Shown here: positions 1 to 45,021 of the stretch, piece after piece
How the letters are laid out: each line of letters opens with the position of its first letter
Position numbering within the stretch: the stretch's first letter is position 1
NCBI GenBank assembly: GCA_009602725.1
Contig: WELB01000055.1
Span: 703,574-748,594 of the forward strand
Direction of reading: 5' to 3'
From: Spirogloea muscicola
Taxonomy: Eukaryota; Streptophyta; Zygnematophyceae; Spirogloeales; Spirogloeaceae
Length of the DNA stretch: 45,021 nucleotides
Notes under the pieces: generated by a model
Database searches by the model: none
What the model was told of the DNA's origin: nothing
The model's input: the letters and a program-made list of their open reading frames with translations, nothing else
Position numbers and translations under genes: made by a program

Positions 1-120
<120 letters not shown>

Positions 121-410
121 CGCCGCCGCCGCCGGAGGAGCCGCCGCGCCGCGCGCCGCGAGCGCCGCCGCAGGCGCCGGCGTGGGTGGAAAGGGTTTGG
201 GGTTTTTGGGGCCGGGGTCTGCGTGAGAGAGGGCTGGTTCGGGGGTTTCGGGGCTTAAGCTCCGACGGCTGCGATGCGGCGAGGTCGCGGATCGACGCTC
301 GAGGGCTCAGTACGGGAAAGTCCGCCATCAGTCGAGATTTTCCGAAGTTCCCCCTTCCAACCCCACCTTCGCAGTCACTGCTGCCTTGATTTTGCCTTGG
401 CACTCCGGCT
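121..410. other. CpG-rich stretch, possible promoter or first exon
   Basis: This stretch is very rich in CG with CCG triplet runs at its start, then turns to G-rich sequence. In this window such composition marks gene starts (compare 24837-25518 and 29400-30215). No conserved protein is visible in it on either strand. It may be the 5' end of a gene lying outside the window to the left. Confidence 0.35.
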
Positions 411-415
411 CCTTC

Positions 416-545
416 AGACTTTGCCCATTTCTTATTTGAGCTGGCCTCTCACAGCCACCAGTCAATCTGGCCGCCGTGGAGAAAGCGCTTCCAGATTGAC
501 AGCAGTGGCTGTGAGAAGCCAGCCCGAAAGAATGGGCAAGGTCGT
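416..545. repeat. Foldback (inverted repeat) of the element-tail motif
   Basis: The left arm (about 417-470) reads CTTTGCCCAT, then GCTGGCCTCTCACAGCC, then GTCAATCTGG. The right arm (about 489-543) is its reverse complement with few mismatches. The two arms are separated by about 18 bases. The motif is the same tail motif found in the retroelement island at 8-14 kb, so this is probably two tails inserted in opposite orientation or a small foldback derivative. Confidence 0.8.
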
Positions 546-736
546 TTGTGGACGGGCGTGGAGAACGTGGCTTTGGTTGTCATGGGGAACGTGGTTTTAC
601 TTCTTGGTCTGGCCACCACTTGCAGTCGGTTTGCGTTTACCACTGCTTCTGGACCCTCAAATCTTGTACACTGTTATGTAGGCTGGCTCTGCCCTTGTCC
701 TCCTAACGACTAGTACCCTGCTTTTTGCGCATCAGG

Positions 737-812
737 CCCTTTCAGACCTTGTCCATTTTTCTGGGCTGGCCTCTCACAGCTACTGCTGTCAATTTAGAAG
801 AGCTGTTCCAGT
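737..812 (+). repeat. Solo retroelement tail
   Basis: A single copy of the tail motif: CCTTTCAGACCTTGTCCATT, then GGGCTGGCCTCTCACAGC, then a sequence resembling TCAATTTAGAAGAGCTGTTCC. It matches the foldback at 416-545 and copies at 4104-4170 and 11817-11870. No coding sequence is attached. The rest of 813-1329 shows nothing I recognise. Confidence 0.65.
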
Positions 813-1329
813 CTTTAAAGAGAGTGTCTCTTCCGAAATCGGCCGTGGGCATGGGGCGTACATGTAAGCTCGTTCACAAATCGGTATAAATAATGAGTGA
901 TAGCTACTTTAAATATTTCTTATCACAATGGCGGATATCAACTGCTATACGAGCTTCACAAACATCAGCAGGACAACCTGACCACTGGCTATATCCAAGA
1001 TGAATAAACAGTCTGAAGTTTTTGCCACCCCTACAATATTAGGGCCCCAATGCAAATTGCTGGGAAGTTGGACGAAGGTTCAGAAGCATGCGCGATGTCT
1101 GCAGGCAGCAAAGCCATAGCACTGCACATAAGACTTTGACTGTGTGGACATCAGAAGTGGGTTAGCATCTGCCGTCATTGAATCTCATGTCCGAAGGTGA
1201 CAATGTCAGTCTTAAAGTGCCTTGGGTAATAGTTCGGGCGTTTGATCAAGTACTAGTGGCTAGCTAGGCTGACTTCTTGCAGGAGTCAGACACGTTTCAA
1301 ATAAGATATTGGATCATAGCTTGTCTGGA

Positions 1330-2433
1330 TCATGCCATGGGGTCCTCAACGTGGAGCCAGTGCAGGTAACGGTCAAGCGAGGCGCTCGTCTTGGTCTTGG
1401 CACGGCCCATGATCGAAAGTCCCGTGAAAGCACCATGCAAGTTCTCATACTGCCAGCCGACGAGCTTCTGCTGGATTCTCTTGATGGCAGCAACCGACAG
1501 GGGAATATAGTTTGGATACGAGCGCATGATGCTGATGGACTCCCGGTCCGCTGCCACCTGCACGACAATGTGCCACAGTATGAGCAGCGCTTAGAAGCAG
1601 CAAGTAACTTCATGACCATGCAATCAAATTGGCTCTGGGCTTATAGATCAGGTGGGTTGCTTCGACCACGTTTATTGGCAACTGTGACCTGGAATGTGTC
1701 GCCGGTGAGCAGGGAGCCCTTGCCGTTGGCGCCCTCGGCCCAGGCGAGGACCGAGGAGCCGGCAAAGTGGCCACCGATGTTCAGCAGCACGAAGCCGTCG
1801 CCAAGGTCCTTTATGTCGTTGTTCCAGAAGTGGATGTTGTCGTGCTGCCATGTCACCCACTTGCGGTCCCTGCATCGCCGAGCAAAAGACTGACCAAGTG
1901 AGGTGCTGCACGGTCAAGACAGCAAGGCCATGGCGGCAGCACAGGCGGCAAGGATCGGAGGCATTGCCGCGCAGTGTCAGCGCAGGAGCTCACAGGCTGT
2001 GGATATAGACGGGGCAGTCGCCAAAGGCACGGCTCCACTCTACACAGTTGCCAAGGAAGTGGGGGTGCGAGATTGCAATGGTGCGGATGCCACCCAGTGC
2101 CTTAATGATCTCCACGGTCGCCTCATCCAGGAATGAAAGGCAGTCCCACAACACGTTGCCGCCTGCCACCAGCGCCACCTTGAATTGCCCATGAGCAACT
2201 GAGCGACTCTTATTAATAGATTTTTTTTGGCCAAGTAAACTGTAAGCCCAGGTGAGGGTCGCGGGCAGGCCACCGGGGGAGCGGATGAGGAAGGCGCGCT
2301 GGCCGATGCCAAACTTGGGCTCCGTCGTGATGGCCAGGCAGTTGGGCTCCACCAGTTGGAAGCTGTTGCGGTGGTCCTGCGTGTGCAGGCCCTCCTCGGT
2401 CGCCCACTCCTGCCCGGCCCTGCCACCATCCAA
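1330..2433 (-). CDS. Metallo-beta-lactamase-fold protein, plant type (5' end unclear)
   Basis: Four exons are readable on the minus strand: 2433-2274, 2162-1994, 1869-1689 and 1557-1330 (TGA at 1332-1330). They join in frame into about 245 residues resembling a plant metallo-hydrolase family of which Arabidopsis At1g30300 is, from memory, a member. Conserved landmarks are the stretch EPKFGIGQRAFLIRSPGG, a metal-site-like SHPHF, IGGHF, LLTGDTF, and the C-terminal SYPNYIPLS with YENLHGAF. The canonical HxHxDH is not present in full, which I also expect for this family, so hydrolase activity is not certain. Substrate is unknown. The first methionine is not identifiable: the reading frame is open up to about 2433, and upstream lie a microsatellite, a retroelement fragment and a CpG-rich block (3240-3660) that could carry a first exon. 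Confidence 0.8.
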
Positions 2434-2749
2434 GTGACCCCTCGTGCGTCAATCAGCGTGGGCACATGACTACGAGGTAACTGAGCCGGTGCTTAAGTTG
2501 GGGCGAGCGGCTGCCTCCTTACGATTCAAAAACTGTGCTGGACACTGGAGGCTTTGCTCTTTCTCGTCCAATAGGGTGGGGAGGGATCTTGAATGAGGGA
2601 GGAAGGGCAGGGGGAAGGAGAGAGAAAGGGGACGGTGGTGGAGGAAGCGAGCGGCAGGGTAGGTGGGCACAGGCACTGAGGCGTTGCGCTTGTGCAATTG
2701 GAGAGGTACAAGAGAGAGAGCGGATGCGAGCGCGAGAGTAGGAGAAAAT

Positions 2750-2750
<1 letters not shown>
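2434..2750. other. Region upstream of the metallo-hydrolase gene, nothing firm
   Basis: I see no convincing exon here. If the metallo-hydrolase gene has a further 5' exon, this is intron sequence; otherwise it is promoter. Confidence 0.3.

Positions 2751-2808
<58 letters not shown>
2751..2808. repeat. (GA)n microsatellite ending in a single N
   Basis: An uninterrupted AG dinucleotide run ends at an ambiguous base at 2809. The base after N begins retroelement coding sequence, so the junction could be an assembly join. Confidence 0.95.
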
Positions 2809-2811
2809 NCC

Positions 2812-3110
2812 CTGGCCATGGACATCCATGGGTGTTACGGGGGTCGGTGGTCCTCGTTACTTTCGCTGCTGGCCTCTCAAGCTGACCAGCGGCGCCGGGA
2901 GCAGGGTGCTGCCCTTCCCGGTGGCTCGGTGCCTTTGGGTCTGGTGTCCTGCTACCGTATGCGACTGTCTATGTCCCTGCAGCGCTCCCAAGCGCTTGCT
3001 TTGCACCGCCGCGCTGGTCGCGCCCTTGCAGCAGCCTCTGGCTTGCGCAGCGGGGTTGCTCTTCCTCCCCTCAGCTCATCTGACTTCCTACTGCTGACAC
3101 GGGGGTATTG
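2812..3110 (+). mobile_element. Retrotransposon ORF 3' fragment ending in LLLTRGY-stop
   Basis: About 97 codons on the plus strand encode the C-terminus of the same protein family as the copies at 8833-9530 and 13264-14104. Shared features are a degenerate DIHGCYG (compare DVHGALG), MRLSMSLQRS, ALHRRAGRALAAASG and a final SDFLLLTRGY before the stop. It is 5'-truncated and has lost the zinc-knuckle and nuclease-like parts. The usual tail is not obvious directly after the stop, although a variant tail motif (CATCTGGCTGGCA and ATATCAGCAGCCGC) lies at 3157-3212 and is repeated at 12528-12575. Confidence 0.8.
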
Positions 3111-3156
3111 AGGGCGCCTGTCTGCCTAGCCTTTGGCTCCGTCAGGAACACCTGTA

Positions 3157-3212
3157 TGCATCTGGCTGGCATTTCACAGCCGATTCTTTCATATCAGCAG
3201 CCGCTTTCTTTC
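3157..3212 (+). repeat. Variant element tail shared with 12528-12575
   Basis: The segment CATCTGGCTGGCATTTCACA, followed by GCCGATTCTTTCATATCAGC, recurs almost unchanged at 12528-12575. It retains the GGCTGG...CAGCC hairpin core of the other tails. Confidence 0.7.
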
Positions 3213-3239
3213 CTTCCCCACCTCCCTCCTCCCCTGCGC

Positions 3240-3249
3240 CTCCACTCCA

Positions 3250-3286
<37 letters not shown>

Positions 3287-3436
3287 TTAGGGTGTAGAGC
3301 TTAGGGCCTAGGGCTGCAGCGCGCCACTGCTCGGCTGCTGCGCTCCGGCTGTCGGCTGCTGCCGCCTCGCAATGTGGGCGCGGCGGCGGCATCAATGGTG
3401 AGCTGCGGCGTCATCAGTGATGCCGTCCCCCCGCGA

Positions 3437-3467
<31 letters not shown>

Positions 3468-3660
3468 GGGGAACGCGGCGCGAGCGGCGGCGGAGGAGGC
3501 GGGGGGCTGGCGGGGAGCGTGTGGATGTGAGTGATTGCCATGGCTGCCTTCCCGCTCCGCGTCAGCTGGAACAGCTCGGATGCCACGTGGCGCGTGTTGG
3601 TCCACGTGGCGCGAGTCTGGCGAGCGGGGTTACCGGGGGCGGCCCTGCTACCAGTCCAAG
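3240..3660. other. CpG-rich block with CCG/CGG triplet runs
   Basis: It contains (CCG)n near 3253-3283 and (CGG)n near 3438-3470, with the composition of a promoter or first exon. On the minus strand a short ORF containing a proline run (about 3392-3550) could be a 5' exon of the metallo-hydrolase gene. No conserved domain supports this. Confidence 0.35.
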
Positions 3661-3724
3661 GCCTCCCTCCGATCTCCCGGTATCTTTCGCCGTTACGCCC
3701 TGCCCCTAGGGGTCGGGCTTACTG

Positions 3725-4215
3725 TACCTATGGACCTTGTCCATTCTCTTACTTATTTCTCAGGACTTGCGTCTTCTTTTATCCTGAATATACATCTCGA
3801 TCATTCTAACATGGGATTGCTTTTATTATTTTACGGAGGAGTTTCCTTTCTTCAAAGATAACCTTTCATAACTATCTCTTTCCTGGGCCGGCCGGTCACA
3901 GCTATCGCCATTTACTGGAAGAGTCCTCCTTTCACAGCCATTGCCTTTGTTCGGAAAGGTTCATTGATCATTCTTCGATGTGCTGGCCTGTCACAGCCTC
4001 GCCCCCTTTGAAATCCAGCTGCAAATTACATCAGATTACTACTGAGCTCCCCTCCGCTGTAGTTTCGTGGATAGCTGTGTGGTTGAGGCGCCTTCCGGCT
4101 CTTCGGACCTTGTCTTTTCTTTTTGGGCTGGCCTTTCTCAGCCACTGCCCTAAGTTGGAAGAGCTATTCCTTAGGAAGAGCTGCCTCTGCTTCTTCCACA
4201 GCCATAGACCTTCAG
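3725..4215 (+). repeat. Cluster of degenerate element tails
   Basis: At least three diverged copies of the tail motif follow each other on the plus strand. The first, near 3731, begins GGACCTTGTCCATTCTC. The second, near 3882-3925, has GGGCCGGCCGGTCACAGC followed by TTTACTGGAAGAG. The third, near 4104-4170, has GGACCTTGTC, then GGGCTGGCC, then CAGCCACTGCC. A fourth partial copy lies near 3980. None is attached to coding sequence. From 4220 to 4757 I see nothing I can name. Confidence 0.65.
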
Positions 4216-4757
4216 ACCGAACCACAAGCGGATCCTGAGGGCGTGCGCGTCTAACAACACTGGGTTCTACCATGCCGCAGAAGACGTTTCTCTCCTGCGG
4301 CTGCGCAGCTCATGTCCCTCTGAAGTACAGCCTCAGCAAGTCGACCACCTGGCAGCGTTGCCAGATTGGGAACTATGAAAAATGCCGCTGACTTTACATC
4401 GACCTTAGTAGAGACAGCAGCTTAGTCATGGATTTGTACAGGAGGCAAACGCCTCAACCACCATAGACCAGGTACAGCAGCTCGGGCTGGCAGGAGGCAC
4501 AGATATTACTGGTTGTCTTTGAGAATGCCAAAATCTCCAGGAAGGATGCGACTCTGATATCCCCAGTTTTGACACCGCTCGCAAAGAGGGCACTGCACCC
4601 CTTTGACTGTTGCAAATTTGATAAATTACTTGCGCCGCCACATCAGAAGAGCCACATAAAAAACCCCGCTGTAGTGAGCCCCATTGTGAAATTCTTGCAA
4701 TGTTGCGATTGAAGCTGCGCCCTACAATGTAATGTAGCAAGTAATGTAACCATAGCA

Positions 4758-7700
4758 TTATATGTACTTTACAAGTCCTCGTCCCTCGAGGCTAATCTTC
4801 TCAGCACGCATGCTCTTCTTCCTCCCTGACTTGATCTGCTGCATCTTCTTCTTCAGCTGCATGTCAATGACCAACAAACGATATTCGTTAAGCACCATCA
4901 CCTACTCCCATTCACACGATGTTTTCTACGAGATGCAGCAGCTCAAATGCAGCATCACGGATATGCGGACCATCTAGGGGCACTGTGCAAGAACTTTGCA
5001 TTAGACAAAGCAACTTATTGTAGAAGAGGCGACTTCATGAGACCCACCTTGGCGTGGAGAGCGTCCTTTTGGCGATCTTGTGCGGCTTGGCGTTGCTCGT
5101 CCTTCAAGCGGGACTCCGGCCTCACCGCAAAGTCGAGTGCAATCTTCTCGGGCACCCTGGCGTGGATGTAGTACCCAGGCTGGCCGGGTTTGGGCTCCCT
5201 GCCGTAGGTTATGTAGATTTTTAGATGTGCTTGCCTTTGTACCTGGCCATTTGGCCTACATTTCTTTCTAATACACGATCTCTTCCTGCCGTACAAAGCA
5301 GCAACCATTAGGAAGGCAGATCATGCAATCTCATGTTCCTCTTCCTTCCCTATCCCCTCTGATTCAAGCGTGTCAAGCCAAATTAAAGCATGTCAAGCGA
5401 GTGTGCAATGTATCATGAAAAGTATTGCACATCAACATTACTTGCAGAAGGACTCACCCTGTGTTCGCATCCAGGTCAAGGTCGTCGCCCCCTCTGTGGG
5501 TAACATCAAGGTCAGTCCTGCAAAACCATGTGCAAAAGAGGCACATAATACAGACCCGTTAGTGACAGCAAGCACAAATGCGCTTGCTTAAGAATCATGC
5601 TAAGCTTAGTATAGACAATTACTGGAAAATCTGCCTTTCACCTCTGCACAATTTTGTCTTTACAGACAGCTTTGCTTCACTCAACACAATGACGTAACCA
5701 AGACGACAACTTTGGCAGGCAGCGCCCATATGTGTAGTTAGTGAACCTACTGTTGCTGAGGCTTGCGCTTCGGCATTGGCCTATCTATGTCATCCTTTCG
5801 AAGATCCTCCCAGCGGGTGCTCTTTTGAAAGATCGGACGGCTCTGCAAGAAGTGGATAGATGCAACAGACGCTGTGATCAGCGTTCTTGGTCGCGAGTAC
5901 ATCCCTCTGAGGTGGCCGCACGACAGTAGAGCTTCTCCTTTACTGATCATCTGCAAACACAAGTAGGATTGCCATAGAGGTACTTACCCACTTCTGTACA
6001 AGGTCATTGGCTATTCTCCTGTTTGCTGGTATCTCATCTGGAACTCTTGACAAGAACATCACCACCTGCTCATTGTCCAGAAACAAGTCCCATCGCCGCA
6101 CAGTTCCAACACCAAAATCCGATCAGCTCAACTGCACTCCTGCTTTCAAGCCTGCATCCTAGTCTTACAAGGTTGCGGTGCAAGATGAGCAAAAGCTTCA
6201 CTCCAGCTCCTAGGCAAGCTCCTAGGCAAGCTCCTCCTGCTTACGAGTCTGCATCCCTTGTCTTACGGGTGATGAGCAGAAAGCATTGCTCAAAGCCATA
6301 CCTTCCCTAGGCCGCTTTTCTTCAGCTGCTCTCGTCTTTCATATAGCTCCACATCAATAGGCAACTACAAGAGTGCAGAGGGCACAGAGCATGAGCTCCA
6401 GCATTCTCTCGGCCAAGACTCAGCTTGATCAACTATGTCCAAAACGACAAGGCTCAGTATATGAAGCATACAGATGTCTGCAAGTTTATAAGGAGCCACG
6501 ACCTCTCCTGACTATAAGAATTGGCACGTTTGCTAAGTGGGTTTGGCTAACCCATGAACAGCTTTTGGGCTGGTTCAAGCGGAATACAGGTACAGATACT
6601 GCGAGGAGCACAAGATATGGTCAATGGGGCGCTGATTGTCCAGCGTGCTTAGGTGGCAGAGCAGAGGTGCAGCTTACATCAAGCAGGAGCTTGAGGACCA
6701 CTGATCGCGTATTGATGTTGGGGAGGGAGCCATCAGGGAGAGGCTCCAGCCAGTTCTTGAGCACCGTCAGTATACCGCGGTCAAGAAACTCCTGCTGCAG
6801 GAGCCGTCTGTTGGCGCGCGTGCAGCTCCAGGCAAGGCAGTGTAAGTAGACCATACTCGTCAGGCTTCTGTACTAAGCAAGTCTTGAATGTGATAATGGC
6901 TGCTGCTGCCAGGGATGGCAAAACTCAATCTGCGACGAGGTCTGTGAGACTAAGAGATGACGCTCTTGGCAATGCAGGACAGCATCGAGGTGACTGCTGG
7001 CTCCATCCAGAGTACAGGTGTGCGCCGCTCACTTGTCGAGCACGGTCTTGAGCTCCGGCAGCATGCGCAGCTTGTGCACGGCCGGCTCCCCCCGCCGGTT
7101 CGCGTCGGCGTCCTCCTCGGCCGCCACCTCCAGCTTCGTCATGAACTGGTCGACGAGCATCGCCGTCTCCTCGGCCGTGCGCTCGCTGCGCTTCCGCCGG
7201 CCCTTGCCAGGCTTGAACATGCGGCCCAGGTCGTCGTCGTCGTCCTCCTCCTCCTCGGCCTAATACCATCACCCAAAACCCAAATGCTCACATAATTGTC
7301 TCGCCTTGACAGGACCAAATCCCCAAAATGGAACAAAGAGAAGTATGAACTCGGCCTAACACCATCACTTACACCTTAATGACCCACTACCCAAAATGGA
7401 ATGAAGAGACATACGACCTCGTTGATTTGATTAACAATTCATTCCTACAATGTACCTCCTTGGCCTTGGCCTAGCACCAGCCCTTATACCTCTCCTCGTG
7501 CTCACACATTGGTCTGGCCTTGACAGGACCCAACTCCTAATTGAACTAACAAGAATCACTAAGTCGTTGATCTAAATCACAGCTTGTTCCTACAATGTAC
7601 CTCCTCAGCCTGCGGAGCGTCGCCGACTGGCGAGTGGTCCCCATCGCCGTCATCGTCGGCGTAGCCCTCCACGGGCTCCACGCCCTCGTCGTCGATAAAG

Positions 7701-8044
7701 TCGTCGTCAGCGGCCGTCCGGGGGCCCTCCTCGTCGTCCTGGTCAGCACAGAGTCAACGCACCGTGCAAAGGCGAGTCAGCAAAGCTGACCAAATATGAG
7801 ACAGTGCTTGCGGCCTCGAAGTCCGAGGAGTCGAGGGTGGACAGACTCAGCGACGACTCGGGGGGTTCTTGACTGCCAGAATCAGCGGCGAGAGCACCTC
7901 GGATTCGCGGCCGACGACTTGCTCCCACATCTCCTCCTCGCCCTTCCCGGCCGGCGCCGCCACGGCAGCGCTGCCACCGCTGCGGCGCTGGCGCCGGCCA
8001 GCCGTCGCCGCCGANGCCGCCGACGCCAGCTCTGCGGCGGCCAT
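4758..8044 (-). CDS. IWS1: Transcription elongation factor IWS1/SPN1
   Basis: Ten exons on the minus strand: about 8044-7803 (uncertain), 7738-7601, 7259-7033, 6807-6678, 6364-6302, 6065-5988, 5842-5751, 5493-5458, 5198-5048 and 4856-4758 (TAA). The protein starts with an acidic, disordered part (FIDDEGVEPVEGYADDDGD), then has a segment typical of IWS1 (FKPGKGRRKRSE, VAAEEDADANR). The TFIIS N-terminal-like domain follows, with LTVLKNWLEPLPDGSLPNIN, LKKSGLGK, RPIFQKSTRWEDLR, and the C-terminal ISLEGRGLVKY. IWS1 binds SPT6 and RNA polymerase II in the nucleus and acts in elongation and mRNA export. All internal phases fit. The start is doubtful: the ATG at 8044 is in a different frame from the end of exon 1, with an N at 8015 between them. 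The last intron but one (5199-5457) shares its 3' end with a repeat at 13047-13122. Confidence 0.92.
5204..5281. repeat. About 77-bp repeat copy in an IWS1 intron (matches 13047-13122)
   Basis: Both places carry GTAGGTTATGTAGATTTT, then GTGCTTGCCTTTGTACCTGG, then CCATTTGGCCTACATTTC, then TTTCTAATACACGAT, differing at very few bases. In IWS1 the similarity runs, on the minus strand, right up to the 3' splice site CAG of the intron and stops at the exon. Confidence 0.9.
8015..8015. other. Single ambiguous base (N)
   Basis: An N lies within a CCG-rich stretch of the putative first IWS1 exon and is the likely site of a hidden insertion or deletion. Confidence 0.95.
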
Positions 8045-8149
8045 AGCTGCCGTCTCAAGCGCGGGGGGGGGTGAGGCGGCAGGTAGCCGAAGCCCTTTCT
8101 TGATAGATTTCAATTACTGAACCACCGCGGCTGCTGACGTTAATGGCCT

Positions 8150-8260
8150 GCTCCGCGTCAAGGATTTCCGTCGCGGCATTTCCTCCGAGAGCTCCCCGTC
8201 CACGCTGTCTGGCGGAGAAGCCGCGCTATCTGCCGGACAAGCAGCGCGCGAGAAGAAGAG
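8150..8260. repeat. Element-associated segment repeated at 12600-12690 and 14438-14470
   Basis: The string CTGGCGGAGAAGCCGCGCTA followed by TCTGCCGGACAAGCAGCGCG recurs with small changes near 12630-12675, and its second half near 14443-14468. It is not part of the RT C-terminus described below, so it belongs to another part of the element or to a second element. Confidence 0.7.
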
Positions 8261-8832
8261 CTCGCCCATAGAGAAGAGGGGCTGGCAAACCCCTCTTCTC
8301 CATACGAGCACTCTCTTTAAAATAAGAAGAAAGTGCTCGTCCATTGAGGATAGAGGCTGGAAAAGCCAGCCCAAAAAAGAATGAACAGAGTACGAGAAGG
8401 GGGCCAGGGGAAGTGCTAAGAAAAACAAGCACACAAAGAAACAAGGCAGCTACGAATCACTCAGTAACCCCTGCTAAGCAGAATGGACAACGTCCAAAGC
8501 CGAAGAAAGAAGTGCCAAAAAAGGACTACACCACAAAGCACGAGATAGTGCAGAGGGAGACTCAAATGGATGCTCAGTATCCACGTGTGAGCAACAGCAG
8601 ATCAGAGTAACTCGAAGCAGGAAAAGCGGCACTCTGCTGAGACCCGGAAGTAGCAGCCATAGCCCAGCCAGCGCACGCGTGGACCGCATGAGCCAAAGAA
8701 GAAAGTGCTCGCCCATTGAGGATAGGGGCTGGAAAAGCCAGCCCAAAAAAGAATGACCAGAGTACGAGAAGGGGGCCAGGGGAAGCGCTAAGAAAAACAA
8801 GCACATAAAGTAACAAAGCAGCTACGAATCAC
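8260..8832 (-). mobile_element. Stacked retrotransposon 3' ends (tails), minus strand
   Basis: Read on the minus strand, the tail of the 8833-9530 copy (8832-8700) ends with GGGCGAGCACTTTCTTCT. It is followed at once by a truncated coding end (SYSDLLLLTRGY, stop near 8608), a second kind of tail (about 8607-8485), another first-kind tail (about 8480-8330) and a further fragment (about 8330-8260). The hairpin GGGCTGGAAAAGCCAGCCC lies at 8726-8744 and a version with one changed pair at 8354-8372. This is what repeated insertion of 5'-truncated copies into or behind older copies would produce. Confidence 0.8.
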
Positions 8833-9530
8833 TCAGTAACCCCTGCTAAGCAGCCGCAGATCAGAGATGCTAGGCTCCTGGAAGTGGGTCCCCTGGCCAG
8901 AGCCAGAGGCAGCAGCGAGGGCTCTCCCGTCACGAAGGTGCAGCGCCCGGGCCATAGACCTCTGCAGCGAGACGGCCAGGCGCATACGATACACTTGCGC
9001 CAGCGACCCGGCTGCAGGAAAGTCGACCGGCTCCCCATGGAAGCGACGGGCGATGGTGTGGCGGGCGAGCTGGGTGAGCAGCTCGAGCCACCGATCGCCC
9101 AGCGCCCCATAGGTGTCAATTGCCAACGGGAAGAACTCATCTTCCCGCGGATGGTCGGCGTACTTGAGCTCTTTAGCCCGGGCGGCGCAAGCGACCGCAT
9201 ACCCAACCTCGATGGTACACTGGGCTGGGTGTGAGCGGTCGTATGCGTCGGCGTCACCACGTCCAGGAGAAGACGTGGCCCGCCGGCCTGTGGGGTGGCC
9301 ACCAGGTCTCCGCGACGGGCGTGGAGACCGTTGGCCCTTTCCTGGAGCGGCATGACGCCGGAGTGCTCCGCTGCCACCGAGAAGCCAGCCTCCACCAGGA
9401 TGCCATGCACCGCATCGCGGAGGCGGTCGTGGGCCGCTGTCCGCTCGCGGCCATGGGCGCTGTTGCGAGACCGCCAGCCTCATCTGAAAGACCTGCGCGA
9501 GGGAGCCGGCAGCATCGAAGCCTTGCGAAC
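8833..9530 (-). mobile_element. Non-LTR retrotransposon ORF C-terminus, younger copy
   Basis: The coding part on the minus strand carries, in order, HGILVEAGFSVAAEHSG, LHARRGDLVAT, GGPRLLLDVVT, a lysine-rich AKELKYADHP, FFPLAIDTYGALG, MRLAVSLQRSMARALHLR, GRALAAASGSGQG and the final SDLRLLSRGY (stop at 8833). The R-x-D...LDV...K pattern resembles the restriction-like nuclease of R2-type elements; the D of the first part follows ARRG here. A frameshift separates the first part (about 9410-9250) from the rest (about 9240-8833), so it is a pseudogene. It is nearly identical to the copy at 13264-14104, so both are fairly recent. Confidence 0.8.
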
Positions 9531-10467
9531 CCGGCCTGATGCTTGATGGCCTCCCGGGCAAGCCGCTGGAGGAGATGCAACCAGAAACTGCCGAAAGCCC
9601 CGTGTACATCAATGGCCAGTGCCGCGAAGGCATCGCCTGGAGGGTGGTCAGAGTACTTGCGCTCCTTACTCCGAGCCGCCAAAGCGACTGCGTGCCCAAC
9701 GAGCGTCGCCGACTTCGCGGGGTCGGCCGAATCAACGCAATCTGCAGTCACCACATCAGCGGTGGTAGGTGGACCTCCTCCGGAGCTCCACCACCTGGTC
9801 ATAGGCCGCTTTGTCCACAAGCGCAGTGTAGCGGGCCTGGGCCCGCAGGTCGGGGGTGTGCGCAAGGTGGATAAACGGAACGACCTGCTTCGACATGTCT
9901 TGGGCCGCCGGGAGCGCGTCGCGGGCAGCGCGGAGAGCAGCAGGGCAACAAGCCGCTCTCCACTTCAGCTACCACCCGCTCCAAGGTGCGGATGCCGTGA
10001 GCTAGGAACCGCCGGCTGATGGGTGCGGCGACCTGGGCCCAGCCGCACAGGTAGGCGGCCTCGCAGGCGCGGGCGACGGGGCGGCAGCCCAGACCGCCGC
10101 GACTAACAGGCAGGCTAGCCTGGAGCAACGCGGCTGGTGTGGTGAGGAAGCCGGGGTGTTGCAGGAGAGTGGCAGCGCTCGCCAGAATGTCAGAGTCAAA
10201 AGCCGCGTACGCCGCCTTCACCGCCGGGGAGGGAGGGAGGACGCGGGCCAGGTAGTGCGGACGCTGGGCAACGCAATGCGAGAGGCCCGCCATGGCGCCC
10301 GGCCGCCCGCGCCTGCGCCCGTCGCCGCTGGCGGTCTCTGCGGACCTACGGCTGCTCAACAGGGATATGGGCACCCAGTGGGGCCACTTGACTCGCGCTG
10401 TGTGCTTCAATGCTTTTCTAGCCCCTTTCGAACTCGTTTTAGGCTGGCCAATCACAACCATCAACAT
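9254..10467 (-). mobile_element. Older retrotransposon copy, RT C-terminal region, interrupted
   Basis: The minus-strand frame at 10467-9900 carries a reverse-transcriptase C-terminal (thumb or linker) pattern: HYLARVLPPS, LPVSRGGLGCRPVARACEAAYL. At 9800-9540 a second copy of the late domain follows (VGHAVALAARSKERKYSDHP, FAALAIDVHGAFG). At about 9480 the sequence switches into the middle of the younger copy, giving two late domains in a row. The RT palm with its catalytic aspartates is not in the window. Several frame changes show it is dead. Confidence 0.7.
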
Positions 10468-10479
10468 CGTACCCCACGC

Positions 10480-10735
10480 GCGGGCTGGCCGTGCTATGGC
10501 TGCTGCTTCCGGGTCTCGGCAAAGTGCCGCTTCTCCTGCTCCGAGTTACTCTGATCTGCTGTTGCTCACACGTGGATACTGAGCAGCCATCTGCATCTCC
10601 CTCTGCACCATCTTGCACTTCGTAGTGTAGTCCTTTTTCAGCACCTCTTTCTTTGGCTTTGAACATTGTCCATTCTTTTTGGGTTGGCTTTGCCAGCCCC
10701 TCTTCTCAATGGGCGAGCACCTTCTCCTGGCCGTG
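10480..10735 (+). mobile_element. Retrotransposon 3' end with second-kind tail, plus strand
   Basis: A short coding end (RAGRAMAAASGSRQSAASPA, then SYSDLLLLTRGY and stop at 10582) is followed by a tail matching the minus-strand tails at 8485-8607 and 12360-12510. The hairpin at 10681-10699 is GGGTTGGCTTTGCCAGCCC, where a T:G wobble replaces one pair. This copy faces away from the minus-strand copies to its left. Confidence 0.8.
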
Positions 10736-11110
10736 GATGTGCATGGGGCTTTCGGGTCCGAGTGGTGGCTCGACCTGTTGGCCCGACTTGCGCGACGCGG
10801 CTTTTGCTCTTCTAAAATCAGCCGCCGCATTTTTTGTGTCCCGCAGGCGAGGTGAGCAGGCTGCCTTCAATGCCGCTGGCTCATTAGCTCAGGTCTATTG
10901 GATGCGCCTCTCAATCTCCTCTAGCCCCTCTTCTCTATGGGCGCGCACTTTCTCTTATCTCCCTCGAGCGGTCTATGGCCCACGCCTTGCACCTGCGTGC
11001 TGGCCGTGCTTTAGCTGCAGCCTCTGGCTTTCGTCAGGGGGAGATGTCTAGCGGCTGCTAGTTATCTCGCATTTGCGGCTCCTCACTCGGTTAATAAGTG
11101 ATCCATCCTA
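10726..11110 (+). mobile_element. Degenerate retrotransposon fragment
   Basis: Directly after the preceding tail, LAVDVHGAFGSEW begins the late domain of another 5'-truncated copy. The frame breaks repeatedly, but GSLAQVYWMRLSIS and a GARALAAASGFRQG-like stretch can be followed in other frames up to about 11060. Confidence 0.7.
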
Positions 11111-11144
11111 CACAAGCTCTGAGACAGCGCTTATTGCCCCTTTG

Positions 11145-11790
11145 GACCTTGTCAATCCTTTTCGGGCTGGTTGTTCACAGCCAGCGACCTCCTCAGAGAT
11201 GCCATGTTCGGCATTTTGCTGGAGGCGGGGTACACTGGCATTAGGGAATACTTCTGTTATGCCCATCCTGCAGAAGGCGGGTGAGCTGCACACTCGGCGC
11301 GTCGACTTGGTGGCCTCCATGCCGGGCGGCGGCCTGCGCGTCATTGCAATATTGCCACCATTGATGTGGTGGATCAGTCCAATCCGGGGCTTTCTGCCTC
11401 GAGGGCTGGCCATGCTGTGGCAAATCCCGCTCGCAGCAGGGCGGCAAAACCTGCAGACCACCCGGCTGGGGACGAGTTCGTACCCCTGGCCGTGGATGTG
11501 TACGGGGCACTGAATCCGAGTGGCTTGACCTACTAGTCAGGCTTGCGCGGCGCGCTGTGTCCCGCAGGGGAGGTGAGCAGGCTGACTTCAACGCCGCTGG
11601 CTCAGTAGCCCAGGCATGCGCCTGTCCGTTTCCCTTCAGCGGCCCATGGCCCACGCCTTGCACCTGCACCTGGCCGTGCTCTCGCTGCAGCCTCTGGCTT
11701 TCGTCAGGGGGATTGCATTCAGGCAGCTAGTCTTTCAGATATGCGGCTCCTCACTCGTGGTTATCAAGTGGTTCAACGTACCCCAGTTTT
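11145..11790 (+). mobile_element. Retrotransposon fragment with nuclease-like domain remnants
   Basis: Preceded by a tail (GGACCTTGTCAATCC and GGGCTGGTTGTTCACAGCC near 11151-11185), this copy shows remnants of the LHARRVDLVA motif, the DVVD...AGHAVA...AKPADHP stretch, EFVPLAVDVYGALN, and ends with SDMRLLTRGY read through into QVVQRTPVLR. Frame breaks are frequent. Its last part forms the left arm of the long inverted repeat. Confidence 0.7.
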
Positions 11791-12215
11791 GAGATAGCCC
11801 TTTGTAACTTGGCCCCTTCGAACCTCGTCAATTTTTTTCGGGCTGGCTTCTTCACAGCCCTTGCCCCCTTCTCAACCACAACCATGGCCCTCTACTGGAA
11901 GAGTCATCATTCCTCGTTTCTCTGGAACTCTGCTCATTCGTTGTCTTGGGCTGGCACCCAATGGGGGCAAGGGCTGTGAGAAGCCAGCCCGAAAAGACTT
12001 GACAAGGTTCGAAGGGACCCAACTACGAAGGGGCCAGAAGCGCTATCTCAAAACTGGGGTAGGATGAATGACACAATAACAACAAGTGAGGAGCCTCGAA
12101 TCCGACAGACTAGTCGTTGGAAAGCAATCTCCCTGACGAAAGCCAAAGGCAGCAGCGAGAGCACGGCCAGCACGCAGGTGCAAAGCGTGGGCCACGATCG
12201 CAGCCATCAAGAAGT
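11640..12215. repeat. Long inverted repeat of two retrotransposon 3' ends
   Basis: The left arm (about 11640-11875) and right arm (about 11958-12215) are reverse complements with moderate divergence, separated by about 80 bases. Paired landmarks are TACCCCAGTTTTGAGATAGC (11779-11798) and its complement near 12036-12062, and CGGGCTGGCTTCTTCACAGC (11839-11858) and its complement near 11970-11990. The arms are tail-to-tail 3' ends of the same element family. Confidence 0.85.
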
Positions 12216-12345
12216 GCGCGCCCATAGAGAACAGGGGCTGGGAAAGGCCAGCGCAAGAAAAGAATGAACAACGTGCGAAAGGGCCAGGGGTAAAGCTAGC
12301 ACATGTGGAATCAAGCAGCTAAGAAACACTCAGTAACCCCTGCTG
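12043..12345 (-). mobile_element. Retrotransposon 3' end, minus strand, with tail behind an older tail
   Basis: On the minus strand a tail (about 12345-12230, hairpin core GCTGGCCTTTCCCAGCCCC) runs into VAHALHLRAGRALAAAFGFR and SDSRLLTCCYCVIHPTPVLR. The RGY-stop has been lost by mutation, as in the plus-strand partner at 11790. It forms the right arm of the inverted repeat. Confidence 0.7.
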
Positions 12346-12510
12346 AGCAAGAAGAAAGTGCTCGCCCATAGAGAAAAGAGAATGGCAAAGCCAGCCCAAA
12401 AAGAGCGGACAATACCCAAAGCCAAAGAAAGAGAAGCCAGAAAAGGACTACATTACAGAACACAAGACGATGCAGAGGGAAGCTCGGTACCCGCGAGTGA
12501 GCAACAGCAG
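12345..12510 (-). repeat. Second-kind element tail, minus strand
   Basis: Read on the minus strand it starts with LLLTRGY-encoding sequence, contains CTTTGGCTTTGGGTATTGTC and GGGCTGGCTTTGCCA, and ends in TATGGGCGAGCACTTTCTTC. It matches 10560-10720 (plus) and 8607-8485 (minus). One strand of the hairpin has decayed. Confidence 0.75.
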
Positions 12511-13035
12511 GGCCAGTGGATCATTCCATGCATCTGGCTGGCAGTTTACAGCCGATTCTTCAATATCAGCAGCCGCCAGTGGAAGGGCCGTCGCCCCTCC
12601 TCTGGAAAGAGTTCGTCTCCACCCCTCCGCGCTGTCCGGCGGAGAAGCCGCGCTCCCTGCCGGACAAGCAGCGCCAAGAGAGGCGCCCGCCGCTGCCGCC
12701 GTGGACGTACATTCAAGCCTGTGTATTCTTTTGTTCCGGGCTGGCCAATCCAGCAATTCGCCCCTCCCCTGGAAGAGGACTCTGCTTCAAAACATTGCCA
12801 ATCTAGGCTACACTCGACGTGCAGATGTGTTTCCGGCTGAGATGGGCTTGCCAGCTGCATATTTGTCGCTCTTGCAACGACGAGTTTCGGCCTGTTTGCA
12901 GCGTGCTCAGGCTAGTGCCTTGCACCAGAAAGCTGGACGAGCTCTAGTAGGTGGCAGAAGGGCTCCGTTCCTGGCATCTAGTATTCATGCATCGAGTAGT
13001 GACCTTTATGTTTTGACCCGTGGTTATTGAGCGGG
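12510..13035 (+). mobile_element. Mosaic of tail variant, repeat segment and ORF 3' end
   Basis: At 12528-12575 lies the tail variant shared with 3157-3212. At 12630-12690 lies the segment shared with 8200-8250. At 12735-12790 another tail-like motif occurs (CCGGGCTGGCCAATCCAGC). From about 12840 a coding end follows (GLPAAYLSLLQRRVSACLQR, ALHQKAGRAL) and finishes with SDLYVLTRGY, stop at 13028-13030. This end is more diverged than the other copies. Confidence 0.65.
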
Positions 13036-13046
13036 TCAATCTGCTG

Positions 13047-13122
13047 TAGGTTATGTAGATTTTAAGATGTGCTTGCCTTTGTACCTGGCCATTTGGCCTA
13101 CATTTCTTTCTAATACACGATG
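13047..13122. repeat. Repeat shared with the 3' end of an IWS1 intron
   Basis: This segment lies between the stop codon region of the preceding fragment and the end of the next minus-strand tail. It is nearly identical to 5204-5281. On the minus strand it ends in CCTACAGCAG, equivalent to the IWS1 3' splice site CCTACGGCAG. Confidence 0.9.
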
Positions 13123-13134
13123 CCTCCTCCACTG

Positions 13135-14104
13135 GAAGAGTAGAAGAAAGTGCTCGCCCATTGAGAATAGGGGCTGGAACAACCAGCCCGAAAAAGAATG
13201 AACAGAGTACGAGAAGGGGGCCAGGGGAAGCGCTAAGAAACAGACAAAGCAGCTATGAGACACTCAGTAACCCCTGCTAAGCAGCCGCAGATCAGAGATG
13301 CTGGACTCCTGGAAGTGGGTCCCCTGGCCAGAGCCAGAGGCAGCAGCGAGGGCTCTGCCGGCACGAAGGTGCAGCGCCCGGGCCATGGACCTCTGCAGCG
13401 AGACGGCCAGGCGCATTCGATACACTTGCGCCAGCGACTCGGCTGCAGGGAAGTCTACCGGCTCTCCGTGGAAGCGCCGGGCGATGCTGTGGCGGGCGAG
13501 CTGGGTGAGCAGCTCGAGCCACCGAGCGCCCAGCGCCCCATGTGTGTTGATGGCCAACGGGAAGAACTCGTCTTCCCGCGGATGATCCGCGTACTTCAGC
13601 TCTTTGGCCCGAGCAGCGCAGGCGACCGCATACCCAGCCGTGGTGGCACAGTTAGCTGGGTGTGAGCGGTCATAGGCATCAGTAGTCACCACGTCCAGGA
13701 GAAGACGTGGCCCGCCGGCCTGTCCGGTGGCCACCAGGTCTACACGCCTAGCGTGGAGACCGTCGGCCCTGTGCTGGATTGGCATGATTCCGGAGTGCTC
13801 TGCTGCCACGGAGAAACCAGCCTCCAACAGGATGCCATGCATTACGTCGCGGAGGTGGTCGTCGGCCGCTGTCCGCTCTCCGCCGTGGGAACAGCGCAGA
13901 ACATGAGCAGCCAGCTCTCCAGGCTCGGTCCCGCGCTCGCCACACTCACATTGGCGCACACCCTGGAGACATGGCGGCAGCAGGCCCAAGAGCCGGTGGA
14001 CGGCACTGCGGAATACCTCGTCCGGGAGGGTGAGGGCGTCGTTGAGGGGGAGGGCCTGGAGCCTGGAAGAGTCCGCTGTGCCCTCCCGCGCTGTCTGGCC
14101 GATA
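13135..14104 (-). mobile_element. Best-preserved retrotransposon ORF C-terminus with tail
   Basis: A continuous minus-strand frame (14104 to the stop at 13264) gives about 280 residues. It begins abruptly behind another tail, so the copy is 5'-truncated. Order: a CxC...HxxxC zinc knuckle (CECG...AAHVLRC), HLRDVMHGILLEAGFSVAAE, LHARRVDLVAT, GGPRLLLDVVTTDAYD, AKELKYADHP, FFPLAINTHGALGARW, MRLAVSLQRSMARALHLR and SDLRLLSRGY. R-x-D, L-D-V and the lysines fit a PD-(D/E)xK (restriction-like) nuclease as in R2-type elements; this is an inference from motifs. The tail follows at 13263-13135, with hairpin GGGCTGGAACAACCAGCCC at 13171-13189. Confidence 0.8.
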
Positions 14105-14435
14105 AGAGGAAAAAGAAGAAAGTGCTCGCCCATTGAGAATAGGGGCTGGAACAACCAGCCCGAAAAAGAATGAACAGAGTACGAGACGGGGGCCAGGGGA
14201 AGCGCTAAGTAACAGAAACAAAGCTGCTACGAGACACTCAGTAACCCCTGCTCGAAAAGCCAGCCCAGAAAAGAATCACCAAAGGACGAGAAGGGGGCCA
14301 GGGGAAGCGCTCAGAAAAACAAGCACACAAAGAAACAAAGCAGCTACGACTCACTCAGTAACCCCTGCTAAGCAGCCTCAGGTCTGAGACGCTAGGCTCC
14401 TGGAAGTGGGTCCTCTGGCCAGAGCCAGAGATAAG
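14105..14435 (-). repeat. Two stacked element tails and a coding end, minus strand
   Basis: On the minus strand, a coding remnant (LALARGPTSRSLA in a shifted frame, about 14435-14385) leads to a tail (14380-14260). This is cut off within or just after its hairpin and followed by a second tail (14250-14105) with the intact hairpin at 14143-14161. Confidence 0.75.
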
Positions 14436-14530
14436 TCGTGCTATCTGCCGGACAAGCAGTGCGCGCGCCTTGAGAGGCCCGCCATGGCGCCCGGCCGCCC
14501 GCGCCCGCCGCCGCCGTCGCCGGCGGCGGC
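14436..14530 (-). mobile_element. RT-domain fragment bordering the gap
   Basis: The segment GAGGCCCGCCATGGCGCCCG (14474-14493) and what follows is nearly identical to 10281-10330 in the RT C-terminal region (GRPGAMAGLS on the minus strand). The apparent ATG on the plus strand here is therefore more likely element sequence than the MGAT2 start. Confidence 0.65.
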
Positions 14531-14928
14531 NNNNNNNNNNNNNNNNNNNNNNNNNNNNNNNNNNNNNNNNNNNNNNNNNNNNNNNNNNNNNNNNNNNNNN
14601 NNNNNNNNNNNNNNNNNNNNNNNNNNNNNNNNNNNNNNNNNNNNNNNNNNNNNNNNNNNNNNNNNNNNNNNNNNNNNNNNNNNNNNNNNNNNNNNNNNNN
14701 NNNNNNNNNNNNNNNNNNNNNNNNNNNNNNNNNNNNNNNNNNNNNNNNNNNNNNNNNNNNNNNNNNNNNNNNNNNNNNNNNNNNNNNNNNNNNNNNNNNN
14801 NNNNNNNNNNNNNNNNNNNNNNNNNNNNNNNNNNNNNNNNNNNNNNNNNNNNNNNNNNNNNNNNNNNNNNNNNNNNNNNNNNNNNNNNNNNNNNNNNNNN
14901 NNNNNNNNNNNNNNNNNNNNNNNNNNNN
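14531..14928. other. Assembly gap (398 N)
   Basis: A continuous run of N separates the retroelement island from the first readable MGAT2 exon. The MGAT2 start codon, membrane anchor and promoter must lie in or before it. Confidence 1.
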
Positions 14929-14929
14929 G

Positions 14930-17076
14930 CCGGCGCAGCAGGAGCGGGGGCCGCCGCCGCCGCCGGACGGCAGGGGCGGGTTCACGTACGGCGGCTACGC
15001 CATCCCGCCCGCCAATGCGCGCTCCGCGGCGCTCGCGGAGTTCAAGCGGCGGCCGCCCATCAACCAGGTGCGCCGCCGCCCCTCCGCCAGTGGCCCTCCC
15101 TCCCTCCCTCCTCTCCTCTCCTCCCGCTCTCCCTCCTCCCTCCTTCTGAAACCCACCCCCCCCATCTCCTCCCTCCTCCCCTGCTTCGCTCTCCCAGTCT
15201 CCACCTTTCCTCCCGCCCACATGGGCGCCCTGGTGGCCGCTGCAGGACCTCTTCCCATCTCTGGCTCCCGACCACGTCGTGCTCGTGCTGTACGTGCACA
15301 ACCGCCCACATTACCTGCGCCCGATTGTCGACGCGCTTGCCAACGTGGAGGGCATCAGCGAGACGCTCCTGATCATCAGGTGCGCAGATTCAATGTCTCG
15401 GGCTCGGGTCGCTAGCCTGTCTGAGGGTCCACGACACGTGCAGGCTGGTAGCGCGTCAACACCCGGTTTCCTCCAGCCCTCCTCTCCTTACCATACCTTG
15501 CCCAGTGGCTTTGCCTTTTGGTGCCACCACGAGGGCAGGAGGCTGACGAGGAGGGAGAGAGGGCTGGGACTAGAGAAGAGGGGCAAGAGAGGCCCGCATT
15601 TGCTGCTACCGTTGGCAGATATGGTCTCTGAGTTGCGGCGCTTGTCAGATTGCGGATGATCGAGTGAATGGCTAAGGCTTTAGGGTCAGAGTCTGGGCAC
15701 TCAACGAGTCTTGTGGACAGTATGTACTCGAGTCTGCCACCGCCGCTGACGCCGCACAGACGCGCGCTGGGCGGCGGCCGGGCGCGGTGGCGGTGGCAGC
15801 CACGACGGGCAGTACGACGAGGTGGACGCCATCGTGCGCAGCATCCGGTTCTGCCAAGTGAAACAGATCTATGCCGAGTTCTCGCCACACCTCTTCAAGG
15901 CCGGCGTTGCCGGGGAGGGGTCGGTGGCGACCTTTCCTGCAGAGGCCCTCGATGACTGCCGTGATGCTGCAGACCACGAAGCGCGTCCCGGCTGCCACGG
16001 CAACCCAGACCGGTACGGGCACTACCGCGAGGAGCGCATTGTGTCGCTCAAGCACCACTGGTGGTGGCTCATGAACACCGTCTGGGACGGCCTCCCTGGT
16101 GAGTTCCAGAGATTACATATAGGCTTATGTTCACCCGAGTAATAAGACTTGAGTCTTACTTCACAAGCTGGCAAAGGAACAGCATCAGCAGCAAACTGCT
16201 GCACTTGGACTGACATTGCTAACCATTTCTAGAGGCTCAACCTGACAACGACGGCACTGATCTGGCTAGAGCGCAGATAGAGGAGGGAGCCACGTAGGCA
16301 GCAGCACTGATAGCCTACAATGCCTTCCCTTGCATGCTCTGGTGCAAGGTGCAGAGTAGACATCTCTTGTTGCACCTGCCATCTCTCATCCTTCATGCTC
16401 TGCTCACGTGTTGCCTCGTGTTGCGACCCTCGCAGAGACCGCAGGCTTCGGCGGCCACATGCTGTTCTTCGAGGAGGACCACTTTCTGTTCCCCAATGCG
16501 TACCACAGCGCTCAGGTGCTCGCTGACCTCAAGGCTCCGCTGTGCCCCTACTGCATCGCCTTCAACCTGGCACCCTTTGATGTGAACTCGCGTGGCGAGC
16601 TAGCACCTGCGGGCCGCCTGGTGGCCGCCAAGATGAGCAACGTGGGCTACGCCTTCAACCGCACCTTCTGGGATGTGCTGCGGGTGGCGGCGCCAGCCTT
16701 CTGCAATTTTGACGACTACAATTGGGACATCACAATGTGGACAGCCATTGCGCGCATACTGCCGCACCGCCACTCGCTGCGGGCCGCACGCTCGAGTGCT
16801 GTGCACCTCGGCAAGTGCGGCCTGCACCAGAAGGCCGGCCTGTGTGGCAGTCCTGGCGACCAGCTGGAGTTGCCTACAGTTGAGGACGCCGACCTCGTGC
16901 CATGGGTGGCCAGCGCTGCTGACGTCACAGATGTCAAGCAAGAAGTCGTACCGGCTGGCGATCCCGCCTTCCAGGGCTACGGTGGCTGGTCAGATCGTCG
17001 CGACCGCGAGCTCTGCCTCTACATGGCGCAGATGTACCGGCGTTCACAGCCACAGCTGCAATTGACACATCACTGA
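14930..17076 (+). CDS. MGAT2: Alpha-1,6-mannosyl-glycoprotein 2-beta-GlcNAc-transferase (GnT-II), 5' partial
   Basis: Readable exons: 14930-15067 (5' incomplete), 15246-15379, 15800-16098 and 16436-17076 (TGA), giving 403 residues. In the Golgi the enzyme adds GlcNAc from UDP-GlcNAc to the alpha-1,6 mannose of the trimmed N-glycan, directly after mannosidase II. Visible motifs are DHVVLVLYVHNRPHYLRPI, SHDGQYDEVDAIVRSIRFCQ, ERIVSLKHHWWWLMNTVWDG, the EED-type metal and sugar-nucleotide site LFFEEDHFLFPNAY, FDDYNWDITMW and HLGKCGLHQ. The 3' splice site at 15799 was chosen because it alone restores IISHDG in frame. The N-terminal cytoplasmic tail and membrane anchor are missing in the gap. The gene converges on the mannosidase II gene with 85 bp between stop codons, so the 3' UTRs almost certainly overlap. 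Confidence 0.93.
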
Positions 17077-17161
17077 TGCCACTGCCATCGTCGCAGCGAT
17101 AAAGTGCATGCCGCCCAGTCAGTGAAAGTTTCATGCCAATTGCATATTGTCTTTGGTGGTG

Positions 17162-20100
17162 TCACAAGGCAAGGTCAAACTTGACCGCCACGATCTCCAT
17201 GGGGTCCACCTGGAGCGAGCCTTGCACAGCGCGCGACTGCCGCAGAAGGTCCTTCCGATGGGTGCTGGCGCTGCTGTCAGCCTCGCCCACCTTGTGGCCA
17301 TCCAACGCCTCTGCGGGCAGTGTTTCCTCTTTGTGCACCAGTGAGAGCGGCAGCTCCCAGAAGTCAGACGCGATCAGACTGCAATCATAACTCACGTCAC
17401 GAGCATGAAGGCATGAATCAGAGCTGGGAGAGAAAGGCCACAGAAGTGGCTGCATCAGAGCAAGATGCTGCCAAACGGAGGGGTGCCAAGCATAGTCCTG
17501 TGATGGCCACAGCTTCACCTGGAGAATATGGCCTGCATGCCAAGGCGGCCATCGAGGGTGGCGCTGCAGGCCATCCTTCCAGGCCTTGCCGCGGCACTGC
17601 GACAGCCAAGTTACAGTCAGCCAAGGGGTAACATGGTTGACTGGTGGTGGCTACACAGTACTTGACCCGTTTGCTACACAAACGTGTGTGAGCCTAGCCA
17701 CGTCAATGCCGCTGCTGGCGAGCTTGCGGACCTATATGCACAGTCCCAACCGCGTCGCTGCAGGAGAAGCGCCGTGCGGGGCTCTGCCTCGGGCCCCTTG
17801 GCATCGCTGTCAGTAGTACCCTGGTACTTGCTGAGTGGCCGGTGGACCTTCATGTTCACAATGTGGAAGTCACACGGGAGGCTCCCTCGTAGCGGCGCAA
17901 AAGTGGGCCTCATTGCGGAGTGCTTCTGAGCCATCGGCTGTTGTCAAGGAGGCGCCCCAGGGTGTCAAGATTGCATGGCAAGGCCATGACTTGCGATCTG
18001 CCTGAAGGCTGCAAGCTCACAGGGCTTTGCTAAAGTGATCATGCTCACAGGATCCCACATGGCAGCATTCATAGTTGCAACACATGCCTAGGAGTACTGC
18101 TCTTACCTCAAGTACTTCCACGGCCTCCCGCCTACCCACAAAAATGTGAAGAGGATAATTGAGCTGCGCCCCCACTCGGTGAGAAAGGAGGGAGGGGAGG
18201 AGGGGCGAGGCGGCTTGTGCCAGCGGCTCCGCCCTGCTGCTGTTGCTCTCAAGCAGGAGATGGAGCACATTCTCTACGGGGTGATTGTCTGTGACTCCCT
18301 GCATCAGCCAGAAGCGTACTTCACATACCGGGCGAGTGTTTTGCATCACAACCAGCAATGCTGTATATTGAGTCTGTCTCCATTGAAGGGAAAAGGTTTG
18401 CAGCAACGAGAGTCTGACGCCGCTCAGTGGCAATCGAGGACCTGGCCCAGCCCGCGGTTGTCATCGCTGAGGAGGCGCCGGTCCAGCATCATCTCCAGCC
18501 AACCAGACTGCCGCAACATAGCAAAAACGCATAGGCAGTGGGTGCGCTGTAAGTCTGAGCTAGAGGGCATGTATGGTGACTGCTTGATTGTCATTGTGTG
18601 GATGTTTGACTGACTGCACTGATAGAACATCCCAGACCTGTAAGCTGGCCACCCCCACTGCCTGCCGTGAGTGGACAGAGAAGCGGGCCCCGTTGGCCCC
18701 CTGCACGTGATCAGCCAATGTTCATGTCTTACAAGGGTTATGAAAGAGCCAGCTGAGTGCTTGCATCAAGATGGACACTGACGTACCTACAGTCTACCTA
18801 GCTAGCCATCAAGAAGAACTTTGACAAACCTATGCTACATCGTGACTGACACATGAGCTATGAAAGAATTGTTGTGCTTTCCACTTGTTGCACATCCACA
18901 GACAGGTGCTACAAACATTGAATCACTGACCAAGGTGAGCTCCTACCTGAAGAAATGCAAGCGAAGGCATGGGGTAGTAGTTCCCCTGCAAAGGGATCTT
19001 GTCCAATGTTTCTCGGCGAATAGTCTGCAGCCATACCATCGAGATGGTGCTGGATGTGCCTGAGGACTGGCTTGTCCTAATGAGGATGACTATCTATTTT
19101 TTGCATGGCATGACATTGACATATGGCCAAGCATAGAGTCAAACAGTAGCCGCGTTTGGAGGAGAAGCTTGCCTGGAAACCATTGAGGTCTGAGTAGAAG
19201 ACTTTTCCGCTCTGCACTCCAGTCTGATACCTGACAACGAGCTCAGAGTTTGCGTGGCGTAGCTCCACTCTGTGAGCCATCTCCACAACAGCAGCCTGGA
19301 CTGTGTTGCCCTCGTACAAACGGGCCCTCCTGACAACCGGTGCAAAGCCGCCATCTGTTGATCTGAACGAGCTGTACACCTCATGCACCAGAGGTCCAGT
19401 TGCCACAAGACTCAGTCCCCCTGCCTTGATAATGGGCACTGCTTCCCCGTTAGGGGTGAAGAGATATGCTCCACTGCTTGTGTCTTTGTACATCAAAAAT
19501 TGCTCCTGAAGTTGATATTCGGCTCCGCTTGCCAGGACCTGATAACAGGCATGTCAAGCCTTGAGTTTGCAAGGGTCAATTTGGGACCAGCATTATGGGC
19601 TCTCATTGCTTACAAGCTACATCTCGGCAGCACAGTAAGAAGCGCGCATTTCAAGTGCCGCTGACTACAGCGGAGACTGCAATACTATCCAATTGATGAG
19701 ATTTTGTGCCCCCTTCATGCACTGCCAAATATCACCTTGGCATGACGAAGGAGGCCGTCAGCCATGCCAAAGAACAGCTCGAGGTGGGTGTTTTGTATTG
19801 ATGCCAAACTGTCATTGGATGGTGACGTGTGGCAGAGGTAAGAAGAGGGGCACTGGAAGTCACGAGGGGCATTGTACACAAATATAGCGGACTCCTCTGC
19901 CGACATGCAGCGATGGACGCCGTTCTGCACAAGGAAGTATGTCTGCCCATGTGCAGCCGGGTCCATAGAGTCAGTGGGTCTCATTTCTCCGCAACATAAT
20001 CAGAGAAGGTTATCAACAGTGACAGTCTAAGAGCAGTGCCTCATTCAAAGCAGCTGTACAAGCAGACTGCAACCTTATCATAGGCCAGCTATGTGGAACT

Positions 20101-21942
20101 TAGTGGGTAAGACATCTGGACCTGGAGACCAAGGGGTGGCACTTTTGCCATCCAGTGGAGGATGTGTTTCCCCGTGCTTTGTCCCTGGCTGTGTAGCTTC
20201 CACTGCGGAGTCCTCTGATACAACTTAGCGGATACATCAATTAGTATGTATTGCACAAGGAATTAGTATAGCATAACTGGCAAGAGAACCTCCTCTTTTA
20301 AAATCTGTACTGTGAAAGGCAACTGACATCATCCTCAAGAAATGGCACTTGCTGAGAGATTCAGGAAGCGCACCTGGCTCTTGACGCATTTCATGTTGGA
20401 ATCAAGAACTCCATAGAGGTGGTGATCGACAACTATGCTGACCACCTGCTCGGCAGTTTCCTCCAAGGGATTGTAGACAACCACTCTTTTGGTGCCCTCT
20501 ACGTCCACTTCTACAACTGCTCTCTCAGGCAGGACATTATGTTCACTCCGAATCTGATAGATGGACAACCTCACCTCATTAGTAGATATCACGCTCTTCG
20601 AAATGGAAGCACCTATCACACACTTTAAAGCAGTAGGTGCTTGCAGCTGCAACTGGATGATTTAGAGGTGGAGCACACCTCCTGTGACGTGAAGAAGTCA
20701 AGAGCAGAAGTTACGCAGATTCCTTTCTGGGATGACCTCTGAAGCACTGCTGTTATTGCAGTCTCCATCAGCTTCTGCAAAGCCCTTAGAGAACCATGCA
20801 TCTTTCTCCCATAGTCATCCATCACATGGTCCTTTGCTGTTCCCGTGATACCATCGTGATGCTGTTATGGCATAAAGAAACCATTGACCATCACTTGCTA
20901 TGTCCTGCATCAAGCATCGCTTGGTGCCTGGCTGGTCAACTGGAAGGATGATACTAGGCGAACCATATGATGATCACGAATATAAGCAGCCGTCACAAGC
21001 TCTAATTGCAGCAGTCAGTTTAGGTGCTGCTTTGCTCAATTGCATGTAGTCTTGCCAAGATTGCTAAGACGAGCCCTTTATAAGGAGATCTGTCAATTGC
21101 AGCTGAGCACTGACCTGGAAAAGGGCCAAGTTACGACGGGCCTCCAGCAGCTGCTCTGCCTCCCTATCAAGAAACAGGGGTGCCGATGACTCACTGTCCC
21201 GAGAACAGTAGGCCATAGAGAGCGAGAAGAGAATCTCTGTAGCTCGCAATGTCTGCTCCAGGACTCTGTCAACAGCCTGAACAGGGACGAACAACCTGTA
21301 AGCCAGAGCAGTCACTGCCCATGCACCCTCCCTATGACTCCTTGCTTCCTCCACCTTTGCCGAATGAAGTTGCCAGGCGAGGAGCCCTGAGCAGGTTAAG
21401 AGAAATCGGAGTTTACAAGTCAAAGGTTCCATTGTTTTGATTGGGCATGGCAGCTACCTATGCTACTTGAAGGGGCACATGCAGACACCAACCTTGTAGA
21501 AAGGACGGGATGTGAAGTAGCCGCTCCAGTAGTCCTGCACCCTGTCTGAATACGTGAAGAAATCCCCTGACAGAGAAGGAAACCCGGCAACTGCAGTCTT
21601 CCTATGAAGGTGTTCAGGTGCATGAGCGACTGCAACGCCGTTGTCAGCAGCATTTACATCGGCCACATCTCCAAGAACTTGAAGCTTGTGTGATGCTTTG
21701 GCCCGCACGCTTGTGAAGTAATCTTCCAGAGTCCCAAATTGCGCCTCCACATTCCAATCTGACCTCACGTTCATGTACTATCAGAGGACAAAGGTGGTCA
21801 AGAGGGGATTCCTGACTAGCTGCAACTTGAATTGGGAAAGCGACACTCCATGGACACAGTTACTGTGCCGTCAAAGCATTTTCCAGCCACCAATGGCAGC
21901 CACCCATGAACAGGACACTGATATGAGTACATGAGAGTGAGA

Positions 21943-21998
<56 letters not shown>

Positions 21999-24836
21999 NA
22001 AACACATATGATCATCCATACATAATTTTGGTTGCCTGGCTTGGTTGCCCTTTCCTTGAGAACAAGTGATAGTGACCACCATTGTGCCCAGCACCCCAAG
22101 AAAAGAAGCAGTGATGAATGCTTAAGCCATAAACTCACATCAAAGAGCTTCCCATAGTTGCTGTACTGAACGTCCGCCTCCACATCGCTGAAGTAGCGGA
22201 AATCATCACCTAAGGGTACCAACAAAGAGTTTGTCTGGTAGAGCATTGACTTCTTGCGGTATTGGTCCAGAAGCATCCACGCCCTGTCGTGCACGTCCTC
22301 GTTCGTGATCTCCACTGGCGGAGTGCCCCAAGGGCAAGTATATCCACTCCCTGTTGAAGGCATTCTAAAAAAGTCAAACTGCACAGGCAGACAGACACAA
22401 CAGGTGAAGCAGTTAATGAAGCCCCTAGGTTTTGTAGCTCTATCATGTGCCCAATAAGTCTGAAATTACAACCAGCAGCACAATTTCATCCTACAAGCAA
22501 TAGCAACAACTCATGTTTGGTTGGCACACCTGGCAGCAAATGGCAGGGTCCGGCCCACAGCTATGTGGGGCATCGTATGAGTAGAATGGCATCATGTGGC
22601 AGAACATATCTGTGTCTCTATGTGCATCCCAGGCCTGTCTCCAGTTGAACTCCAGACTGCGATTTCTAGCAAGCACTCTCTTGACCTCGTAATGAGTCCT
22701 CTGCATCAGAGCAAGGCATGTCAAGCAAAATGTGCGAAATATCTGGTATCTGGGGAAGCCAGGGCCCTGTTACAGTCATCCACTCTCATTACACACCTTT
22801 CTATGATGCTCCTCTGAGAGGTGCTACATGGACAGACATGGTGATCCACATATGGAAAAATACAAGTTATTACGCCGTGACAAGACACATACATGCCGCG
22901 ACCAAGGTCCTGCAAACACATATCCCCTTGAGATGACTGAGCTGACCACATATTTCGTCAGGCACATGACAAGCAATGACGGGAACACTCTGCAGGGGGA
23001 ATGATGAGGTAGAGATCTCGTCTGACCTGTATAAGCATGTTACTGAAACCCATGCGGCGGTATATGTAGGCCATTGTTGGAGAGTGTCCAAAAGGATCAA
23101 TGGCCCATGCGTTCTTAGGAACAATGCCTATGTTGTCAAAAAGCCAGGTGTTGCCCTCCATTATCTGCCATACATGCAATTGTATTAATTGTTGTCAGGG
23201 AGATGGTGCCAGAGGTACTTGTCCAACCAAAAGATTGTATAACGCTCACATCTGTGTAATTAGAAGGGGCAGCACATCCAGCACAACAGTCAAAGTACCA
23301 GATCAGTAACATTTTCATTTAAGTTCGATTTACAATGTATCTGAGCAGTCTGGCAAAGTATCTCTACAAATCTGGTATCAGAGGCTATGGAGCAAAGTAG
23401 TCACCTGGTCAATAATAGCAAAGTAGTGGGAGTTGGCCTGTGCAGTAACACAGAAAGCAGATTAGCTACACAAAGCAGCAGTCGTCCAGAAAAGTCTGCC
23501 TTCTGCGGTCAAAAAGCGCGCACATGCTACTCCTAACAGGGTCTCATTACAATTGGCTTGGCCCTTGCCATTGCCAACTGGCCATGAGTAAGTAGCTTGT
23601 AAGTACAATGGGACAACTACTAGACAGTTGTCTTTTGTCAAGGGCAGCAGGGAGACCTCATCATTCATGACCCAACCGCCCCCCACGATCTCGAGTTGAC
23701 CATTTCTCACTAGCGAAATGAAGTCTTGCTTTTGCTTCTGGGTTGCATCTTGCCACCATCTCTTCAAGTATGAGATCTCCTCCCATATGAACTTCCGCCT
23801 GCGATCCTGCAATAAGGATGGTCTCCCTTGGAGCAATTATATAAATTTACGTGCTGGGAGCACAAGCCTTGCGCGTTTCGACAGCAAGACAGATAAAACT
23901 CTTGACTGCATCACACACCTGCTTTAGAGCAGCCACCATAACATTGAGAATGTTTCGTGTTCGCTCATTGTAGTACTCTTCAACAGTTCGCAACCAGCCC
24001 GGATCATTGTGCGAATGGGGCACTACAAAGACTTGCAGCTTTTCCTCGTCCCACTCCGTGCCCTGAAGGACAGAGCGTAAGTCCCAGTTATTACTGTCAA
24101 CCTCAGAGCAAGAAGATATTGATAAGCGACCATCTCATACCTGCTGCTAGCATGTCGCAAAATGCACTGCATGACTAGCCATTCCATCCCTTTCCATAGT
24201 GCAGAATGTAATGTCCAGTCTAAGACCGGGACAAGAAGATAGTTCTACTTAGAGCAATGGACGTGCCGAGCAAGACCGAACCCACAAAGCAGGCAATTAG
24301 ATCAAGTCCAAACAAGTTACACTGCAAGCCTGTGCTTACTTCGTACTTGACATTCCACCCCTGCCTCCAAACACCCCCCTCGGCATTGTCAAAAGCTAAA
24401 TTGTCATATAGAGTCTTGGTTGTGATGTCGGCGACAGCCTCTTGCCCAGCCCTTAGGGGACAGGTTCGCAACCAAGTCGCAGAATCCCTGCAGTCAGCAA
24501 ATTCTCATCAGTAGAAATGAACACCGTATTGGTTGCTCAGTGCCACTGTCAAGCAGGTCCAATCTCCGAAAGCGCCCCTGCCTGACAGAATGTGCAATCA
24601 AGCGTGTGTATCTGGCGCCCAAGCAATACAGCCATCGTATAGTCCATAACCACAAACCTCGTAAAATTTCGCCCGACAAGGATTGACGGGTACCGGAGGA
24701 CGACGTTGTAAAGAAGGACTGCAATGACGCCAAAGATGATCAGGAGGGCCTTCGGCAAGGACACTCGGCGAGGCCGTGCCCGGGAGCTCCGCGAGGGCAG
24801 CCTGCCCCTGCCAGAGAGCCTCTTGTGGCCCTTCAT
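17162..24836 (-). CDS. GMII: Golgi alpha-mannosidase II (GH38)
   Basis: I place 21 exons on the minus strand: 24836-24658, 24487-24340, 24062-23919, 23806-23657, 23437-23405, 23164-23027, 22700-22530, 22378-22139, 21777-21493, 21276-21115, 20861-20679, 20553-20374, 20214-20122, 19942-19736, 19505-19173, 19024-18947, 18700-18638, 18507-18442, 18298-18107, 17925-17684 and 17378-17162. Together they give 1167 residues, the usual plant length. A basic tail (residues 1-28) precedes one membrane segment (about 29-48), as in type II Golgi enzymes. The zinc site [11 protein letters not shown], nucleophile region [30 protein letters not shown] and HHDG are intact. The enzyme removes two mannoses from the N-glycan to make the MGAT2 substrate. 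The exon 15/16 intron uses a GC donor (CAG|GCAAGC). The exon 20 donor is the least certain junction. A (GA)n repeat with one N lies in intron 8. Confidence 0.95.
21933..21998. repeat. (GA)n microsatellite in mannosidase II intron 8, ending in N
   Basis: A GA run with two early interruptions ends in an ambiguous base at 21999. It sits between exons ending at 22139 and starting at 21777, so it does not affect coding. Confidence 0.95.
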
Positions 24837-25518
24837 CTCGTCGGCGCCTCCAGTGCCTCAGCTCATTGGCACGACACCACCTCGGTCACGTGAATCAGAC
24901 CGGCGATCGTGCAGCCATGGCCCAGGCGCAGGAGCAGCTGCGACGTGGTCGCCGCCGCCGCGCTGGCTCTGCTCCCGCGCCGGCTTTGCGCCGGAGCTCG
25001 CGCTGCATTGTCCGCGGCGGCGACTGCGCAGGCCGCCACTGGCGCTGAGGCCCCCGGGGGCAAGCTGGCGGCCGTCCGATGGCCGCGGCCGGCGGGGACT
25101 CGCTCGACCGANTTGTTGCACTCCATGCCCGAGCCCCGCCTGGGCCCAGCCGCGCCTCCAGAGCGCCAAGAGGATCCGCCAGCGCGTGAGCCGCCGCCGG
25201 GAAGCCGGCAATCGCAGCGGCGCTCCCGGCCCGGGGCGGCGACCAGGCCGGCGCAGCGCGTCACACGAACCGCATCGAGAGGCCTCTCCGGCAGCGTGCA
25301 CGATAGCCCGACTGCGGGCACGCTGGCGAGGGCGAGTCTAATGGCGCGGCGGTCCTCAGAGGCGGCGGCGGCGGCGGCGGCGGCGGAGGCGGCGGCGGCG
25401 GCGCTCAGGCCGGGGCTCGCCGGAGGCTCGCCAGCCGTGCGCTCCTCGCGCTCCTCCGAGAGCGTAGAGCCTTTGCTCGCTGTCCTTGCAAGTCGGTCGC
25501 GCGGGGCGGCGGACCTTC
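24837..25518. promoter_or_regulatory. Divergent CpG-rich promoter region (mannosidase II / UPP)
   Basis: This 682-bp stretch lies between the start codons of two divergent genes. It is strongly GC- and CpG-rich, has a (GGC)n run at about 25355-25400 and an N at 25112. Open frames on both strands are explained by the low density of stop codons in such sequence. No TATA box or other specific site is clear to me. Confidence 0.6.
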
Positions 25519-28350
25519 ATGGCGACCCTGGTCGGCAGGACGCTGGCGGCCGCCGCTGCTCCAGCGGTAGTAGCGCGTCCGAGTGGCGGCCACTGCGCGG
25601 GCCTGGTGAGTACGACTGCACGAGTTTCTAGTGAGATGACATTGCTCGGTCGCTGCTGGCTCTTGCCGTCAGCCGTGAATGGCGGCCACGGTGCCTCGTG
25701 GACTCCTCTCCGCTTACTGCTCACATGTCATTAGCGCTTTCTCTCGTCTCGCTTTGTCGTCAGCGTTGCTCCTGCCTAACTCTGGGCTCTTGTTGCTCCT
25801 CCTGTCAGGTGAAGGCAGCTGGAGGAACTCAGCAATCCATAGCAGCCACTAGAAGTTTTATAGCAGCCACTAGAAGGACCTCGTATTTTCGGAAGTCGCG
25901 GGCTAGAACTTGGACGAGGTGTTCGATTGCAGCAGCAGACAATTGGCGCGTCGGGAGTGGCCAGATGCTGGTAAGGGTGCACTTGCCTGTCCTCAGGCCA
26001 TCCTGCAATGCAGGCTTAGGGCTGCCTGTGGGATCCTGCATGCTTCATTTGGCTTAACCATTCCGTACTCGAATGGCAGTCCACAGTGCTTTTTTGAACA
26101 GCTGAAAGCACAGATAGCAAGCGCCAGGTCACACTGGGAGGCTATGGTCAGCTTGCACAATTGAGTGCAGGTCTTTGTGCCCCCACACCCTCTCGTCAAA
26201 CACCTAGTTGCAATACTGAGGAACTCAGCAACCCCATCGCCATTATTTAGTGAGTATGCACTCACCATCACACTGTTTTCATATTTTCAGCCAGGCCGTT
26301 CAAGAAAATTCATTGCACTTTCTTCGTGCGGCAACTTGATTAGACCGTTGCAAGCATTGCAGAGTCGGCCTTGAGCGAGTTGGGACGAATTCTTACATAT
26401 GAAGCTTCGCGAGACTGGCTGGTAAGCTACGATTTCTTCTGAGCTTTGTATTCACCTCAGCACTGGGGTTGAAATCAGGACACGGCTTGCTGTCATACTG
26501 CTATGAGAGGTCTAGTCCAGTTGCAGGCACGAGCTTCCGTTGAAAAGACATAGAGAAGAGCGACAATTTGTACTTTTTGAGGTGATTCTTAGACAAGATA
26601 CATTCTACTACCACAATATTGCAGGTGACCTTGGAAGGTCAGGTAGAAACTCCATGTGGCCAAGCTGACGTTGAGTTTGTTGATCCAAGAGAACCAATTA
26701 AGGTGCATGAGCCTTCTCTAATTAGAGTGTTGCTTTTTTGATGCAAAGCTCTCACCTGAGCATTCCTCTGACCTCTTTTAGATGCGTAAAATGTAGATTG
26801 TTGACGTGTGTAGAGGTCTGTCTGTGCTTGATCAAGTGACAGGTGGTCCCAATATTGAGGGCAGGTCTGGTACTTGTGGAGCACATGGCCTCAGTTCTAC
26901 CTGCAATGCAAACCTACCATCTCGGTAAAAGTTATCTAGTAGAGGCATGCTGAAGTAGGCTTACAGTTGCAACTGATTCTATCACTGTGGGCTTTCGTAG
27001 GTTTTTTTTACAATAGGAGCTTAGAACAAGCGCTTTAATGTGACAATGACTGTGTGCAGGATATGCAAGAGATGAGGAGACATTGCAGCCCTCTATGTAT
27101 TTGAACAAGTGGGTCGTCAAACAACAAACAAAGCTCATAGCATGGCAGCTCATGTGGCTTGTCTGATGATATAGCTCCCTGCTGGGTGGTTATGTCCAAT
27201 ATATCTGCTTTTGCAGGTTGTGCTGTCAAGTGGTAGAGTTGTTGCAGTCATTTATGACTTGTGAAGCTTTCAGCGTGTGTGCTGCAGTGTAGGCTTCCCA
27301 CCACATTCCCAGAAGGATCAAGAGTCCTGATAGCTGACCCTATGCTGGCCACAGGTATGCAGACAAGAACCATTGATGACAAAATCAGTCCACTTTTACA
27401 AGATGTGCTTTTTTAGTAAGGAGGAGCGCACTTTGTTAGCTGCCTCTGTTGCCACTGATGACACAGGTTGTAGCTGTCGGACATTTAGTACTGGGTTTTC
27501 AAGAGTTGACAAGCTCACTAGAGAGACAGGCTGTCTGTTATTCAGGAGGTACTATTGTGGCTGCCATTGAGGAAGTCGTGAGAAGGGGTGCTGACGTCAA
27601 GCTGATGCGAGTGGTAAGCCTGTGAGATACAGTAGCAGATGGTAGAGAATGTCTGCATATTGCATCTCAGAGACCTTGACTTGATACCATATGCTTTAAG
27701 GTGTATCTCTGTATCATTGATGCGGAATCGTTCTTTGCACACTTCAAGCTCTGACGCGGATCAGGTGCCTGCCAGGTCTCCGCAGTTGCTGCTCCATCAG
27801 CTCTGAAACAGCTCAGCGAGAAGTTTCCAGGGTATACGTCATAATTCTGGGACCTCTAGACAAACAATTTGGTTCATTCTAGTAGAGAGTGCTATAACAA
27901 GTCTCTGTAGTCATGGGCATCTTGTGCATTCAGGTCCTGTTGTGACTTACTTCAAAATATCGTTGACATCACAAGAGAGCTCTAGTGCAAACTGCACAAG
28001 CCCGGGGTCTACTGGGTGACGCTTGAAGCAGGTGATGTTGGACTACTTATGTGACGACATCTTACACTGGTGTGTTGGCATGGTCTGACTGATTGCCGTT
28101 GTTGGTGCTTGCAGACTCCACGTCTACACGGGCGTCATTGATCCTGAGCTAAATGACAAAGGGTATGTGTGGGACTTCAATCATGTACCACAATAAACAG
28201 TATCATACCATCAAGCCCTGTGAGAGATGGGACTTTTGCCCAAGCCACCTTGCAGTGGCTGACTATGACTCTTCATGTGTGCCAACAATGCGCAGCTACA
28301 TCGTGCCAGGTCTTGGAGATGCAGGGGACCGCAGCTTTGGCACAGACTAG
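25519..28350 (+). CDS. UPP: Uracil phosphoribosyltransferase, probably plastid
   Basis: Twelve exons: 25519-25605, 25809-25970, 26171-26249, 26363-26421, 26625-26702, 26843-26924, 27060-27108, 27293-27354, 27546-27613, 27776-27831, 28115-28162 and 28296-28350 (TAG), giving 294 residues. The enzyme makes UMP from uracil and PRPP in pyrimidine salvage. Visible motifs are VFVPPHPLVKHLVAILRN, FVDPREPI, VVPILRAGLVLVEH, the PRPP loop VLIADPMLATGGT, VSAVAAPSALKQLSEKFPGL and the uracil-binding PGLGDAGDRSFGTD at the C-terminus. The first about 80 residues are alanine-, arginine- and serine-rich with few acidic residues, consistent with a chloroplast transit peptide. I chose ATG 25519 because it joins in phase to exon 2. 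Exon 2 contains a 17-bp direct repeat coding for two IAATR copies. Confidence 0.94.
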
Positions 28351-28443
28351 TGGTTGCTCACTGCCTCCTTAACGGTCAAAAATCTGGCATCGCTTGGCCG
28401 CAATTAAGTGAGTAATAGCAGCCTGCGGGTATACACACGACCC

Positions 28444-29369
28444 TCAGTCATCCTCATCATTTCCGGCCTCCAAGACAGCCTCCAGCTCTGCAGCCAGCGC
28501 ATGCTCTATAGCCAGCTCCTGCTCTGCTGTTGCTGCCTGCTTCCTCTGCGATTCGTTGAAGAGGTAGTCAGTGCACTGATTGAGCCAGCCCAAAACCAGC
28601 AATACATTGCAGCTGTCTTAAGCTTATCCTGCGCACAGGCGAGTGATGAGATGATTATGGACAGTCACTGAAGTGGCCAGCGATTGCAGCATCACAGCTG
28701 CTGCTTGAAGTGTAATATGTGGACACCGGCTTGCAGACTCACCTTTTTGTTGCCCTTCCCCCTGCCAGCTGCTGCATCCCCACCATGGGTGCCCCCCAGC
28801 TGTGACGCCGTGGCTTCCCGCTGTTGTTTCAGCAGGGCCTCCTCGACCTGCTCAAAGCAATCCCCAGGGGGCCCCCTCCTGAGTGCAGCTTCTAATGAAC
28901 ATGTCATGTGGCTCACAAGGCTGAGCCTCTAGCTGTTGCGCAATGCGGCAAAGCCAGGTGCAAGCATGGCAAGCAATGAGGCTTCAGGGAGCAGCCTGGG
29001 CGCCACTGAGGCCTTGATGACCTGGAGGTGGTGGAGCTCCATGTTGATATGGGACTGCATCCTGGCGAGCGTGGCTGCCTCTTCCTGCAGCAGCCTGGCG
29101 AGCATTGCATACAGTGACAAGGCATCAAGTACAAGGTCTCAGTGAAACGTTCTGGGATTATAATTGAGGGGCTAAGCTGTTGAGGTGTTAGCGCGACCAG
29201 TCACGGATGTCAGGGGCGCCCCGAGGGCCACCGCCTCCTCGCAGGGCATGGGCTCGAGCGTGCGTTGCGCCTGCCCACCACAAGCTGTGGGAGCGGACCG
29301 TAAGGCGGCGGCCTCCCAGGCGCCGGTGCAAGCTGACCTGATCATCTCGGGGGCGCTGAGGTGGTCCAT
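28444..29369 (-). CDS. Unrecognised small coiled-coil-like protein (gene model tentative)
   Basis: Exon-like pieces on the minus strand: about 29369-29194 (from ATG; MDHLSAPEMIRSACTGAWEA...), about 29130-28945 (LVLDALSLYAMLARLLQEEA, then MELHHLQVIKASVAPRLLPE), about 28892-28753 (CFEQVEEALLKQQREATASQ) and 28575-28444 (TGA), whose end is rich in glutamate and leucine (EQELAIEHALAAELEAVLEA) and finishes GNDEDD. The first junction fits in phase (CTG|GTCGCG to GAG|ACCTTG). The junction after the second piece does not, because a TAG falls before any GT donor; either a GC donor or a sequence error is needed. The helices suggest a coiled-coil subunit of some complex. I cannot assign a function. It converges on UPP (93 bp between stops) and diverges from SMU1. 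Confidence 0.5.
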
Positions 29370-29399
29370 GACGAGCGTCGCGGCGGCCGCCTCCGCTTC

Positions 29400-30139
29400 T
29401 GGGCGACCCTCATCCAGGCGTGCAGTGCAGCCCGCTGCCGTGCAGCCCTACTTTCGGTGGGCACCGCCACCTAGGGACGGCGGCGATGCAAGGGAACTCC
29501 GATTCACTCTCGAAGAGTTATGCAGCCGAAGTCCCAGTGCCGATAATGGGATGATTTATCCCGAAATCTATCTGCCGGGACGGCGCTGGCAGCGCCGTGT
29601 TGCCGTGCTGCCGGTCATGGTCGTCGCCACCGGCGGCTCGACGACCTGCCTTTGTCTCGCTGCTGGTGGGCTGCCGCCGAGCGACCGCCGGAGGCTGCCG
29701 CCGGGCTGGCGCCGGGCGTGAGGAGACCTGGGCGCTTGGAGGGAACTTCGGAGGGCGCCCAGGTCCCGAGGCCCCTCGGCGCAGGGGCGCGAGCTCACGA
29801 GGCGCCGGCCATGGAGGGTCTAGCGCCCCAGTGGCCCGCGGGGTTTGGGGTTTAAGGCCGGGATTAGGGTTCTTGCAAGCCCCACAACCGCGGCCGCCGC
29901 CGCCGCCGGCGACGCCGCGGCTCGCGCAGGCGCGCAGGGCGGGAGGCTATCCTGACAGCGGCGACGACGGCGGCCGCGTTGATGGAGGCGGCGACGGCGG
30001 CAGCGGCCGTGGCAGGGGGCTGTCGTGCGATGCTACCAGCTGCGATGAGACCGGCGATGCCGCTTGGCTTGCAAGGCTCCTGAGGCGGCAGCGTCAGCTG
30101 CGGCGGCGGCGGCGGCGGCGGAGCGACGGTGGCAGTGGC

Positions 30140-30170
<31 letters not shown>

Positions 30171-30215
30171 ACAGCAAGCCGGTGGGGCTGAAGGGCCTGC
30201 CTTCTCGCCGGCGTC
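29400..30215. promoter_or_regulatory. CpG-rich upstream region of SMU1 and the divergent gene
   Basis: GC-rich sequence with (CGG)n runs at about 30100-30170. A plant telomere-box-like GGGATTAGGGTT lies at 29862-29873. Long open frames here have no conserved content. It probably holds the promoters and 5' UTRs of two divergent genes. Confidence 0.5.
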
Positions 30216-33200
30216 ATGTCGACGCTGGAGATCGAGGCCCGGGAGTGAGCACGACGCCCGCCGCGGACGCGCCATGGACGCGCCATGGACGCGCCATGGA
30301 CGCCACTTGGCGCTGCATTCGCTGCAGCATGACGCGTCTGATGGCTGACGGCGGCGGTGGCGTGCAGCGTGATCAAGGTCGTGCTGCAGTTCTGCAAGGA
30401 GAACTCGCTAGCGCAGACCTTCCAGACGCTGCAGGCGGAGTGCCAGGTGTCGCTCAACACCGTGGAGAGCCTGGAGCCGTTCCTGGCGGACGTCAACCAC
30501 GGGCGGTGGGACGCAGTGCTGCCGCAGGTCGCGCAGCTCAAGCTGCCTCGCGCTAAGCTCGAGGACCTCTACGAGCAGGTATATATATGATAAAATATCT
30601 ATTTTGAAATGTAGATACAAATGGCGTGCTGTAGGAGCTCCTCACCCTGCCTTTCTCGCTTGTCCACGTATCTGTCATCTAGCTCTCCTGGTATCAGGTT
30701 TCCGTTTCAAGAGTGCTTGCAGTGTTTGCTGAAGGTAGCCGCAGTAGCTGCATTGTGGATCTCGTATGCCCAACTTGGGCGATGCTGGTCAGCTGTCTCC
30801 TGCTCAAGGATTTCCACTTTTTCCCAGTTTTCCACTACTTCAGTCTGCTGCTAAATGTTACTCAACACCAGCAAGGCTATCCGTCTTGCGACCTTCAGAT
30901 TGTGCTCGAGATGATTGAGCTGCGGGAGCTGGACACGGCGCGAGCCATCCTGCGGCAGACGCAGGCCATGGGCCACATGAAGCAGGAACAGCCGGAGCGG
31001 TATCTGCACCTGGAGCACCTCCTGGTTCGGACTTACTTCGACCCCCGAGAGGTATGAGACTTCCATACTGCACTACTTTGTGAGTGTGCTGTCACCTTGC
31101 CTCCTGACACGCTAGTAATAGTAGCAAGGATTGTCAGCTGTGCCAAGATCGATGCCACCTTGACAGCCCATCCCAAGTTCACCAAACTTAACTGCGCTTG
31201 TTAGTAATTGCAGGTCACGTGATGCTAAACTTGGGGTCATCTCCTACTTCTTGCTTAGCCTTCAGTTTAGGAGTATGCCTTCAGTTTAGGAATGTGGTGA
31301 GTATTGGCAGTAAGAAGCACAACCATTCTTTGTGCCGTGTCTTGCCAGGCCTACCAAGACTCCTCCAAGGAGAAGAGGCGTGCACAAATAGCTTTCAGTG
31401 AGCGCCTCCTGACCTTGTGATGACTCCACAAATTTAGACTTTGAGCCTCATGCTCAGCAGCGTCGTAGTGTGGCAGTTGTTACGGTCTGTTTTGAGTATC
31501 AGACGGAAATGCAAGCAGACTGGATCTGTCCAATATTTTCAATCTCAAGCGAGGTAGTGACTACAATCACCGAGCCAGGGGCTTAAGGGAGCCTGCCGCA
31601 AATGTCCGTGATCATCACTTCTGACCTTCTCATCTTCGTGCACTGTGGCGTTAACAGGCTTGTCGCAAGAGGTCACTGTGGTGCCACCGTCGCGCCTCAT
31701 GGCCCTCATTGGCCAGGCTCTTAAGTGGCAGCAGCACCAAGGCGAGACATCTGTCCTTCGCTGCACTTTCTGGCAATAGAGCTATTGCACCTTGACGAAC
31801 TTGATCTAGAGTTTGCGCTTTTTAAGTAACCAGTGCCAGTAGCCAACTGGTAAATGACATCCTGTGACTTGTGGTACATACGATTGGGATTCGAAGTAGC
31901 CTTCCTGGGGCCGCCCAGTACGTCCCAACCTTGGCGCTTGGGGTTCAGTGGAGCCCATGAGAGTTGATACGAGAGCTTATGTACAATTTGCTACAATTGC
32001 CATCTCATGTGCAGGCCTCCTGCCTCCGGGAACCCAATTTGACCTCTTCCGAGGTGCAGCAGCTGTAAAGATGGACGAGGAGGAGACCTTCCCCACACAA
32101 GTCATGCACAACATCAAGGTCGGCACATGGATCATGCAACCCTCGCTAGTTGCATTCCGCTGGATCTCAGAATTAACAAGAAAGATGAGGTTATGCATAA
32201 TTCAGCGCACTTTGACTTTACCAAAGTAGCATAGCTCTACAGCATTCAGATTTCTTGGGACCTTGTGTGCTGCCTCAGTATGCCTCAGTCAGAGATCTCC
32301 TCAATATGACGCAGTTTGGTAAGAAGAGCCACCCGGAGTTTGCCAGCTTTTCGCCAGATGGCCAGTGCCTTGTCTCCTCCTCAGTGGATGGCTTCATCGA
32401 GGTGAGTCTGCTAGTAGAAGAGTCAGGCTTGGAGAGGCCTGAAAATAGTCAGTTATTACATTGCAAATCACTGCTGCAGTAATGTAACCATCTCTCCGAG
32501 GCACGGCAGGCCTGTACTCCTCTTCAGTGTTTTTGGGCTCTCAACTTGACGCAGGTCTGGGATTACGTAACAGGAAAGTTGAAGAAAGACCTGCAGTATC
32601 AGGCCGATGTAAGTCCTGATCTCAGCTTCTAAAGCTGACCAAGTGTTCACATCCTCAGAAGCTACATATCCAGCAGGGCCCACAATCACTTCAGTGGTGT
32701 CAGCTCTCTTGGTACATGGACCTGCAGTGTGTTCAAGGTGCCTAAAGCTGGCAACAAATTCACGCCAGCTGCCTTGCTCTGCGCTCTCCATCCCGCAGGA
32801 CTCCTTCATGATGCACGAAGAGGCTGTGCTGTGCGTGAATTGGAGCAAGGATTCAGAAATGCTCGCATCCGGCTCTCAGGATGGAAAAATTAAGGTAGCA
32901 ATGCCAACTCAGTTCCAACGGCATTGTGCATTGTAGCACGGCCAGTTTTGAGGAGCTTATGGCCTCAGGACTCAAGCAACAGTCTGCTAGTGCTAGACCT
33001 GCTCGACCAGCTTCTCCTGCAGTATCTATTTCTCCACGGGTTTCTGTTGTGAAGTGCATGAAGACTAGCTTCTGCAACTACAATGCTTGCTCAGATTGTA
33101 TGGCTTGAGCCCTTGCCAGGTCTGGCGGCTGAGGACAGGCCAGTGCTTGAGGCGGTTCGAGAATGCGCACTCTCAGGGAGTTACTTCCATCTGCTTCTCT

Positions 33201-35081
33201 CGGGACAGTTCCCAGCTCCTCTCTGCCTCATTCGACACCCTTGCCAGGTCGCAAGCCATTCCCTGTGCTGCACACCTACTTTTATACTGCATATTGTCTT
33301 GCTTATGGATAACATTGACACTGAAATTGTCTACCTGAATATCTCAGACACTCATTCAAGTATGAAAGAGCACAAGCAGATGTCCTGCTCCACTGCTGCC
33401 TTTTCCATGTCTATCTGTGCATGCATATGTGGAGGATGCCACTGTGCTTGTCTCATGTCTTGCTTTTACCTCCTTGCTTGCAGAATACACGGCCTCAAAT
33501 CGGGCAAGACCTTGAAGGAGTTCCGTGGCCACAGTTCCTATGTGAATGATGCTATATACACGAGCGATGGAGGGAGAGTCGTCACTGCGTCCAGTGATGG
33601 CACTGTAAAGGTAATGTGCCTCCAAGACAAGGATGCTGAAGCCATGTTGTTTGTCCAGCACAAGGCCGCCACTGCTTGTCAACTCACTCCCTTTGTCACT
33701 GCTTGAGAGTACCTCTGTGTTGCAAGTAATGGGTGTTTTGTTCCTCAGTGCTGATTCTGGATCAGGCTAAGCTTGGCCTGCGACCTCCCTGCAACCACTT
33801 GCATAGTGACAGCTGAGCTACAATTGGCAGGTCTGGGATGCCAAGAGCGCAGACTGCGTGCAGACATTGAAGCCCCCACCACCTCTACGGGTAACGGATA
33901 GGGGACTCATGTCATGCCCACAAACCATCTTCGATACTATTTACACCTAACTCTCCAGAGCCCTGGAGCATCACTGATTGCTAGTTTCAACTTTATCGTC
34001 ATTCAATGTCCAGATTGCACCCCAGGCATTATTTTGTTGGCAACAAGTAGTTGCTGTGCTGCTTGGGGCAGCCACCGCTGGAGGTCACTGTTATATGTGG
34101 CTCAGATTTTTGATGTCTTGCCAGTGACTTGCAGGGCGGGGATGCTACTGTCAATTCTGTGCATGTGATGCCCAAGAATCTGGACCACATTGTCGTTTGC
34201 AGCCGCTCTTCCACCATCTTTGTCATGACACTGCAGGGACAGGTGTTTGTAGGGCAAATTGCTGCATTGCTCAAAGTCTCGTGCTCTCATTGTTGGCCAG
34301 TATTGAGCTTGGGTGCTGCGTGCCGTGCACTCTCCTGTGAACAAATATAAGTGTTGTAAGCTCTGTTGTAGTATCTACCTTGTGAGCTGCTGTCACAGCT
34401 TGCAGCTTGGCGGTGCTTCAACTGGTCGACTCATACCCTTCAGCTACTACTTCCTCGCACAGGTGGTGAAGAGCTTCTCATCCGGCAAGAGAGAAGGTGG
34501 CGACTTTGTTGGGGCGTGCGTGTCACCAAAAGGCGACTGGTTCTATTGTGTAGGAGAAGACAGGTGATGCGCTGGCTGACCCTCTTTCACCAAGTCTGAC
34601 ATTACAGCTCTAAGACTCTTACATTGAGAATTGCGCTTGCATAGTCTGGTCAAATGGTATGTATTTTGGTTGCCTCTCATGTCTTGCATCGGTTGTGCTT
34701 CATGATGCGCAGAAACCTGTATTGCTTTGGCTACCAGTCTGGAAAGCTTGAACATCTCATGAAGGTAAGCATTAAACAGCAATACACTGAGCAGGATCAA
34801 GTTGATTAATTGAGGTGTGGAAAGTTGCAGCTGAGCCTGGTGCTTCTGAAGGCCAGCTACATCTGTAAGCTGCATTGATAGGAGCATTGCTGCTACCGTG
34901 CTGTATCCTAAACCATGAATCGCGAGATTCATATGTAAATTCTTTTCTATATGCAACCTTACTCTGGCGGGTACCCTCACAGATTCACGATAAGGAGGTC
35001 ATAGGCGTGGCGCACCACCCACATCGGAACGTCCTTGCGTCTTATGGCGAAGATCCAGTCCTCAAGCTTTGGACCACTTAG
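30216..35081 (+). CDS. SMU1: WD40 splicing factor SMU1
   Basis: Sixteen exons: 30216-30244, 30368-30578, 30899-31051, 31349-31397, 31658-31741, 32015-32118, 32315-32401, 32555-32608, 32799-32894, 33120-33247, 33484-33610, 33831-33890, 34135-34242, 34463-34563, 34713-34764 and 34983-35081 (TAG). The 513 residues match the plant length. The N-terminus [10 protein letters not shown] leads into a LisH/CTLH region ([30 protein letters not shown]), then a linker with [12 protein letters not shown], then about seven WD40 repeats ([67 protein letters not shown] by homology, [11 protein letters not shown]). SMU1 works with RED in spliceosome activation in the nucleus. Intron 5 starts with GC (CAAG|GCGAGA). 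Intron 1 has an 11-bp tandem repeat (GACGCGCCATG, about three copies, 30269-30303). Confidence 0.96.
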
Positions 35082-35290
35082 TGCATATCTTAGATTTTTG
35101 CCAAGCCTGAGCGCTGCTCGAGCATCTTGGTTACCTGATTCTTCAAGAGGAATACACGCTTGCTGAGCAAAATTGATTGAGGCATAATATCTCACATGCT
35201 GTGTTAGGCAGGACAGAAGAGTCCTCTCGTCGACTACTGTGTCATGTAACTGTCAGGTGTTCTGCAGTTGGCACTTCCACATGCATGTCA
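35082..35290. terminator. Shared 3' region of convergent SMU1 and GH35 genes
   Basis: Only 209 bp separate the two stop codons, so the 3' UTRs and poly(A) sites of both genes must lie here or overlap. No single site can be assigned with confidence. Confidence 0.4.
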
Positions 35291-38200
35291 TTAGTATACG
35301 GGATTACTGAAATCTAGAACGACCTTTACTCCTCGACTCGCACTCTTCGAGCTCCATGCAAGGAGGTCGCTCTCGAAGGGCCTCTGCCACCGTGATCCGC
35401 TCCTCTCCCACCACGCACTTCCCTGGCTCTGCAAGACCTTGTCTAGTGAGCTCGTCATTCCGTTTGCATCATGGCTGTCTGCATCTCTGCACCTGGCTTG
35501 GACAACGAAAACCTTGGCCTTGCCTTCACATCGAACTCTGCCAGAATGGAAAACGTCTCTGCGTGACGCAATCAAGCAGCGCCGGTGGCCCAGGCACTGC
35601 TCCTCGGCATCCTGCAGACAAGCAAGCAGAGCTAGCCATGAAGTGAGGAAGCCATCAAACCTCCGCGTGCACATCAGCTATGCTGGCAGCAATTTGGAGT
35701 CTGGTATGAAACCCGCCAACAACAAGCAAAATCACATCTTCCCCTTGTTTGTCGCCGAAGTCTATCTCTGTACTTTTCTGTCACGTTGGAACAGATTCTG
35801 CAGCCTCCACTACAGATTACAATGAAGTCTACAGCCAATGTAAAGTGGGCACCTTCTTTGCGCTGGTGTCAGGTGCATAGCAGTCGCCCTTGTCCAGCCG
35901 GCCGCATACGGCAGCAGGGTCGGCATATCCGACGAAGTCAAGGGCGCCAATTTCCTGGCCAGGCGCGCAGCTCAGCTCCAGCTCCTCCTCCTCATTACCC
36001 GCAACCATGCTGACGCTGAGATTGTGATTGCGGTTGGCTTTGGTGGCAAAGGGTCCCAGCCGCAGGCTCGCGCAGATTGTCTTGGGCGTGCGCTCGACAA
36101 GCGAGACCAGCGATGGGTCCCCTCCCATCTCCTCAAAGAGCACCAGCAGGTTGTCCTCAGGCCTCAGCCACTCCCGTGGTACGTGGTACCTGTGGAAGTA
36201 GGCACCACGGTCTTGCTTGAAGACTACTGCGCATGCAAAGCTGCACTGAAGCAGCTTCTCTGCGCTGCATGTATGGAGTACCAAGCCAATATGGGTGTTG
36301 AGGTACGGGTTTCTTACCAGCGCTGAGTGGGCTGGCCGCAGCCGTGGCGGCACTTGGCAGGACTGTAGGACCCTTGGTAGGTGCATGTGCTGTCGCACGG
36401 TGCGCCTGCCGGCCGCGCAATCATGCTCGGCCAGAAGCGGCCGAGCGCGTGTCCGTTGACCCACGCGAACCCCTTGCCCATGCTCCCCAGGTCCACCGCT
36501 AGGGGTCTGTTGCCCTTGGGCTCATCAAAGTCGACCTGCGTCACGAGCTATGTCATCGCTAGGTGTACGCTGCACACAGCTCTAGGAAGGCAAAAGCTAA
36601 TGCTTGAGAAATAACTGATTTCCATTGTTCAACAATTCTGAGGTGTGCGTGTGCACAGATCAATGGTGCCCATCTAAGGGAGGACAATTGACCGGTCATG
36701 TATGCAAGGGTTGTCATAAGCTAGAGTGTTTGCTAAGCACTGCCTTGTGCTTTTTGAAGTGAAGCAAATGGTCATTACCTTATACCAAGTCAGCGGACGA
36801 TATGTTGCCGGAGACGAGTGCCACCCTGCACTCCTCGAACGACTGGGCCTGTACAGCTCGAGCTCCTCACCCCTTAAGCCCACCTGCAGACTTCAGCTTG
36901 TTCAGGGTGGTGGAATAACTGATTAGTTGTTGGGTTGGTAGATTACATGACTAATTTGATTGGATCATTGGTTGCTTAAATGGCTGCGTTGAATGAGGTG
37001 CTTGCTTTCTTGCGTGCTTTAGTCGGTTATTGACACAGCCTCTTCTGTGTTCTGCATCAACATGGCACCATTTTGCTCGGATATACAATTCTCCTTTGAA
37101 GAGGCCGCCGACATCAGCCTGCAGATTCTTCCAAGTTGGTGAATCCAAAGGTGCAAAATGTATGTCAAGAGATAGCCACAATGTTGCCAACCTGATGGTG
37201 CCAGCATCCTGTAGAGCTGACATCTAGGTCCCCTGTAGGCAGACCTCTGACGATCACGCTTCCACGAATTCCAGCTTCCCAAGTCTCGAAGTGGGCAAAG
37301 TAGTTCTGCGATGCAGAGGTTCCAGTCAATCTGCTCTTCGTCAGACGTGCATAGCTGCAAAACTAAGAGGTCTTTGTGGACATTCGGTGAGCTTGAAATG
37401 TAATTTATGTATGTGTAAATATATATGTATAGCAGCATATCTAGCAGGTGTATCTAGCAGGTGTCTAGCAGGTGTCTGCTTGGTCTTCAACCCTCGACTG
37501 TAAAATGTCAGCGAGCTTGGACACATGAACAGCAAGGTCAACCTGAGGTTCAATCATGCAAGTGCATGCACTCTACCTCAAGTGTCATTCCTCCAGCCTG
37601 AAGAATAAGACGCTCAGCTGCAACTGCTGCATCAGTAGTTAGATAGATAAGAGGCTCTGTAGAAGCTCACCCAGAGGCCCACGGTCATGCTGAGGATGGC
37701 AATCTCGTTCTTGCCTCCTTTCAGGCTAATGGGGAGGGTGACGATGGCCCCACCTATGGCGCTTCCTGTCCCCAATATTGTGAAGCAATTTGGTCATGTG
37801 AGATCCGCGCTGGTTCTCCAGCCTTCATTCTAGTAATTCTGAGGATAACCTCTCAATCACCTAGAACAGCAAGTCTGTCCTCTATTACTCAGGCTGGGCA
37901 GTACAATAGACATATATCCAGATATTGAAGCACACTTGGACAGGTAAGAGCTAATCTGGTGGACTAAAGCAAGAACCTGAGAGATCCCCGTTGATGAAAG
38001 CGTGGAGCGCATGACCGACGCTTGTAATCTCCAGGGTCACATTCACAGGCCCGAGCTCCTCAGGAAGCTCCAAGCTACAGCCAGGGAAAGCTTCATTGAC
38101 ATGCATTAGAGAACTTAATGTAGACTCGAGCGACTCCTAAGTAACCTTTCTATGCGTGCATTGCTGTGACTCAGAGTAAGTTTCAGCTGCGCCCTGACCA

Positions 38201-41200
38201 TACCTGTGAATGTACCACAAATAGTCGGTCGAGTCCCGGGTGGTGACAATCTGCTCCAGCGGCAGCGGCGAGGACGTGGCATTGCCCCACTGTCCCACTG
38301 GCTCCGAAGCCCACTTCCAGGCCCAGGCCTTAGAGGCCCTCGGCAGCCTCTGGGTGCTTGAAGTGCTGATAGCACGCAAGACCTTCCCCGTCCAGTTGTC
38401 AACAACAGCAGCTCCACTATGTCTTGAGCCTTCTCTGTCAATGGCAGGAGTCCAGCCCATCAACGTGGTCTGGTTCTTCACCTGCAATGCAAAGTCCGGC
38501 TTTGTGGTTGCAATGCTGTGATGAAGATAGGCTAGGATAGCGAGGATAGGCTGAGAAAGACATCGTGCTGTTATTCGAGCTTCTTAAGCAGGCATACATC
38601 CTGCGCCGCTGCTGCAGTGGCACTGATTCAAGAGAGGCCTTACGTGAGCGGTGTTGAAGGCCACGTTCCTGCAATCGGGCAGGATGCTGACAGACCACTC
38701 TGGCAGAAAGTATTCTCGTCCTCTAAAGACAACTGTCTCTGACGAGCCCCCAAAGTTTGAAAGGAATGCCACGCATGGCGTTGATTTGGTTGCAGCTCCC
38801 TGCCATGCGTCTAAGAGTTGCCCGTAAAGATGTACCTGACATGGAGGTCCAGTGATACTGGAATAGTCAGGATTGTCATAATTTCTTCAACAAGGGCACA
38901 CATGCTTGAGCATATCTGGAAGAGACTAGTGGCAGCCAGAGTTGGCAAGTGATTTGCAAGCCATGCACAAGGTAAGCAATAAACGAGGACAACTATACGG
39001 CAAAGGCTAATGTGACCACAACCGCAAATTGAGAAAGACCAGAAACCTCTTGTGCTTCCCCCAGCATGGCTTGGAAGGGCTCCTCTGACATGGTGAGTGC
39101 GTCCTCGCAGTCTTGAATCACCCGATGCAGAGCAGCGAGATGGCTATATGTCGGCTCCTTCGGCAGACCTGCATGCAGTATGTCATCTTGCCAACTGTGT
39201 GCACGTGCTTTGCTGGCACAAGCTCACGTATCAACCCAAACCATCAAGGCAACACATGAAAGGTTTTCTACCGTACCGAACTCGTCTAATGGTGCGCTGT
39301 AGTCATATGATGTTGTCAGGTAAGGGCCTCCTGTGTACCGTCCAAAAGTGGTGCCACCGTGGTACTGTTTTGCCAAGCAGGAGAGGCAAGGGGCTAATGA
39401 GAGACAGCACCACCGAAGTAGCTGTAGTACAAGCAGCTGCAGCCGCAATCATGGATGTTTTTGATAAGAAGTTTGAAGCAAACCATGTAATAGGCAATAT
39501 AGGAGCCTCCACGGGCAAACCACCGGGCAGTGGAGAAGGCGAGGTCTTCTGTGGGGCGATCTGGCAGTGACTGGCCCCAAGCTACAAACCTTGCAACACC
39601 GCAGACACGGGAGAAAGGAGCTGTAGACTCATTGAGAATTTAGTCTGCAACGAAGTGCAATGATGCGGTGGACGTGAGTGCCCATGACAGCAACAGTTGC
39701 TTGATGCAAGTGTGTACCAGCCACTCCAGTTCTCTGTGAAGAGATTTGGCTTGGACCAAGCGTTTGACCTCCAGCCATCGCAATAGAAACCATTGCACGT
39801 GTTGATCTGCCGCAACCATCATGGTCTATCACGCAATGTAAGTTGGAGCAAGTAGTGTCCTATTATTAGTTCATATTCTTAGGCTAATTTGTGCAACAGG
39901 CATGGGCAATATGCTCCTCCAATCCTAAAAGCTTGTCACTGCCACGTTGATATGAGTAACTCAGATCTGATACTGGAGCATCAAGTGAAGTGCACAATAA
40001 CAGACTCAGCTAAGCAACCAATCATCTATGGACCATGTTACATCAAAAGCTGTGGCTAGTGTCCTGATTGTACTTAAGATGTCAGGAGTGCAATGTCAAT
40101 GGTGCAGTCCTAAGGCAGCGGAGTGAGTTTCTATAGTGGAGCCCAACTTGTACCATACAACCTTCCTAGGAGTGCCCAAGAAGAGCACAAATCAGCCTGC
40201 AATTACAAAGTCAACATACTCTCGTGTGGAGAAGGTGCTGAGACTTCCTCTTACCACTTCCTCTGGAGTATCAGGCTGAGCGCACATCATCCATGGCGTG
40301 CGTGTATCCAGGCTGAGCGCCATCTCTGCAGCCCACTGCGCGTATATTGCACCTCCTGGTCCGAAGTCCGCCTCCACATTGCCATACTCATTCTCCACCT
40401 GCATCACCTTCTACGACAGCCTCTCACTCTGCACTTGTCTGACTTTCTCCCCACAATTCTACTTGATGGCAGCAGCTTGACAATACATGTAGACTTCAAG
40501 GTGGTGGTGAGTCATGTAATACTAGTGACAATAAATTGGCACTACTGCAAGTCAGTAGCTAGCCAATCCCACACGGAAACTTAAAGCCGCAGCTTCTGTG
40601 ACTGTGTTTCAATGATGCAAGTCATGCCGGTGGATGCTGCACATAAGCACCTGAGTTAGTATGATGGGGCCACCTTGCCAATAGAAGAGCTTGTGGTGCT
40701 TTAGCTTCCTGACGACGAACTCCATGTATCGCCGCATCTCCACCTGAGTAGTCAGAGCAACAGAGCGCAGTACTAAGTAAAGAGGCAAGTACTCAATAGT
40801 CACGTGGCAACGGCTACTGTCTAGTGGCAAACATTTGGCCTTCCCAAGTATGTTTGCTCTGCACTTCACAATGGAGTTCAAGTAACTAGTCAGACAAGGA
40901 GCTGCGCTTTGTGCTGCAATACTTGGACCAGCAAACGCATGTCACTCGTCCACAACTGAAACCTTGAAGGGCTCGTTGTCAGTGCGGAACTGCATGCCAG
41001 GAATGTCCCTGAGCCAGAAGGGCAGCCCGCTGCACCGCACAGATGGGGCCCACTGCTGTAAGTATGAGGGTAGATCCACAGCATTTGCAAGCCAGGAGGT
41101 GAGACTCTGAACGCATATGAACGAAGTGTACCTTTTCCATATGATTGTGACTAAAGTGCGAAAACTCAAAGCTTAATTCTTGTCCTTGATCGTGCGCTGC

Positions 41201-42071
41201 GATCCTACTTGTGCACGTCAGGAGCGGTTGCCGAATTTGCCCCAACAAACATGCAGCTCTCCAAGCTTTGTCGTCATTGTCAGAATCCTGCCTCACCCAT
41301 AGTTCCACTCAGCACAGGCGTACGGCCCAATCCTCAGGTTCACGACAAAGCCGTAGTCAGCCGCCAGCTCGAGGAATCGCACAACGTCAAGGCGCCCGCT
41401 GAAGTCGTACTGGCCACCATACAACGGCCGATAGGATTGGCACAACATTCTCGATACAATCAAGTCCAATACACAACAGCCAGGATTGTCAACTGAGACC
41501 CAAGTGCTCAAATTGGACTTGGTAAACGACCGCTTTGTAAAGACCAACCTCATATTTCCATCTCCAGCATATGCAGCGAACGCAATATGACCGAGCTCAC
41601 CTCGCCTCGGCGGGGCTCGTGTGCGTTCCAGAACATGTATGTCTGGATGGCGTTGATGCTGCCGGCCCGGGCCCTGGCGAACAGGCGTGGCCACATCTGA
41701 AGCGACGAGTAGGGTTAAGGTGTAAATTAGGGTTTAGGCATTCTCTTCAGCTTTTAGCCAGCGACTGTAGTCCCAGTCCAGGCGCCGACGACGGCGCTCA
41801 CGGCTCAACAAGATACTAGCGGCCGTTTATCAAGCTGTGGAACACGTTGACGGCTCGTTGACGGCGGCCGTGCCTGCGGCGTGCTCCTGGCGTAGTGGAC
41901 GACGCCGGCGATGAGGATGCGGCGCTCGCCGCCGACGAGCAGCGCCCGGTGGTCGAAGCTCGCGTTCGCCGTTGCCACCGACGCCGCCGCCGCCGCCGCC
42001 GGCAGGGCGAGCAGGACCGCCACGGCCGCGGCCGCCGCCGCCGCCGCCGCCGTCGGCCGGGCGGGCGCCAT
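35291..42071 (-). CDS. BGAL: Secreted GH35 beta-galactosidase with C-terminal SUEL-type lectin domain
   Basis: Nineteen exons on the minus strand: 42071-41874, 41696-41601, 41409-41297, 41029-40963, 40743-40651, 40398-40255, 39806-39718, 39589-39484, 39364-39277, 39168-39047, 38835-38644, 38481-38204, 38074-37977, 37765-37671, 37305-37192, 36883-36779, 36535-36318, 36189-35853 and 35611-35291 (TAA), giving 957 residues. An alanine/leucine-rich signal peptide (about residues 7-30) precedes [20 protein letters not shown]. The acid/base glutamate is in VENEYGN and the nucleophile in [25 protein letters not shown] and [11 protein letters not shown] are conserved. The end carries a galactose-binding lectin-like domain ([44 protein letters not shown]). 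It should remove terminal beta-galactose from wall or secreted glycans. Intron 1 appears to use a GC donor (CAG|GCACGG). I preferred ATG 42071 over an open extension upstream because it places the signal peptide at the N-terminus. Confidence 0.94.
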
Positions 42072-42755
42072 TGCCGTTCGGCAGTGAGCGCCGCTAGCAA
42101 CTGGCAGCACGAGGACTGCGGAGTTGGCACGACATAGCCAAGCAACTGTGGCAACTGCAGGCGTGCTGCAGCTTGCTGCGGCTGCTCGACGGGATAATGA
42201 GCATCCAGTGGCCATTTAATCCGCTGAGTGCTTTAGCGCTTTGATGGCCCCTTCAAGCAAAGTTCATTCTTTATCCTGGGCTGGCTGATCACAGCCATCG
42301 CCGTCTACTGGAAGAATCTCTCGTTGCAATAGCGCAGTGTGGTGTGGCAAAGACGAGCTTTTGAATCCGAAGGCCCGCAATGGCTGGCACTAAAATCAAG
42401 ACCAGAATGCAGGTCCGAAGGTGGGCTCGCACTCGGAGGTGCCGAGAGCTGCAGTCTTGCAACGGCGTGCCGGGCCAGCCCATCGTGCGGCCTGCAACTA
42501 CAAGCGCTGCCGCTGCAACCATGTCTCCACATTGCCGCAATCTGTGCATGCTTGCAGGGAGCATTCCAGGCGCGATCACCGCCCACGGTATTGTAAGCAT
42601 GCGCATCTAAAAGCGTTGTGATTTACGGTCCCGCTGACAGCAGGACTACTGTGTATGGCTGGCCCAATTTGTGGCGACCGGTTGATACACCGTGCTCAGT
42701 GGCACCAAGGAAGACTAAATTTGGGGCGTGCAATGAGCAGCCCGCATTCGTCAAA
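42072..42755. promoter_or_regulatory. Upstream region of GH35, containing a solo element tail
   Basis: The gap between the PAP8 stop and the GH35 start on the same strand. It starts GC-rich next to GH35. It contains a retroelement tail at 42246-42312. From 42320 to 42755 I see no gene with support. Confidence 0.5.
42246..42312 (+). repeat. Solo retroelement tail far from the main island
   Basis: The sequence CCCCTTCAAGCAAAGTTCAT, then CTGGGCTGGCTGATCACAGC, then CGTCTACTGGAAGAATC matches the tail variant at 11817-11905 and 3882-3925. No coding remnant lies 5' of it. Confidence 0.75.
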
Positions 42756-45019
42756 TCAGAACCAATTTGACTTCTCGTAGTCGCGAAAGCCCCGCAGATA
42801 GTTCTCCATGGTCTCCCGCGTCTTGTCCCACTGCATCTCCTGGAGCACGTCGTCCGGGGTCTTCCGCTCCTCCTGGACCATCCCCCTCACGCACCGGTCA
42901 GCTCGAGTGTCACCTCAACTGGCACAAGCTCACCAGCTTGCGAAGTCCACACCAGCAGGTCCTATTTAGCAAAGGCTTTTTCCAGCACTTCAGGGATTGG
43001 TCCACTTGTTATGCGTTTGCCTGACCTGGGGAATGATTTTGAAGCTTGTCCCGTCGTCCCGCACCACGAGTACCTCATCCAAGCGGTCCCGCTTGCGACC
43101 CTGTGGCAAGGCCAACTGCAGACAAGGACATGCAGTCAGGTCCATTGCAATTTCAGCCCCACAAGCCAAGAATGTGGTCTTCGTACAATTTTTGGCGTCA
43201 GAGTTGAAGCCTGCAGGGCTGTGTTTTGATTGACACGGTGTAATTGGAGGGAGGAGCTCAGGGGCGGCACCTCCACAGGAGCCCTGTGGATTGACTTGGT
43301 CTTGGAGTCGAGAACGTAGATCTCGTCAAAGTCCAGCATGAAGTTGTCAGCTTCAGCACGCCGGTTGCCATAGTGCCGGATGAGGAATGCCTGGAGCCAA
43401 GAGCCAATCGCATCTTTATCTTGCAGTGAGATGCGTCCACCATGAGGTGCCAAGAACACTTGAGAGCTGCCAGACAAGCTTGATGATAAAAGAAGTGTAG
43501 AGCTCAGCTTGTTGTGGAGCATGGTTGGTCGAGTTTCACAATGCCCTGGAACGTACAGATGCAACGTATGTTTATATGTCCTGACAAGAGTCAATGTGAC
43601 GGCCATACCTTCATGGCCTGCCTCTCTTCCTTGGCATAGGGTGCGCGCGGTGAGTCGAGAGGCGGCAGCGTCGTGACAATAACATCCCACTCGCTCTTGG
43701 TGCAACGTACCGGCTGCCACCACAGAGGTGCACGCCAAGAATAGAAGGACAACTCAGCCGCCGTCAGCTCCTTGCCAATGTGTAGGTCATGAACGTGAGT
43801 GTAAGACCTCATTCCTGACAAGATAAGCCAGAGTTTCAGAGGCACCCCAGCCGGGCAGCAAGGAAGTTGCTGCAGGTCGTGGTAGGCATGAGGTGGACGA
43901 GCGTGACTGAGAAGCATGACTTTCTGGGGTATAATGAAAACATTGGAGGCAACTAATCCAGACAATGCTGAGCTACATGCTCAGCCCAGACTACTGCGCA
44001 TCAAGTGAAGCCCGCAAGCCCAGCAGTGTGATGTGCACAACAACACCAGTACATTTGCCAAGCTTGGTTTGAATGCCAAAGTGCCAGAGCAGGGCACCAC
44101 GGAGGAAGGGGAAAGAGAGAGAGACTAGGAAGACGAGCTGCCAAGAATGGTGCACCTTCTTTGGCATGTTGCCCTGAACACGCGGCACGGCGTACACATC
44201 CGAATCAGGCGCACTCACATACATCTGCAACAGGGACCGGCAGGAGGGAGCACAAGTCAATGCTGGTCACCAGCTTCAGCAGGATTCTTGCCGGATAGCC
44301 CTGCTACTCCCAGCCAAGCCGGCAATGTTGCAAGGACGATGACAAGAAGCTCAAAGCAAGCAAAGCCGCTGATTCTGAGGCGTTCATCGGAGTGCGGCCC
44401 CAGCAACATGCCGCCAAATACTAGGATTCTGAGTTTACAATCCACTATGTCGAATAAATATTTGAGTATATTGGCACTGAGAGTCTCTGGGGATTTCAGG
44501 ATCTGATGACCCAAGTGCAAGCAGCGAGGGCCGAGAATTACTGGTAGGCTCTCAGCCTGAGAATTGACTCACTAATAAGAGCAGTAGCGGTGACTGCAGG
44601 CGACAGAGTTTGGGTTTTGGGACACAGGTTCGAGTCTCTGACTGAGCTCCAGAACTTCTGTTTGAATCTGAATCATCGGTCAGTGTGCCCAGTAATATTA
44701 TGCGATCGATGTGGACATGTGGACATCTGATCAAATTGGGGGGCTAAGAAGAAGACTTCAAGGCCTGGAGAGTCATGTGATTTGCCTGACTGATTCAGGT
44801 GATAATGTACAGATCTATAATAGGAGCAAGACTCCTCGTCACCTCGCGGAAGTCGAAGAGGTCGCCGTCGGGGTCGGGCACGGCGCGCACGAAGAAGTCG
44901 CAGGCGTGTAGGCGGACGCGGTGGAAGTCCTCCTCGGCGATGCGGTGGTCCACCGGCCGCTCCTCCTGCCACTCGTCGGCGCCGCGGGCGCCGCCGCCGC
45001 CGGCGTCGTCGCCTCCGGC
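42756..45019 (-). CDS. PAP8: Plastid RNA polymerase-associated protein PAP8/pTAC6, 5' partial
   Basis: Six exons on the minus strand: 45019-44843 (5' incomplete), 44224-44156, 43923-43609, 43390-43271, 43115-43026 and 42872-42756 (TGA), all joining in phase, 295 residues visible. The order of conserved blocks matches Arabidopsis PAP8 as I remember it: VDHRIAEEDFHRVRLHACDF, FVRAVPDPDGDLFDFREMYV, then PDSDVYAVPRV, PRAPYAKEERQAMKAFLIRH, FDEIYVLDSKTKSI, LPQGRKRDR, LLV-type VVRDDGTSFKII and the end KSNWF. In land plants PAP8 is a subunit of the plastid-encoded RNA polymerase complex and also occurs in the nucleus. Exon 3 holds an insertion-like stretch with no counterpart I know. The transit peptide lies outside the window. 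The start of exon 3 is the weakest junction. Confidence 0.87.
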
Positions 45020-45021
45020 GG

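Follow-up and report, generated by a model that had tools for sequence, protein, structure and literature searches.

An island of 5'-truncated R2-like retrotransposon copies in Spirogloea muscicola and the element's partial preference for relatives' 3' ends

The island and its copies

The window, the whole stretch of 45,021 nt that was analysed, contains an island of 3' ends related to a young non-LTR element, here called E. Seven 3' termini were clear, five of minus-strand elements (8325, 8697, 12350, 13142 and 14114) and two of plus-strand elements (ends at 10728 and 10956). The terminal pattern ATGGGCGAGCACTTTCTTCT, with at most 3 mismatches, had 7 matches in the 45-kb window, all within 8325-14133, and there was no match in 100 shuffles of the window (pattern given as its reverse complement AGAAGAAAGTGCTCGCCCAT) or in 50 shuffles of the island. 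About three further degraded termini were seen by eye near 8252, 8300 and 12207. The initial annotation had counted at least nine 3' ends on both strands; the two strands were confirmed and the number is far above chance, but nine is reached only with the degraded termini.

At the left edge, two degraded terminal pieces lie inverted to each other in 8249..8324 (by eye), and what is left of a relative's 3' end, its right arm and terminus, is among them. To the right lies copy A (8325..8482, minus strand), a 3'-terminal fragment that is 84% identical to the young element and landed within the 3' end of an F2-type relative, whose sequence breaks at GTCCATT on the 8483 side and resumes with hairpin right arm and terminus at about 8299-8249. 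The body of this relative upstream of the hairpin (8483..8696, minus strand) was recognised by an 88% inverted match between 8480-8682 and 10474-10676, and it abuts the 3' terminus of copy B (8697..9470, minus strand, right end approximate). Copy B is a 5'-truncated member of the E family, with 94% identity to 13244-13543 and 87% to 13685-13889. An older minus-strand relative with a broken frame (9252..10296) overlaps the approximate end of copy B; it extends from the part after the RT core to the endonuclease-type domain and matches the 1,299-aa protein of E at 46-59% (tblastn).

On the plus strand, an F2-type relative (10474..10728) has its 3' terminus at 10728, as found by repeat comparison, blastn and the terminus pattern. 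An F3-type relative (10731..11880, plus strand, ends approximate, possibly more than one copy) supplies the end of a coding region and a 3' UTR, and was identified by internal repeats, blastn and tblastn (38% for 11156-11764). It is interrupted by a 37-nt 3'-only copy (10920..10956, plus strand; terminus by pattern, the rest by eye), which is flanked by a 6-bp duplication, ATCTCC, at 10914-10919 and 10957-10962 (by eye). The sequence trailing 10956 is the interrupted target rather than a later copy, as this fragment lies inside the older relative.

Three minus-strand fragments follow: an F3-type 3' fragment (11957..12194), an E-type 3' fragment of 78% identity (12205..12349) that begins directly at the terminus of its neighbour, and that neighbour, an F2-type 3' fragment (12350..12510); both non-E fragments were found by inverted repeats and blastn. 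An F5-type relative (12720..13141, plus strand, by eye, left end approximate) comprises the end of a coding region and a 3' UTR, and similar sequence flanks L049, L052 and L058 (by eye). It is the target of a young 5'-truncated E copy (13142..14063, minus strand, E3193-4116, 97.4%), which has a 10-bp target duplication, ACTCTTCCAG, and 266 open C-terminal codons. A young 3'-terminal fragment (14114..14274, minus strand, blastn), 94% identical over 162 nt and 99% over the last 139, has its 5' junction within the hairpin loop of the next copy, an older E-type fragment of 78% (14250..14472, minus strand) that it broke at the hairpin.

Same-orientation related sequence begins within a few nucleotides of four of the seven termini (8697, 10728, 10956 and 12350), its identity after 10728 and 10956 being set partly by eye. 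That a copy starts immediately after the preceding 3' terminus, as had been proposed, is borne out at these four and not at the others: 13142 is followed by the target duplication and then a relative in opposite orientation, 14114 by about 50 nt of other sequence before the next copy, and 8325 is adjoined by tiny fragments. The island had also been ascribed to one family. Matches to the young element reached 97% (13142-14063) and 94-99% (14114-14274), but only 61-84% elsewhere, and the copies in this lower range have different 3' UTRs. Several related families make up the island, not one.

Structure and protein of element E

Full-length E copies measure 4.1 kb, and one of them carries an intact single ORF of 1,299 aa. 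A fixed 3' end, scattered 5' starts caused by variable truncation, short target duplications and a reverse transcriptase domain bear out the earlier description of 5'-truncated copies of a non-LTR retrotransposon. The family is recently active: 25 of 29 copies share 99.25% identity or more with L022. The 3' end is CTTTCTTCT, without poly(A), and inserted 3'-only fragments are as short as about 36 nt. Because the 160-nt 3' end folds no better than shuffles (z = -0.91), the 3' hairpin is recognised from its repeated stem sequence and from the tiny copies, not from folding energy.

The ORF matched Pfam RVT_1 (E = 7.9e-16). Three R2 proteins were the only significant PDB matches of the reverse transcriptase (E = 6.8e-7 to 1e-6), which suggests an R2-like enzyme, a placement by best PDB match. 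The C-terminus reads C-X-C...H...C and then R-x-D...D-V-V...K...Y, resembling a CCHC motif and a putative restriction-like endonuclease (RLE); the R/L-x-D-like and D-V-V residues are kept in 4 of the 7 relatives spanning the region. This candidate endonuclease region had no Pfam or PDB match, and a single-sequence structure model of the domain was useless (pLDDT 35.5). Pfam gave no APE match in E at E values up to 1, and Rfam gave no match of the R2-type ribozyme kind at the 5' end of L043.

Insertion sites

The insertion sites of 39 copies were compared, after 11 of 50 had been dropped (4 that stop before the 3' end, 1 that fell below 96%, 2 that lie inside composites and 4 of a shared 5.45-kb unit). 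The 39 include one half of an interrupted target (C195:89948) and one site with N upstream (C1:298148), and for the repeat analysis the 5' limits of two composites, L051 and L045, were placed manually. A repeat of at least 6 nt was present at 17 of the 39 sites, compared with a mean of 6.3 and a maximum of 13 in 300 re-pairings; 22 sites had no 6-nt repeat.

The 3'-end motif of a relative lay within about 60 nt at 14 of the 39 sites and was absent from that distance at 25. The background was 113 of 1,473 positions in the sequence examined. Outside the island, the window had the motif at 5 of 289 positions, and L031-L040, which are unrelated to E and served as background only (L033 among them is presumably Ty3/Gypsy-like), had it at 0 of 260. 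In the neighbourhood of young copies, at 66-300 nt, 44 of 162 windows had the motif, and 14/39 was not significantly higher than this (p = 0.19). The fine-scale claim therefore rests on counts of junction patterns and on nested duplications.

Genome-wide, a 3' terminus followed within 9 nt by the hairpin right arm of another copy in the same orientation was found 44 times, where about 1.1 would be expected at random; an insertion into the hairpin and a tiny copy after the terminus are counted alike here. Sense junctions numbered 44 per at least 5,875 right-arm sites and antisense junctions 1 per 4,466 (p = 3e-10). At a 3'-UTR site further upstream there were 3 junctions per 2,137 sites (p = 4e-4); the reversed control for this pattern gave 2 matches, and no match came from any other pattern control. 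These three junction-pattern counts differ in the number of possible targets. Nine times, two termini stood tail to tail within 9 nt of each other, also above the expected 0.1-0.4. A further junction pattern with 34 matches was left out; in 16 of the 34, CTAT came straight after the tail letters, and these may be ordinary terminal variants.

Where two 3' ends on contig 1 lay within 200 bp of each other, they were head-to-tail on the same strand in 8 cases and on opposite strands in 0, with about 0.6 expected for each. Since opposite-strand pairs at 1 kb were above chance (9 against 2.9 expected), part of the clustering may be regional. Targets in antisense orientation were found at L048 and L052 (blastn) and at L043, L047 and window position 13142 (by eye).

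Nested target duplications lie inside older copies at L029 (CTTTTCTAGC), at 58813 in L053 (TTCTTCTGAC), at 369429 in L008 (CTCAATGG) and at 205254 in L056 (TTCTTCTTAGC), and they show independent insertions into older copies. The parts of the 3' end that serve as target are the hairpin loop, the terminal 31 nt and the terminus. The initial annotation had suggested that the element prefers its own 3' end; the preference is real and far above chance, but it is partial, and its target is the 3' ends of relatives generally, some in opposite orientation.

Distribution in the genome

Exact 3' termini number 1,900. The 100 right-arm sites listed for contig 1 fall in 78 clusters over 2.3 Mb, and 61 of them have no neighbour within 2 kb. 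No arrays of at least 3 units of TTAGGG, TTTAGGG, TTTTAGGG or TTGGG were found in the sequence examined. The islands are dispersed through the genome and do not appear to be confined to chromosome ends or centromeres. Because so many contig 1 sites are isolated, a telomere or centromere role, as had been proposed for such clusters, is not supported. Dispersed singletons with target duplications had been regarded as evidence against self-targeting; the 61 isolated sites of 100 on contig 1 and the repeats at 17 of the 39 sites point that way in part, yet self-preference is still clear.

Discussion

We believe, with a probability of roughly 0.7, that several related R2-like families built the island by nested, 5'-truncated insertions and that these families favour the 3' ends of older relatives. 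The endonuclease would nick short pyrimidine tracts flanked by G/C, and the freed ...AAG-3' end would pair with the terminal CUUUCUUCU of the RNA and prime reverse transcription. Such tracts appear in the shared 3' ends, namely in the loop of the hairpin (GG^CTTTTC; the young loop reads TTGTT) and in the tail, CTTTCTTCT, which would make older copies good targets; GGGCTGGCTTTTCCAGCCCC is a candidate nicking target for the GG^CTTTT model. Repeated landing in older copies would build islands, and reverse transcription that often ends early, sometimes at the 3' hairpin, would leave the fragments of about 36 nt.

A preference for open, gene-poor or pyrimidine-rich regions, in which related 3' ends are not recognised as such, would also gather copies together. 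Relatives are enriched to about 800 nt around young copies on both strands, the opposite-strand pairs at 1 kb are enriched too, and the inferred targets begin with CTT in 8 of 23 cases, partly an artefact of tail overlap. Such a preference should act alike in both orientations and at no fixed position, so the bias of the hairpin junctions towards sense and of the close pairs towards the same strand counts against it, and we consider it unlikely as the whole explanation. Segmental or tandem duplication of a single insertion, the fallback of the initial annotation, is highly improbable: the island holds copies of different families, truncated at different points and diverged to different degrees, the young copy at 13142..14063 has its own 10-bp repeat, and several copies have their own nested target duplication. 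What resembles duplication is found on contig 107, where two junctions 42 nt apart have identical letters like a short tandem repeat, and in the 5.45-kb unit common to two loci. This shared unit of 5,451 bp probably arose by exchange between inverted pairs. A DNA transposon with long inverted repeats was considered for these two loci, whose 3' ends point away from each other at a distance of about 5.45 kb, and was rejected because the 5' ends of the other copies examined are scattered.

Template jumping would produce head-to-tail strings in one event and without target preference, if the reverse transcriptase completed one RNA and jumped to the 3' end of another. End-to-end jumping of the R2 reverse transcriptase has been reported, as the title of a study cited in PMC2881922 indicates, same-strand head-to-tail pairs dominate at short range, and the L051 composite has a single outer repeat, CTTTCCAG. 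The four nested copies, however, have their repeat placed inside the older copy, and at L029 the older copy is at 88.7% and the new one at 99.6%, which indicates different ages. In L051 and L045 the same spacer separates the upstream fragment from the full-length copy, which agrees with a single read-through RNA and not with two independent jumps. Jumping leaves unexplained why older sequence flanks a new copy to its left and right (L029, L050 and copy A of the window). We regard it as an improbable source of the island, and nested insertion is the reading we prefer.

E is like R2-like elements in its one ORF, its R2-closest reverse transcriptase, its 5' truncation and its lack of poly(A), and perhaps in its motif-like C-terminal residues. 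It differs from R2 proper in having no single 28S rDNA site, the 39 listed sites having different flanks by inspection, and from what is usual in the RLE clades (R2, R4, NeSL, CRE and HERO) in that its copies are dispersed and not at one site. Zepp has an L1-type ORF with APE and a poly(A) tail. Pfam gave no APE match for E, its 3' end lacks poly(A), and a single contig holds 78 clusters. Nested insertion is common to E and the Zepp and ZeppL elements of Chlorella, Coccomyxa and Chlamydomonas, with the preference of E being partial. The cautious comparison of the initial annotation, which likened the arrangement to Zepp without claiming identity, was apt: the reverse transcriptase is R2-like, no APE was found, and the parallel is in arrangement only. 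GilM and GilT of Giardia are non-LTR elements in head-to-tail arrangement, and they are telomeric whereas E is dispersed. By their reverse transcriptase they are described as members of the CRE clade (PMC10088271), which is listed as an RLE clade (PMC4640811). According to the latter source, RLE clades are mostly target-specific, and HERO has many non-specific members. Non-site-specific R2-like elements have been reported from the German cockroach (PMC7650587). Zepp and ZeppL are described as inserting into their own copies and so building tandem arrays that consist mostly of 3' ends (PMC8226300), and Zepp as L1-like with about one, probably centromeric, cluster per chromosome (PMC8226300, PMC3446292).

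Self-nesting itself is known from unrelated elements, and here it is scattered genome-wide. LINEs that encode an RLE are mostly directed to a single multicopy site; a dispersed R2-like family with a partial preference for the 3' ends of itself and its relatives would be another route to a safe and self-renewing target, and would parallel Zepp in a lineage unrelated to it. Such fossil islands of 3' ends can arise without a telomere or centromere role. Because its copies are nearly identical and an intact ORF survives in at least one of them, the family is open to direct testing in vitro.

HeT-A of Drosophila telomeres is described as head-to-tail, with the sense promoter in its 3' UTR lying before the next element (PMC5537684). 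HeT-A is added at chromosome ends, whereas E inserts internally. By analogy, a promoter-less R2-like element might use the 3' ends of relatives as both landing pad and promoter and carry pieces of them to new sites, which we hold to be doubtful; if true, a HeT-A-like life cycle would have evolved independently in the R2 group, inside chromosomes. In the lineages L051/L045 and L048, 3'-end sequence of relatives lies upstream of the element start, hinting that neighbours may supply promoters to E as happens in HeT-A.

Insertion at Related 3′ Ends

In the insertion-site set, for which 39 of 50 copies were kept, the 3′-end motif of a relative lay within about 60 nt of the site in 14 of 39 insertions, compared with 113 of 1,473 background positions in the analysed sequence. 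The share of windows with the motif fell with distance from the young copies: 44/162 at 66–300 nt, 50/267 at 300–800 nt, 22/281 at 800–1500 nt and 30/349 beyond. It was 10/40 inside the island and 5/289 in the window outside it, 0/260 in the unrelated background loci L031–L040 and 1/337 in shuffled windows. Because 14/39 was not significantly above the 66–300 nt share (p = 0.19), this test shows clustering instead of exact targeting, and because the motif set was without the 3′ end of the related type F5, some sites were missed. Among 115 ends on contig 1, pairs within 200 bp were 8 on the same strand versus 0 on opposite strands (0.6 and 0.55 expected), pairs within 500 bp were 13 versus 3, and pairs within 1 kb were 20 versus 9 (3.0 and 2.9 expected).

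Exact targeting was seen at the hairpin near the 3′ end. In 44 cases the hairpin's right arm came no more than 9 nt after the sequence TTTCTTCT (right-arm sites: at least 5,875), whereas the antisense junction occurred once against 4,466 sites (p = 3e-10) and a junction further up the 3′ UTR three times against 2,137 sites (p = 4e-4). If 5,875 ends fell at random over 10 positions, about 1.1 sense junctions would be expected. The 44 cases pool two arrangements, an older hairpin interrupted by an insertion and a tiny copy lying after a terminus; both are insertions at a related 3′ end. The letters after the stem were CTATCCTC in 23 junctions, CTCTTCTC in 16, CTATTCTC in 4 and CTGTTCTC in 1; by hand count, the 100 right-arm sites listed on contig 1 had 37, 13, 48 and 0 of these types, respectively, and 2 CTCCTC. 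The type of the young family E itself is CTATTCTC, and its loop is TTGTT in place of CTTTT. With 4/44 junctions versus 48/100 listed sites, the type of E itself is the least targeted, a comparison in which age and loop sequence are confounded with each other. At contig C107, positions 437553–437626, two hairpin junctions with identical letters lie 42 nt apart and look as though the terminal 42 nt formed a short tandem array.

Individual nested insertions carry duplications of their targets. L029, a new copy (99.6%), lies in the hairpin loop of an older relative (88.7%) with the repeat CTTTTCTAGC, and insertions with repeats were found at an older terminus (site 58813), inside the terminal 31 nt of an older relative (369429) and inside an older 3′ UTR (205254). 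Antisense insertions into older relatives have the repeats GAAACAAA (L048) and GCTCTGC (L052), and the antisense window copy at 13142 has the repeat ACTCTTCCAG and, by eye, an F5-type 3′ end as its target. Tail-to-tail termini 0–9 nt apart were found at 9 places genome-wide (0.1–0.4 expected).

A repeat of at least 6 nt was shared by the 5′ and 3′ flanks at 17 of 39 sites. Random re-pairing of flanks (300 trials) gave such repeats at 6.3 sites on average and at 13 at most; therefore, the target duplications are real but short. At the 23 sites with a repeat of at least 5 nt, GG preceded the inferred nick in 7 (8% expected) and CTT followed it in 8 (2.5% expected), the latter count being an overestimate, since the element's own CT may form part of the repeat. 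Two tiny 3′-only copies were recognised by eye, one of 37 nt at window 10920–10956 within a relative of type F3, with a 6-bp repeat, and another adjoining L018, with the repeat CCTTATG. Tiny copies start at the right arm of the hairpin, as they would if reverse transcription stopped at the hairpin.

The Element and Its Protein

The initial annotation had suggested the copy at 13135–14104 as a query for recovering full-length elements. The genome was searched with it, and the best 40 of 3,672 first-look candidates were scored. Full-length elements of about 4.1 kb are present at seven loci (L041, L042, L043, L045, L048, L050 and L051). Identity to copy L022 was at least 99.25% in 25 of the 29 other copies examined, and 97.3–98.7% in the window copy, L002, L004 and L005. 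Copies compared with L022 had a common 3′ end (± 1–2 nt) and many different 5′ start points. The 18-mer GGGCGAGCACTTTCTTCT occurred 1,900 times genome-wide (943 and 957 by strand), and its reversed control 0 times.

The ORF of L043 is intact and encodes 1,299 aa. A profile search of this protein found RVT_1 (E = 7.9e-16) and, for C2H2 fingers, sub-threshold matches only; its closest PDB relatives were three R2 proteins (6.8e-7 to 1e-6). The C-terminus contains C-E-C-G...H...C starting at residue 1072 and R-V-D...L-L-L-D-V-V...K-E-L-K-Y at residues 1140–1191. Among seven diverged relatives spanning this stretch, four (L007, L008, L013 and L049) kept the R/L-x-D-like and D-V-V residues, one had D-V-V alone and two were degraded. 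These residues fit a candidate restriction-like endonuclease; the region had no profile match and no PDB match, and its structure model was not usable.

The protein of E is R2-like, but the element has no fixed insertion site and so is not R2. Nested insertion is shared with Zepp as described in two reports (PMC8226300, PMC3446292), whereas E lacks the other defining features of Zepp. Among the literature matches listed, whose coverage leaves out most subscription journals, none described an R2-like element with a preference for its own 3′ ends.

The background loci L031–L040, perhaps a second recently active retroelement, are ten RT copies whose profile scores are almost the same; the open frame is 1,237 aa long in nine of them and 1,172 aa in one. 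L033, the sole member inspected, is presumably Ty3/Gypsy-like, judging by its appearance.

Sequence Upstream of Full-Length Copies

Upstream of the full-length copy, L051 and L045 have in common a spacer of about 187 bp and a 3′ end from another E copy, which is cut at a different point in each (E3687, E3985). In L051, CTTTCCAG bounds the entire composite of upstream fragment and full-length copy; the repeat of the L045 composite is just CTTTT. Inside the duplication of L048, 17 nt stand immediately ahead of the element start, and by eye 16 of the 17 match the 3′ end of the related type F4 (L056, L058). On sequence grounds, the upstream pieces at these three loci fit an origin from read-through RNAs that would have begun in or above the 3′ end of the upstream relative. 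In L042 and L050, the full-length copy follows the left hairpin arm of an older copy in sense orientation; in L041, it follows an older F3-type 3′ end (by eye), and in L043, 16 extra nt come before the start.

A 5,451-bp unit, 99.98% identical, is present in L042 (3671–9121, contig C20) and, in reverse, in L050 (4066–9516, contig C338). It combines a 3′ end of 946 bp in inverted orientation, a stretch of 406 bp and a full-length copy, and ends at both 3′ termini; the flanks differ between the two loci, and those on C338 resemble inverted copies of one another.

Island Composition and Chromosomal Placement

The window makes up the final 45 kb of contig C55 (genome of 153 Mb in 471 contigs). At least nine 3′ ends of one family, on both strands, had been proposed for the island. 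Both strands are indeed represented, and window 8249–14472 contains 7 clear termini (at most 3/20 mismatches allowed; 0 in shuffled sequence) and, by eye, about 3 more that are degraded. The termini do not belong to one family but to several related 3′-end types, which we labelled E, F2, F3 and F5 for this analysis.

Mapping of clusters, also suggested initially, was carried out on contig 1 (2.3 Mb), where at least 100 right-arm sites, joined at 2 kb, fall into 78 clusters distributed over the length of the contig; thus, islands are common and dispersed. Clustering held for 39 of the 100 listed sites, which had a neighbour within 2 kb, but not for the other 61; the listed sites end 3 kb short of the contig end.

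At window 8249–8322, a palindrome-like pair of terminal fragments has a hairpin right arm at its centre. Outside the island, window 2812–3108 holds a C-terminal fragment of another relative (50% protein identity), and host gene pieces lie at 16408–17076 (MGAT2-type N-acetylglucosaminyltransferase, E = 1.6e-34) and 33083–33706 (WD40 repeat protein).
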